A DNA stretch of 34,799 bases. It comes from Candidatus Gastranaerophilales bacterium. GTDB taxonomy: Bacteria > Cyanobacteriota > Vampirovibrionia > Gastranaerophilales > Gastranaerophilaceae. This document shows, piece after piece, positions 1 to 34,799 of this stretch (positions are counted from its first letter, which is position 1; each line of letters opens with the position of its first letter). The stretch is taken from positions 1-34,799 of the forward strand of contig CALUVN010000022.1 of NCBI GenBank assembly GCA_944324235.1, read 5' to 3'. The notes beneath the pieces are model-generated. The model saw nothing but the letters and a program-made list of their open reading frames with translations, ran no database searches and was not told the DNA's origin. The position numbers and the translations under genes are program-made.

Positions 1-33
1 GAATGTGACAGTTTAAAACTATTTTTAAGCAAT

Positions 34-66
34 AAAAAAGCCTCTCAAGAATAGAGAGGCTTTTTT
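34..66 (-). terminator. Intrinsic terminator downstream of glnA
   Basis: A 7-bp perfect stem (GCCTCTC at 40-46, GAGAGGC at 54-60) encloses a 7-base loop. It is flanked by six A on the left and six T on the right, so it can work on both strands. It lies directly after the glnA stop codon and most likely ends that minus-strand transcript. Confidence 0.85.
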
Positions 67-69
67 AAA

Positions 70-1434
70 TTAGTATCGTTCAAGATATTTATCAATTTCC
101 CATTGCGAAACGTAAGTTCTAAATGAATCCCATTCTTTCTTTTTAGAACTCATAAATTCATTAAACGCGTGTTCACCGAGAGCTGCACGTCCAACCAGAG
201 ATTTATCCAGATACTCCAAGGCTTCTGCAAGACTACCCGGAAGAGCATCAATTCTTTGTTTTTTACGTTCTTTGCTTGTTAATTTGTAAATATTGCTTTC
301 AACCGGAGCAGGCGGATCAATTTTGTTTCTAACACCGTCAATGCAAGCCTCAAGAATTGCGGCGAAAGCAAGATACGGGTTACAAGCCGGATCAGGAGAA
401 CGAAGTTCAACCCTTGTAGCGTTTCCGCGTTTTGCAGGAACTCTCAAGAGAGCACTTCTGTTTGCCAGCGACCAGGCGAGATAAACAGGTGCTTCATAGC
501 CCGGAACCAAACGTTTGTAACTGTTTACAGTCGGGTTCAAAATAGCTGTTATTGATTTGATATGTTTCAACATACCGCCTATGGAGTATTTGGCGACATC
601 GGAAAGCTGATATTCCGCATTTTCATCATAAAATGCGTTTTTACCGTCCTTGAATAAAGATACATTGCAGTGCATGCCTGAACCGTTTATACCGTAAATA
701 GGTTTTGGCATAAATGTTGCGTGCAGATTATGCAATGCGGCAATAGCTTTTACGGCAATTCTGAATGTTGCAACATTATCTGCAGCAGTAAGGACATCCG
801 TATAACGGAAATCAACTTCATGCTGACCGTCTGCTACTTCGTGGTGAGAAGCTTCAATATCAAATCCCATTTCTTGTAAGGTTAAAACAATATCAGAGCG
901 GACATCTTCACCTAAATCTTCAGGGCCTACATCATAATATCCGGCTCTGTCTTGAGTTGTTGTAGTCACTCTACCGTCTTTATCTTTTGCAAAAAGGAAA
1001 AACTCTGCTTCAGGGCCGATATTCATGGAAAAACCAAGCTTTGCAGCCTCTTTCATTACCCTTTTCAAATTGCATCTCGGACAGCCCTCAAATGGTGTGC
1101 CGTCAGCATTATATATATCACATATTAGCCTTGCAGAATGTACACCGTCCTTTTCCCGCCATGGCAGAATCTGAAAAGAGTTTTTATCAGGATAGAAATA
1201 CATATCCGAAGTTTCTATACTTCTAAAACCTTTTATAGAAGAACCGTCTAACATGATTTCATTATTCAAAGCTTTTTCGATGTGCTGGGACGGAATAGTC
1301 ATATTTTTAACCTGTCCGTTTATGTCGACAAATTGCAATTTGATAAACTTGATATTATATTCTTTTATCAAGCTTTTAATCTCATCATCGGAAAAACTCT
1401 TGTTGTCTAATCTTGTGTGCATAAATTCTTTCAT
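70..1434 (-). CDS. glnA: Type I glutamine synthetase (GSI-alpha-like)
   Basis: Makes glutamine from glutamate, ammonia and ATP; central cytosolic enzyme of nitrogen assimilation. Family signatures visible: DGSSIKGF near the N-terminus, GPEAEFFLF, HHEVADGQHEVDFRY, NGSGMHCN, and the C-terminal ELRSPDPACNPYLAFAA. The C-terminal region reads NIYKLTSKERKKQRIDALPG, as in the Bacillus-like alpha class, and lacks the NLY(D)LPPEE adenylylation loop of the beta class, so control by adenylylation is unlikely (family inference). An in-frame ATG exists at 1458, but the ATG at 1434 has a strong AAAGAGGA Shine-Dalgarno just upstream and is preferred (454 residues, close to the family's usual 440-470). A good promoter lies at 1475-1503. 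Monocistronic, with a terminator at its end. Confidence 0.96.
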   Translation of the reverse strand: MKEFMHTRLDNKSFSDDEIKSLIKEYNIKFIKLQFVDINGQVKNMTIPSQHIEKALNNEIMLDGSSIKGFRSIETSDMYFYPDKNSFQILPWREKDGVHSARLICDIYNADGTPFEGCPRCNLKRVMKEAAKLGFSMNIGPEAEFFLFAKDKDGRVTTTTQDRAGYYDVGPEDLGEDVRSDIVLTLQEMGFDIEASHHEVADGQHEVDFRYTDVLTAADNVATFRIAVKAIAALHNLHATFMPKPIYGINGSGMHCNVSLFKDGKNAFYDENAEYQLSDVAKYSIGGMLKHIKSITAILNPTVNSYKRLVPGYEAPVYLAWSLANRSALLRVPAKRGNATRVELRSPDPACNPYLAFAAILEACIDGVRNKIDPPAPVESNIYKLTSKERKKQRIDALPGSLAEALEYLDKSLVGRAALGEHAFNEFMSSKKKEWDSFRTYVSQWEIDKYLERY

Positions 1435-1474
1435 GTAGTCCTCTTTCTTCTTTTTCATTTTTGCTACGTATTTA

Positions 1475-1503
1475 ATTAGAATACTTTTTTTTAATTACGT
1501 CAA
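1475..1503 (-). promoter_or_regulatory. Sigma-70-type promoter of glnA
   Basis: On the minus strand: -35 TTGACG (1498-1503), spacer of exactly 17 bases, -10 TCTAAT (1475-1480). The predicted transcription start near 1468 gives a ~35-nt leader to the ATG at 1434, containing its Shine-Dalgarno. This favours 1434 over 1458 as the start. No NtcA-like or glutamine-riboswitch consensus was recognised. Confidence 0.65.
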
Positions 1504-1610
1504 GCATTTTTATATTAAGAATGTATAAAGACGGGCGTTTTCAGGATTTATGCAAACCTGTATTATTTTTCTAAAAATTCGTTTTAATTATTAAAAAACT
1601 AAAAAACAGC

Positions 1611-1777
1611 AAAAAAAAACTCTTTCTTTTGAAAGAGCCTTGGAATTTTTTTGTAATTCCTCGTGTGTGTAGAAGGTTAGTGTGTAGTAGGTAGTGTAAA
1701 TAGTAAGTGTGTGTGTATAAGTCTCGTGTTTATTTAATCATTTCATCAAGCATAGCGCTTACATATTAATAAAGTAT
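1611..1777 (-). ncRNA. Putative small RNA, copy A
   Basis: Read on the minus strand, the unit looks like a small RNA gene of about 165 nt. A TATAAT hexamer (1784-1789) precedes an AU-rich 5' part. Then come 60 nt without a single G (1663-1722) that include CUACCUAC and AACCUUCUACAC, a hairpin GGAAUU/AAUUCC (1642-1660), and an intrinsic terminator CTCTTTC-AAAA-GAAAGAG followed by nine T (1611-1637). The CCU motifs could pair with Shine-Dalgarno sequences. The 5' end is a guess from the -10; no good -35 is seen, but a TGTAACGAAATGTAACG direct repeat sits upstream. The architecture (unpaired C-rich motif near hairpins) recalls cyanobacterial Yfr1-like RNAs, but no homology is claimed. Confidence 0.5.
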
Positions 1778-1843
1778 TTTTGAATTATATAATTGCTATA
1801 TAACCGTATTTTCGTTACATTTCGTTACAAAGTTAAAAACAGC

Positions 1844-2012
1844 AAAAAAAAAACTCTTTCTTTTGAAAGAGCCCTTGGAATTTTTTTGTAATTCCTCGTG
1901 TGTGTAGAAGGTTAGTGTGTAGTAGGTAGTGTAAATAGTAAGTGTGTGTGTATAAGTCTCGTGTTTATTTAATCATTTTATTAAGCATATCGCTTACATA
2001 TTAATAAAGTAT
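1844..2012 (-). ncRNA. Putative small RNA, copy B
   Basis: Second copy of the same unit. TATAAT lies at 2019-2024 with the start predicted near 2012. The G-less tract is 1898-1957, the GGAAUU hairpin 1877-1895, and the terminator hairpin 1854-1871 is followed on the minus strand by ten T (1844-1853). The G-less tract is identical to copy A while the region around the predicted 5' end has diverged slightly. Each copy keeps its own terminator, so they look like two transcription units rather than one long RNA. Confidence 0.5.
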
Positions 2013-2059
2013 TTTGGGATTATATAATTGCTATATAACCATATTTTCGTTACATTTCG

Positions 2060-2185
2060 TTACAAAAGACAGGGAATTTTCGCAGCCCAATCCTTGCCGC
2101 TTTTGACATCTGTTCCCAAAAATACAAAGGCATATTCTTCTCCGTTGGTATACAATACGCCCTTAAAGTTTGAACTCTCCAAATT
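2060..2185 (-). pseudogene. Fragment of a lipase-like (alpha/beta-hydrolase) gene
   Basis: An open stretch of about 41 codons on the minus strand, without a proper start, reads ...NFKGVLYTNGEEYAFVF then LGTDVKSGKDWAAKI and stops inside the end of repeat copy B. The pattern 'aromatic-K-x-x-L-Y ... F-x-GTD ... K-D-W' resembles the N-terminal core of class-3-lipase-like alpha/beta-hydrolases (family recall, not searched). Both ends are missing: a stop lies just upstream in frame, and the right part of the domain, including the nucleophile elbow, is absent where the repeat begins. It is probably the scar of a rearrangement that also placed or duplicated the repeat. Confidence 0.4.
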
Positions 2186-2200
2186 TTAAAGTATTCATTT

Positions 2201-2221
2201 AAAAAATTCCTTTCCGGAATT
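2201..2221 (-). terminator. Intrinsic terminator after the TonB-C-like gene pair
   Basis: On the minus strand AATTCC-GGAAA-GGAATT (2205-2221) is followed by a run of T (to 2201). It lies about 55 bases past the stop of the 2275-2853 gene and is oriented to end that transcript. Confidence 0.55.
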
Positions 2222-2274
2222 CTTTGTAAAATTTATGTCTGCCCAAAAGCAGAAAATGTAATGTGTGTGCTATT

Positions 2275-2853
2275 TTATTTAAAAATTTTCCGGCTATCGT
2301 GTATCAGGTATATCGTAAACGTTGGGTAAACAAAAATATTTTTTGATGGATCTTCACGACCTGCTGTATTTATTATATAAGATATTTTATCTGCCTTTTT
2401 ATAATATCCGCTCTGAATGTTTATTCGGATAACATCATAGTCCATACCGTCTAAAAACGGTTTCGGTGGATTGTTCTTTATTATTTCAGTTATATATTTA
2501 TCAAGCTTTGGGCTGGCTTTCTTGGCTCTATAACGACCTATTGGATTGTATTTTGATATATAATCTTCATAACTTTCTGTGCTACTATATATAATCTCTA
2601 AATTTGATATGGTGCCGTCTTTATGAATTAAATACTGCAAATCTGTAAAAATAAAAGTTCGCCACGGAAATTTTCCTTGGGGTTGAAAGGCCTGTGACAA
2701 TCGGTCCGTGTACTCGGCAAAATATTGCCGGTAAGGAACATAAGTTTCTGGTCCGCCAGAAAAAAATTCAACTAAGTTTCGCGGCAATTTCTCCGCATAA
2801 GATATAGTTATGCTGCTATAAAAAATTATTAACATTAATAATATCTTTTTCAT
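2275..2853 (-). CDS. Secreted TonB-C-like protein, copy 2
   Basis: 192 residues. A signal peptide is clear: MKK, a hydrophobic stretch LLMLIIFYSSITISYA, cleavage after the Ala. The mature part contains a segment like the TonB/TolA C-terminal fold: YLIHKDGTISNLEIIYSS (strand-DG-strand-SS), then a helix with ASPKLDKYITEIIKNNPPKP and a final strand DYDVIRINIQSGYY. There is no membrane anchor and no Pro-rich spacer, so it is not a normal energy-transducing TonB; a periplasmic role is inferred. It is a tandem paralogue of the next gene, starting one base after that gene's stop, with GGGGGA as Shine-Dalgarno inside the upstream gene's last codons. N-terminal 24 residues are nearly identical between the two. 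Exact function unknown. Confidence 0.8.
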   Translation of the reverse strand: MKKILLMLIIFYSSITISYAEKLPRNLVEFFSGGPETYVPYRQYFAEYTDRLSQAFQPQGKFPWRTFIFTDLQYLIHKDGTISNLEIIYSSTESYEDYISKYNPIGRYRAKKASPKLDKYITEIIKNNPPKPFLDGMDYDVIRINIQSGYYKKADKISYIINTAGREDPSKNIFVYPTFTIYLIHDSRKIFK

Positions 2854-2854
2854 T

Positions 2855-3445
2855 TTAATCCCCCATAATTTTCCGACTGTCGTGTATCAGATATATCGTA
2901 AATAAAGGAGGATAATTTTTCTTTTTTGATGCATTATAAACACCTGCCCAATTGTAATGATAATATATTTTCTTTGATTTCTTTAAATATCCAGTCTGAA
3001 CTTCTACTTGGATAACATCATAGTCCATACCGTCTAAAAATGGTTTTGGTGGATTGTTCATAATCACTTCCATTGCATATTTATCCAGCTTCGGACTGGC
3101 TTTCTTGGCTCTATAACGACCTATTGGGTTTAATTTTGATATGTAATATTCATAACTTTCTGTGCTGCTATCTATAATCTCTAAATTTGAGATGCTCCCG
3201 TCTTTATGAATTAAATATCGTAAATGTGTAAAAATAAAAGTTCGCCACGGAAATTTTCCTTTGGGTTCAAATGCCTGTGACAATCGGTCTGTGTACTCCG
3301 CAAAATATTGCCGGTAAGGAACGTAAGTTTCTGGTCCGCCATATTGAAATTTATCTATACTTCTCGGTAATTTCTCTGCATAAGATATAGTTATGCTGCT
3401 ATAAAAAATTATTAACATTAATAATATCTTTTTCAAGTTTTTCAT
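2855..3445 (-). CDS. Secreted TonB-C-like protein, copy 1
   Basis: 196 residues. Signal peptide MKNLKKILLMLIIFYSSI... ending in SYA, mature chain starting EKLPR. It shares most of its length with the downstream paralogue, including the tract GGPETYVPYRQYFAEYTDRL, the TonB-C-like core YLIHKDGSISNLEIIDSS, and the ending TIYLIHDSRKI. The copies diverge mainly after residue 150. The TonB_C assignment is by eye and could be another small alpha/beta periplasmic fold. First gene of a two-gene operon; the promoter at 3455-3484 places the start of transcription within a few bases of the ATG, and no Shine-Dalgarno is seen. Confidence 0.8.
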   Translation of the reverse strand: MKNLKKILLMLIIFYSSITISYAEKLPRSIDKFQYGGPETYVPYRQYFAEYTDRLSQAFEPKGKFPWRTFIFTHLRYLIHKDGSISNLEIIDSSTESYEYYISKLNPIGRYRAKKASPKLDKYAMEVIMNNPPKPFLDGMDYDVIQVEVQTGYLKKSKKIYYHYNWAGVYNASKKKNYPPLFTIYLIHDSRKIMGD

Positions 3446-3454
3446 ATTATTTCT

Positions 3455-3484
3455 ATTAAATCACGCGTTTCAAAAAACTGTCAA
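3455..3484 (-). promoter_or_regulatory. Promoter of the TonB-C-like gene pair
   Basis: -35 TTGACA (consensus, 3479-3484), 18-base spacer, -10 TTTAAT (3455-3460) on the minus strand. Only nine bases separate the -10 from the ATG at 3445, so the leader would be very short or absent. Confidence 0.6.
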
Positions 3485-3505
3485 GTTAGAACATCGGCTA
3501 AAAAA

Positions 3506-5098
3506 TTAATCAATAATTATTTCTTTTTCATTTTTATAGGTTACATAACCGGGATTCGCTTTAGGAGGTTTGCGCAGGTATTTATGCTTAGTATAAACAA
3601 CCCCTATTTTAGATGAATTTGATGCACTTGAATACTGTTTTGCAAGCTCGCAGCAGGCCAAAATAACTTCATCAGGCGGGTTTGTTCCCTTTAATAAAAC
3701 ATGAGAGCCTGCACAGTCTTTTGTATGAAACCACAAATCATCATCTTTCCCAAGTTTAGATACAATATAATCATTTTGCCGATTGTTCTTGCCTACAAAA
3801 ACATTAAACCCTCCTATTTCTAACGATAAAGGCAAAGACGGTTTATTTAAGTCCTTGCGCTTTGAAGATTTATCATCCTCAAACTCTGATATAATTTCGG
3901 ACAATTCATCAATATTTTCTGCTTTTTCCAGTGAATATAGGATTTGCTCAAGATAGGCTGCTTTCATTTTTAATTCTGTACCGAGTTCGTCAAGTTTAAG
4001 TTTAGAGGTCTTATTTTTATTGTATTTTTTATAGAATAGATTTGCATTTTCTTTTAAAGTTTTGGTTTCATCAAGCTTTAATGTAATCTCTTTATTATTT
4101 TCATAATCAAAAACTGTTATCTTAGAAGAATAATCACTGTTATTGTACAAATTTGCCATAACCAAATCGCCATATAATCGGAATTTGTCATACCCTGCCC
4201 CATCCTGAGCTTGCTGTTCCATTTTGGCTAAAGAATTTTTTACTTTTTTCAACTTTTTTCGTGTCTCAGCAACGTAATTACTCTTAAGTGATGCAAGTTT
4301 TTCTTTATTCTGATGATATGCATAATAATTATCTATCATCTCATTAACACTGCTTTGGCGAATTCCGCCCTTCATCAGCTCATAAAACAACGAATATTCG
4401 GAATAATCCGCGGAGATTACCGGAGTTATATTTTCAAGCATTACAAAACTCTTAAGTTTTTCAACAGGCTGATGTTCGCATTGCTCCGCAAAGTAATGAG
4501 AAAACCAGTAAAATGTTTCGCTGAGATTTACGCCTTCAAGATTGCCGTTATATTGCAAAATATCTGTTTTATTCTGTTTGGGTGGGTACACATAAGGCAA
4601 AGTTCCGGCCATTTCACGTTCGCGGCTCTTTTCTGCACCTACGTTATGCGCACAGCCTATTATAATATTTGTATCATAATTATACAAAACAATATTTGAG
4701 TGTTTTCCCATAATCTCTATGGCAAAACAAAGATATATTTTTTCTGACAATTCATTAAAAGTTTCTATATAAAACTCGAGAATTCTTTCGTACGGAGGCT
4801 GATTAATTTTTGAGATTATTGCATTTTCGAGGTATTTTCTCAAAAGCATACAAAACATGGGAGGTTTCTGTGGAATAGAAATCCGCCGCAAATCTTCGTT
4901 ATCTTTTGACATAAAACATACATGCGCACATTGGGGATTTATATTAATGTATAGTTTTCTGGTCGATGAATTGTTTCGGATTGTTAAAATAACTTCCTTT
5001 CTTGACGGCTGCTGAATTTTTTGTATGCGCGCACCTGTGAGGAAGTCTCTGCTTTCTTCTGTGAATGCTTTTAGGGTTAAACTATCAAAACTTATCAT
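3506..5098 (-). CDS. rqcH: RqcH / NEMF-Rqc2 family ribosome quality control protein (NFACT)
   Basis: 530 residues, full length for the bacterial family once called FbpA / fibronectin-binding. It binds peptidyl-tRNA-blocked 50S subunits and recruits Ala-tRNA to add C-terminal Ala tails marking stalled chains for degradation (established for Bacillus RqcH). Visible domains: NFACT-N (about 1-200, with EIMGKHSNIVL and the REREMAGTLPYVYPP motif), a coiled coil (about 260-410, Lys/Leu/Glu-rich), and NFACT-R (about 425-530, DLWFHTKDCAGSHVLLKG and the ending KPPKANPGYVTYKNEK). The segment YERILEF (103-109) has E-R where many family members carry D-R in this region; my alignment is by eye. A -10-like TATAGT lies 11 bases before the ATG and no Shine-Dalgarno is obvious. 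Divergent from nfeD. Confidence 0.92.
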   Translation of the reverse strand: MISFDSLTLKAFTEESRDFLTGARIQKIQQPSRKEVILTIRNNSSTRKLYININPQCAHVCFMSKDNEDLRRISIPQKPPMFCMLLRKYLENAIISKINQPPYERILEFYIETFNELSEKIYLCFAIEIMGKHSNIVLYNYDTNIIIGCAHNVGAEKSREREMAGTLPYVYPPKQNKTDILQYNGNLEGVNLSETFYWFSHYFAEQCEHQPVEKLKSFVMLENITPVISADYSEYSLFYELMKGGIRQSSVNEMIDNYYAYHQNKEKLASLKSNYVAETRKKLKKVKNSLAKMEQQAQDGAGYDKFRLYGDLVMANLYNNSDYSSKITVFDYENNKEITLKLDETKTLKENANLFYKKYNKNKTSKLKLDELGTELKMKAAYLEQILYSLEKAENIDELSEIISEFEDDKSSKRKDLNKPSLPLSLEIGGFNVFVGKNNRQNDYIVSKLGKDDDLWFHTKDCAGSHVLLKGTNPPDEVILACCELAKQYSSASNSSKIGVVYTKHKYLRKPPKANPGYVTYKNEKEIIID

Positions 5099-5127
5099 AC
5101 CGACATTTTACTATAAACATACATTCC

Positions 5128-5156
5128 TTGACCTGATTTGAGCAATATGCTAAAAT
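5128..5156 (+). promoter_or_regulatory. Promoter of the nfeD-SPFH operon
   Basis: -35 TTGACC (5128-5133), 17-base spacer ending in TGC, -10 TAAAAT (5151-5156), so also an extended -10 TGCTAAAAT. Predicted start near 5163, leaving a ~24-nt leader with GAGG ahead of the ATG at 5187. Confidence 0.7.
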
Positions 5157-5186
5157 TTACATGGTAATTTGTAAGCGAGGTTATTT

Positions 5187-5606
5187 ATGGCATTATGGCA
5201 AATATTTTCCATTATAGGATTTGCGTTTTTAATCTTTGAAATGCTGACCCCTTCGTATTTTTGCCTGAACTTCGGCATTGCGGCTTTTATTACAGCTGCA
5301 ATCTCAGTATGGATTAGTGACTGGATAATACTTACAATTATTTTTGCGGTATTATCTCTTGTCCTGCTCCTATTTTTCAGGCCGTTTCTTATGAAAAAAG
5401 GCAGCAGAACTCAAACTCAGCCTGACGATGCGTATATCGGCAAAATTGCTAAAGTTACCGAAAATGTCGGACCGGCTTCCGGTACTGTATCCATTTATGA
5501 TGAAAGATGGAATGCAAGAACTCTAAACGGAGAACTTATTGAAACCGGTGCTGACGTAAAAATAGTTAAGTTAGAAAATTTAATTATGTTTGTAGAAAGG
5601 GTATAA
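5187..5606 (+). CDS. NfeD-like membrane protein
   Basis: 139 residues. Two to three membrane segments occupy residues 5-70 (IFSIIGFAFLIFEML, IAAFITAAISVWI, IILTIIFAVLSLVLLLFF). A C-terminal OB-fold domain (about 80-139) follows: YIGKIAKVTENVGPASGTVSIYDERWNA... ending VKLENLIMFVERV, typical of NfeD. It is the short form without the ClpP-like protease domain. NfeD proteins are usually encoded beside SPFH proteins and are thought to partner them in the membrane; here the SPFH gene follows after five bases. Shine-Dalgarno GAGG eight bases before the ATG. Confidence 0.88.
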   Translation: MALWQIFSIIGFAFLIFEMLTPSYFCLNFGIAAFITAAISVWISDWIILTIIFAVLSLVLLLFFRPFLMKKGSRTQTQPDDAYIGKIAKVTENVGPASGTVSIYDERWNARTLNGELIETGADVKIVKLENLIMFVERV

Positions 5607-5611
5607 AATTT

Positions 5612-6589
5612 ATGGGTATGGTGTTATTTATCTTATTAATTGCTGTAGTAATCTTTGCGGCAAAAGGAGTTATCATAGTACAACAGGCTGAAGAAGTCGT
5701 CGTTGAAAGACTCGGAGAATACAAAAAAACGCTCCACGCAGGTTTAAATTATATTATTCCGCTTATTGAACATCCGCGTACTATATACTGGAAAGTTAAC
5801 CAGAGAGGTATGGACGGTCATGTTTATTCTTATATAAAAGAACGCACCAAAATTGATATGAGAGAATCTGTTTATGATTTCCCCAGACAAAATGTAATTA
5901 CTAAAGATAACGTTTCTATCAGTATCAATGCATTACTTTACTTCCAAATCATTGATTCCGTCAGCGCCGTATATAAAATCCAAAACCTGCCTGACGCAAT
6001 TGAAAAATTGACTCAAACAACGTTAAGAAACCTCGTAGGACAGCTGGATTTAGATGAAACACTTGTTTCCAGAGATAAAATTAATAATGAATTGCGCGCA
6101 ATACTGGATGAAGCCACTAACAAATGGGGGGTTAAAGTTAACCGAGTAGAACTTCAAGATATCATCCCGCCTACAGATATCCAAACAGCTATGGAAAAAC
6201 AAATGAAAGCAGAACGTGACAGACGTGCGGCAATTCTTGAGGCTGAAGGTCTTAAAAAATCAGCGATTCTTAAAGCTGAAGGGCAAAAAGAAGCTGAAAT
6301 TAACAAAGCTGAAGGTGAAAAACAGGCTGCAATTTTAAGAGCTGAAGGTATAGCTCAAGCTCGTATCGTAGAAGCTGATGCCGAAAAGCTTGCTATACAG
6401 AAAATTGTAGAAGCTCTCTCTGATAAAGGTAAACCTGACCAATATCTTGTTGCAATGAAATATCTTGAAACTATGCAAGCTATTACCAGCGGTGAAAATA
6501 ATAAAGTAGTTTATATGCCATACGAAGCAACAGGAATTTTAAGTTCCGTTGACGGCATCAAAGAAATGTTTAAAGGTGTAAATAAGTAA
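5612..6589 (+). CDS. SPFH/Band 7 protein, paraslipin/QmcA-type
   Basis: 325 residues. One N-terminal membrane segment (residues 3-22) is followed by a Band 7/SPFH domain (about 25-190: VVVERLGEYKKTLHAGLNYI, PRQNVITKDNVSISINALLY, TQTTLRNLVGQLDLDETL). A long Ala/Glu/Lys helix (about 200-270) with repeated AEG(x)K units follows, and a C-terminal segment of the stomatin/paraslipin type. These proteins form large membrane-associated rings that organise membrane domains and protease partners. Directly downstream of nfeD, the classic pair; translational coupling is likely given the five-base gap. Confidence 0.92.
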   Translation: MGMVLFILLIAVVIFAAKGVIIVQQAEEVVVERLGEYKKTLHAGLNYIIPLIEHPRTIYWKVNQRGMDGHVYSYIKERTKIDMRESVYDFPRQNVITKDNVSISINALLYFQIIDSVSAVYKIQNLPDAIEKLTQTTLRNLVGQLDLDETLVSRDKINNELRAILDEATNKWGVKVNRVELQDIIPPTDIQTAMEKQMKAERDRRAAILEAEGLKKSAILKAEGQKEAEINKAEGEKQAAILRAEGIAQARIVEADAEKLAIQKIVEALSDKGKPDQYLVAMKYLETMQAITSGENNKVVYMPYEATGILSSVDGIKEMFKGVNK

Positions 6590-6616
6590 TAAAAAAAGAA
6601 GAATAGTGAGGGAAAA

Positions 6617-6889
6617 ATGGAACCATTACCTACAATTAGATTATTAATTGCAACAATAGAACAATTTATTGAAGGAGATTTAATTATTCCGGACAATATG
6701 AAATTTGACAGCAATGAACCTGATAATATTTTATTTTATATCATTAACAGCGGTTTAAATTTTGTATCTTTAAAAAATTGTGAAATAAAAGACAGAAAAA
6801 ACCTTGCGTTCAGACCTGACCGTGCACGTCTGGTTCACGTTAATATGCTGAATATTTCATCTATTCAAATTGTTGATAATGTAGACTAA
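6617..6889 (+). CDS. Small hypothetical protein in the nfeD-SPFH operon
   Basis: 90 residues, no recognised family. No signal peptide or membrane segment; mixed alpha/beta composition with RLLIATIEQFIEGDLIIPDN at the N-terminus and a short C-terminal strand region RARLVHVNMLNISSIQIVDN. Start supported by GAGGG about six bases before the ATG. It follows the SPFH gene after 27 bases with no terminator between, so probably the third gene of the operon. Its compactness suggests a cytosolic accessory of the SPFH/NfeD complex, which is inference from position only. Confidence 0.75.
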   Translation: MEPLPTIRLLIATIEQFIEGDLIIPDNMKFDSNEPDNILFYIINSGLNFVSLKNCEIKDRKNLAFRPDRARLVHVNMLNISSIQIVDNVD

Positions 6890-6973
6890 TATCTAAAAAT
6901 AATTGAATAAAACATCTGAAAAGGAGAAATTTTCTTTAAGAATAACTGCTGAAATTAATTAAAACGGTAAATT

Positions 6974-8200
6974 CTAAAAAGAAAGTTTCTTCTTTTTTCT
7001 TAAAAAAGTTTCGCTGGCCTTTCCGCTTTTCGCATAAGTCCAGATATTATCCAGCAAAAAGTGCGCCATTTCATGCGGCAGAGTTGAATAATTTGCATCT
7101 TTAAAAAGTTCAATAGCTTTTTCAGATACGTTATATGCACCGCGTCTGATAGGCTGATTTTTAGGCATTCCGGTTAGCTGATTTAATGTTGAGTTGATAT
7201 TTTGGTCTAAATCTGTTATAATGTTATTAAGTTCTGCTCCCAAGATTTGACGACTAAACGTAGGCTCTTCTTGCGTAGAGGTTGAGTTTGTACGAAACTG
7301 CTCTTCCTCAACAGAACTTATTTTATTATCCCAACCTGTTAAAAGCCAAGTTTTTTTCTTACCGTGTTCATCAAGTGATAAAATAGCTTCTATGCCATCT
7401 TTTTCTATATGAACAGTTTTTTTGTTTTCTACAAACTTTTTTATTTTACCATCAATAACAGCATCAAAAACTTTTAATAAAGTTTTAATGCCATGTTTTT
7501 GTGCAATATGTTGAATACCTTTTTTATTATTGCCAAAAATAAAAGTTATATCATTTGTGCCACCATATTCTTCTAAATCTTCACGTAGATTTTTAACAGT
7601 TTCCTCTTCACTACCGTTAGCTATTTTTTGAAGAGCTTTTTTACTTCTTGAGCTTTTTGAATTGTTTTAGGAGCATAACTTGATTGATAATAAATATTCG
7701 GGTTTTCACCATTGTTTTTGTTGTAGATGTTATGTCCGGTTGGTTCATTTTTAGGCATTCCGGTTAGCTGATTTAATGTTGGGTTGATTTTTTCTTTAAT
7801 ATATGTTACAATATTAGTAGGGTTCTGTCCAACAACCGCTACAGTATGGGAAATCTCCCGAGAAGGCAATGGCTCGCTGGTTGCCGTGTTGGCAGAACCT
7901 TTTTTTATCCATTCATCAATTCCTTTATCTGTAGATTTAAAGGCTGTGGATATTTGATTTGTACCGTTTGCAAATTGTATACTTACACCATATTTTCCTA
8001 TAGGTGTATTGATTTTTAATAAAGCTACTTCATCATTTGAGTATTGTTTTTTAGACTACAAAATTTTCTTTTGGACTTCTGTACATAGCCGATTGATACA
8101 GATTATTATTTTCTGCATTAGTTACAATTTCAGCGCTCACATCAGTGGAATAAATCGGGGTTTCAGCAATAGTCTGATTGCCTGCGTTTAGCTTAATACA
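6974..8200 (-). pseudogene. Decayed phage-type polyvalent protein (PBECR-like nuclease plus HExxH metallopeptidase-like domains)
   Basis: Reading the minus strand from 8200 down gives about 408 codons with two frameshifts and no start codon. Segment A (8200-8054) reads ...AETPIYSTDVSAEIVTNAEN... and stops at TAA 8051-8053; dropping one T here continues into segment B (about 8055-7640) ...NDEVALLKINTPIGKYG.... Segment B stops at TAG 7621-7623; adding one A to the six-A run near 7640 continues into segment C in the original frame. Segment C has GIQHIAQKHGIKTLLKVFD...VIDGKI...KTWLLTGWD, like the PBECR endonuclease-type domains of phage large polyvalent proteins, then NYSTLPHEMAHFLLDN with HExxH, like the zincin-like domains in the same proteins. 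It ends abruptly after KSGKASETFL. A LNQLTGMPKNxP linker occurs twice. Domain calls are by recall. Confidence 0.7.
7157..7191. repeat. 35-bp exact direct repeat (partner at 7747-7781)
   Basis: The 35 bases at 7157-7191 recur exactly at 7747-7781, 590 bp apart. Both encode the same linker on the minus strand, TLNQLTGMPKN followed by a variable residue and Pro, inside the decayed polyvalent protein. It is probably an internal modular linker of the protein; the exact DNA identity implies recent copying or selection. Confidence 0.9.
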
Positions 8201-8274
8201 TCACCTAATAATTAATATAAAATTATCACTAAATTTATCATTTTATAAAAAAATATAGTCATTTTTTTATGTTT

Positions 8275-8302
8275 TTGATAATATTTTCTTAGAATGTTTA
8301 AT
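8275..8302 (+). promoter_or_regulatory. Possible promoter of aspS
   Basis: TTGATA (8275-8280), 16-base spacer, TTTAAT (8297-8302), 17 bases before the ATG. The leader would carry the AAAAGGAAGAAG Shine-Dalgarno only in part if the start is at the usual distance, so the assignment is tentative. The surrounding 8201-8319 is very AT-rich. Confidence 0.35.
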
Positions 8303-8319
8303 TTTAAAAGGAAGAAGAA

Positions 8320-10101
8320 ATGATAAAAACTAGATTGAAATCAGAAAATTGCGGAGAGCTTAATCTAAGCAATATTAATCAGGAAGTAAACCTTTCCGGC
8401 TGGGTTTCAACAGTAAGAGACCTCGGCGGTATTATATTTGTTGAACTCAGAGACAGAAGCGGATTTTTCCAACTTGTTGCTGACCCTCAGGTCAACAAAA
8501 ACATTCACGACGTATTCAGCAAACTGAAAAATGAATACGTTATCAATGTAAAAGGAAAAGTTACCAGACGTCCTGAAGAAACTTACAACGAAAAATACCC
8601 TACAGGACAGGTTGAAATGTATCCTGAATTTGTAGAAATACTTTCAGAAGCTAAAACATTACCGTTCGTTCTGGATGATGAAAATGTGTCTGAAGATGTC
8701 AGACTTAAATACAGATATCTTGATATAAGACGCGAAAAAATGCTTTCTAACCTTGTATTGCGTCACAAAATAGTTACTGCTGCCAGAAATTATATGAACA
8801 ATCTTGATTTTCTGGAAGTTGAAACTCCTATATTGATTAAAACAACACCGGAAGGTGCAAGAGACTATCTGGTTCCGTCACGTGTTCAGGAAGGCAAATT
8901 CTACGCACTTCCTCAGTCACCGCAAATCTTTAAACAACTGTTAATGGTCGGCGGTATTGAAAGATACTATCAAATCGCAAAATGTTTCCGTGATGAAGAC
9001 CTTCGTGCTGACAGACAGCCTGAATTCACGCAAATTGATATTGAAATGTCTTTTGTTGAACAACAGGATGTAATCAAAGTTGTTGAAGGTTTAATCGTTG
9101 ATACATTCAAAGCTGCAGGCGTTGAAGTTAAACCTCCGTTTATCCAAATGCCTTGGCAGGAAGCTATGGACAGATACGGTTCTGATAAACCTGATACACG
9201 CTTTGGCTTAGAATTATTTGATATCGGTGATATCATTATGCAATCTGAATTCCAGATTGTTAAAAATACTCTTGAAAACGGTGGTATCGTTCGCGGTATA
9301 AGAATTCCTGGCGGCGCTCAGTATTCAAGAAAAGATATCGACGATATTACAAAACTTGCCGTTTCATTCGGTGCAAAAGCTCTTGCAAATATTATCTACA
9401 ACGAAGACGGCACAGCTAAATCTCCTGTATTGAAATTTGTGACAGAAGAACAAGCAAAACAAATTCAAGAACGCGCAGGAGCTCAGGCCGGCGACATTAT
9501 CTTCTTTGTTGCAGATAAACCTAAACTCGTTTACGATATTATGGGAAGATTAAGACTTCACTTCGGAAAAACATTAAACTTAATCGATGAATCTAAACAT
9601 AACCTTCTCTGGGTCGTAGACTTCCCTATGTTTGAATGGAGTGAAGAAGAAGGCAGATTTATGGCAATGCACCACCCGTTCACCTCACCTTGTCTGGAAG
9701 ATTTAGACAAACTTGACAGCGGGGACTTAGGCAATGTTAAATCAATTGCGTATGATATCGTCTACAACGGTACAGAACTCGGCGGCGGCTCTGTCAGAAT
9801 TCACTCATCCGAAGTTCAAAAGAAAATCTTCAAAGCTCTTGGCTTGACTGAAGAAGAAGCTGTTGAAAAATTCGGATTTATGGTAAACGCACTTCAATAC
9901 GGTACACCGCCTCACGCTGGACTTGCAATCGGTTTGGACAGACTTGTTGCTCTGCTTGCAAGAACTGATTCTATCCGTGACGTAATTGCGTTCCCTAAAA
10001 ATTCAGGTGCTAAAGATCTTATGAGTGACGCTCCTGGAGAAGCTTCTTTGCAACAACTGAGAGAACTTCACCTGAAAAGTACCGCTCACCAGCACAAATA
10101 A
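8320..10101 (+). CDS. aspS: Aspartyl-tRNA synthetase
   Basis: 593 residues, full length for the bacterial type. Charges tRNA-Asp with aspartate in the cytosol. Domains: N-terminal anticodon-binding OB fold (about 1-105; VRDLGGIIFVELRDRSGFFQ), class II catalytic core with motif 2 (CFRDEDLRADRQPEFTQIDI), the bacterial GAD insertion (about 300-410), and motif 3 (GLAIGLDRLVALL) near the C-terminus, followed by AFPKNSGAKDLMSDAP. Residue 35 is Leu in the RDLGG context, the residue associated with discriminating enzymes (non-discriminating ones often have His); that reading is tentative. Strong Shine-Dalgarno GGAAGAAG before the ATG. Followed by a terminator and then ribF. Confidence 0.97.
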   Translation: MIKTRLKSENCGELNLSNINQEVNLSGWVSTVRDLGGIIFVELRDRSGFFQLVADPQVNKNIHDVFSKLKNEYVINVKGKVTRRPEETYNEKYPTGQVEMYPEFVEILSEAKTLPFVLDDENVSEDVRLKYRYLDIRREKMLSNLVLRHKIVTAARNYMNNLDFLEVETPILIKTTPEGARDYLVPSRVQEGKFYALPQSPQIFKQLLMVGGIERYYQIAKCFRDEDLRADRQPEFTQIDIEMSFVEQQDVIKVVEGLIVDTFKAAGVEVKPPFIQMPWQEAMDRYGSDKPDTRFGLELFDIGDIIMQSEFQIVKNTLENGGIVRGIRIPGGAQYSRKDIDDITKLAVSFGAKALANIIYNEDGTAKSPVLKFVTEEQAKQIQERAGAQAGDIIFFVADKPKLVYDIMGRLRLHFGKTLNLIDESKHNLLWVVDFPMFEWSEEEGRFMAMHHPFTSPCLEDLDKLDSGDLGNVKSIAYDIVYNGTELGGGSVRIHSSEVQKKIFKALGLTEEEAVEKFGFMVNALQYGTPPHAGLAIGLDRLVALLARTDSIRDVIAFPKNSGAKDLMSDAPGEASLQQLRELHLKSTAHQHK

Positions 10102-10124
10102 ATAATCTAACTAAAACTAAAAAA

Positions 10125-10149
10125 GGCTCTGGTTAACAGAGTCTTTTTT
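10125..10149 (+). terminator. Intrinsic terminator of aspS
   Basis: GGCTCTG (10125-10131), loop GTTAA, CAGAGTC (10137-10143), then TTTTTT (10144-10149). The T-run is only four bases from the TATAAT box of ribF, so terminator and next promoter are packed back to back. Confidence 0.85.
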
Positions 10150-10153
10150 GTTA

Positions 10154-10159
10154 TATAAT
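10154..10159 (+). promoter_or_regulatory. -10 box of ribF, leaderless arrangement
   Basis: Consensus TATAAT ends six bases before the ribF ATG (10166). No Shine-Dalgarno is possible in the intervening ATTTTTTT-like tract. Transcription would begin at or next to the A of the ATG. No convincing -35; the position falls within the aspS terminator stem. Confidence 0.55.
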
Positions 10160-10165
10160 TTTTTT

Positions 10166-11056
10166 ATGCAGATACTACACGACTTGAGTGAAAATCCTAA
10201 TTTATCCCTTGCGCTCGGCTACTTTGACGGCGTACACATCGGGCATCAGGCTGTAATAAAAAATGCAGTCAACTATGCAAAACAAAACGGCGGGAAATCA
10301 GCTGTTATAACATTTAAAGATCACCCTTGCTGTTTTTTTCATGGAGTTTGCCCGAAATATATTCTAACACGCGAATACAGAGAAAAATTTATAGCTGATT
10401 TAGGCGTTGATTATTTATATGAACTTGACTTCGAAAAGTTAGCCGGCCTATCTGCCGAAGAATATCTGGAAAATATTCTTATAAAACATTTTAGCCCGAA
10501 ATCAATTTCGACAGGATTTAACCACAATTTCGGACATAACAAAACAGGCGATGTAAAATTTCTGGAACAGGAATCAATAAAATACAACTATAAATACTTT
10601 GCGCTTCCTCCACAAAAATACGACGGAGAAGTAATCAGCAGCACCAAAATAAGAAAACTGCTTTCTGACGGTCAGATAGATACAGCAAATAAGATGCTCG
10701 GCAGAAATTTTATAATAGAAGGTACTGTGATTAAAGGACGACAAATTGGAAGAACTATAGGTTTCAGAACTGCAAACATTTTGTACCCGATTGAACTTAT
10801 TGATATACCGTTTGGAGTGTACTCAGTATTAGTTAATTACGCAAGCCAAACATATCAGGGAATTGCAAACTTTGGAGTACGACCGACTGTTAACGGACAG
10901 GGTGCACTGTTAGAAGTACACATCATTGATTTTGAAAAAGATATCTACGGCGAAGTTCTGGAAGTAAAATTCATAAAAATGCTCAGGACAGAGCGAAAAT
11001 TTGACTCTCTCGACAGCCTGAAACAACAAATAAGCCGTGATATTAAAAGCATTTAA
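10166..11056 (+). CDS. ribF: Bifunctional riboflavin kinase / FAD synthetase
   Basis: 296 residues. Converts riboflavin to FMN and FMN to FAD. N-terminal nucleotidyltransferase domain (about 1-170) with GYFDGVHIGHQ and STGFNHNFGHNKTGD; ISSTKIRKLLSDG closes it. C-terminal flavokinase domain (about 180-296) with GRQIGRTIGFRTANI and the GIANFGVRPT motif. An oddity: the usual G-x-PTAN metal/nucleotide motif reads GFRTAN, with Arg for Pro; Thr and Asn are kept. A longer reading from a TTG at 10148 is possible but lies in the terminator T-tract; the ATG at 10166 matches family starts. No Shine-Dalgarno; TATAAT sits six bases upstream. Confidence 0.93.
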   Translation: MQILHDLSENPNLSLALGYFDGVHIGHQAVIKNAVNYAKQNGGKSAVITFKDHPCCFFHGVCPKYILTREYREKFIADLGVDYLYELDFEKLAGLSAEEYLENILIKHFSPKSISTGFNHNFGHNKTGDVKFLEQESIKYNYKYFALPPQKYDGEVISSTKIRKLLSDGQIDTANKMLGRNFIIEGTVIKGRQIGRTIGFRTANILYPIELIDIPFGVYSVLVNYASQTYQGIANFGVRPTVNGQGALLEVHIIDFEKDIYGEVLEVKFIKMLRTERKFDSLDSLKQQISRDIKSI

Positions 11057-11119
11057 TTATTTATCAAATTCAAACAATTCAGGCAACTTAATTTTTAGTG
11101 CACGGGAAAGTAACAAAAA
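11057..11119 (-). pseudogene. Remnant of an XRE-type HTH regulator C-terminus
   Basis: Twenty open codons on the minus strand read ...SRALKIKLPELFEFDK then stop. This matches the typical end of Cro/C1-type helix-turn-helix domains (LAxALxIxLxELFxF). A stop codon lies immediately upstream in frame and no helix-turn-helix precedes it, so only the tail survives. It abuts the ribF stop codon. The short length makes coincidence possible. Confidence 0.35.
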
Positions 11120-11170
11120 TTAATAAAAAGCCTTTAAACATTAAGCTTTAAATAAATTTTATGTATAAGC

Positions 11171-11716
11171 TTATTTAATCAATGCCTGAACTTCTTTGAA
11201 ATTCGGATGTTTTGCGCCTTTGAGCCATTCAAACAGAGCTATTTCCACACAGGAAACTTTTACTCCGTTTGCAGACATTGCTTCTATACCCTGCTTAAAT
11301 TCATATTTAGTGCGGCTTGCGCAGGCATCTTTTATAACATAAACGTCATACCCTTCTTCCACAAGCGCTGATGCAGTCTGATGAACACAAATATGAGTTT
11401 CGATACCCAGAATAACGATTTGTTTTTTGCCGTAACTTTTTATTTTCTCTTTCATCCCGTCTTCCAGCAAGGCATTAAATGAAGTTTTTTCAACAAACTC
11501 CGTATCTTCAGGAAGAACATCTTTAAGCTGTTGGACAGTATGCCCCAAACCTTTCGGATATTGTTCCGTCACTATAGCAGGTATGCCAAGAATTTGAGCT
11601 GCTTTTGCGACCTTTACCGCTTTTGTTACTACAATATCTTTATCCAGTGCGGCTACAAGTTTATCCTGTATGTCTATAATTAACAACAGAGTTTCATTTT
11701 GTAATAATGTATTCAT
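11171..11716 (-). CDS. Isochorismatase-family cysteine hydrolase
   Basis: 181 residues, the usual size for small family members such as YcaC-like or nicotinamidase-like hydrolases. The catalytic triad is visible: Asp15 in LLIIDIQ, Lys77 in FVEKTSFNA, Cys110 in GIETHICVHQTA. The GIETH segment corresponds to the cis-peptide region before the nucleophile. A hydrolase acting on an amide or similar bond is inferred; the substrate cannot be read from sequence. Strong Shine-Dalgarno AAGGAG before the ATG. Last gene of the run tkt-half, ftsE, ftsX, 11729 gene; 12 bases after the previous stop. A weak AT-rich inverted repeat follows but no convincing terminator. Confidence 0.9.
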   Translation of the reverse strand: MNTLLQNETLLLIIDIQDKLVAALDKDIVVTKAVKVAKAAQILGIPAIVTEQYPKGLGHTVQQLKDVLPEDTEFVEKTSFNALLEDGMKEKIKSYGKKQIVILGIETHICVHQTASALVEEGYDVYVIKDACASRTKYEFKQGIEAMSANGVKVSCVEIALFEWLKGAKHPNFKEVQALIK

Positions 11717-11728
11717 TTTTTCTCCTTA

Positions 11729-12973
11729 CTAAAGTGTAGACTTAAACTCCTTTATAAAAGATTCAACAATGCTGACAAGAATTTTTTGGTCAACCTGTTT
11801 TAACGGTAATGCTATCTCTTGATTTTCAGGGGTATTCAAACCTTCATGGGTAATTTGTATCAATACTTTTGCAAACCCCGGATAAATTACCTTCAATGTA
11901 CTCGTTTGCTTTTCATTTTTCAAACGGAAAACACTTTTATTTTCATCGGTATATTGTTCAACCTTCGTATTGAATAAACGTTCCTCGTATGCTTTTTGAA
12001 GGCGGAAAAATACCGGAACAATAACTTTCTCCAGCTTTTTCCTGTATGCATTGTGAAACAGCTTAAAGTTTTTATTCTCAGGCTGCAGCTGCTCTTCTTC
12101 TGTAATCCACTCGTCTGCATCAGGTTCATTTTCATTATAGAACACAAATTCTTCGTTAGTTAACAGAGCTTCACCCAGCGCAGAAAGAGCATCTCTTTCT
12201 ATGCCCTCAAAATCTTTAAATTTTACGTCACAAATACCTGCTTTTATTTTGTATTCGGAATCATAGATATCTTTTATTTTATTCAAAACAACTGCAGCTC
12301 CGTGCAAATCTGTATTTTTCAAATATATGTAAAACTTCATACCGTTTGCGTGTATTACAATATCATCACATCGCACCGATGCTTTCAATGCTGCAGTCAT
12401 CTTTGAAAGTGAAAATGTACTCTTGCCGTTTTCTTCCGGTGATATTGCAAGAAACATTCCTGTATTATTGTTTTTATCCAGTTCTTCATCTATTATTAAT
12501 TCTGCATATTTATATTTGTAAAGACCTGTCTCTTCATCAATAATACCGGCCTTTTGCATTATACTGACATACTGATTCAAATTTGATTTATTTATATTAT
12601 TTTTAATAGTATTAAGAATTCTGAGGAGCACCTCAAAATTTTCATCGTCAGCATAAAAATGTTCGCAGATACCTTCATCATAAGCGTTCAGAATAAAATC
12701 TCTGTCCTTATTATTGGCAATTAATATCAAACTGCGTTTTCTGTCCTTGTCCAATTCCTTCAAGTCAACGATTAAATTCAATGTTTTATTTTGAAGTTTA
12801 TGTTCATGTACAAGTATAATTCTGGAATCAATCGTCTTGACCTGTTTTTCAGCTTCTTCATAAGATATAACGCATAAACTGTCTTTATCACGCAACAAAA
12901 CCAACTTTTCCCGTAATTTTTCGGAAAAGTCAGTTTCATCTGATATTAACAATATATTTTTTGAATTATACAT
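11729..12973 (-). CDS. Receiver-like and degenerate GGDEF-like protein in the ftsEX operon
   Basis: 414 residues. Residues 1-125 resemble a response-regulator receiver: strand KNILLISDE, central RIILVHEH, then SLILIANN, with alternating helices. However, the phospho-acceptor position is not a clear Asp, so it is probably a pseudo-receiver. Residues about 140-290 resemble a GGDEF fold: DEETGLYKYKY at its start, HANGMKFYIYLKNTDLHGA where GGDEF should be, and a C-terminal AGICDVKF...ALSALGEALL helix pattern. The GG[DE]EF signature is missing, so no cyclase activity is expected. Residues 300-414 are an unrecognised domain. No membrane segment. Position between ftsX and a hydrolase suggests a regulatory role; function unknown. 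Confidence 0.75.
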   Translation of the reverse strand: MYNSKNILLISDETDFSEKLREKLVLLRDKDSLCVISYEEAEKQVKTIDSRIILVHEHKLQNKTLNLIVDLKELDKDRKRSLILIANNKDRDFILNAYDEGICEHFYADDENFEVLLRILNTIKNNINKSNLNQYVSIMQKAGIIDEETGLYKYKYAELIIDEELDKNNNTGMFLAISPEENGKSTFSLSKMTAALKASVRCDDIVIHANGMKFYIYLKNTDLHGAAVVLNKIKDIYDSEYKIKAGICDVKFKDFEGIERDALSALGEALLTNEEFVFYNENEPDADEWITEEEQLQPENKNFKLFHNAYRKKLEKVIVPVFFRLQKAYEERLFNTKVEQYTDENKSVFRLKNEKQTSTLKVIYPGFAKVLIQITHEGLNTPENQEIALPLKQVDQKILVSIVESFIKEFKSTL

Positions 12974-12985
12974 TACTTATTTTTA

Positions 12986-13894
12986 TTATACCTGAAGGTG
13001 CTTTTTAATACATAAGAAACTTCCGCCTGCTCCGAACAATATACCCATTGCAAACATAGTTATTACAACAATATTTTGAGCAAATAAAGGGGAAGGAACC
13101 ATAAAGAACTGGTGCATATTAAGCAGCCCTTTTTGTACAAAATCCAGAGGGATTAATGCAATGACAGAACCTGAAAAGCCGTAAAATGCACCCTGCATAA
13201 TTAACGGGAATCTGATATACCAGTTGCTGACGCCCATCAATCGCATAATTTCTATTTCTTCTTTTCTTGACTGAATTACAAGCTGAATAGTGTTGTTAAT
13301 AATCGTAATTGTAAGTATTCCCATAAATATTACAACAAATACGGTTATTGTATTAACAACCTGAGTGAGCATTTCAATTTTTTTAGTCAGCTCCTGAGCA
13401 TAACTTACGTCTTCTACAATCGTTAATTCTTTTACCTTTTTAAATACGGACTCAATATTTTCAGGTTTGTTAACTTTAACATGCAACGTATCAGGGAGCG
13501 GATTTTCAATGTCCGGCAATTCCATTTCCCGTTTCAAATTAGCCCATGAAGTTTCCTTCGGTACAATTCTGACGTTTTCTACGTTTTCAAATTCTTTTAT
13601 TCGTTTTTTAGCGGTATTGGCATTAGCATCAGGCTTCAGATAGACTGATATTTCAAGCGCATTACCAAGTTCATGTGCAAAAGATGATATTGATAAGGCT
13701 GAACGGAAAAATGCACCGAATATAGTTAATATTGCAGCCATCGTCGTTATAATAACAATATTTACAATACCGGTTCTCTTTATATCATTTAATGTCTCAA
13801 TAGACAGTCTGTACAAAATTCTGAGCTCGCACAGCCAATCTTTTGGTATATGTTTCTTTACTCTTTTTTTTATCTGTAATTTTTGACTATTCAT
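12986..13894 (-). CDS. ftsX: Cell division protein FtsX
   Basis: 302 residues. Membrane subunit of the FtsEX ABC-like complex, which couples ATP use by FtsE to activation of septal peptidoglycan hydrolases. Pattern visible: cytoplasmic N-terminus, TM1 (IVNIVIITTMAAILTIFGAFF), a ~100-residue extracytoplasmic domain (ISVYLKPDANANTA..., the FtsX_ECD), then three TM segments (TITVFVVIFMGILTITII, IMQGAFYGFSGSVIALIPL, NIVVITMFAMGILFGAGG). The coupling segment NNTIQLVIQSRKEEIEIMRL is typical. An in-frame ATG at 13936 exists, but the ATG at 13892-13894 overlaps the ftsE stop by a few bases with GCAGGT upstream, the usual coupled arrangement. Confidence 0.93.
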   Translation of the reverse strand: MNSQKLQIKKRVKKHIPKDWLCELRILYRLSIETLNDIKRTGIVNIVIITTMAAILTIFGAFFRSALSISSFAHELGNALEISVYLKPDANANTAKKRIKEFENVENVRIVPKETSWANLKREMELPDIENPLPDTLHVKVNKPENIESVFKKVKELTIVEDVSYAQELTKKIEMLTQVVNTITVFVVIFMGILTITIINNTIQLVIQSRKEEIEIMRLMGVSNWYIRFPLIMQGAFYGFSGSVIALIPLDFVQKGLLNMHQFFMVPSPLFAQNIVVITMFAMGILFGAGGSFLCIKKHLQV

Positions 13895-14564
13895 ATGTAC
13901 CTGCTTGTATATCCCTGACGATTTCACCCTTATCAAGGGTAATAACTCTTTTTCTAAAATAATCTACCATTGCATTATCGTGAGTAGAAACGATAACTGT
14001 AATACCTCTTTGATTAATTTGATCCAGAATTTGCATAATTTCCATTGAATTTTTAGGATCAAGATTACCTGTAGGTTCATCAGCAATCAAAAGCGGAGGA
14101 CCATTAACAATAGCCCGAGCAATCGCTACCCGCTGCTGCTCTCCGCCGGATAATTCTGACGGAGTTTCATGCATTTTATGATACAATCCTACAATTTTCA
14201 ATGCACCGGTAACACGCGCATTAATTTCTCTTGAGCTGATACCTAAAGTTCTGATAACATAAGCAACATTATCAAATACACTCTGATTTTGCAGTAATTT
14301 GTAATCCTGAAAAACTATTCCCATACAACGTCTTAAATTTGGAACTTTATCATTAGAAAGATTGGCAATATTAATACCGCCTATAGTCACTGTTCCGCTT
14401 GTCGGACGTTCTTCATTGTAAAGAAGTTTCATCAGAGTAGATTTGCCTGCACCTGATGCGCCTACAATGAAAACAAATTCGCCTGAAAGAATATCAAGGT
14501 TAATATTTTTTAAAGCGTAGTTATCATTTTTGTACTTTTTGGTAACAGATCTGAATTGTATCAT
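13887..14564 (-). CDS. ftsE: Cell division ATP-binding protein FtsE
   Basis: 225 residues. ABC ATPase partner of FtsX. Walker [10 protein letters not shown] (35-43), Q-loop VFQDYKL (84-90), signature LSGGEQQR (138-145), Walker [13 protein letters not shown] (158-169), switch His in VSTHD. Shine-Dalgarno AAGGAAAA before the ATG, 16 bases after the transketolase-half stop. The last eight bases overlap ftsX. Confidence 0.96.
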
Positions 14565-14580
14565 GTGTTAATTTTCCTTA

Positions 14581-15543
14581 CTATTTGTTTAATCTGTACT
14601 TATCAATTTTGTTTTTAATATTTTCGGACAGTCTCACGGAATTCAAGCCGTAATAATCCAGAAGCTCACCGGTTGTACCGCTTTGTCCAAAAGTATCTTC
14701 AATACCAATTCTATGAACAGGTACAGGGTTATATTCCGAAAGAATTTCACAAACAGCACTTCCTAAACCGCCTATTACCGAATGGTTTTCAACAGTAATT
14801 ACAAAACCTGTTTTTTTAGCTTCTTCAATAATAACAGTAGAATCAATCGGCTTTACAACCGGAACATGGACTACATTAACGGAATAACCTGACTGTGCAA
14901 GAGTTTCTGACGCAATAAGCACTTCGGCAAGAGTTTCTCCGTTTGTTACGACAGTGACGTCTGAGCCGGCATTCAAAACCCTGGCTTTACTGAAATCAAA
15001 CTTATAGTCTTCATCAAAAATATCACAAACATTAGTACGAGGGAGTCTTATATACATCGGCCCGTAATGTTTTGCGGCATATTCAATTACCTGTATGCAT
15101 TCATTACAATCAGCAGGCACAATAACCTTCATATTAGGAATATTACGCATCAATGCGATATCTTCAAGAGCCTGATGACTTGCACCGTCTTCACCGACGG
15201 TAATTCCACCATGGGTTGCAACTATTTTAACATTGAATTCAGGGTAGCATACGGAATTTCTGATTTGATCATAAGTTCTGCCGGTCGCAAACATTGCAAA
15301 TGATGAGACAAACGGGATTTTACCGACAGAAGCCAGACCGGCCGCGGTAGCTATCATATCCTGCTCGGAAATACCGGCATCAAAAAATCTTTCAGGAAAT
15401 TCTTTTGCAAACATAGCTGTCTGAGTTGAGCATGCCAAATCGGCATCTAAAACTACTATGTTTTTATTTTCTTGCCCTAACTTGACAAGAGTTTTTCCAT
15501 ATGCAGAGCGTATAGATTTTTTCTCATTAATATTGATAATCAT
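14581..15543 (-). CDS. Transketolase C-terminal half (split-type subunit)
   Basis: 320 residues, corresponding to the pyrimidine-binding and C-terminal domains of transketolase/DXPS-like enzymes. Visible: AYGKTLVKLGQENKNIVVLDADLA, ERFFDAGISEQDMIATAAGLA (the Glu that activates thiamine diphosphate lies here), GITVGEDGASHQALEDIALM, and the C-terminal NGETLAEVL...TVENHSVIGGLGSAV. Split transketolases have a separate N-terminal subunit binding the diphosphate of the cofactor, usually encoded just upstream. Here the gene is first after a promoter and no N-half exists in this window, so the partner must be elsewhere. Shine-Dalgarno AGAGAAAG. Heads the operon with ftsEX. Confidence 0.92.
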   Translation of the reverse strand: MIININEKKSIRSAYGKTLVKLGQENKNIVVLDADLACSTQTAMFAKEFPERFFDAGISEQDMIATAAGLASVGKIPFVSSFAMFATGRTYDQIRNSVCYPEFNVKIVATHGGITVGEDGASHQALEDIALMRNIPNMKVIVPADCNECIQVIEYAAKHYGPMYIRLPRTNVCDIFDEDYKFDFSKARVLNAGSDVTVVTNGETLAEVLIASETLAQSGYSVNVVHVPVVKPIDSTVIIEEAKKTGFVITVENHSVIGGLGSAVCEILSEYNPVPVHRIGIEDTFGQSGTTGELLDYYGLNSVRLSENIKNKIDKYRLNK

Positions 15544-15597
15544 CTTTCTCTAATCCCGTACAGTCTGTATTAACAAGATTTTCTAGCCTACAATTTA

Positions 15598-15606
15598 ATT
15601 ATAGCA
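15598..15606 (-). promoter_or_regulatory. Extended -10 promoter of the tkt-half/ftsEX operon
   Basis: TGCTATAAT on the minus strand (TATAAT at 15598-15603, TG one base upstream). Start predicted near 15591, giving a ~48-nt leader that includes the Shine-Dalgarno. The -35 region is poor, as expected for an extended -10 type. Confidence 0.6.
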
Positions 15607-15654
15607 TAAATAAACTGTCAGGGAAAAATTTTTCAGGAAATTAGTTTATTCTTC

Positions 15655-15684
15655 TTAACGTAAAAATTTTGTTTGTGCTAAAAT
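15655..15684 (+). promoter_or_regulatory. Promoter of the HEAT-like protein gene
   Basis: -35 TTAACG (15655-15660), 18-base spacer, extended -10 TGCTAAAAT (TAAAAT at 15679-15684). Predicted start near 15691, leaving an unusually long ~150-nt leader before the ATG at 15841. The leader is AT-rich with no obvious hairpin. Confidence 0.5.
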
Positions 15685-15840
15685 ATAGTCTCAGTCTGCG
15701 ATAAAGATAATTTTTGTTAAGAATTATTACAAATTATTCAAAATTTAGCAATTTTTATTTTTCAGGGATATTAAAAAAAATAAGTAGAAGTAGAAAAAAC
15801 AAAAGTCAAATTATTGTTTTATGGAAAGGAAGAAATAATT

Positions 15841-17013
15841 ATGATGCAAGTTCCAAATTATCCCAATCCTTACATGGTTCAACCGCAACAACCAAAATAC
15901 AATGCGGTAAATATTGACATCCAAAATCCGTCAATCACAACAGCAGGAATGGGACAGCCTATGGCACCTCAATTTAGTGCTCCAGTAGTTACACAACAAC
16001 CGCAGTATGCAACACCAACAATGCCATACTACACATATCCGCAGGCACCTGTCTACAACTACCCGCCTGCACAAGGTGCTCCATACTATATGCCCCCGAC
16101 TCAACCGCCAATGATGCCATTACCGGCACCTCAAGCAACAACACCTGCACCGGAAGTTGAACCGCAAAAAGCTCCTCAAGTTCAACAACCACAACAAGAA
16201 GCTCCGGTTGCAGTTAATCAACAAAATGTAAATATACCTCAACCGGTTCAACCGGAAGTAGTGATTCCGCCTGCACCTGTAGTTACACAAGCTCCAAAAG
16301 TTGCAACAGAAGCTCCTAAGGCCGAAGCAAAGGCTGAAGCGAAAGCAGAAGCAAAAGCTCCTGCAGCAGCAGAGCAAAAAGTAGATGTACAAGAACCTGC
16401 TCCCATACAACCACAAGTTGATTTAAATGCATTCATCGCAAAACTAACAGATCCGGATTATGAAACACAAGCTTCTGCAATGGAAGAAATTGCAACAATG
16501 GTTAAAGATGAACCGCAAAAAGCAACAGAATTATTAGATGTAAAAGTTGTAGATGCTTTGAATAATATAATAAAAGCAGATTCAAGCAAATTGGCAGGCC
16601 CAACAGCTGAACAAATTGCAGCACGTCAAAAATTGATGGCCGGCGAACAACTTTCAGAAGCTGACAAAAAATTAGCAACAACAATAACTCCGATGGAACA
16701 AGCTGAAAGAAACAAAAGCTATGCAATGTTCACATCATCAATCATGCAAAAATTGTACGGTGATGAGGTAGCTAAATTAACAAATACAACAGTACCTTTA
16801 ACAGAATTACCTGGTGCCGTAACAATTGTTGAACAACTGAAAGATAACCCTAACCCGATGGTAAGAACTTCTGCAGTTGAAGCATTAAGTTACATCCAAC
16901 AACCGGCATACAAAAAAGACCTGACAACATTGTTCTCAATCGCAGCGAAGGATGAAGACAAAAATGTTCAGGATGCAGCAAATGCAGCATTAGACAAACT
17001 TAGCAAAATATAA
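15841..17013 (+). CDS. Pro/Gln-rich protein with C-terminal HEAT-like repeats
   Basis: 391 residues with two parts. Residues 1-185 are low complexity: Pro, Gln, Tyr and Ala-rich (PYYTYPQAP-type stretches, QPQQ runs), ending in an Ala/Glu/Lys tract of KAEAKAEAKAEAKA type. Residues 190-391 are helical with two HEAT/armadillo-like units, clearest in NPMVRTSAVEALSYIQQP and DKNVQDAANAALDKLSKI; the first begins DPDYETQASAMEEIATMV. No signal peptide or membrane segment. The disordered head plus helical-repeat tail suggests a scaffold or binding protein; function not known. The ATG at 15841 has GGAAAGGAAG nearby; a second ATG follows directly. Codon use is skewed to ACA, GCA and CAA compared with neighbours, reflecting composition. 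Confidence 0.85.
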   Translation: MMQVPNYPNPYMVQPQQPKYNAVNIDIQNPSITTAGMGQPMAPQFSAPVVTQQPQYATPTMPYYTYPQAPVYNYPPAQGAPYYMPPTQPPMMPLPAPQATTPAPEVEPQKAPQVQQPQQEAPVAVNQQNVNIPQPVQPEVVIPPAPVVTQAPKVATEAPKAEAKAEAKAEAKAPAAAEQKVDVQEPAPIQPQVDLNAFIAKLTDPDYETQASAMEEIATMVKDEPQKATELLDVKVVDALNNIIKADSSKLAGPTAEQIAARQKLMAGEQLSEADKKLATTITPMEQAERNKSYAMFTSSIMQKLYGDEVAKLTNTTVPLTELPGAVTIVEQLKDNPNPMVRTSAVEALSYIQQPAYKKDLTTLFSIAAKDEDKNVQDAANAALDKLSKI

Positions 17014-17043
17014 TTACAAATTCCTTTCTTTATTAAATAAACA

Positions 17044-17072
17044 AAGACCCGACAGTACCAGTCGGGTCTTTT
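17044..17072 (+). terminator. Strong intrinsic terminator, probably bidirectional
   Basis: Ten-bp perfect stem AAGACCCGAC (17044-17053) / GTCGGGTCTT (17061-17070) with a 7-base loop, followed by T. It ends the 15841-17013 transcript and, read in reverse, lies just after the end of the minus-strand barrel gene, so it may serve both. Confidence 0.88.
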
Positions 17073-17079
17073 AATTAGT

Positions 17080-17991
17080 TTATAAAGATTTAATTTCTTT
17101 TTTAACTTTTGGAGCATCGTTATTTTTTGAAGAATCCGAGCCAATCATAAATCTAAAACCGCCGGTGATAGCAATACCGTTCCTGCCACCGTTACGGAAC
17201 ATTGTTTATAAGTAGCCGGTTAATCTATCTTTCCAGCTCTTTTGGACACCGACTCCATATTCAGCATAAGGTTTGATACTCATTTGCGGCAACTGTACAC
17301 CGTTAGCATAGGCATTAGTTTCATTCATCAGATTCCAAACCATACCGACAGAAGCATAAGGCTGCCAACCGTTTTTCAGATTGGTAATAAATCTGATATT
17401 CGGATTTAACTGTATAGTGTGCATAGGATCACTGTCAATTTGCACACCCGCAGCGTTTCTGTAATCAAATGTATTGACAAAAGTATAACTCATAAACAAC
17501 GATGGCTGCAAGATGTATTTACCTTCTTTAAATTCAAAGTTATAGCCTGTTTTAGAACCGATAAAACCTATCATTCCGGTTTCTTCGTCTCTGTTCCAGC
17601 CGTAGTATACAGAGTTTTCACCATCGCCAAAAGTTCCGTTTTTCAAATCCCAAGCATAATAAACAGGCGTTATCTCGCCGGTTTCCGTATTATATGTAAA
17701 TTTTGTTACAACGTTAAAATAATTAGGCTTGTCGCCGCCTTCCTGTATTTTGTAAAGAGAATAACCGGAAGAAGGATATGTCTGTTCCGGATTTGAGCCA
17801 GGAATCGTCTGCCCTTCAAGATTATCAAGAGTACCCTTAGGAAAATCTTCCGCAACTGACGGCAATATTTCTGCTTTTGCTGCGTTCAGATTTAAGGCCA
17901 GAAAAGCCGCGAAATAAGTGGCTTAAAGCTGCCCCCTCCCGAAATGTGCATTACGAAAAGCTTTTAAGGATTTCTTAATTCCAGAACTCAT
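17080..17991 (-). pseudogene. Outer-membrane beta-barrel (autotransporter-type) gene with two in-frame TAA codons
   Basis: One uninterrupted frame of 304 codons runs from an ATG at 17991, preceded by AAGGAG, to a TAA at 17080-17082. It is broken by TAA at codon 23 (17923-17925) and codon 262 (17206-17208). The start reads MSSGIKKSLKAF, then an odd 11-codon stretch with the first TAA, then ATYFAAFLALNLNAAKA, a good signal peptide end. The rest is a barrel: amphipathic strands such as KYILQPSLFMSYTF, NPNIRFITNL, WQPYASVGMVWNL, MSIKPYAEYGVGVQ, and after the second TAA the last strand NGIAITGGFRFMIG, followed by a short Lys-rich tail. The fold resembles autotransporter translocator barrels; no passenger domain is present. 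Probably an outer-membrane protein inactivated recently. Confidence 0.8.
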
Positions 17992-18216
17992 AATATTCTC
18001 CTTAATATATTTAACTTGTATATCTTTTATATATTATGTACTATAAACTTAATATGACACTTTTTACGGAATTTTAAAGTGTTTTCTTTAATCCTTTTAA
18101 CAAATATTTACAGAAAAAATTTTCGTTATTGAGGACAAAATTATTATGCTGAGCCATTATTACACAAATTAGACCGGATGAAGATTTTATAGCAAATTTC
18201 GGATTTTTAGCAATAT

Positions 18217-19227
18217 TTAATCACATTTCGTAACATTACTTAACAAATCACCGCTTATCTCGTTTATTATATCCTTTATTTCTTCTGAAACATCTTCGTA
18301 GGAATTTATCTGCCCTGACACCAGTTCGGCAAACTCAGCCTTTTTAAATTCGTGCAGCCCCTGTTCCTTAAATAATTCCTCCAGTATTTTCACCATAGGC
18401 TGATTCTGCTTCAAACTCTCAAGTTCTATTCGGGTAAAATTCTTAAAATCGTCATTCAGCGTTCGTTGTATTAATTCAAGAGGAAGCAAATCTTCAAACT
18501 CGCCGCATCTTAAAAGATGAATTCTGTCAATATCTCTGAGTTTTGGCTTGATAGATTTGAGGTTTTCGGAGGCATCTTTGTCAAGCAAAACAAATAACGG
18601 GATTTTTACGGTTTCCGATAACTGATAAAACAATTTTACAACCTGATTTTTCCCGCCTGCTGAAATTATATAAGTTCCGGTCTTATCAAAATCATAACCG
18701 CAGACCCGCGCAAATACAGGCAATAATATCTCTTCGGTTATTCCTTCTGTTATTATTATCCGCTCAAGAGGAAAAAGTTGTGACTTTTCTATCCGTAATT
18801 TTACAATATCTTCAGAACCGGAAAGAGCTTTCAGCCATCTTAAATTCTTGGGAAGTTCGCCGCCTATTACTTCTACAAGTGCTGCATAATTTATTTTGTT
18901 CCTTAACAAATCTCTAACATTTTCATCCAGCTTGAATATGCTGCTTTCGTAATCATACAGGCGTTGATTGATTACGTAATTGTCTGTAAGCTCAAGCCCG
19001 ACTGATTTTAACGAGTAATTTATAACAGATTCGGCATACTCGCGCAAATCTCTATATGCCATTGTATCCAACTCTTTTTTTTTGAACTTCGGCTGCAGAA
19101 GATTGGAAAGTATAATATCTTTAAACACCCTTAAATATTTAACTTCCGGATGCTTAAATCTGGTTAATCTGTCCGCTGAAATTTGCAGCTGGTCAATACT
19201 CAATGGCTTTATTTTTAAGTCTTCCAA
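18217..19227 (-). CDS. Stand-alone OLD-type TOPRIM protein
   Basis: 336 residues. A TOPRIM domain lies at about 155-260: IIITEGITEEILLP with Glu161 and Glu165/166 as metal ligands, then IPLFVLLDKDAS with Asp216 and Asp218, and a later EFEDLLPLE. This arrangement is that of OLD-family nucleases, but the AAA/ABC ATPase domain normally N-terminal to it is absent; residues 1-150 are helical and carry no Walker motifs. Nuclease activity is possible but unproven. The start is a TTG at 19227 with only a weak GGGA upstream; no ATG fits. No obvious partner ATPase next to it, so a complete OLD or Gabija-like defence system is not supported. Confidence 0.78.
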   Translation of the reverse strand: MEDLKIKPLSIDQLQISADRLTRFKHPEVKYLRVFKDIILSNLLQPKFKKKELDTMAYRDLREYAESVINYSLKSVGLELTDNYVINQRLYDYESSIFKLDENVRDLLRNKINYAALVEVIGGELPKNLRWLKALSGSEDIVKLRIEKSQLFPLERIIITEGITEEILLPVFARVCGYDFDKTGTYIISAGGKNQVVKLFYQLSETVKIPLFVLLDKDASENLKSIKPKLRDIDRIHLLRCGEFEDLLPLELIQRTLNDDFKNFTRIELESLKQNQPMVKILEELFKEQGLHEFKKAEFAELVSGQINSYEDVSEEIKDIINEISGDLLSNVTKCD

Positions 19228-19308
19228 TATTTTTTCCCGATATTGCTTTGTAACAATTTTTACATTTTACAAAAAATTTAGCAACTTTTTTGCAATTTAT
19301 GTTTTTTA

Positions 19309-19314
19309 TATAAT
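19309..19314 (+). promoter_or_regulatory. -10 box of the Cys/His protein gene, leaderless arrangement
   Basis: Consensus TATAAT ends six bases before the GTG at 19321, the same spacing as at ribF and metF. The next GTG (19330) has GGAG upstream, but that GGAG (19317-19320) would lie before the predicted transcription start. Confidence 0.5.
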
Positions 19315-19320
19315 AGTGGA

Positions 19321-20721
19321 GTGGAAATAGTGAATTCAAGAATTTCAAACTATCAACAGTATAATTATAACACAATTACAGGCATGCAGAATTCAAATAT
19401 TAACACAAAAAAGCATGACAATTTTTATTCTGATATTAAATTCACATCGTCCCCGATTTCTGCGGCAACTCCTAATATAACTTCTTCTGTGCCTTCTTTC
19501 AGGGCTGAATTTATTACGGATAACGAAAAGAAAAAATATACAACACTCCTCGGTATGACTGATAAAAACGGAAGAAAACAACTTGAATACCTGCTGAAAA
19601 CAGGCATTTTGCTTAATTCCAATTCCAATGATTCTTCATCCGTTCTTGATAATTTATTCAAAATTGCAACAACCGACAGAGCTAACGGACTCAGCGGGCT
19701 ATCGCTTTTAAACGACACTATTAATACTCTCGCTAATCCGTATATCATTACTCAGCAATTTGGTGATATTCCTGATGAGTACAGAAAAAAAGCTATTAAT
19801 ATGTACTGCGACGGCAACGAAACCAATTTACTTAAACGTGCCACTGCTGAAAATGAAATCGATGTAACTCATTCCGGCACCTGCGTAGCTGCAAGTATTG
19901 AATTTAATCTCGCAAAAGAAATGCCGGCTGAATTCGCTCGCTTTGTTGAAGGTCTTTCTTCGCCGAAGGGTTCAGTTGACAAAGTAATTAAATTGAACAA
20001 TCTCGCAGATAATACTCTTGATGCAATATGGCTTTTAAATGCATTTGAAGTCCCATACGAAATCAACAACTTTAAAGAAGCAAAACTAAAATTTGCCCCT
20101 GACAAAAATGCAATGCTTAAGGCGCAAATTCAAACAACACACAGAGATCCACTGGAACGCTCCACTGTTGATGTATTAATGCAATCAACCTTGATGCAGA
20201 TAGGTTCGCAGCAATCTTACAACTCGCTTACTGACAAACGTGCAGGTAAATTCAACCAGAACGACAAAGGTTTGATTGAGTTTGAAAAAACTTTCACTGA
20301 ATCTGTTGTAGAAGATAAAAATAAACTGTCCATTACTTATCAGAAAGTTGATGAAAACGCTCGTCTGGTAGGTTATGAAACAGATTTCAATACTATGAAA
20401 AAACATATTCTTCAGGCGCTGGATATGGGTGAAAATGTTATTATCGGATATACGCAGGTCGACCCGAATAACGTTATCATAAACGGCCATGAAATCACTA
20501 TCATTGGTACTAAACAAAATAGAGACGGTACTATTAACTTTATCTGTAATGATACAGACGATAACATTCAAAAACCTATCGAATACAACGAAAACTTCCT
20601 CCTTCCTAAAATACACCACGCCGCCCTGCCGGAAGCTGTATTAAGAAATGACATCAAATTTGTAGACAACTGGATAGAAGGATTGAATTCGTATAAAGAC
20701 ATGAAAAGACAAGCTGCGTAA
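19321..20721 (+). CDS. Papain-like Cys/His protein of unknown function
   Basis: 466 residues, not assigned to a known family. Residues 1-60 are polar, Asn/Ser-rich, and include DIKFTSSP. The rest is folded. A Cys peptidase-like arrangement is visible by eye: Cys188 in THSGTCVAASIEF (like the G-x-C-[WV]-A helix start of papain folds), His390 in INGHEITIIGTKQ, and Asn410/Asp411 in NFICNDTDD after a DGT turn. That is the order Cys-His-Asn/Asp of papain or C39/C70-like enzymes. Start: GTG 19321 (six bases after TATAAT) or GTG 19330. Starting at 19321 gives MEIVNSRISNYQQ, close to the downstream gene's MINSVNSGIYNHFQ. A terminator hairpin encloses the stop codon. Confidence 0.75.
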   Translation: MEIVNSRISNYQQYNYNTITGMQNSNINTKKHDNFYSDIKFTSSPISAATPNITSSVPSFRAEFITDNEKKKYTTLLGMTDKNGRKQLEYLLKTGILLNSNSNDSSSVLDNLFKIATTDRANGLSGLSLLNDTINTLANPYIITQQFGDIPDEYRKKAINMYCDGNETNLLKRATAENEIDVTHSGTCVAASIEFNLAKEMPAEFARFVEGLSSPKGSVDKVIKLNNLADNTLDAIWLLNAFEVPYEINNFKEAKLKFAPDKNAMLKAQIQTTHRDPLERSTVDVLMQSTLMQIGSQQSYNSLTDKRAGKFNQNDKGLIEFEKTFTESVVEDKNKLSITYQKVDENARLVGYETDFNTMKKHILQALDMGENVIIGYTQVDPNNVIINGHEITIIGTKQNRDGTINFICNDTDDNIQKPIEYNENFLLPKIHHAALPEAVLRNDIKFVDNWIEGLNSYKDMKRQAA

Positions 20722-20738
20722 GGCTTGTCTTATTTTTT
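20706..20738 (+). terminator. Intrinsic terminator overlapping the stop codon
   Basis: Nine-bp stem AAGACAAGC (20706-20714) / GCTTGTCTT (20723-20731), loop of eight bases that contains the TAA stop of the upstream gene, then TATTTTTT. The last codons of the gene form the stem. Confidence 0.8.
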
Positions 20739-20828
20739 GTAAAAATAACTTTACAAATAAGCAAAAAAAGTTAAAAAAAAATATTCACAGTTTTTAGTGA
20801 AAATGGCAGATTGTAGAAGGAACAATTT

Positions 20829-22469
20829 ATGATAAATTCAGTAAATTCAGGTATTTATAACCACTTCCAAACAATGCGGCAGATGAATCACTCATCTGAA
20901 AATAATAATAATCCTATATGGTCAAATTTTACGTTTAAAAAGCCAAAGAATCAGGACAATACAGTTAAAACAAGTATTTTTTATATTAATGACGTGCACG
21001 GACAAAATATAAGAATGGAGAGATTGCTCACTGCTGTAAAACAATTTGATACATTCACTCCTTCCTACAATGTTGACAAAATGAAATTTGCATCCGGAGA
21101 TATTATGCTGGGTGAAGATATTAAACACCTTGAGGTTGGAAACAAATTTTTAAATCTCGGCGGATTTATGGCAAACCTGCTGGGAAACCACGAATGCGAT
21201 GAACCAACTTCGGAATTTGCTAAAATAATTAAGGATAAAGCATATCATCTCCTTGGCTTAAATCTGAATCCGACAAAAGATAATCCGCTTAATGGTATTA
21301 TTGAAAAATCTTATATACAAGAAGTTAACGGTAATAAATACGGCGTTATAGGACTTGTACCGACAGATCTGGCAGACCACGTCAAAGTACAGGAGCATTT
21401 ACCAAGTTTAAATATTGAAACTGACTTTCAAAAAGTTCTTCCTGAATTGCAAAAAGAAGTTAATAAACTGCTGGAACAGGGCATTGATAAAATAATTCTA
21501 CTCTCACATTCCGGCTACAGACATGATGTTGAGATTGCACAAAACATTACAGGGGTTGATATAATTCTTGGTGCGCATACGCACAATCTGCTTGAAGGTA
21601 TACAAAAAGATGTCAATCTCTTTACTTCAAAATCAGGTGAACCTGTTATTATCACACAAGCAGGACGAGACGGTAAAAATTTCGGAATACTGAATGTTGA
21701 ATTTAATAAAGATGGAGTTATAACAAAGGCTCAAAACAACATCGGTAAAACGGATAAATACAGCAGAAATCTTGTCGCCAGAGATATTTTTGAAAAAATA
21801 TTAGGGAAACCTGAACGTGTTGGAATTATAAAAGCTGCGGAAAAATATCCGCAAGACGCATACGGGCAAGAAAATCCTCACTGTGATTTAATTGTAGATG
21901 CACTCCGAAAAGAACTTAATACTGATATTGCGGTAATGAATTCTGCCAATATCAGAGGACAGTTTGAACAAGGCGGAATTGATACCAGAGACCTTGCTAT
22001 AATTTCGCCGTTTGCCAATAAAGTTGCTGTAGTAGAAGCATCTGAAGCTGAAATTGTAAAAGCAATTAAAAACAGAGTGAAAGCATCTATGTCATCAAAA
22101 TCACACAGACCCGGTATTGTTCAAGTTTCAGGACTAAAATATAAGTTTACAAAATCAGGCGAATTGCTTTCTATGTCTTTTGTTGATAAAAACGGCAAAG
22201 AAACCCCTATAGATATTAACAATCCGAGAACTGATAAAATGTACACTGTTGCATCTGATGATTATTGTATCAACAGTGCAGAAATGGGTCTGGGTCTGCC
22301 TCACAGATATGAAAAAGCACTTCAAAAATTTGATTATGATAAAGATATTGTTGTAGGTAATTATATTAAACATATGAATGAACCGATAGAAGTTAAAGCC
22401 GACGGCAGAATTCAGGTTGTTGATGAAAACGACAATGTAAAAAATATAGAACTTAACAATGCTGCCTAA
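20829..22469 (+). CDS. UshA-like 5'-nucleotidase/metallophosphatase without Sec signal
   Basis: 546 residues. Calcineurin-like metallophosphatase domain (about 48-320): YINDVHGQ (Asp55, His57), FASGD (Asp91), LGNHECD (Asn120, His121), LLSHSGY, GAHTHNLL. The 5'-nucleotidase C-terminal domain (about 335-510) follows with NSANIRGQFEQGGIDTRDLAI and VQVSGLKYKF. The family usually hydrolyses nucleotides in the periplasm or outside the cell, but residues 1-47 are polar (Asn/Ser/Gln, then NFTFKKP) with no hydrophobic signal. The N-terminus resembles that of the preceding protein. Shine-Dalgarno AGAAGG eight bases before the ATG. The stop overlaps the stop of the convergent sigma gene by four bases. 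Confidence 0.9.
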   Translation: MINSVNSGIYNHFQTMRQMNHSSENNNNPIWSNFTFKKPKNQDNTVKTSIFYINDVHGQNIRMERLLTAVKQFDTFTPSYNVDKMKFASGDIMLGEDIKHLEVGNKFLNLGGFMANLLGNHECDEPTSEFAKIIKDKAYHLLGLNLNPTKDNPLNGIIEKSYIQEVNGNKYGVIGLVPTDLADHVKVQEHLPSLNIETDFQKVLPELQKEVNKLLEQGIDKIILLSHSGYRHDVEIAQNITGVDIILGAHTHNLLEGIQKDVNLFTSKSGEPVIITQAGRDGKNFGILNVEFNKDGVITKAQNNIGKTDKYSRNLVARDIFEKILGKPERVGIIKAAEKYPQDAYGQENPHCDLIVDALRKELNTDIAVMNSANIRGQFEQGGIDTRDLAIISPFANKVAVVEASEAEIVKAIKNRVKASMSSKSHRPGIVQVSGLKYKFTKSGELLSMSFVDKNGKETPIDINNPRTDKMYTVASDDYCINSAEMGLGLPHRYEKALQKFDYDKDIVVGNYIKHMNEPIEVKADGRIQVVDENDNVKNIELNNAA

Positions 22470-23128
22470 TAACCATATTGTTCATGGGCATTGAGATATT
22501 CACGAACAGAATTCAATGAAGACTGCACAATACGCGTTACACGGGATGACGAAAGCCCAACCTGTTTAGCTATATCTTTCACCTGCATATTTCTGTAAAA
22601 TCTGTATTCGACAACAGTTCTTTCTTTAGGCGGGAGTTTCGAAATAGCCTCCCTAATCATTCTGCCCATTTCACTGATTTCGGCATTTTCGTCAGGCATT
22701 GCATGAGTATCTTTTACAAAATCAAACGGAGAATCATTATCGCTGGCAGCCGCAGCAAGACCGTCGATGGAAAGAATAGTTTCGTAAATTGCTTCACGAA
22801 CCTTTGCTTTTTGCATATCCATTCCTTCTACAGCTTCTTCTTCATCGTATTCTGTTTCTGATTTATGTTTTAAAGAGTACCATTTATATCTTATTCTTAA
22901 TTCATTTCTAATAGCCCATCTGACAGCAGTTGCAATATATGCGGCATTATAACGTTCAAGCTGTTCCGGCGTTTTGTTTTTTATCATAACCTGAACAGCA
23001 ATAATCCCTATAGAAAGAAGTTCTTCGTATTCAACCATATGTGATGGAATACGACGATGCTCTACCTTCGCAACCTTTTTTACAATTTCAATATATTCTT
23101 TTAGCTTATTTTTGTCCTGCATAATCAT
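22466..23128 (-). CDS. Sigma-70 family factor, FliA/SigB-like
   Basis: 220 residues, too short for a primary sigma factor; only regions 2 and 4 with a short middle. Region 2: EYEELLSIGIIAVQ and YNAAYIATAVRWAIRNELR (core binding and -10 recognition). Region 4: LPPKERTVVEYRFYRNM...DIAKQVGLSSSRVTRIVQSSL, a helix-turn-helix for the -35. It follows flhB by two bases, so a flagellar or surface-secretion sigma (sigma-28-like) is likely, but group 3 sigma factors of other roles look similar at this level. Start ATG 23128, or a second ATG two codons on. Confidence 0.88.
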   Translation of the reverse strand: MIMQDKNKLKEYIEIVKKVAKVEHRRIPSHMVEYEELLSIGIIAVQVMIKNKTPEQLERYNAAYIATAVRWAIRNELRIRYKWYSLKHKSETEYDEEEAVEGMDMQKAKVREAIYETILSIDGLAAAASDNDSPFDFVKDTHAMPDENAEISEMGRMIREAISKLPPKERTVVEYRFYRNMQVKDIAKQVGLSSSRVTRIVQSSLNSVREYLNAHEQYGY

Positions 23129-23130
23129 GA

Positions 23131-24228
23131 TTATTTTTTGTGTCTAGGCTCTGAAACTATTCTACCTTGATTATTCTTATTTTTCAAGTTGTAAACAAAA
23201 AGTAAAATTTCAGCTATAGCCTTATATAGCTCAGGCGGAATCTGCTGATTGATATCTACCATTTTAAATAAAGCACGTGCAACAGGCGCATTTTCTATAA
23301 CCGGAACATTATGTTCTTTGGCTATGCCAATAATTTTTTTTGCAATTAACTCAGTTCCTTTTGCGACCAGCATAGGAGACGCCATTTCTTCTGCCTTATA
23401 TTTTAGAGCACACGCGATGTGGGTAGGGTTTGTAACAACAAAGTCTGCTTCAGGAACACTATCCATCATACCCTGCTGCAACATTTGCATACGGCGCTGA
23501 CGAAGTGCTGCTTTCACATTCGGATCACCTTCTGTGTTTTTATATTCATCCTTAATTTCTTTAAAAGACATTTTCTGATCTTTTAGAAATTTCCATTTAG
23601 TAACGCCATAATCGGCAGCCGCAATAATCAAAAACGCTATGCAGGCCTGAAAAACGAACTCCGTAACAAGTTTTCCGAATTCTATCATTACCGCAAAATT
23701 ATTATCAATTGCAGCAAGCATAAGAATACTTTCAATATGCTTTTTATAGACATTCCAGCCTATGATGCCTAAAATCAAAACTTTCATTATGTTCTTAAAT
23801 AACTCAAAGAGAGTTTTTATAGACATAATATTTTTAAAATACTTGGTAGGATTAAGTTTATCAAGTTTCGGCATCAAAGGAGCAGTAGCCACCAGCGGAC
23901 CGACTTGAATAAAATCGGCCATTATCGCAACAAACCACGCCAGAGCCAGAATAGGCCCGATAATCAGAAAAGCTGTTTTTAATGTAATAGTTAAAATATA
24001 AGTTAAACCGATAGTATCAAGATGCTGATTTGGAATTTGCTCATAAAGCAATACAAATATTTGCGAAATCTGCTCCCAGATAAAAGGAGCAAGACCGAAT
24101 ATAGCAGAAAATAAAATAAGCAGAGATATTGCTGTTGAAAAATCTTTTGACTTAACAACCTGCCCTTCTTTTCTGGCTTGTTCCAGTTTACGCGGCGTGG
24201 CGTCAAACTGCTTATCTTCATCACCCAT
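23131..24228 (-). CDS. flhB: FlhB (flagellar export gate; SctU family)
   Basis: 365 residues. Component of the type III export gate that switches substrate class after self-cleavage. Four membrane segments in residues 30-215 (STAISLLILFSAIFGL, LKTAFLIIGPILALAWF, VLILGIIGWNVY, FQACIAFLIIAAADYG). A cytoplasmic domain follows with the autocleavage motif NPTH at 267-270 in VVTNPTHIACALKY. The N-terminal DATPRKLEQARKEGQV is typical of the family. An injectisome SctU is possible, but the adjacent sigma factor favours flagella. No other export genes occur in the window. Overlaps neither neighbour; 44 bases after deoC. Confidence 0.92.
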   Translation of the reverse strand: MGDEDKQFDATPRKLEQARKEGQVVKSKDFSTAISLLILFSAIFGLAPFIWEQISQIFVLLYEQIPNQHLDTIGLTYILTITLKTAFLIIGPILALAWFVAIMADFIQVGPLVATAPLMPKLDKLNPTKYFKNIMSIKTLFELFKNIMKVLILGIIGWNVYKKHIESILMLAAIDNNFAVMIEFGKLVTEFVFQACIAFLIIAAADYGVTKWKFLKDQKMSFKEIKDEYKNTEGDPNVKAALRQRRMQMLQQGMMDSVPEADFVVTNPTHIACALKYKAEEMASPMLVAKGTELIAKKIIGIAKEHNVPVIENAPVARALFKMVDINQQIPPELYKAIAEILLFVYNLKNKNNQGRIVSEPRHKK

Positions 24229-24272
24229 CGGCTTACTTTAATTCCTTTCTTAAAATATTATATCACATCGGG

Positions 24273-24926
24273 TTATTCAGATACTATTTTTACACCTGAA
24301 CTTGTACCTATTCTGTCAGCACCTGACTCAAGCATTTTTATTGCATCAGCTCTGCTGCGGATACCGCCTGAGGCTTTGACTTTTAAATTATACGGTGAAA
24401 CTGTCCTGAACATTAATTCTACATCTTCAGCTTTAGCACCGACTCCGCCTTTTACAAAACCCGTAGAGGTCTTAACAAAATCGGCTTTAGCTTCAATACA
24501 GAGTTCGCAGGCTTTTTTAATTTCCGCCTGACTGAGAAGATCTGTTTCAAGTATTACCTTCAAAGGTTTATCACCGCAGGCTTCTTTTACTTTTTTAATG
24601 TCATCGCGCACAAAATCAAAATTCTTATTTTTTAGTTCTGTAACGTTAATAACCATATCAATTTCATCAGCTCCGTCTTTGACAGCCTGAGCCGCTTCAA
24701 ACGCTTTCACTTCGGATTTATTTGCACCAAGAGGAAAACCAACTACAGTTACGATTTTAACATCACTGTCTTTTAAATATTCCTTGGCCATAGAAACATA
24801 ACAAGGATTAATACAAACGCCTAAAAATTGATATTCTTTAGCTTCCTCAAACAATTTTATAAAATCTTCTTTTGTTGCATCCTGCTTAAGTAATGTGTGT
24901 TCAATAAATTGATTCATATTTGCCAT
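24273..24926 (-). CDS. deoC: Deoxyribose-phosphate aldolase
   Basis: 217 residues. Splits 2-deoxyribose-5-phosphate into glyceraldehyde-3-phosphate and acetaldehyde; nucleoside salvage. Motifs: GVCINPCYV, VVGFPLGAN, ADEIDMVIN (Asp of the proton relay), FVKTSTGF (Schiff-base Lys), KASGGIRS (second Lys), GADRIGTSSG. A longer in-frame ATG at 24944 exists, but the ATG at 24926 has AGAGGTGG about six bases upstream and is preferred. Same strand as metF, 21 bases downstream of it, so probably co-transcribed. Confidence 0.95.
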   Translation of the reverse strand: MANMNQFIEHTLLKQDATKEDFIKLFEEAKEYQFLGVCINPCYVSMAKEYLKDSDVKIVTVVGFPLGANKSEVKAFEAAQAVKDGADEIDMVINVTELKNKNFDFVRDDIKKVKEACGDKPLKVILETDLLSQAEIKKACELCIEAKADFVKTSTGFVKGGVGAKAEDVELMFRTVSPYNLKVKASGGIRSRADAIKMLESGADRIGTSSGVKIVSE

Positions 24927-24947
24927 AACATCCACCTCTTTCATTGT

Positions 24948-25814
24948 TTATTGAAAATTATTGTCCAAAATTTTTGAAACCGAATCGGATTTATTCAGTG
25001 TATAAAAATGTATTCCGTCAACTTTCTGTTTTATCAAATCGCTGCACTGTAATGATGCAAATTCTACTCCTATTTTCTTTATATCTTCAGGATTTTTCGA
25101 GAATTTTTCAAATTTTTGCAGCAAATCAGCTGGAATTTTCACTTTAATATCAGATATAATTTTTTCAGTTTGTTTTATAGACACCACAGGCATTATACCT
25201 GCAGCAACAGGTACGGTTATGCCGGCATTACGGACGCGTTCCAGAAAATCGTAAAACACTTTATTGTCAAAAAATAATTGTGTATATATAACATCAGCAC
25301 CTGCATCAACTTTTCGTTTCAAATTATCAATATCAGATTTCAAATTTTTGCTTTCGCAATGTCCGTAAGGATAACCTGCAACCGCAACAGAAAAATCTGA
25401 TTTTGCGTTTATATATTCAACAAGCTCATTTGCATAATAAAAATCATGAAAACATTTTTCCGTATCTTTTGGAATATCTCCGCGCAGAGCCAATATATTT
25501 TCAACAGCAAGACTTTTGAACAATTCCAGCCTGTTATCAACATCAGCACGTGTAGAACATATACAGGTAAAATGCGGCATGACATTTATGCCGAAATTAC
25601 TGCTGATTGAATTGATAATTTCAACACTGTGAGTTCTGTCAGTTCCGCCTGCGCCGTGTGTTAAAGAGACTAATGCGGGATTATATTTTTTAAGCAAACT
25701 GATTTCTGTAAGGAGGGCGGCTGTTTTTTTACCGTCAGCATCATCCTTTGGCGGGAAAAATTCAAATGATATTACGGGAGAATTCTCTTCTTTGTAGATT
25801 TCTCTTAATTTCAT
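24948..25814 (-). CDS. metF: 5,10-methylenetetrahydrofolate reductase
   Basis: 289 residues. FAD enzyme making 5-methyl-THF for methionine synthesis. Motifs: ISFEFFPPKDD, VSLTHGAGGTDR, NILALRGDIP, VAVAGYPYGH, YTQLFFDN, VPVAAGIMP. The open frame reaches 25871 but the extra residues run through the pgm terminator, so the ATG at 25814 (MKLREIYKEE) is the real start. No Shine-Dalgarno; TATAAT lies exactly six bases before this ATG. Likely first gene of metF-deoC-flhB-sigma. Confidence 0.95.
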   Translation of the reverse strand: MKLREIYKEENSPVISFEFFPPKDDADGKKTAALLTEISLLKKYNPALVSLTHGAGGTDRTHSVEIINSISSNFGINVMPHFTCICSTRADVDNRLELFKSLAVENILALRGDIPKDTEKCFHDFYYANELVEYINAKSDFSVAVAGYPYGHCESKNLKSDIDNLKRKVDAGADVIYTQLFFDNKVFYDFLERVRNAGITVPVAAGIMPVVSIKQTEKIISDIKVKIPADLLQKFEKFSKNPEDIKKIGVEFASLQCSDLIKQKVDGIHFYTLNKSDSVSKILDNNFQ

Positions 25815-25820
25815 AAAATG

Positions 25821-25829
25821 ATTATAGCA
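25821..25829 (-). promoter_or_regulatory. Extended -10 of metF, leaderless arrangement
   Basis: TGCTATAAT on the minus strand, with TATAAT at 25821-25826. Six bases (25815-25820) separate it from the metF ATG. The promoter lies immediately after the pgm terminator. Confidence 0.6.
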
Positions 25830-25840
25830 TGTAAAAATAA

Positions 25841-25864
25841 AAAGCGGTCTTTTTAAACCGCTTT
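25841..25864 (-). terminator. Intrinsic terminator of the phosphohexomutase gene
   Basis: Eight-bp stem AAAGCGGT (25841-25848) / ACCGCTTT (25857-25864) with an eight-base loop. On the minus strand it is followed by TTATTTTTA. It lies 26 bases beyond the stop of the 25890-28166 gene. Confidence 0.8.
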
Positions 25865-25889
25865 CTATCATCTATTTTATTTAGATTAT

Positions 25890-28166
25890 TTAGAAATTGT
25901 ATTTAGGAATTTCAAATTTTTCATTATTTGCATCTTTGTCTACAAATTCCAAATAGTATTTCATAGCCTTGTCTTTAGCCTCGTTATAGAACTTATCTGT
26001 GATGTATTTTTTGTGCAGTTCTGTTCTGTCACCGGAGTAATTGCCCAGAGCATTTGCATACATTTCGATAATTCCTTTATCAAGTCCGCCGCCGTAAGCT
26101 TTTGTTTTTGCATCTGTTCCTGATGGTCTGATTTCAATATATTTGTCGTCAAATTCAAGGTATGTTCCGTCACCGACAAATTTGATAGATTTAAGATTAT
26201 CAAATATCAGGCTCTTAAACGAATCGTTCAAAACTTCTCTCACTTCTTCAAGAGTCATCACATTTTCTCTAACGGCAATAGCCATTGAAAGATAGAACAA
26301 ATCATTCTTTGTACGTTTCTTTTCACCTTCAATTTTAGACTCTTTTAGCTTATTAATATCAGGTTCAGATTCGTTGTAATAAGCAATATCTACGCGGGTA
26401 TCAAATCTTCCGATAATATTACTTTCATTAAATATTTCAACCAGATATTCAGAAAGAAACTGTCTTTTTTTGTACAGTTTGGAAACAAGAGCAGAAGCAA
26501 CAATAATAGCTTCCGTAGCGCTTTTTTCTCTCATTGCAACCGCACATCTACCGTGCTGTGATTTGATTAAATCTTCAGTACCCATAATCATTCCGCCGGA
26601 TTCTTCTCCTCCGAATAAGAGTCTAGGATTAACTCCCAGATTTATCGGGTTAGAGAATACGTCGTCAACAATGACTTCTTTGTCAGGATTATTTTTAAGT
26701 TTCAGCTCAACTTTCTTCATAATGTTTGCAATTTCTTTAAATCCGACAGGGACATTAACAACTTTAACGCCGTTGTTTTTAGCCCATTCATCCCATGATA
26801 GAGCTGATGCTGTGGTTTTAATCATAAATCTTGGGTGTTTATCCCAGAGTTTTTGAGCTTTAAGTTGTTTTGCCCAGAAATCCATCAGCATAAGAAAGGC
26901 CTGATTTGCAGTAAAAACAGTTAAAATTGTCTTATCATCGATTTTAACATAGTCAATGCCTGCTTCTTCAAGTTTAGGGATTCTGAGACAGCTTTCTGTC
27001 TGGGTAATAGTCAATCTGTCATGATCAGGATCTGTAATCAAAACAACAGTACCGAGAGGAAAATCTTTCAGCTTTTCGTTATATTTTAGAGTTTCGATTA
27101 CAGGGAAAAATTTTTCGCCGTTTGTTCTTTTTGCAACGACAGTAGCATCAACGGAATAATCGTAAAAAGCTTTTTCGCCTTTAGGAGTATGGTCGTATTT
27201 GCCTATTGAATGGAAGAAAGGGTCTTCCTCCGTATTAAACCAAACAAATTTATCTTCAACACCAAGTTTTTTTAATACACGGCTAAGAGTTCTGTAAGCA
27301 GAACCGCCAACATTTTCAATTGCAATTTCAGCCTCCAGTGACTTAATCAAATCTAGATTAAAGCTTTGCGCAACTCCTGATTTTAAGTATTCGACATACA
27401 AATCAACGCCGTCATCAATAGAAGCCATAACTTTTTCGTCTATAAGCGGATTATTTTTTGCCGCAATCTTAATTTCGTATGAACCTTTTTTCTCAGTTTC
27501 TTCAAAAATTTCTCTTATTTTGTTTACAAACTCCATAGATTCTTCAGGAAGATACTGGCTGCCTTGAGAGTTCAAATCTTTAGTGGCATTTTTTACTGAA
27601 ATACCATGACTTGATGTAATATATTCACCTCCGAGGAGGTCAAGTTTAAATGCAAGAAAAGATGCCAGCCATATAGGAATAGTTTTACGACCTGCAGGAA
27701 CAAGTGTTTTAATCCCGTTAGCAGCCTGAACTCTTGCAATAGCATCCAGAAATAAATCAGAATTGTATCTGACTTCACGTCCTGCAATTTTAACTATCTC
27801 TTTGTCAGGATATTTTTCGTTAGCCACAAGCGCCTTGGCAAGAGTAGCAAGAACAATCCCGACAAGATTAATCGGAAATCTTGTATCCTGCGGGTATAAA
27901 ATATTTTGCGGGCCTCTGATGCCGGCTGTTGAAACTTTTGCTTCTTTTTCGTAATTAGCAAACCATTCTTCCAAATTTAAACCTTCCGGATTATTTTTTT
28001 CATCATACGGTTTTAGATGTTCCTTTTTTAGAGTAAATGTAAATTCACCTTCATCTGAAAAATTCATCAAGTCAAGATTCTTTATATAATCAGGGGTTTT
28101 GTCATATACACTTTTAAACAATTCATTTTCTAAGTTGTTATTACTTTTTTTTCTTAATTCACTCAT
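25890..28166 (-). CDS. Large alpha-D-phosphohexomutase (phosphoglucomutase/phosphomannomutase superfamily)
   Basis: 758 residues, well above the usual 450-580. Superfamily motifs in order: STAGIRGP (79-86), catalytic serine loop ITSSHGIS (183-190), metal loop DPDHDR (380-385), sugar-binding GGEESGG (around 540), phosphate-binding RPSGTDAKTKAY near the C-terminus. All four active-site elements are present, so an active mutase is expected, probably on glucose- or mannose-phosphates. The serine loop (SSHG rather than S/A-S-H-N-P) and the extra length set it apart from textbook PGM/PMM; the exact substrate is not readable. Strong Shine-Dalgarno AAGGAGAGG. Divergent from the plsC genes. Confidence 0.88.
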   Translation of the reverse strand: MSELRKKSNNNLENELFKSVYDKTPDYIKNLDLMNFSDEGEFTFTLKKEHLKPYDEKNNPEGLNLEEWFANYEKEAKVSTAGIRGPQNILYPQDTRFPINLVGIVLATLAKALVANEKYPDKEIVKIAGREVRYNSDLFLDAIARVQAANGIKTLVPAGRKTIPIWLASFLAFKLDLLGGEYITSSHGISVKNATKDLNSQGSQYLPEESMEFVNKIREIFEETEKKGSYEIKIAAKNNPLIDEKVMASIDDGVDLYVEYLKSGVAQSFNLDLIKSLEAEIAIENVGGSAYRTLSRVLKKLGVEDKFVWFNTEEDPFFHSIGKYDHTPKGEKAFYDYSVDATVVAKRTNGEKFFPVIETLKYNEKLKDFPLGTVVLITDPDHDRLTITQTESCLRIPKLEEAGIDYVKIDDKTILTVFTANQAFLMLMDFWAKQLKAQKLWDKHPRFMIKTTASALSWDEWAKNNGVKVVNVPVGFKEIANIMKKVELKLKNNPDKEVIVDDVFSNPINLGVNPRLLFGGEESGGMIMGTEDLIKSQHGRCAVAMREKSATEAIIVASALVSKLYKKRQFLSEYLVEIFNESNIIGRFDTRVDIAYYNESEPDINKLKESKIEGEKKRTKNDLFYLSMAIAVRENVMTLEEVREVLNDSFKSLIFDNLKSIKFVGDGTYLEFDDKYIEIRPSGTDAKTKAYGGGLDKGIIEMYANALGNYSGDRTELHKKYITDKFYNEAKDKAMKYYLEFVDKDANNEKFEIPKYNF

Positions 28167-28215
28167 AACCTCTCCTTGGTAATATTAATCAATTTTTATT
28201 ATATTATAAAAAAAC

Positions 28216-28244
28216 TTGTAATGTGGCATGTTTACATATATAAT
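28216..28244 (+). promoter_or_regulatory. Promoter of the plsC pair
   Basis: -35 TTGTAA (28216-28221), 17-base spacer, -10 TATAAT (28239-28244). Start near 28251; leader of about 33 nt with GAGG before the ATG at 28284. This fixes 28284 rather than upstream in-frame starts. Confidence 0.7.
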
Positions 28245-28283
28245 TGTATTAGTTCAATAAAATACAGACACAGAGGAAACAAA

Positions 28284-28937
28284 ATGTTTTGGGACAAAGA
28301 AAAAAATTACGCAAAAAGAGACGCATCAGAATTCAACTGGGCGCGTTCATTGTTTCAAATCCTTGTATGCAAATTCTTTTATATGATTCGTTATAAGTTT
28401 GTATACAGACTTGAAGTCCATGGATTGGAAAATGTACCTAAAGATAATCATTACATTGTGTGTCCGAACCATTTATCTACACTTGATCCGCCGCTAATGG
28501 TAGCGGTAATGCCGCGCAGAATATCATTTATGGCAAAAAAAGAATTATACGACAATTTTTTCTTACGCTGGTGGTTTGATTGGCTTGGAGCATTCGCAGT
28601 AAACAGAGAAAAATTAGGTCCGTCAACAATAAAAACAGCACGCACAATTATAGACTCTAAATGGGTGCTTGGTTTGTTTCCACAGGGAACTCGCGGAGAA
28701 GTCGGCGAAATTAAAGGTATATCAAAAGGATTTGCGACACTTGCCAAATCTACAAAATGCGGGATACTACCTGTTGGTATTTTAGGAACTCAAGAGGTTA
28801 AAAGACTGCCGTTTTCCGGTAAAATTATTGTTAATATCGGAGAAATAATACCTTATAGTGATAACGTTGAAGAAATGGTCGAGAAATGGATTGAATCAAT
28901 ACAAAAACTTACAGGGTTCAAATACGTAAAAGAATGA
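28284..28937 (+). CDS. 1-acyl-glycerol-3-phosphate acyltransferase (PlsC family), copy 1
   Basis: 218 residues. Transfers an acyl chain to lysophosphatidate, giving phosphatidate for membrane lipids; membrane-associated. Motif I NHLSTLDPP (H-x4-D), motif II-type FMAKKELYDNFFLRWWFDWLGAFAV, motif III LFPQGTRGEVGEIKGISKGF, motif IV ILPVGI. A hydrophobic segment lies near residues 20-40. Shine-Dalgarno GAGG. Followed after 15 bases by a second member of the same family. Confidence 0.92.
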   Translation: MFWDKEKNYAKRDASEFNWARSLFQILVCKFFYMIRYKFVYRLEVHGLENVPKDNHYIVCPNHLSTLDPPLMVAVMPRRISFMAKKELYDNFFLRWWFDWLGAFAVNREKLGPSTIKTARTIIDSKWVLGLFPQGTRGEVGEIKGISKGFATLAKSTKCGILPVGILGTQEVKRLPFSGKIIVNIGEIIPYSDNVEEMVEKWIESIQKLTGFKYVKE

Positions 28938-28952
28938 TGATTGGAGTTAAGA

Positions 28953-29660
28953 ATGGCGAAAAAAGTAAGAAATTATAACAGAAGATATCCGAATGAATAT
29001 AACATATTCAGAACCCTTTTTTATATGACATTTTTACACGTTGTAGTAATTCCGTTTATGAAAATATTTTATAACTACACAATCACCGGTCGTGAAAATC
29101 TGCCATCAAGACATAAAAGCGGGAAGTACATTTACACTGCAAACCATGTTTCAATATTTGACCCGCCAATGGTAACAATGGCTACATACAGACCTATAGC
29201 TTATATGGCTAAAAAGGAGTTGTTTCAAGACGGCGAAAAATTAAGCTGGCTTGTAAAACGTTTGGGTGCATTTGCTGTAGACAGAACTAAACCTGAAATT
29301 GCAACATTTAAAACAGTAAGAGACATTTTAGCAACAAGCTGGTCTCTCGGAGTATTTCCACAGGGCGGCACAAGACCTTACGGCAAGCTGGAAAACATAA
29401 AAAAAGGCTTTGTGGTAATCGCTAAAAATGCAAAAGCGGATATTGTACCGGTTGCTATTGCAGACTTCAGCGGCTACCCTAAATTAAAACCTTTTACAAG
29501 ACAAAAAGTTAATCTTCATATAGGCAAACCTATTTCATATAAATTACCTGAAGATGTAATAATTTATGAATGGTGTAAACAAATATCAGAACTTGCAGGA
29601 TATGAAAACTGTGCACCTCTGCCTGAAAGCTATAAAATTAACGAAAATCAGCCTGCATAA
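28953..29660 (+). CDS. 1-acyl-glycerol-3-phosphate acyltransferase (PlsC family), copy 2
   Basis: 235 residues. Same family as the upstream gene: NHVSIFDPPMV (H-x4-D), AYMAKKELFQDGEKLSWLVK, VFPQGGTRPYGKLENIKKGF, IVPVAI. In motif III the usual P-E/Q-G-T-R has an extra Gly (PQGGTR). Shine-Dalgarno GGAG seven bases before the ATG; a TTG at 28941 in frame is less likely. Two tandem copies may differ in acyl chain or acceptor preference, which is inference. No terminator found before dnaE. Confidence 0.92.
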   Translation: MAKKVRNYNRRYPNEYNIFRTLFYMTFLHVVVIPFMKIFYNYTITGRENLPSRHKSGKYIYTANHVSIFDPPMVTMATYRPIAYMAKKELFQDGEKLSWLVKRLGAFAVDRTKPEIATFKTVRDILATSWSLGVFPQGGTRPYGKLENIKKGFVVIAKNAKADIVPVAIADFSGYPKLKPFTRQKVNLHIGKPISYKLPEDVIIYEWCKQISELAGYENCAPLPESYKINENQPA

Positions 29661-29733
29661 GTAAATGATTTTTGAACAATTACACTAATTTTAACTTTCG
29701 TTTACATTAAAAGTTTTTTGCTATTGTATGTGC

Positions 29734-29739
29734 TACGAT
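29734..29739 (+). promoter_or_regulatory. Possible -10 of dnaE, leaderless arrangement
   Basis: TACGAT ends six bases before the ATG at 29746, the spacing seen at ribF, metF and the 19321 gene. It is a weaker match to the -10 consensus and the -35 is unclear. Confidence 0.35.
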
Positions 29740-29745
29740 TATCAT

Positions 29746-32700
29746 ATGAGTACACAATACGTTCCATTACATTTACACAGTGAATACTCTTTGCTGGACG
29801 GGGCTATTAAGGTAAAACAGCTTTGCGAATTTGCAAAAGAAAATAACATGCCGGCTGTTGCGATTACAGACCACGGGGTTATGTATTCAGCTATTGAATT
29901 TTACAGAACAGCTAAGGAAATCGGTGTCAAATCAATTATAGGATGCGAATTCTACGTACACGACGGCGATATTCACGAAAAGAATCCTCAGGATAACCCG
30001 CTTTACCACCTCGTACTCCTTGCAAAGGACAAAGACGGTTATATGAACCTCGTCAAACTGGTTTCTATTGCCCACTGCGAAGGTATGTATTATAAGCCGC
30101 GTGTCAATTTTGAACTTATTGAAAAATACTCAAAAGGTTTGATTTGCTGCTCTGCCTGCCTCGGGGGCGAAGTTCTGCAAAATCTGCTTAAAAACGATTA
30201 TGAAGCAGCAAAAGCCACAGCACAAAAATACAAAGATTTGTTCGGTGATGACTATTACATTGAACTTCAAGACCACGGACTTGATGAACAAAAACGCACA
30301 AATCCTGATTTGATTAAAATTGCTCAGGAACTGAATATTAAAATGGTCATCACTAACGACTCTCACTATCTTAAACGTGAAGATGCCGACTGGCACGACA
30401 CTCTTTTATGCCTTCAGACTAATGCTCTGAAAAGCGACCCTAATCGTTTCCATTTCCCAAATAATGAATTTTATGTCAAAACGCCTATTGAACTAAGAGA
30501 TTCTTTCAAATGGATGGACAGCGATATGTTTGACGAATGTATTAAAAACACCGTCGAAGTCGCAGAAAAATGCCACCTTATTCTTGAAATGGGCAAATCT
30601 CCGCTGCCGCACTATGAAGTTCCTGCAGGACACACCGTAGAGACTTACCTGAATTACGTTGTGCATCAAGGGCTTAAGGACAGGTATGGTGATGTACCGA
30701 AAGAAATTGAGGACCGCGTCAAATATGAACTCGGTATTATTGAACAAATGGGCTTTTCAGCATACTTTCTTATCACCTGGGATTTTGTTCACTTTGCTAA
30801 AACCCATGATATTCCGGTAGGCCCGGGAAGAGGTTCTGCAGCAGGTTCGGTTGTTGCTTATGCGCTTGGAATTACCGATCTTGACCCGATAAAGCACAAT
30901 CTGTTGTTTGAAAGATTTCTGAACCCTGAACGTTACAGTATGCCAGATGTCGATATTGACTTCTGCATCGAACGACGCGGCGAAGTTATTGACTACGTTT
31001 CCCAAAAATACGGCGAAGATAAAGTCTGTCAGATTATAACATTCGGTACTTATGCAGCTAAAGCGGCAATGAAAGGGGTTGCAAGAGTTTTTGATATTCC
31101 TTATGCCAAAAGTAACCAGCTTGCATCTTTAATCCCGAGTGAACCGAAAACTCATATTGATGACGCACTTCAAGAAGGAATGGAGCTTAAAAAACTCTAC
31201 GACGAAGATCCTGAAGTAAAAAAACTTGTCGACATGGCCAAAGCTATTGAAGGGATTAAAAATAACACAGGCACACACGCGGCAGGTGTAATCATTGCGC
31301 ACAAACCGCTCAACGAAATAGTTCCTGTTCAGCCTTCCAAAGACGGTATCATCGTTACAGAATATCCGATGGCAGATTTGGAAAAACTCGGGCTTTTGAA
31401 AATGGACTTTCTCGGTCTGCGTAACCTTACAATGATTACCAAGACAATGAAGCTCATCAAAAAACGCCGCGGTATTGAGTTTGATATCAATAAAATTCCG
31501 CTTGACGATAAGCCGACATACGATATGCTGATTGCAGGCGACACTGACGGCGTGTTCCAGCTGGAATCTGCCGGTATGAAACGGCTTGTTAAAGATTTAC
31601 AGCCTGACGTTTTTGAAGATTTAGGCGCTCTTGTTGCGCTTTTCCGTCCGGGTCCTTTAGAATCCGGAATGGTTAAGGACTTCGTCGAACGTAAACACGG
31701 ACGTCAAGAAATTAAATACGCCCACCCGAGCCTTGAACCGGTTCTAAAAGATACATACGGAACAATTGTTTATCAGGAACAAATCATGCAGGTGTTCCAG
31801 GTGCTTGCAGACTATACACTCGGTCAGGCGGATATGGTTCGCCGTATGATGGGTAAGAAAAAACTGGACGAAATGGCCCAACAAAAAGGTAAGTTCGTTG
31901 AAGGGGCAGGCAGACACGGTATGGCCGCAAAAGATGCCGAAGCTTTGTTTGAACAGATTGAAAAATTTGCATCATACTGCTTTAACAGGTCACACTCTGC
32001 TGCTTATGCATTTGTAGCTTACCAGACTGCATATCTCAAATGTCACTATAAAGTAGAATACCTTGCATGTCTGCTTTCCAGTGTTGCAGGTGATCAGGAA
32101 AAAACTCAGCTATATATTGAAGAAGCCCAGAAAAACGGCATTAAAGTCATGGCGCCTGATATTAACAAATCTTACGCAGAATTCACACCGGACGGAGATG
32201 ATATCCGCTTTGGACTTTCAGCAATCAAACAGGTCGGGGAAGGTGTTATTGAATCTATCATCAAAGAACGTGAAGAAAACGGCGAATATAAATCTATCTA
32301 CGATTATTGCACCAGACTTGATGCTAAATGCTGTAACAAGAGAGTACTTGAAGGCTTAATTAAGGCCGGAGCGTTCTCTAATATTGAAAAAAGCCGCAAA
32401 CAACTGCTTGATAATATGGACTATATTATCGCAACTGCGGCAAAAGAAGCAAAAGAAAAAGCTTTAGGTCAGGTCAGCCTTTTTGCGGGATTACAGGATA
32501 ATGCAGATTTTGCAGGCTCACAATTCCAGCTTGCAGGAAGCGATGAAGAATATGACCAGCGCCAGATTCAATTATTTGAAAAAGAATTTCTGGGATTTTA
32601 CGTAACAAGCCACCCGCTTTCTACGATTAGAGACAAGCTGCCTTTCTTGATGACTCACAAAATTTCGGAAATTGCAGACACTCCGACTGACAAATACGTT

Positions 32701-33204
32701 ACTATCTGCGGGCTTATTACGGCAGTAAAACAGATTCCGACCAAAAAAGATCCGACTAAATTCATCAGATTTTCAACCATTGAAGATTTGACAGGAAAAA
32801 TAGACACGATTTGCTTTAACGGTAAAATTGCTGAATTCGGCGATATGCTGCAGCCCGAACAGCGGGTTATTGTATCAGGAAAAGTCAACAGACGCTCTGA
32901 TGAAGAAGCTCCTGCAATTATTGTGGAAAATGTCAAAACTGTTGATAACTCTAATATTTTTACAATTGAACTCAAGGATGAATTTAAGTATGAAGAGCTT
33001 GTATTCTTAAAAGAAATGCTCTGTTCCTCAAAAGGTTCTGACCCTGTTATGATAAAAATGGATGATTTGACAGGCCCTGTAAAAATATTGTGTTCTTCAA
33101 TTTTCTGGGTTAATTCTAATAATGAACTTGTCAATAAACTGAAGAGACAATTTCCGGACAGATTGGAAATCACCGTTAAATCTCTTGACAGCAATGTAAA
33201 TTAG
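29746..33204 (+). CDS. dnaE: DNA polymerase III subunit alpha (DnaE1 type)
   Basis: 1152 residues. Replicative polymerase. N-terminal PHP domain with HLHSEYSLLDGA, AITDHGVMYSAI, IIGCEFYVHD. Palm/finger region with GPGRGSAAGSVVAYALGIT, MPDVDIDFCIERRGEVI (catalytic Asp pair), GTHAAGVIIA, TDGVFQLESAGMK, FRPGPLESGMV, GTIVYQEQIMQV, NRSHSAAYAFVAYQTAYLK. C-terminal helix-hairpin-helix, OB fold (VTICGLITAVKQIPTKKDPT) and a tail domain. The beta-clamp binding motif QVSLF occurs in ALGQVSLFAGL. Full length for the DnaE1 group. The frame opens at 29728, but family proteins begin near MSTQYVPLHLHS, hence 29746. No Shine-Dalgarno at either start. Confidence 0.97.
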   Translation: MSTQYVPLHLHSEYSLLDGAIKVKQLCEFAKENNMPAVAITDHGVMYSAIEFYRTAKEIGVKSIIGCEFYVHDGDIHEKNPQDNPLYHLVLLAKDKDGYMNLVKLVSIAHCEGMYYKPRVNFELIEKYSKGLICCSACLGGEVLQNLLKNDYEAAKATAQKYKDLFGDDYYIELQDHGLDEQKRTNPDLIKIAQELNIKMVITNDSHYLKREDADWHDTLLCLQTNALKSDPNRFHFPNNEFYVKTPIELRDSFKWMDSDMFDECIKNTVEVAEKCHLILEMGKSPLPHYEVPAGHTVETYLNYVVHQGLKDRYGDVPKEIEDRVKYELGIIEQMGFSAYFLITWDFVHFAKTHDIPVGPGRGSAAGSVVAYALGITDLDPIKHNLLFERFLNPERYSMPDVDIDFCIERRGEVIDYVSQKYGEDKVCQIITFGTYAAKAAMKGVARVFDIPYAKSNQLASLIPSEPKTHIDDALQEGMELKKLYDEDPEVKKLVDMAKAIEGIKNNTGTHAAGVIIAHKPLNEIVPVQPSKDGIIVTEYPMADLEKLGLLKMDFLGLRNLTMITKTMKLIKKRRGIEFDINKIPLDDKPTYDMLIAGDTDGVFQLESAGMKRLVKDLQPDVFEDLGALVALFRPGPLESGMVKDFVERKHGRQEIKYAHPSLEPVLKDTYGTIVYQEQIMQVFQVLADYTLGQADMVRRMMGKKKLDEMAQQKGKFVEGAGRHGMAAKDAEALFEQIEKFASYCFNRSHSAAYAFVAYQTAYLKCHYKVEYLACLLSSVAGDQEKTQLYIEEAQKNGIKVMAPDINKSYAEFTPDGDDIRFGLSAIKQVGEGVIESIIKEREENGEYKSIYDYCTRLDAKCCNKRVLEGLIKAGAFSNIEKSRKQLLDNMDYIIATAAKEAKEKALGQVSLFAGLQDNADFAGSQFQLAGSDEEYDQRQIQLFEKEFLGFYVTSHPLSTIRDKLPFLMTHKISEIADTPTDKYVTICGLITAVKQIPTKKDPTKFIRFSTIEDLTGKIDTICFNGKIAEFGDMLQPEQRVIVSGKVNRRSDEEAPAIIVENVKTVDNSNIFTIELKDEFKYEELVFLKEMLCSSKGSDPVMIKMDDLTGPVKILCSSIFWVNSNNELVNKLKRQFPDRLEITVKSLDSNVN

Positions 33205-33220
33205 GTGAGATAATCAATGT

Positions 33221-34093
33221 ATGTTTAAATATTACGGGAAGCTTACACCATATCTGTTTTTAATACCGGCGGGAGTGGTTTTAATCATATTCTTTTTTAT
33301 CCCGTTTTTTCAAACAATATTACTGAGTTTTCAGGATTATACAAACAGTATTTATTCGCCTGCGATGGTCGGGTTGGACAATTATATAAAATTATTCCAA
33401 AATCCGATTTTTTATAAGGTTTTATGGAATACTTTTATATATCTGGTTGTTGCGGTTCCTGTACTCGCAACAGTTCCGCTTGTGCTTGCAATATTGATTA
33501 ACCAGCAGATAAGATTTGCCAATTTGTATAAAATTTTAATTTACCTGCCCGTAATAGTTTCAATAGTCGTTGCGGCAATAGCTTTTAAATGGCTATACGC
33601 AGATCAGGGAATTCTAAATTATATAGTTACAAGTATGGGATTAGACAGTATCGGCTGGCTTACCGATCCGGATTTTGCATTGTATTCGGTAATTTTTGTC
33701 ACAATCTGGAAGGGTATCGGGTATTACATGATAATATATCTTGCAGCGCTGATGAGTGTCCCGAAAGAACTGTATGAGGCCTGCGATATTGACGGAGCTA
33801 ATTTTGTTACCAAACATTTGACGGTCACAATACCGCATATTATGCCGACAATCGCACTTGTCACAACAATAAGTTCCATTTCCGCTATGAAAGTTTTTGC
33901 GGAAATCTACGTTATGACAAAAGGCGGGCCGCTGGATGCAAGTAAAACTATCGTTTATTACATTTATGAACGCGCATTTGAAAACCTTGATTTAGGATTT
34001 GCATCTGCCATGGCCGTTGTGCTTTTGATAATTGTAATGGCGTTCTCATTTATAAATATATTTTGTTTTGAAAGGAATAAGTATCAGATATGA
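33221..34093 (+). CDS. Sugar ABC transporter permease (MalF/UgpA/LacF-like)
   Basis: 290 residues. Inner-membrane subunit of a carbohydrate importer (CUT1 type). Six membrane segments, beginning LTPYLFLIPAGVVLIIFFF and ending AVVLLIIVMAFSFINIF. The EAA loop that contacts the ATPase reads YEACDIDGANFVTKHLTVTIPHIMP. The segment LDNYIKLFQNPIFYKVLWNT is typical of the group. GGTGAG upstream as Shine-Dalgarno, 16 bases after dnaE. Overlaps the next permease by four bases (ATGA), so translation is probably coupled. Substrate not readable; no binding protein or ATPase in the window. Confidence 0.93.
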   Translation: MFKYYGKLTPYLFLIPAGVVLIIFFFIPFFQTILLSFQDYTNSIYSPAMVGLDNYIKLFQNPIFYKVLWNTFIYLVVAVPVLATVPLVLAILINQQIRFANLYKILIYLPVIVSIVVAAIAFKWLYADQGILNYIVTSMGLDSIGWLTDPDFALYSVIFVTIWKGIGYYMIIYLAALMSVPKELYEACDIDGANFVTKHLTVTIPHIMPTIALVTTISSISAMKVFAEIYVMTKGGPLDASKTIVYYIYERAFENLDLGFASAMAVVLLIIVMAFSFINIFCFERNKYQI

Positions 34094-34799
34094 TGAAAAA
34101 ACTGATAAAAAAATTCTCCATACATTTTATATTGATAATCACATCATTGTTATCAATATTTCCGTTTATCTGGCTTATTTCCACATCATTGAAGGGGAAC
34201 GCGGAAAATATTTTCGCATACCCGCCGCAATTAATCCCGACAGATTTTACATGGGCAAATTATACAGGTGTTTGGAAACGGGTAGATTTTATCGCTTATT
34301 TCGTAAACAGTATGATAGTTGCACTCGGAACTGTTGTGCTTAATTTGCTGCTGTCAGCTCTTGCAGGTTACCCGCTTGCAAGAATGGAATTTAAAGGAAA
34401 GAAAATAGTATTTTTTGCAATCCTTGCAACCATTATGATTCCGTTTCAGGCGATAATGCTCCCTGTGTATTTGATTACAATTAAACTGCATTTAATGGAC
34501 AGCGTAAATAATTTTGCGGGTTTTGTCGGTCTTATTATGCCGTTTGCGGTTAATGCATTCGGAATATTTTTAATGAGGCAGGCTTTTTTAGGAATCCCCA
34601 GAGAAATGGAAGAGGCTGCTATAGTCGACGGATGTAACGTTGTGCAATTATTTTTTAAAATACTTCTCCCTATGGTAAAACCATCGCTGGCAGTCCTTGC
34701 GATATTTACATTTATAGGTTCGTGGGGAGAATTTTTGTGGCCGAGTATTGTATTAACTAAAGAGGCAATGTACACGCTCCCTGTTGGAATTAACAATCT
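34090..34799 (+). CDS. Sugar ABC transporter permease (MalG/UgpE/LacG-like), cut by window end
   Basis: About 236 codons visible, open at the right edge. Begins MMKKLIKKFSIHF, then a membrane segment ILIITSLLSIFPFIWLISTSL. TWANYTGVW...FIAYFVNSMIVALGTV and ALAGYPLARMEF are typical of the second permease in CUT1 importers. The EAA loop is EEAAIVDGCNVVQLFFKILLPMVKP, followed by FTFIGSWGEFLWPSIVLT. The start ATG overlaps the stop of the first permease (ATGA). The C-terminal end and likely further transporter genes lie beyond the window. Confidence 0.93.
   Translation, partial: MMKKLIKKFSIHFILIITSLLSIFPFIWLISTSLKGNAENIFAYPPQLIPTDFTWANYTGVWKRVDFIAYFVNSMIVALGTVVLNLLLSALAGYPLARMEFKGKKIVFFAILATIMIPFQAIMLPVYLITIKLHLMDSVNNFAGFVGLIMPFAVNAFGIFLMRQAFLGIPREMEEAAIVDGCNVVQLFFKILLPMVKPSLAVLAIFTFIGSWGEFLWPSIVLTKEAMYTLPVGINN

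Follow-up and report, generated by a model that had tools for sequence, protein, structure and literature searches.

Does the tandem repeat near the start of this 34,799 nucleotide stretch of a Gastranaerophilales genome (the window) encode a small regulatory RNA (sRNA) and, if so, what would control that RNA and on what would it act? The Gastranaerophilales are a common, uncultured and non-photosynthetic gut group of the Cyanobacteriota (Melainabacteria), and the genome to which the window belongs is 99.8% complete, with 1.94 Mb spread over 80 contigs. On the minus strand two direct repeats (1611-1831 and 1846-2066) lie at a spacing of 235 and are 92% identical without gaps and 97% identical with gaps. 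The features of the two units are as follows.

1814-1831, minus strand: HLR1-type direct repeat of unit 1 (GTTACATT-TC-GTTACAAA on the plus strand), an exact match to KTTACAWW-N2-KTTACAWW in a strict scan
1791-1796, minus strand: GCAATT promoter element of unit 1 (probable -35 region), invariant in type A
1762-1775, minus strand: probable -10 region of unit 1, ACTTTATTAATATG, at fixed spacing and kept across paralogue types
1722-1736, minus strand: invariant box of unit 1, UAAAUAAACACGAGA
1663-1722, minus strand: G-free tract of unit 1, unpaired in the predicted fold
1671-1704, minus strand: conserved tract core of unit 1, ACUAUUUACACUACCUACUACACACUAACCUUCU (putative pairing region)
1642-1660, minus strand: hairpin 1 of unit 1 (GGAAUU/AAUUCC), directly 3' of ACGA, from fold and covariation
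1611-1641, minus strand: intrinsic terminator of unit 1
2049-2066, minus strand: HLR1-type direct repeat of unit 2, also an exact consensus match in the strict scan
2026-2031, minus strand: GCAATT promoter element of unit 2, as in unit 1
1997-2010, minus strand: probable -10 region of unit 2, as in unit 1
1957-1971, minus strand: invariant box of unit 2, at which a covariance model match (1845-1971) begins
1898-1957, minus strand: G-free tract of unit 2, a G-free run
1877-1895, minus strand: hairpin 1 of unit 2, of the same sequence as in unit 1
1845-1876, minus strand: intrinsic terminator of unit 2, from sequence and the covariance model match

The original prediction, that of a duplicated RNA gene, is upheld in most of its anatomy. 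The G-free tracts lie at exactly the coordinates given for them, each unit has two hairpins (from fold and covariation), and the terminators end in T runs of 9 and 10. As had also been proposed, the tract and the GGAAUU/AAUUCC hairpin do not differ between the units; the substitutions are confined to the 5' region (1744-1806), and the terminator of unit 2 is one base longer. There is no open reading frame of more than 58 codons in any frame of 1601-2070 and no conserved one, for which reason a peptide-coding reading was dropped. The tract by itself is unremarkable, since 816 kb of this genome contain 14 G-free runs of 60 nucleotides, and 11 C-free runs of that length; the features that go far beyond chance are conservation and covariation, not G-free length. 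The window also contains, at 2275-2853 and 2855-3445, adjacent copies of a gene for a small secreted protein with a signal-peptide-like start, in a repeat that is 81% identical. One copy is without a Pfam match and the other reaches at most a sub-threshold match to TonB_C.

Among 39 type-A units, mean pairwise identity is 0.986 in the tract core, 1.000 in the invariant box, 0.866 in hairpin 1 and 0.673 in the 5' part, compared with 0.315 in the upstream and 0.316 in the downstream flank. Drift of the tract at the rate of its surroundings had been named beforehand as the result that would tell against the prediction, and the opposite is seen. In the predicted fold both hairpins form and the G-free tract is unpaired. 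Covariation was measured in 30 distinct, diverse sequences drawn from across the paralogue types. Overall 97.5% of cells are paired, and 11 of the 15 pairs have changes on both sides: two in hairpin 1 (98.3% of cells paired) and all nine in the terminator (97%). The covariation score of 0.606 compares with 0.200 in shuffled alignments (0/500 as high) and with 0.02-0.17 when the structure is slid along the alignment; the alignment was fitted to the model and leans towards structure, but the margin is large despite this. Covariation of the hairpins indicates that the RNA is encoded on the minus strand. At the gathering score Rfam 15 gives no match in the window, the interval itself yielding sub-threshold matches only at a permissive threshold, and the literature searched yielded no account of sRNAs from Gastranaerophilales or Melainabacteria. 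Judged by sequence comparison, the units are two tandem genes of a real, strongly conserved sRNA family which, as the original prediction held, lies outside those described.

The family is widely distributed. Within the family, 176 of 191 genomes have DNA that matches the unit at E-values up to 0.001 (some matches being partial), and an exact 26-base piece of the tract is present in at least 115 stretches of genome contigs. The search of relatives by covariance model that had been suggested was run with a model, R1, built from 23 sequences, all from other genomes with that of the window excluded, and with hairpin 1 and the terminator as its structure. R1 recovers both units of the window (E about 5e-21). 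In the family it detects the sRNA in 110 of 117 genomes, which represent 39 of 41 genera, and a genome usually has two to four copies. A broader model, R2, was run on 292 genomes of the phylum and its matches are confined to the same family, apart from a single weak one to a different family of the order; no relative was found in photosynthetic cyanobacteria in this phylum-wide search. A targeted search of 30 genomes gave plausible relatives in three families of the order (f2, f43 and f44). These relatives outside the family of the window (f1) are divergent with modest E-values; the two f2 copies retain ACUACCUACCUUACCUUACC tracts and an upstream TTAAG..TGTAA or similar motif. Weak model matches in distant families (L293, L294, L296) resemble no more than a terminator and were not counted, and the core has no exact match in viral contigs.

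R1 also detects two paralogues in the genome of the window. Type B (G000:C2:16415; E 1e-7) has AAUACCUUCUACUUUCUACCUACUAACCUUUUACACGAGGAAUUGU, and type C (G000:C42:13596; E 0.006) lacks the CUAACCUUC motif and keeps the promoter, a CA-rich tract, ACGAGGAAUG...CAUUCC and the terminator. Comparison of types A, B and C indicates that promoter and 3' scaffold are common to the paralogues and that they diverge in the unpaired tract, a pattern known from other families of sibling sRNAs. Neither the paralogues and the order-wide spread nor the HLR1-type site formed part of the original prediction. Copies often lie at contig ends (L009, L024, L035 and many other loci), as if the repeats break short-read assemblies, and the copy numbers should accordingly be read as minima. 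In some genomes copies that lie far apart score identically or nearly so (G221:C2:96217 and 107250; G040:C5 and C6; G379; G384), which points to recent dispersal or gene conversion. The sRNA core is also carried by contigs titled Brachyspira, Heliobacteriaceae and Fusobacterium (L039, L089, L090, L116), one of which (L090) has a glnA neighbour as well. The public names of these four are probably wrong and the metagenome-assembled genomes (MAGs) those of Gastranaerophilales.

What would control the RNA was approached by aligning 122 distinct type-A promoters on GCAATT. TGTAA(A/C) is found at -23 in 119 of the 122 and a second half-site, T-N-T-N-A, lies ten bases further upstream, giving the layout TGTAAM-N4-TGTAAM. 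The HLR1 element, KTTACAWW-N2-KTTACAWW, is bound by RpaB (PMC13421787; PMC9241938). Complete HLR1 in reverse orientation occurs at this single position in 44 of the 122 promoters, compared with 0.005 expected from shuffles, and most of the non-exact promoters have one degenerate half-site. The core promoter is likewise of fixed layout: the spacing from GCAATT to ACTTTA (ACTTTATWWATATG) is 21 in each of the 26 diverse promoters where both elements could be located, the intervening sequence being unconserved outside type A. The TATAAT box of the original prediction is present in both units; it is, however, no conserved element, as the copy at 2019-2024 in unit 2 reads TATATA in other genera, and it is probably not the -10. 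The invariant 21-base spacing, set against this variability, argues for TATTAAT/TATATAT as the -10 region. This lies about 20 nucleotides further downstream, so that the RNA is probably of about 150 nucleotides and not of the 165 originally proposed, and we infer starts near 1993 (unit 2) and 1758 (unit 1). With the favoured -10 the HLR1 would lie at about -73 to -56, and at about -54 to -37 were the upstream TATAAT used. Cyanobacterial RpaB sites activate at -66 to -45 and repress when they overlap -38 to +23 (PMC13421787), and by analogy with these rules, and with the favoured -10, the HLR1 would be more likely to activate than to repress the predicted sRNA promoter.

Three OmpR-type (Trans_reg_C) regulators are encoded in the genome of the window. 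The one at C11:45244 is the RpaB equivalog by NCBIfam NF045944 (361.7 bits against a cut-off of 330), and the remaining pair, at C6 and C20, reach about 205 and 211 bits on the same model. The 2013 description of the lineage noted that Melainabacteria retain homologues of RpaA, RpaB and NblS in spite of lacking photosynthesis, perhaps in a different role (PMC3787301). The strict HLR1 occurs ten times in 816 kb of the genome; two occurrences are in the sRNA promoters and most of the others lie 75-170 nucleotides upstream of genes. One of the genes concerned, P0001 (777 amino acids, membrane-type; L227:3811-6144, minus strand), served as a positive control for HLR1. Most of its orthologues across genera (L373-L402) keep the strict HLR1, which is oriented forward and precedes (G)CAATTTT; this is an argument, separate from that of the sRNA, for a genuine function of the motif in these bacteria. 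P0001 thus provides a second conserved HLR1 promoter in non-photosynthetic Cyanobacteriota. A further strict HLR1 lies between divergent genes (L220:8291), one with a ferritin-like start, and at further strict sites the gene that follows encodes a protein of unknown function, in several cases one whose N-terminus bears a VNFQ/VSFSG-like motif (L236, L243). A separate observation is that in stretches of the same genome (L218-L257) TATAAT is enriched 4-18 nucleotides upstream of start codons (39 compared with 12 in a control interval), which suggests many very short-leader or leaderless mRNAs.

On this evidence the sRNA is very probably controlled by an OmpR-type regulator, and RpaB, which we infer to bind at the HLR1-type repeats of the sRNA promoters, is the likely one. 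That the upstream repeat of the same sRNA is owned by one of the other two OmpR-family regulators, at C6 or C20, would be in keeping with the presence of three Trans_reg_C proteins and with the degenerate distal half-site, TTAAG and not TGTAA, of many promoters. This is unlikely given the exact HLR1 sites in the window and in more than a third of the promoters, and given that of the three regulators a single one exceeds the cut-off for RpaB.

On what the RNA would act is the harder question. That the tract targets ribosome-binding sites, as originally predicted, is a plausible hypothesis; genome-wide, complementarity does not exceed that of controls. In a search that covered about 42% of the genome, as stretches, the tract has no excess of complementarity over dinucleotide shuffles to 741 start regions of the same genome (43 below -14 kcal/mol compared with 32.3, sd 8.1, in shuffles), and in 59 genomes the GAAGGTTA...ATG pattern is as frequent as its reversed control. 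A general anti-Shine-Dalgarno activity was rejected, as shuffled tracts bind these 741 start regions equally well. A joint test with orthologues in another genus (250 pairs) gave 6 at -14 compared with 2.5, with 4 of 100 shuffles as high, an excess that is at best suggestive. P0001 was discarded as a second candidate target because its pairing is not conserved (56 of 200 shuffles were as good), and was kept as the negative control of the target test.

One conserved candidate does stand out. The best of the 250 pairs is the gene at G000:C7:26684, for a 506 amino acid protein with hydrophobic stretches and no Pfam or NCBIfam match, homologues of which are found in 43 of 78 genomes. The start regions of these homologues carry (A/G)GAAGG followed by a varied GUAG/GUGUAGG, which fit ACCUUCU and CUACCUACUACACAC. 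As the candidate was picked as the best of 250, its strength in the single genome is not independent evidence, whereas the test on its orthologues is: their mean duplex energy is -19.6 compared with -16.2 (sd 0.87) for shuffled sRNA (0/300), while seven control families have energies between -6 and -11 and z between -2.3 and 2.9. The second target site is weaker by itself: 0 of 500 trials with shuffled mRNA and 35 of 500 with shuffled sRNA did as well, so that it is stronger than the former and only marginally better than the latter. In the leader of the candidate GCAATT and a TATATA run directly precede AGAAGG, so that AGAAGG may be conserved as part of the promoter or may sit near the 5' end of the mRNA. 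In the target promoters the common sRNA variant TATTAAGTTTTGTAAA recurs as its reverse complement, TTTACAAAACTTAATA, at a near-equal distance from GCAATT. With the motif thus inverted, a common regulator and a feed-forward loop become an attractive hypothesis.

The near-invariant tract, at 34 nucleotides, is longer than antisense pairing usually needs, and protein binding could account for this. The RNA might then sequester a protein, either an RNA chaperone or a CsrA-like regulator, by way of the ACGAGGAAU hairpin and of ACACAC/ACGAG motifs that recur in the RNA, the tract being part of the binding platform and not an antisense seed. The ACGAGGAAU hairpin is indeed common to paralogues with differing tracts, the 15-nucleotide invariant box likewise contains ACGAG, and the lack of a genome-wide excess of mRNA complementarity would be expected. 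It also counts against the base-pairing reading that no Hfq was found in the genome of the window. Yet hairpin pairing takes up the GG of the putative GGA motif, the best conserved of the long stretches in type A is the CU-rich, unpaired core, a feature suited to base pairing, and one conserved candidate mRNA target exists; we therefore think sequestration improbable, and base pairing, with one candidate target, remains our best guess at the mechanism. A role of the units in cis, as leader or attenuator of glnA (70-1458, TIGR00653), which lies about 150 nucleotides downstream on the same strand and is the commonest neighbour of sRNA loci, can be dismissed with high confidence, since each unit has its own promoter and terminator, an adjoining glnA is mostly divergent (60 loci, u1, compared with 17, d1, that have it downstream on the same strand) and many loci adjoin instead what we take, from reading the protein sequences, to be tsaD, gapA or other genes (glnA having been assigned by profile test). 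The independence of the RNA from its neighbouring gene argues for action in trans rather than in cis.

Taken together, we favour with fair but incomplete confidence a tandem, trans-acting sRNA of a Gastranaerophilales family, under OmpR-family/RpaB control, that pairs with start regions. Each unit would be transcribed into an RNA with a 5' part, a long unpaired C/U/A tract, ACGA with a short hairpin, and an intrinsic terminator. An OmpR-family response regulator, most likely RpaB, would bind the HLR1-type repeat just upstream of the core promoter. The unpaired tract would pair with the start regions of selected mRNAs and lower their translation, with the membrane-type protein gene (506 amino acids) as the best candidate target. 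With the same motif inverted in the target promoter, regulator, sRNA and target may form a feed-forward loop.

By analogy, the family would work most like LhrC and the csRNAs and be wired like RpaB-PsrR1, while belonging to none of these. LhrC1-5 of Listeria monocytogenes are multicopy, G-poor and LisRK-dependent, and use redundant pyrimidine-rich sites to block translation at the start region of a cell-surface protein mRNA (PMC4132741). The likeness lies in several near-identical copies, some clustered (here two in tandem, with paralogues), that are G-poor with several pyrimidine-rich sites and that, to judge here from a promoter motif, may answer to one response regulator. LhrC differs in its UCCC motifs, of which the tract in the window has none (ACCU and CCUUC being present instead), in that control and targeting have been proven in Listeria and are predicted here, and in having no sequence relation to the units (no Rfam match). 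The csRNAs of streptococci are CiaR-controlled siblings with the direct repeat TTTAAG-N5-TTTAAG and mostly an anti-start-codon CAU (PMC3091779). They share with the present family the sibling copies, an OmpR-type direct repeat in the promoter and hairpins that include a terminator, and their unpaired stretch complementary to start regions may have a counterpart in the tract, for which there is one conserved candidate and no genome-wide excess. The CiaR repeat does not occur, TGTAAM-N4-TGTAAM standing in its place.

PsrR1 of Synechocystis is a trans-acting member of the RpaB/HLR1 regulon and forms a feed-forward loop with RpaB on shared targets (PMC13421787). The present family resembles it in the HLR1 of the promoter and in the presence of an encoded RpaB, as would befit a member of that regulon; it differs in that the photosystem and phycobilisome mRNA targets are absent here, and no similarity of sequence was seen (no Rfam match in the window). 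Yfr1 (RF01116), of 54-69 nucleotides, has an ultraconserved ACUCCUCACAC between two hairpins (PMC2190773). The analogy with Yfr1 made in the original prediction holds as far as an sRNA of the cyanobacterial phylum with a conserved, C/U-rich unpaired motif and a terminator hairpin. The undecamer ACUCCUCACAC is, however, absent from the unit, the fold is without a stable 5' hairpin beside the tract, and the Yfr1 model scores no better than chance in the genome of the window: its best match there, of 13.3 bits where the gathering score is 38, lies elsewhere than in the units, and the window itself gives none.

The sRNA is present in nearly every genome of the family that was searched, and its HLR1 promoters provide a lead on the role of RpaB without photosynthesis. 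HLR1-type promoters name candidate members of a regulon, which makes the question of RpaB function testable, and the covariance model can be used to annotate MAGs and metatranscriptomes of Gastranaerophilales. A wider proposal, which we put forward tentatively and with rather more doubt than belief, is that RpaB controls both the order-wide sibling sRNAs and envelope-protein genes, through the motif in opposite orientations, in the non-photosynthetic Gastranaerophilales. If true, this would be a feed-forward circuit like that of RpaB, PsrR1 and photosystem I with envelope proteins as its output, and the wiring of RpaB to an sRNA may predate photosynthesis or be independent of it.
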